The notes under the pieces were generated by a model. That model was not told where the DNA came from. It searched no databases and worked only from the letters and a program-made list of their open reading frames with translations. Source: Candidatus Cloacimonadota bacterium (GTDB lineage Bacteria; Cloacimonadota; Cloacimonadia; JGIOTU-2). From it: DNA of 9,146 nt. Positions 1 to 9,146 of this stretch are shown here, piece by piece. The number at the start of each line of letters is the position of its first letter. The first letter of the stretch is position 1. The stretch lies in assembly GCA_016932035.1 (NCBI GenBank), contig JAFGDR010000038.1, forward strand, positions 1 through 9,146, read 5' to 3'. The position numbers were made by a program, and so were the translations under genes.

Positions 1-69
1 ATATCAGCTTTTTGACCTTGTATCAATAATATAATTTTATTTTTATTATATTTCACTTTCATACAAAAT

Positions 70-85
70 TTAACCTAAAGGTTAA
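70..85 (-). terminator. Possible weak hairpin terminator after the nuclease gene
   Basis: The 105 bases beyond the nuclease stop codon hold no gene. They contain the inverted repeat TTAACC-TAAA-GGTTAA, a 6 bp stem with a 4-base loop, starting about 20 bases past the stop on the minus strand. It is followed there by ATTTTG, a short T tract. The position suits transcription ending after the minus-strand operon, but the stem is AT-rich and the T run is only four bases. It could equally be a protein-binding palindrome, because a TTGACA hexamer lies beside it at 89-94 on the minus strand. Confidence 0.3.
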
Positions 86-105
86 TTCTGTCAAATTTAT
101 TGTAT

Positions 106-1749
106 TTATTTCTCATGTTTTTTAACCCCGATCACCTCCACATCATCCACCTCCCATGATGTCGCCTTTGATGGACTCGAGTTTGTATATTTGAATCCTA
201 TATGAACATCACTTGTAGCAAATTCAGAAATATCAATATATCCCGAATGCTTCCATTCATAATGACCTTCTGACAATAAAGCTTCAAGAGGATACCAAGT
301 ATAGTCCAATGAGTTTTTGCCTATTATATAATCTTTCGAAATGAATATTTCAAGACCTGGAGTAACATCAGAATAATTCTTTGCAGTTTCAAAACTAAGA
401 ATGATATCATGAAAATCATGTAAATTTAACGTCGGTGAAATCAACCAATCAACGCATGGTTCATCAGCTTTGAATCCACCCATTTTCATAAAATATCTTT
501 CTCCATATGAAGAATGATACCAGTCTTCATTTCCTGAAATACTATAGGTTGTCCAACCATCGGTTCCATCTTCAAATGAACTGTTTAGGATAATTTCTGC
601 ACCTGGGTCGATACCATGACCTTTCAGTATAATTGAGTTTTCTTTTGAACTATTAGTATAAACAAGAAGTGCATCTTCATAATCTATCTTATCCGAAGGT
701 TCGAAGTATATTAACAACTCTTCGTTGAGGAAGCCATTTTCTGGCGTGAAATGGCATTGTGTAATTTTGGAATTATCTTTCTTAGTTGAAAAAAAGAATG
801 GAGCTTCAACTGAGACCATGACATCATCTTCAAGATTATATCCACTCACAACGAGTTTTATCGGATAAGACTGAATGCCGGTTTTCTGATTTCCAAAACG
901 CAACTCCAGTTCCGATATATTTACAGTAGGATCCAGTTCAGGTTTACCCCATATTTCAGTTACGAACTCTGGATGATCAATAAACGGATTTCGATTGTGC
1001 TGATAAGAGTAAATCACATCATTTCTATGCCGTTCTTGCTCGCTGACCGGGTCAAGCTCGTGCCACAGCAAGAGTGTCGACAGCTTACCGAACCTTGGTC
1101 CATAGGTTCCGGTCTTATCAAGAAGTTCGAGATCATACGTGTCATTATCGCCTTCGTATCGAACGACCATGTAGAAGAGCATCCTGGCAACGTCGCCTTT
1201 TACTCTATCCGGGGGTTCCCATGAATCAAAATCAAAAAAACAGCCATCAACCTCATCAAATGAATAACCACCCCAGTCAAAGTCACGGTTACCCCGAGCG
1301 CCATTCACACTGCGATCTGCAGGTCGTAGATGATGAACATCTGTATATGCAGTATCCGCCATGTTCGGAAAGCCATGGGACTTTGCCCACACATGTTCCC
1401 TGTTCCACGAATCGTCATGCGAGATTCCATACTCTATCATGTAGTTAAATTCGTCGCCATGATCCCTGAATTCAGCATTCTGAGAACGTCCAGAGTAGAA
1501 TAGGATAATGTTACCAGGATTCTCAAGATCAGCATCAGCTTCGATCATGATATCTTTTGTCGCTACCGTTGAATCACTAAAATACGGATACATGACATGA
1601 CCTTTTATAAGATCGTGTAAAGCAGACTTAAGTTCTTCTCCTTTCAGCAATGCCACTTCTTCATAATATTCATCAATAGGTATCGGTATAAAAGCATTCA
1701 GAAAGGAGCAAATGGAAACAAGCATTATTATGAAAATTGTTTTTTTCAT
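106..1749 (-). CDS. Secreted endonuclease I family nuclease with Ig-like and choice-of-anchor J domains
   Basis: This is an exported non-specific nuclease, probably used to degrade extracellular DNA. Counting from a GTG at 1755, residues 1-21 form a Sec signal peptide (MKKTIFIIMLVSICSFLNA). An endonuclease I domain spans about 35-270, with the motif WNREHVWAKSHGFP at 117-130. E120 and H121 match the Glu-His metal/general-base pair of Vvn/EndA nucleases, and N156 in GNRDFDWGG is the likely second metal ligand. ERHRNDVIYSYQHNRNPFIDHPEF closes the domain, as is usual. Residues 275-383 resemble the Ig-like module often following this domain. Residues 388-543 (FEDGTDGW, DWLISP, SFETA, WEVDDVEV) match choice-of-anchor J (MAM-like). 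No C-terminal sorting tail or LPXTG motif is visible. ATG 1749 is chosen because AGGTGAT at 1751-1757 spaces best to it; ATG 1752 or GTG 1755 are possible. The gene is probably coupled to the lipoprotein gene upstream. Confidence 0.93.
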   Translation of the reverse strand: MKKTIFIIMLVSICSFLNAFIPIPIDEYYEEVALLKGEELKSALHDLIKGHVMYPYFSDSTVATKDIMIEADADLENPGNIILFYSGRSQNAEFRDHGDEFNYMIEYGISHDDSWNREHVWAKSHGFPNMADTAYTDVHHLRPADRSVNGARGNRDFDWGGYSFDEVDGCFFDFDSWEPPDRVKGDVARMLFYMVVRYEGDNDTYDLELLDKTGTYGPRFGKLSTLLLWHELDPVSEQERHRNDVIYSYQHNRNPFIDHPEFVTEIWGKPELDPTVNISELELRFGNQKTGIQSYPIKLVVSGYNLEDDVMVSVEAPFFFSTKKDNSKITQCHFTPENGFLNEELLIYFEPSDKIDYEDALLVYTNSSKENSIILKGHGIDPGAEIILNSSFEDGTDGWTTYSISGNEDWYHSSYGERYFMKMGGFKADEPCVDWLISPTLNLHDFHDIILSFETAKNYSDVTPGLEIFISKDYIIGKNSLDYTWYPLEALLSEGHYEWKHSGYIDISEFATSDVHIGFKYTNSSPSKATSWEVDDVEVIGVKKHEK

Positions 1750-1750
1750 C

Positions 1751-1757
1751 ATCACCT
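1751..1757 (-). promoter_or_regulatory. Ribosome binding site overlapping the upstream stop codon
   Basis: AGGTGAT on the minus strand is complementary to the ATCACCT part of a typical 16S rRNA 3' end. It overlaps the TAG stop (1756-1758) of the lipoprotein gene and the GTG/ATG/ATG start triplets of the nuclease gene. This favours ATG 1749 as the nuclease start. It also implies that ribosomes finishing the lipoprotein can re-initiate at the nuclease. Confidence 0.6.
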
Positions 1758-2784
1758 ACGGTCTTCTTACAAATCCAAGAATAGTGGATGGAAATTTATC
1801 AGTTACAATAATGAATCCCTCGTCACCATAACGGACAATACCTTCCCAGTTCCTAGAATTATCATCATCGATCAATTCGATTTGTATTGGTGGTTGTTTA
1901 ACAAGAGTAATACCCTTTGGTGAGTAGTGGAACTCCAACAAGCGTTCGACTGTTTTATATTTCATGTGTGTCTCACCCTTCCCAAAACTTTTAGAAATCG
2001 GATCATCCGGATCATAGTTTTTACCATAATCGCCTGACCACATATAGTTTATTACCCAGAAATTGTCATCTTCATCAAGCTGTGTAGCATCGGTAATCCT
2101 ATATTCGACATAGGGTATTGTTAAAGAATCAATAAGATTTAGAGAATGATCAAACACATAAGCATATGGTGTATTCTTTAGCACCATACTGTTCCACTCA
2201 TAAACAGTAATTACTCTATCCGGGGTTACAATAATTGTTTCATCTGTTGCATTGCCTACTGATGCACGAGGAGGTAATTCTACTCGCTCATCTATGTTGA
2301 TATTGATCGTCTTCATATCACCTGAAATAGTTCCTTTACAGAGATAACCCATCATTTTATCGGGACTCGATTCTACAGTAAAAAACACAGAATTCCCATA
2401 AAAAGCAAGTGCTTCAAATCCTTCGTAACCATCTATGATATCTTTCAATCCGGGAGCGTTCAGACTTATCGGCATTGGAGTTATCGGTGTATTGGGAACT
2501 TCGTTCAGATATTCAGCAATCTTAGCCTTTGGAATAGCAAACAACGAGCCGTCATATTCCGAAGGAAAAATATGTGGATACTGTGGAAGGAGGATAAGAT
2601 AATCGTTATACCACGCAAGCCCGGAAATTTCAGCCTTAGGCTCAGAGATCTCACCATTCATCGTGATATATTGGACTTTGACTTCTTCTGGTATAGATGG
2701 TTGCTGAGGTTGCTCAAGATGATGTACTGTTGCACATGCAACAAGGAACAGCATGCACCCTAATATCATCAATTTTGTTTTCAT
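1756..2784 (-). CDS. Lipoprotein, probable beta-propeller (phytase-like/SdiA-regulated-like)
   Basis: This 342-residue lipoprotein begins MKTKLMILGCMLFLVAC, with a clean lipobox (LVAC, lipidated C17). Ala at +2 suggests outer-membrane rather than inner-membrane retention, if E. coli rules hold. The rest is rich in beta-strand patterns with three propeller-like turns: EISGLAW (53-59), GFEALAF (122-128) and NWEGIVR (312-318). The last is followed by EGFIIVTDKFPSTILGFV. This recurring E-G/A-[LI] pattern resembles phytase-like and SdiA-regulated beta-propellers, but I see no certain catalytic residues, so the activity is open. The reading frame runs upstream to 2883, but that N-terminus is basic and lacks a ribosome site. 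GAGG at 2792-2795, seven bases before ATG 2784, and the intact signal peptide fix the start. It is the first gene of a two-gene operon with the nuclease. Confidence 0.85.
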   Translation of the reverse strand: MKTKLMILGCMLFLVACATVHHLEQPQQPSIPEEVKVQYITMNGEISEPKAEISGLAWYNDYLILLPQYPHIFPSEYDGSLFAIPKAKIAEYLNEVPNTPITPMPISLNAPGLKDIIDGYEGFEALAFYGNSVFFTVESSPDKMMGYLCKGTISGDMKTININIDERVELPPRASVGNATDETIIVTPDRVITVYEWNSMVLKNTPYAYVFDHSLNLIDSLTIPYVEYRITDATQLDEDDNFWVINYMWSGDYGKNYDPDDPISKSFGKGETHMKYKTVERLLEFHYSPKGITLVKQPPIQIELIDDDNSRNWEGIVRYGDEGFIIVTDKFPSTILGFVRRP

Positions 2785-2791
2785 AATCATA

Positions 2792-2795
2792 CCTC
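2792..2795 (-). promoter_or_regulatory. Ribosome binding site deciding the lipoprotein start
   Basis: GAGG (within TCGAGGT) on the minus strand lies seven bases before ATG 2784. An ATG at 2790 sits only one base from it, too close to be the usual start. This supports a 342-residue protein beginning with a lipoprotein signal rather than a longer form starting at 2883. Confidence 0.6.
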
Positions 2796-2812
2796 GACCG
2801 AATATTTTTTTG

Positions 2813-2841
2813 AATGACAAATATCCGGTAAACTTTGTCAA
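2813..2841 (-). promoter_or_regulatory. Putative promoter of the lipoprotein-nuclease operon
   Basis: On the minus strand there is a perfect -35 hexamer TTGACA (2836-2841). With a 16-17 base spacer, the best -10 is TGTCAT or GTCATT, only a partial match to TATAAT. It lies 30-60 bases before the chosen start and overlaps both arms of the inverted repeat at 2815-2840. The weak -10 suggests dependence on an activator or a different start point. Confidence 0.35.
2815..2840. promoter_or_regulatory. Operator-like inverted repeat in the divergent promoter region
   Basis: TGACAAA (2815-2821) and TTTGTCA (2834-2840) form perfect 7-base arms around a 12-base spacer. The arm centres are 19 bases apart, close to two DNA turns. 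The repeat lies between two divergent genes and covers the -35 boxes proposed for both directions. That is a common layout for a dimeric regulator controlling both sides. No matching regulator gene is in the window. Confidence 0.45.
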
Positions 2842-2862
2842 ACTCCTTATGAAAATTATAAA
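2835..2862 (+). promoter_or_regulatory. Putative promoter of the GNAT gene
   Basis: TTGTCA (2835-2840), a 16-base spacer and TATAAA (2857-2862) form a good sigma-70-like promoter about 50 bases before the GNAT start. Its -35 box coincides with the right arm of the inverted repeat at 2815-2840, so binding there would be expected to affect it. Confidence 0.5.
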
Positions 2863-2914
2863 TTTCTTGCATTTTCTACTCATAACCCATAAGGATGCAT
2901 AAAAAGGATATTAT

Positions 2915-3364
2915 ATGAAAGTCTGCAGTCCGGTAACTCATGAGGATTTTCAAAAATATTATTTTCTTCGATGGAAAATGTTACGAAAACCGTGGGGACA
3001 AGCACTCGGCACTGAACGCGATGAACTCGATAAAACAAGCTTTCATGTTATGATTTGTGAACATGATAACAACCCCATCGGAGTAGCCCGTCTTCATTTC
3101 AATGATCCAGAAGAAGCACAGATCAGATATATGGCTGTTGACGATAAGCATCAGCACAAAGGTTTAGGAAGCCTGATGATGCAGTCGCTTGAGAAATTTG
3201 CAATGGAACATAATGCAAAATGTATTATCCTGAATGCGCGCGAAAATGCTGTGCCTTTCTATAAAAAAAACGGATACAGCATCATAGAAGAAAGTTATAT
3301 TCTTTTTGGTGAAATCCAGCATTTCAAGATGAAGAAAGAACTCAAACTACTAGACGAAACATAA
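2915..3364 (+). CDS. GNAT family N-acetyltransferase
   Basis: This 149-residue protein is a single GNAT domain that would move an acetyl group from acetyl-CoA to an amine; the substrate cannot be read from the sequence. Motif A is clear: IRYMAVDDKHQHKGLGSLMM (70-89), with the CoA-pyrophosphate loop Q80-x-x-G83-x-G85. Motif B follows as ILNARENAVPFYKKNGY (105-121), where Y116 sits where GNAT enzymes often have the general acid. The N-terminal stretch LRWKMLRKPWGQALGTERDELD (18-39) is typical of a subgroup of small GNATs. AAAAAGGA at 2901-2908, six bases before the ATG, supports the start. The protein has no signal peptide and should be cytosolic. It is divergent from the lipoprotein gene. The histidine kinase gene lies 61 bases downstream. 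Confidence 0.9.
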   Translation: MKVCSPVTHEDFQKYYFLRWKMLRKPWGQALGTERDELDKTSFHVMICEHDNNPIGVARLHFNDPEEAQIRYMAVDDKHQHKGLGSLMMQSLEKFAMEHNAKCIILNARENAVPFYKKNGYSIIEESYILFGEIQHFKMKKELKLLDET

Positions 3365-3368
3365 TACT

Positions 3369-3400
3369 TTGACAAAATTTTCAGAAATTTACCAAATAAT
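3369..3400 (+). promoter_or_regulatory. Possible promoter of the histidine kinase operon
   Basis: TTGACA (3369-3374) lies inside TTTGACAAA, the same 9-mer as in the divergent control region. The nearest TATAAT-like hexamers, AAATAA (3394) and AATAAT (3395), are 19-20 bases away, longer than the ideal 17. The call rests mainly on the -35 match and the intergenic position. Confidence 0.3.
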
Positions 3401-3425
3401 AAAAAATGGATTTTCATAATTTCGG

Positions 3426-5474
3426 ATGAAAAAATTAATCTTACTTCTTTTGTTGATCCCGGTCTTTGTATGTGCGCAAGAATCAGTATCCGAACTCGAA
3501 CTACAGCTTCAAACAACAATAGGCACAGGCAAGGTTGATCTTCTGAATAAATTATCATTCAAAGTATTACAAGATTATCCTCAAAAATCACTCGATTATG
3601 CCGAACAGGCACTCACATTTGCGCTTCGTGATAATTACAAATTCGGCGAAGGAGCAGCACAAGAGAATATCGGTAATTACTATGAATTCAAACACGACCA
3701 ATATAAAGCGATCAACCATTTTAAAAAAGCTCGAGATGCCTATCTTCTAGCCAAAAATACTTCTGAACTTGCACGAATTCTAAATTATCTTGGGATTGCG
3801 TATGAAACTGCAAATGATCAAACTCAAGCACTCGGATATTATAAACAGTCCTATGATACATACAAAGATCTCGGTGATGTCTCCGGAATGGCGCTTCTTC
3901 TTACAAACATTGGAAGCGTATATGATACATATGGGAAATATGATAAAGCCCTCGAATATTATTTACGCAGCTTATACAGATACGAAAATATTGGAGATAA
4001 AGAGGGTGTCGCTTCATCTTTGAATAATATCGGGAATGTCTACCAGGCAATGCAGAATCTCGATAAAGCCCTTGAATATCTCAAAAAAGCAAAAGAAATG
4101 TATAGAAGTCTCGGCGATTCGGGTGGGGTTGCTATTGCAGTACATAATATCGGCATTATCTATCACGATCTTGGTGATTTTGAAAAAGCACTTCAGTATT
4201 ATACAGAATCTATGCAAACCGATCTCGAAAATGATAATAAACAAGGTATTTCAGCATCATACAATAATATTGCGATTATTTATGATGAGATGAATGACCT
4301 CTCTAAATCCCTCGATTATTATAAACGGTCACTTGCACTTTCTGAAGAAATAGATGATAAATATTCGATTGCAAATACAAATAACAATATGGGTTTCCTC
4401 TTTCTTAAAAAGAATGAGTATCAAAAGGCATATACACATTTCATTATTGGTCTGAGTATTGCACGTGATATTGCTGCGAAAGAATTGATCAAAGAGAGTT
4501 ATGATGGGCTCTCCCAGTATTATCGGTTAAACGGAGATTTTGAAAAATGTCTTGAATACAGAGAGCTTCATCAGACGATTAAAGATAGTATCTTCTCGGC
4601 AGATGCACGAAAGAGAATCTCTGATCTTGAGAATCAATATAATCTGGAAAACAAAGAACGTGAGATCAGTCTTCTTCAAAAAGAAAATGAAATAAAGATA
4701 TTGGAACTCAAACGACAAAAAAACCTAAGATATCTTTTCATCGCTATTCTGATCTTTCTGGTTTTTATTATTCTTCTTGTCTATTATGCATATAATACAA
4801 AACGTAAAATGACCAGTGGACTGCTTAACGAGATCGAGGAACGATATAAGGTTGAAGACCAACTAAAAAGTTCACTTAAAGAAAAAGATGTCATGCTGAA
4901 AGAAATCCATCATCGGGTGAAAAACAATATGCAGATCATATCCAGTCTGCTGAGTTTACAAACACGTTATATATCTGATGAAAAAGCACTTGATGTCTTT
5001 AATGACAGCCAGGAAAGAATCAGGTCAATGGCTCTGGTACATGAGAAACTCTATCGTTCTAATGACTTTTCAAGCATCGACTTTTCCGAGTATATCCATG
5101 ACCTTGTGAACAATATTCTCCGGCGTGAATATACGAACGTAGAAACAGCTATTGACGTTAAAGATGTTGAGATGGACATTAATAAAGCAATCCCCTGCGG
5201 TCTTATTATCAATGAGTTGATCATGAATGCGATCAAACATGCATTCCCGGATGACAGCGAGGGTACCATCGAGATCGTTATGCATCCTCAGGGTGATGAT
5301 TCGTATGTTCTTACGATTGCTGATGATGGAATCGGCTTACCCGAAGATATTGATTTTAAAAATACCACAACACTCGGCTTACAGCTTGTTTCGGGTTTGG
5401 TGCGTCAATTGCAAGGAAATATTGACGTTGATAAAACTAAGGGCACAAAGTTTACCATAATTTTTCCAAAATAA
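3426..5474 (+). CDS. TPR-containing sensor histidine kinase (HisKA_2 class)
   Basis: This 682-residue membrane kinase should autophosphorylate on His and pass phosphate to a response regulator. A signal peptide (1-18, MKKLILLLLLIPVFVCAQ) is followed by about eight TPR units (81-380). Each begins with an NIGxxY-like motif at exact 40-residue steps: 81, 121, 161, 201, 241, 281, 321, 361. A coiled coil spans about 392-435 and one membrane helix about 436-457. HisKA_2 follows, with EIHHRVKNNMQIISSLLSLQ (493-512); H496 is the likely phospho-acceptor, H495 the alternative. The HATPase domain has an N box (NELIMNAIKHAF, 596-607), G1 DDGIGLP (633-639) and G2 TLGLQLV (649-655). The topology places the TPRs in the periplasm. 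There is no receiver domain. The ATG lacks a strong ribosome site, but the signal peptide makes this start convincing. The DctB-like sensor gene follows 17 bases later. Confidence 0.92.
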   Translation: MKKLILLLLLIPVFVCAQESVSELELQLQTTIGTGKVDLLNKLSFKVLQDYPQKSLDYAEQALTFALRDNYKFGEGAAQENIGNYYEFKHDQYKAINHFKKARDAYLLAKNTSELARILNYLGIAYETANDQTQALGYYKQSYDTYKDLGDVSGMALLLTNIGSVYDTYGKYDKALEYYLRSLYRYENIGDKEGVASSLNNIGNVYQAMQNLDKALEYLKKAKEMYRSLGDSGGVAIAVHNIGIIYHDLGDFEKALQYYTESMQTDLENDNKQGISASYNNIAIIYDEMNDLSKSLDYYKRSLALSEEIDDKYSIANTNNNMGFLFLKKNEYQKAYTHFIIGLSIARDIAAKELIKESYDGLSQYYRLNGDFEKCLEYRELHQTIKDSIFSADARKRISDLENQYNLENKEREISLLQKENEIKILELKRQKNLRYLFIAILIFLVFIILLVYYAYNTKRKMTSGLLNEIEERYKVEDQLKSSLKEKDVMLKEIHHRVKNNMQIISSLLSLQTRYISDEKALDVFNDSQERIRSMALVHEKLYRSNDFSSIDFSEYIHDLVNNILRREYTNVETAIDVKDVEMDINKAIPCGLIINELIMNAIKHAFPDDSEGTIEIVMHPQGDDSYVLTIADDGIGLPEDIDFKNTTTLGLQLVSGLVRQLQGNIDVDKTKGTKFTIIFPK

Positions 5475-5481
5475 AATTTTT

Positions 5482-5487
5482 GAGGAG
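5482..5487 (+). promoter_or_regulatory. Strong ribosome binding site of the Cache sensor gene
   Basis: GAGGAG lies five bases before ATG 5493 in the short gap after the kinase stop. It contrasts with the kinase gene, which has no comparable site, and suggests the sensor is translated at a higher rate than the kinase from the same message. Confidence 0.6.
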
Positions 5488-5492
5488 ACTCG

Positions 5493-6476
5493 ATGTTTAC
5501 TATGATGGATTATCAACAAGATCAGAATATGAACTGGAAAGCCACGTTTCTGGTGATCATTGGTGTGCTTTTTATTTCACTTGTTTTTTTTGGTATTATG
5601 GCTTATAGAAGTGGACTCGTAAAGGATGCCTTGCAAACCGATACTGAAATAGCAAAAGAAGTTTTGGGACAGACAATTCAGGAAGTTAAAGATGCTACAC
5701 ATTTCATAGCAGAACATCCAATGATCCAGGAATGGAATGTTTCCCCCAACCTCGTGAACGATCATGACATACTCATCGTCCTTAACACGATCAAATACAT
5801 GCTCAATGCGACAAATGTGTATATCATGGATGTTGACGGAAATGTACTTGTTTGCACACCTCCATGTGATTATATGCTGACAGGTAAAAACCTGAACTTC
5901 CGTCCTTATTTCCAGCAGTCTATCCAGGGAGTTGAATGTGTCTATCCTGCCTTGAGTGTAACCGATCAAGAACGCGGACTCTACTTTAGCGCACCGATTC
6001 ATTCCAATAATATCGGTAATCCAGTAGGTGTTGTAGTCATTACGCTTGCTCTTGATCGATTCGATAAAGTGCTGAAAAATTATACGAACGGCATCGTTGC
6101 CGGTATTATTTCACCGGAAGGGATCATCTTCTCTTCAACAGAAAAATCATGGCTGTTTAAAAGCATTAAACCTCTCACCGTTGATGAGCGTAATAAGTTA
6201 CGAGCAACTCAGCAATTCGCAGAAGAGCCCCTTGAACCACTTGGGATTTCTATTTCAGATTCACGAGTAAAATATAAAGACGAATCATACATTCTTGTAA
6301 GGGATGATATTGCAATACCCGATTGGCAGATCTTTGCACTGCAGAAAACAACAAACCTTCATCCTGTTCCCCCATTTATTATGTCCAGCATACTCTTTAT
6401 CATATTTGGCATCTCATACATCATTCTTGCAATTGTCTATGGGAAAGAGAAAAAAGCCCAGAAGGAGAAAATGTAA
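5493..6476 (+). CDS. Membrane-anchored DctB-like double-Cache sensor without output domain
   Basis: This 327-residue protein has a membrane helix at about 16-37, an extracytoplasmic domain at 38-290, a second helix at about 294-316, and an 11-residue basic tail. The outer domain matches the dCache fold of DctB-type sensors: VYIMDVDGNVLV (109-120), GKNLNFRPYFQQSIQG (131-146, with the ligand-pocket motif FRPYF), LYFSAPI (163-169), GVVVITLALDRFDK (179-192), and a second lobe with SPEGIIFSSTEKSWLFKSIKPL (207-228). In DctB, a kinase follows the second helix; here the protein ends. No kinase, GGDEF, HAMP or chemoreceptor domain is present. The end looks natural: the peptidase ribosome site lies inside the last codons and the stop overlaps the next start. 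By inference, it may sense an organic acid or similar small ligand and signal through the kinase encoded 17 bases upstream. Confidence 0.85.
   Translation: MFTMMDYQQDQNMNWKATFLVIIGVLFISLVFFGIMAYRSGLVKDALQTDTEIAKEVLGQTIQEVKDATHFIAEHPMIQEWNVSPNLVNDHDILIVLNTIKYMLNATNVYIMDVDGNVLVCTPPCDYMLTGKNLNFRPYFQQSIQGVECVYPALSVTDQERGLYFSAPIHSNNIGNPVGVVVITLALDRFDKVLKNYTNGIVAGIISPEGIIFSSTEKSWLFKSIKPLTVDERNKLRATQQFAEEPLEPLGISISDSRVKYKDESYILVRDDIAIPDWQIFALQKTTNLHPVPPFIMSSILFIIFGISYIILAIVYGKEKKAQKEKM
6462..6467 (+). promoter_or_regulatory. Ribosome binding site deciding the M42 peptidase start
   Basis: AAGGAG lies eight bases before ATG 6476, inside the last codons of the sensor gene. Together with the TAATG stop/start overlap, it fixes the peptidase start at 6476. 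The same reading frame is open back to 6323, but that part is only a shadow of the sensor gene. Confidence 0.7.
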
Positions 6477-7540
6477 TGAACAAACAATCCCTGAAGTTCC
6501 TCGAAACTTTGATGAACCTCCCCTCCCCATCAGGTTATGAAAAAAAAGTGCGTCAGGCGTGGCTTGATGAAATGAAGAAATTTTCCGACGAAATAAAAAG
6601 CGATGTCCATGGCAATGCAATCGCTGTTGTTAATCCCGACAAGGTTCCACGTATCATGCTTGCAGGTCATATGGACGAACTTGGTTTTCAGGTCGGATTT
6701 ATTAGTGAAAAAGGTTTTATTTATTTTAACAGGTTGGGCGGTTTTGATATCGGTATCATACCCGGAAGAAAAGTCCGTATCCACACACGAAAAGGCGATA
6801 TACTTGGCGTTGTAGGAAAAAAAGCGATCCACTTATTCGATAGCGAAGATCGTGAAAAAGTACCGAAACCCCATCAGTTGTATATCGATATTGGTGCTAA
6901 AGATAAAAAAGAAGCACAAAAGCTTGTGGAGATCGGCGATCCGATAACCTATGATACGAACTTTGAACAACTCAGAAAAGACCTTTACGTTTCACGCGGT
7001 TTCGATGATAAGATCGGTGCATTCATTACCGCAGAAGTAATGAAGAATGTATTCAAGCAAAAGAAGAATTTCAAGGCTTCTCTATACAGTGTTGCAACCG
7101 TTCAGGAAGAGGTCGGACTTCGTGGAGCAAAGACCTCCGCCTTCGGTATCGATCCTGATATTGGAATTGCCCTTGATGTAACTCATGCAACCGACACACC
7201 CGACGTCGATCAGAAAAAGGTTGGAGAGATCGGGCTTGGCGACGGTGCGCCTATTGTCCGCGGTCCAAACATCAATCATAAAGTTTTCGATATGCTTGTC
7301 GATAGCGCAAAAAAACTCAAGGTCAAGTACCAGATCGAAGCTGCTGCCCGACCAACCGGCACCGATGCAAATGTCATCCAGATTACTCGTGCAGGCGTGG
7401 CAACAGGTCTGATAGCAATCCCCTGCCGCTATATGCATACATACACAGAAGTGATTTCAATGGATGATGTGGAAAGTGCCATCAGCATTTTAACCGAATT
7501 CTGCATGCAGGTAGATGACTCAATAAATTTTATTGAATAG
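6476..7540 (+). CDS. M42 family metallo-aminopeptidase (TET/glutamyl aminopeptidase type)
   Basis: This 354-residue cytosolic enzyme has the full M42 layout and usual length. It should remove N-terminal residues from short peptides, probably as a large TET-type oligomer. The di-metal site is complete: H65 and D67 in AGHMDELGF (63-71), D177/D178 in SRGFDDKIGAF, the catalytic E211/E212 in VQEEVGLRGA, D234 in ALDVTHATDTP, and H321 in RYMHTYTEV. The N-terminal FLETLMNLPSPSGYE (8-22) is also typical. Inner specificity cannot be read, and older annotations of this family as endoglucanase are unreliable. The start at 6476 overlaps the sensor stop by one base (TAATG) with AAGGAG eight bases upstream, so it is translationally coupled. 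A terminator follows 20 bases after the stop. The context suggests a peptide-degrading step linked to the upstream sensor pair, but this is inference. Confidence 0.94.
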   Translation: MNKQSLKFLETLMNLPSPSGYEKKVRQAWLDEMKKFSDEIKSDVHGNAIAVVNPDKVPRIMLAGHMDELGFQVGFISEKGFIYFNRLGGFDIGIIPGRKVRIHTRKGDILGVVGKKAIHLFDSEDREKVPKPHQLYIDIGAKDKKEAQKLVEIGDPITYDTNFEQLRKDLYVSRGFDDKIGAFITAEVMKNVFKQKKNFKASLYSVATVQEEVGLRGAKTSAFGIDPDIGIALDVTHATDTPDVDQKKVGEIGLGDGAPIVRGPNINHKVFDMLVDSAKKLKVKYQIEAAARPTGTDANVIQITRAGVATGLIAIPCRYMHTYTEVISMDDVESAISILTEFCMQVDDSINFIE

Positions 7541-7560
7541 AATTTCTACAAAATTTCATA

Positions 7561-7592
7561 AACCTCTCTGTTCCTGCAGGGAGGTTTTTTTT
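7561..7592 (+). terminator. Rho-independent terminator after the M42 peptidase gene
   Basis: AACCTCTCTG (7561-7570) pairs with CAGGGAGGTT (7577-7586), forming a 10 bp stem with one T-G wobble and a 6-base loop (TTCCTG). It runs directly into eight T residues (7585-7592). It starts 20 bases after the peptidase stop, so it ends the kinase-sensor-peptidase transcript and separates it from the Nudix unit. Confidence 0.92.
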
Positions 7593-7599
7593 CATATTC

Positions 7600-7629
7600 T
7601 TGACATGATGAATATGCATATTTTATGAA
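7600..7629 (+). promoter_or_regulatory. Putative promoter of the Nudix operon
   Basis: TTGACA (7600-7605) is followed after 18 bases by TATGAA (7624-7629), a fair match to TATAAT. It starts eight bases beyond the terminator T run and about 25-55 bases before the Nudix start, a good place for the promoter of a new transcription unit. Confidence 0.5.
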
Positions 7630-7654
7630 TTTAAGATCAAAATAAAGAAGTCCT

Positions 7655-8227
7655 ATGTACGGAAAATCTCTAATAGAACAGCTTACAGTATATACGCCCT
7701 TCGATATACAGGAGCGAGCGAAGCACCACCAAATGCTGTCATTCCTTTCTCGAAATGAGAATGGTTTTCATAACAAAAACCTTCCGGGGCATGTGACAGG
7801 TTCTGCATGGATTCTTGATTCATCACGAAAAAAAGTATTGATGACTCATCATATTAAACTAGAAAAGTGGCTACAACTTGGAGGACATGCAGACGGTTCG
7901 GGCGATATCCTCAGCGTCGCACTCCGGGAAGCAGAAGAAGAATCCGGACTTCATTCGGTAAAACCACTCAGTTTCTACATTTTTGATGTGGACGTGCATG
8001 CGATCCCGGAACGAAAGAATTTTCCCAATCACTTTCATTATGATGTGCGATTTCTCTTTGATGCTGATGAGACAGAACCCTTCCGTGTTTCAGACGAATC
8101 ATTTAATTTACAATGGATAAATATCGAGGATGTACGCAGGTTCAATGACGAGGATTCCATTCTACGGCTCGTCGAGAAGTCAGAGACCATGAACCTTCTG
8201 CGTTTCCTTGAAAGCGGTTACTGGTAA
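7655..8227 (+). CDS. Nudix hydrolase with a variant Nudix box
   Basis: This 190-residue cytosolic protein should hydrolyse a nucleoside diphosphate linked to another group; the substrate is unknown. The Nudix box runs from G77 to L99 (GHADGSGDILSVALREAEEESGL). The REAEEESGL core with its metal-binding Glu residues is intact, but the position usually held by the first Glu (G-x5-E) is G83. Preceding signatures PGHVTGSAWILD (44-55) and VLMTHHIKLEKWLQLGGH (61-78) place it in a recognisable subgroup with an HH-KL-WLQ-GGH signature, related to MutT-like enzymes. An N-terminal helical extension of about 45 residues precedes the Nudix fold. The start has only a weak purine-rich site (AAAGAAG, 7644-7650). 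The gene leads a new transcription unit after the terminator, with the exported protein gene 19 bases downstream. Confidence 0.92.
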   Translation: MYGKSLIEQLTVYTPFDIQERAKHHQMLSFLSRNENGFHNKNLPGHVTGSAWILDSSRKKVLMTHHIKLEKWLQLGGHADGSGDILSVALREAEEESGLHSVKPLSFYIFDVDVHAIPERKNFPNHFHYDVRFLFDADETEPFRVSDESFNLQWINIEDVRRFNDEDSILRLVEKSETMNLLRFLESGYW

Positions 8228-8232
8228 TAAGC

Positions 8233-8240
8233 AAAAGGAG
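8233..8240 (+). promoter_or_regulatory. Ribosome binding site deciding the exported-protein start
   Basis: AAAAGGAG lies six bases before ATG 8247. An earlier in-frame ATG at 8208 lies inside the Nudix gene and lacks such a site. The 8247 start also puts a proper signal peptide at the very N-terminus. Confidence 0.65.
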
Positions 8241-8246
8241 TATCTC

Positions 8247-8867
8247 ATGAAAAAAATATTGGTCCTTTTAATAATGTGTTTCATCCCATTCCTTGTTTTC
8301 TCGGATGTTGCTCCATCTGATATGCATCCGGTGGACAATTGTGTGCGTTTCACCAACCTTGATGATTATCCCGAGATAACTATTCTCGGTTATATTGTCG
8401 GTCCAACTTATGATTCCCCGCAATTTTTTGAAATTCAAAATGGAAAATGCCTTGATAAGGGCTATAAGTTCAACGATCTCGGTCTTTATTGGGCACAGAA
8501 AAAATACGTCGATTCTATCGGGATCGAGAATATTGTTATCAAAACGGATATCGGACCGGAACTGTGGGGTGACGCCTATTTCAAACAGGTTACGAACGAT
8601 CCGAATATCTTTTTTATAACCAGCGCGATTGATCCAGGTGATATTTGGGTTCCGGATTATGAAACACTGAAAGCCCGGATCTCTGATTATGAGATTGCAG
8701 GTTTTGTGGGTGATCAGATCATTATTTATCTCAGCAAACAGATTCAATATTTCAGCCCGGCTGAAGAGGAAATAGTCGAATATAATTTTCCTGAAATTCC
8801 AAACCTGAAATGGTCACCATTTGGTGATACAGACGGAAGTTCGTCTGATAGCTCACAGAATAAATAA
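8247..8867 (+). CDS. Small exported protein of unknown function
   Basis: I do not recognise this 206-residue protein. Residues 1-19 (MKKILVLLIMCFIPFLVFS) form a clear Sec signal peptide. The mature part starts DVAPSDMHPVDNCVRFTNL, with a His and Cys close together (H27, C32). A second Cys sits about 35 residues later (NGKCLDKGY), so a disulphide is possible. Beta-rich segments follow (YPEITILGYIVGP, IENIVIKTDIGPELWG, IFFITSAIDPGDIWVPDY). The C-terminus ends in a polar Ser/Asp-rich tail (DTDGSSSDSSQNK) without a sorting motif or membrane helix. It has no lipobox, so it is probably a soluble periplasmic or secreted protein. Its stop overlaps the start of the membrane-protein gene by one base (TAATG), suggesting the two act together. 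Confidence 0.75.
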   Translation: MKKILVLLIMCFIPFLVFSDVAPSDMHPVDNCVRFTNLDDYPEITILGYIVGPTYDSPQFFEIQNGKCLDKGYKFNDLGLYWAQKKYVDSIGIENIVIKTDIGPELWGDAYFKQVTNDPNIFFITSAIDPGDIWVPDYETLKARISDYEIAGFVGDQIIIYLSKQIQYFSPAEEEIVEYNFPEIPNLKWSPFGDTDGSSSDSSQNK

Positions 8868-9146
8868 TGCCTGCATACGAACAGAAATTCCTCCTTGCAC
8901 TCCTTGATACAATCATTGTAGAATCGGTTGTACTGATCATTTTTGTAAAATGGATATTCAAAAAAGAGATGCAGTATGTTTCATGGAAACAGGTGATCTT
9001 TGCAGGAATTTTCACTTCATTTGCTACCATTCCCTATTTATGGTTCATCGCTCCTATTTTCCTTCCATCGAAAGCACTCCTTTACTCGATTGGTGAAATA
9101 GTTATTTTACTGCTCGAATCTGTTATCCTCTATTTCATACTCAGGA
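8867..9146 (+). CDS. Multi-pass membrane protein, partial (cut by window edge)
   Basis: The frame opens at ATG 8867, sharing one base with the preceding stop, and remains open for 93 codons to the window edge. The visible part begins MPAYEQKFLLALLDTIIVE and has three hydrophobic segments: about residues 7-31, 42-66 and 70-92. They are separated by short polar loops such as KKEMQYVSWK. Glu residues lie within the first and third segments (VES in both), which is unusual and may matter for function. I cannot name a family. No ribosome site other than sequence inside the upstream gene is visible, so translation probably depends on coupling. Tight linkage with the exported protein upstream suggests a membrane partner for it. 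The C-terminus and full helix count are outside the window. Confidence 0.75.
   Translation, partial: MPAYEQKFLLALLDTIIVESVVLIIFVKWIFKKEMQYVSWKQVIFAGIFTSFATIPYLWFIAPIFLPSKALLYSIGEIVILLLESVILYFILR

Follow-up and report, generated by a model that had tools for sequence, protein, structure and literature searches.

A gene for a sensor kinase with no ligand-binding domain, followed directly by a gene for a ligand-binding receptor with no kinase, raises the question of whether the two proteins work together as a single receptor. Such a pair lies at the center of a 9,146-nucleotide stretch of DNA (the window), contig 38 of a Candidatus Cloacimonadota MAG of 2.44 Mb that is 95% complete (Table 1). 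A preliminary description had proposed a two-protein receptor on the strength of this arrangement, with the genes 17 bases apart; the adjacency holds, while the gap is 18 nt (5475-5492). The relatives compared here are likewise Candidatus Cloacimonadota MAGs, namely eight genomes of the same genus (G000-G007) and 124 genomes across the phylum.

Table 1. Genes and other features of the window.
Feature	Position	Strand	Basis
Endonuclease I	106-1755	-	gene order of window
Lipoprotein gene	1756-2883	-	gene order of window
GNAT acetyltransferase, first gene of genus-specific insert	2915-3364	+	PF00583, E 1e-18
TPR-TM-HisKA_2-HATPase sensor kinase, 682 aa	3426-5474	+	domain matches and TM prediction
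Conserved DNA element within kinase 3' end	5406-5464	+	codon identity between species
Stand-alone TM-dCache-TM receptor (sensor), 327 aa, DctB-like distal Cache	5493-6476	+	PF02743
M42-family aminopeptidase	6476-7540	+	PF05343, E 4.3e-88
Nudix gene	7655-8227		
Two further ORFs			without family matches

Anatomy and relatives of the two proteins

The kinase had been described as a TPR region, one membrane helix and a HisKA_2/HATPase core lacking any small-molecule sensor domain, and both domain search and TM prediction bear this out. Behind a hydrophobic N-terminus (residues 4-22, a signal peptide), one chain carries the periplasmic TPR region (TPR_12, E 2.5e-45), a single TM helix (predicted at 437-455, taken as ~437-460), HisKA_2 (E 1e-30) and HATPase_c (E 5.7e-14); domain search finds neither a Cache nor a PAS domain in the protein. 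This order of signal peptide, TPRs, coiled coil, TM, HisKA_2 and HATPase is that of the TPR-TM-HisKA_2 sensor kinases, of which FimS is one NCBIfam relative. The architecture is common in the phylum, usually beside receiver-domain proteins and without a Cache partner. Matches to it occur in 56 of 59 relatives and at 22 places in this genome, some of which are not full TPR kinases. Where neighbors were sampled, eight of ten relatives adjoin a receiver-domain protein and none adjoins a Cache protein, so that an outside Cache domain appears unnecessary for a complete kinase of this type. The window kinase, on the other hand, does adjoin a Cache protein, and no receiver-domain protein stands next to it among the domain matches across the window.

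The sensor was correctly recognized as a DctB-like dCache protein with two membrane helices and no kinase, as domain, TM and solved-structure matches all confirm. Its TM helices, near residues 19-37 and 296-314, accompany a dCache_1 domain (PF02743, E 1.7e-15), and domain search of the whole protein finds no kinase or other output domain. Among solved structures, it comes closest to the sensor domains of DctB (3by9, 3e4o and 2zbb; profile E 7.1e-29 for 3by9). With the DctB sensor kinases, whose dCache domains bind C4-dicarboxylates (PDB 3by9, 3e4o), the protein shares the TM-dCache-TM layout and an FRxYF segment, a clear sequence match running through the distal Cache and into part of the proximal one; unlike DctB, it has no coiled coil, HisKA or HATPase after TM2, only a tail of ~10 residues. 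An AlphaFold2 model of the sensor built from four sequences reached a pLDDT of 37.5 and a pTM of 0.21.

Within the phylum, the sensor has two more distant relatives, in G045 (32% identity) and G043 (31%). Each forms the N-terminal portion of a kinase made as one chain, dCache-HisKA-HATPase-REC-REC-Hpt in the first and dCache-HATPase in the second, the cores of which differ from that of the window kinase. It is thus misleading to say, as had been said, that each protein lacks what the other has: TPR-TM-HisKA_2 kinases are common without a Cache partner, and where a relative of the sensor forms one chain with a kinase, the core is a different one. Fission of one ancestral kinase can be rejected on the same grounds, since the relatives of the sensor carry other cores and the neighbors of TPR kinase relatives are not Cache proteins. 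With the sensor's relatives being halves of one-chain kinases and TPR kinases adjoining receivers, the pair points to recruitment, rather than to a split chain.

Every one of the eight genomes in the genus has a single, intact copy of the sensor, at 61-75% identity to that of the window, and no stand-alone counterpart is found in the rest of the 124 phylum genomes. Pairwise dN/dS is about 0.06-0.23, and many TM and pocket residues are invariant. Identity is higher in TM1 (0.84) and TM2 (0.86) than in the Cache domain (about 0.72), and such unusually conserved membrane helices suggest a membrane-embedded partner or a dimer.

The G007 sensor (L051:7611-8594) departs from this pattern in its distal Cache (residues ~106-205), which has been swapped for a divergent version. 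This segment is 57-73% identical to close relatives, as against 80-100% in most flanking windows; it is closer to G003 and, by eye, resembles the pocket of the G045 hybrid kinase. It has the look of a recombinational swap of the ligand pocket, though it may also be a MAG chimera. No matching change is seen in the G007 kinase, which favors an active ligand-binding module and speaks weakly against tight matching between the TPRs and the distal Cache.

Two other Cache proteins without a kinase were noted in the genus. One, of 418 aa with one TM, is encoded on contig 40 of G000 directly before a REC-PAS-GAF-PAS-GGDEF protein (L120:4153-5409 and 5446-7986), and G001, G004 and G005 encode it too, again next to a similar gene. 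The other, on contig 54 of G000 (L116:332-1804), is a secreted family-3 solute-binding/dCache fusion with no output domain.

A probable single insertion and two kinase losses

In G012, of genus g6, the lipoprotein and M42 genes are adjacent and divergent; in the genus of G000-G007, the GNAT, kinase and sensor genes lie between them. Kinase and sensor thus probably arrived in one insert in the ancestor of the genus, and nothing speaks more strongly for an original partnership than this shared arrival. Because it is conserved across species, their adjacency is no chance of one genome; it probably traces to a single ancestral insertion in one genus. M42 orthologues are conserved in other genera of the family, with no sensor alongside.

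The search for a conserved pair in related genomes came out both ways. An intact kinase orthologue (59-68% identity to the window kinase) lies beside the sensor in six of the eight genomes (G000, G002, G003, G004, G006 and G007), and a GNAT orthologue lies 5' of the kinase, or of its scar, in G002-G007. A suspected break in the G002 kinase, due to one TAA, was dismissed, as the C-terminus is merely two residues shorter. The kinase has been deleted in the other two genomes, and the sensor is kept in all eight. Neither G001 (96% complete) nor G005 (91%) has anything better than paralogues as a match to the kinase. What is left of the G001 kinase gene is its beginning, signal-peptide codons that now bear a frameshift and a TAA, running straight into about codon 627. 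The G005 deletion extends from the GNAT-kinase spacer to about codon 620, with a TTTTGA repeat at the junction. The two scars keep different parts of the gene, so that neither derives from the other, and in the gene tree each species groups with others still carrying the kinase; the deletions are therefore independent. Since the genomes are MAGs, assembly faults might conceivably account for both losses, although the frameshift and stop in one scar speak against this. Upstream of the sensor in G001 (L045), the GNAT gene too is cut down to a 3' remnant, a sign that this species is losing the GNAT-kinase part of the insert.

Having deleted the kinase, these two species retain a sensor that reads intact, and the sensor is thus probably not tied to the adjacent kinase as one receptor. 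It is also equally constrained with or without the kinase: nonsynonymous to synonymous counts are 31/57 on kinase-less branches and 40/76 on kinase-bearing ones (p = 1), with a neutral ratio of about 3.3. The kinase remnants, on the other hand, differ from their relatives mostly at synonymous sites (judged by eye); the deletions therefore appear recent, which makes survival of the sensor since then weak evidence that it functions free of the kinase.

A conserved element and the sensor-M42 unit

Of its two neighbors, the kinase and M42 genes, the sensor is more tightly coupled to the latter. Its stop codon overlaps the M42 start in the window (TAATG, 6474-6478), a detail absent from the preliminary description, and the sensor and M42 genes overlap by 1 or 8 nt in all eight genomes. 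Just upstream, within the 3' end of the kinase gene, lies a block conserved at the DNA level, composed of CAATTGCAAGGAAATRTTGACGT (5406-5428), 16 nt, and ACAAAGTTTACCATAATTTT (5445-5464). Across kinase codons 661-680, codon identity between species pairs at amino-acid-invariant positions is 0.96, against a mean of 0.55, a value reached in 0 of 5000 shuffles; the best windows in the sensor and M42 genes reach 0.78 and 0.76, with no comparable block in either. ACAAAGTTTACCATAATTTT occurs as one exact copy per genome, always just upstream of the sensor, and both blocks are retained in the G001 and G005 scars. RNA structure can be rejected as the cause, the single-sequence z score being -0.26, with neither covariation nor compensatory change, and no clear sigma-70 promoter was found in the element. 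Conserved as DNA and kept even in the scars, the element suggests that the sensor and M42 genes probably have their own control within the kinase gene; a cis-regulatory role is likely.

These observations make the case for one rival explanation, in which the sensor would function independently of the kinase, in association with M42 or with another process (for example, regulation of peptide use via an unlinked partner), the adjacency being a relic of insertion. The M42 overlap in every genome, the element retained ahead of the sensor-M42 unit, and the genus's other kinase-less Cache proteins, which adjoin other outputs (the GGDEF protein) or none, all fit. M42 orthologues in other genera nonetheless do without a sensor, and so can the enzyme; M42 enzymes, moreover, are cytoplasmic, and nothing obvious connects them to a Cache domain in the periplasm. 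We consider this explanation rather unlikely on balance.

We are slightly more doubtful still of a dedicated receptor, in which the Cache protein would be the obligate input of the TPR kinase, docking onto the TPRs or the TM helix, and kinase-less species would hold a doomed or rewired sensor. The parts of the two-protein proposal that stand are the ancestry of the pair, which six of eight genomes keep intact, with kinase and sensor in the same insert, and a sensor with very conserved TM helices but no output domain of its own; the youth of the deletions also helps. Its obligate, dedicated form is not supported, in view of two independent kinase losses against zero sensor losses, equal constraint on the kinase-less branches, a kinase family that works elsewhere without an adjacent Cache partner, and a replaced distal Cache in G007 that the kinase of that genome does not mirror. 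A further reading, that of a truncated kinase in decay and without function, might be suggested by the missing output domain when the sensor is set beside its one-chain relatives; it is contradicted by purifying selection on a protein intact in 8/8 genomes and can scarcely be credited.

Proposed facultative coupling and known systems

The best reading, to which we would give a probability of about 0.5, is that sensor and kinase are coupled facultatively. A GNAT/TPR-kinase/orphan-Cache cassette would have been inserted between the older, divergent lipoprotein and M42 genes in the ancestor of the genus, bringing in a Cache protein similar to the sensory half of DctB-like kinases made as one chain. 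The distal Cache of this protein may bind a small, probably carboxylate-like periplasmic ligand, by analogy with DctB, and binding would move the two conserved membrane helices. Lacking an output domain, the sensor must act on another membrane protein, so that output would pass through such a partner. The TPR kinase would be the likeliest partner where present, and yet dispensable, as persistence of the sensor where the kinase is deleted implies that a different kinase or some other partner can serve it. The sensor would be expressed with M42 from the putative element within the kinase 3' end. Counted against facultative coupling is that no alternative partner was identified. A bolder version, which we think improbable, is that a detached DctB-like dCache receptor acts in trans on the TM/TPR region of HisKA_2 kinases, switching among paralogues; one input subunit would then serve interchangeable kinase subunits.

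A conserved and constrained Cache receptor without an output domain indicates that input can stand alone, and the locus cautions that gene adjacency is not proof of a receptor complex. The two kinase-less species are natural knockouts, which makes the question of the partner directly testable.

A search of the literature gave no match for a stand-alone Cache protein with a TPR kinase. Accessory proteins of kinases have been reviewed (PMC8534201), and the comparable accessory-sensor or co-component systems are HbpS-SenS-SenR (PMC4991794) and VtrA/VtrC (PMC9214523). None of these examples joins a dCache subunit to a TPR kinase, and the interaction in such systems has been demonstrated, whereas the pair seen in the window has lost its kinase in two species. 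Like the window pair, however, these systems keep input and output of the signal on different chains, and the VtrA and VtrC genes are adjacent, as are the kinase and sensor genes here.
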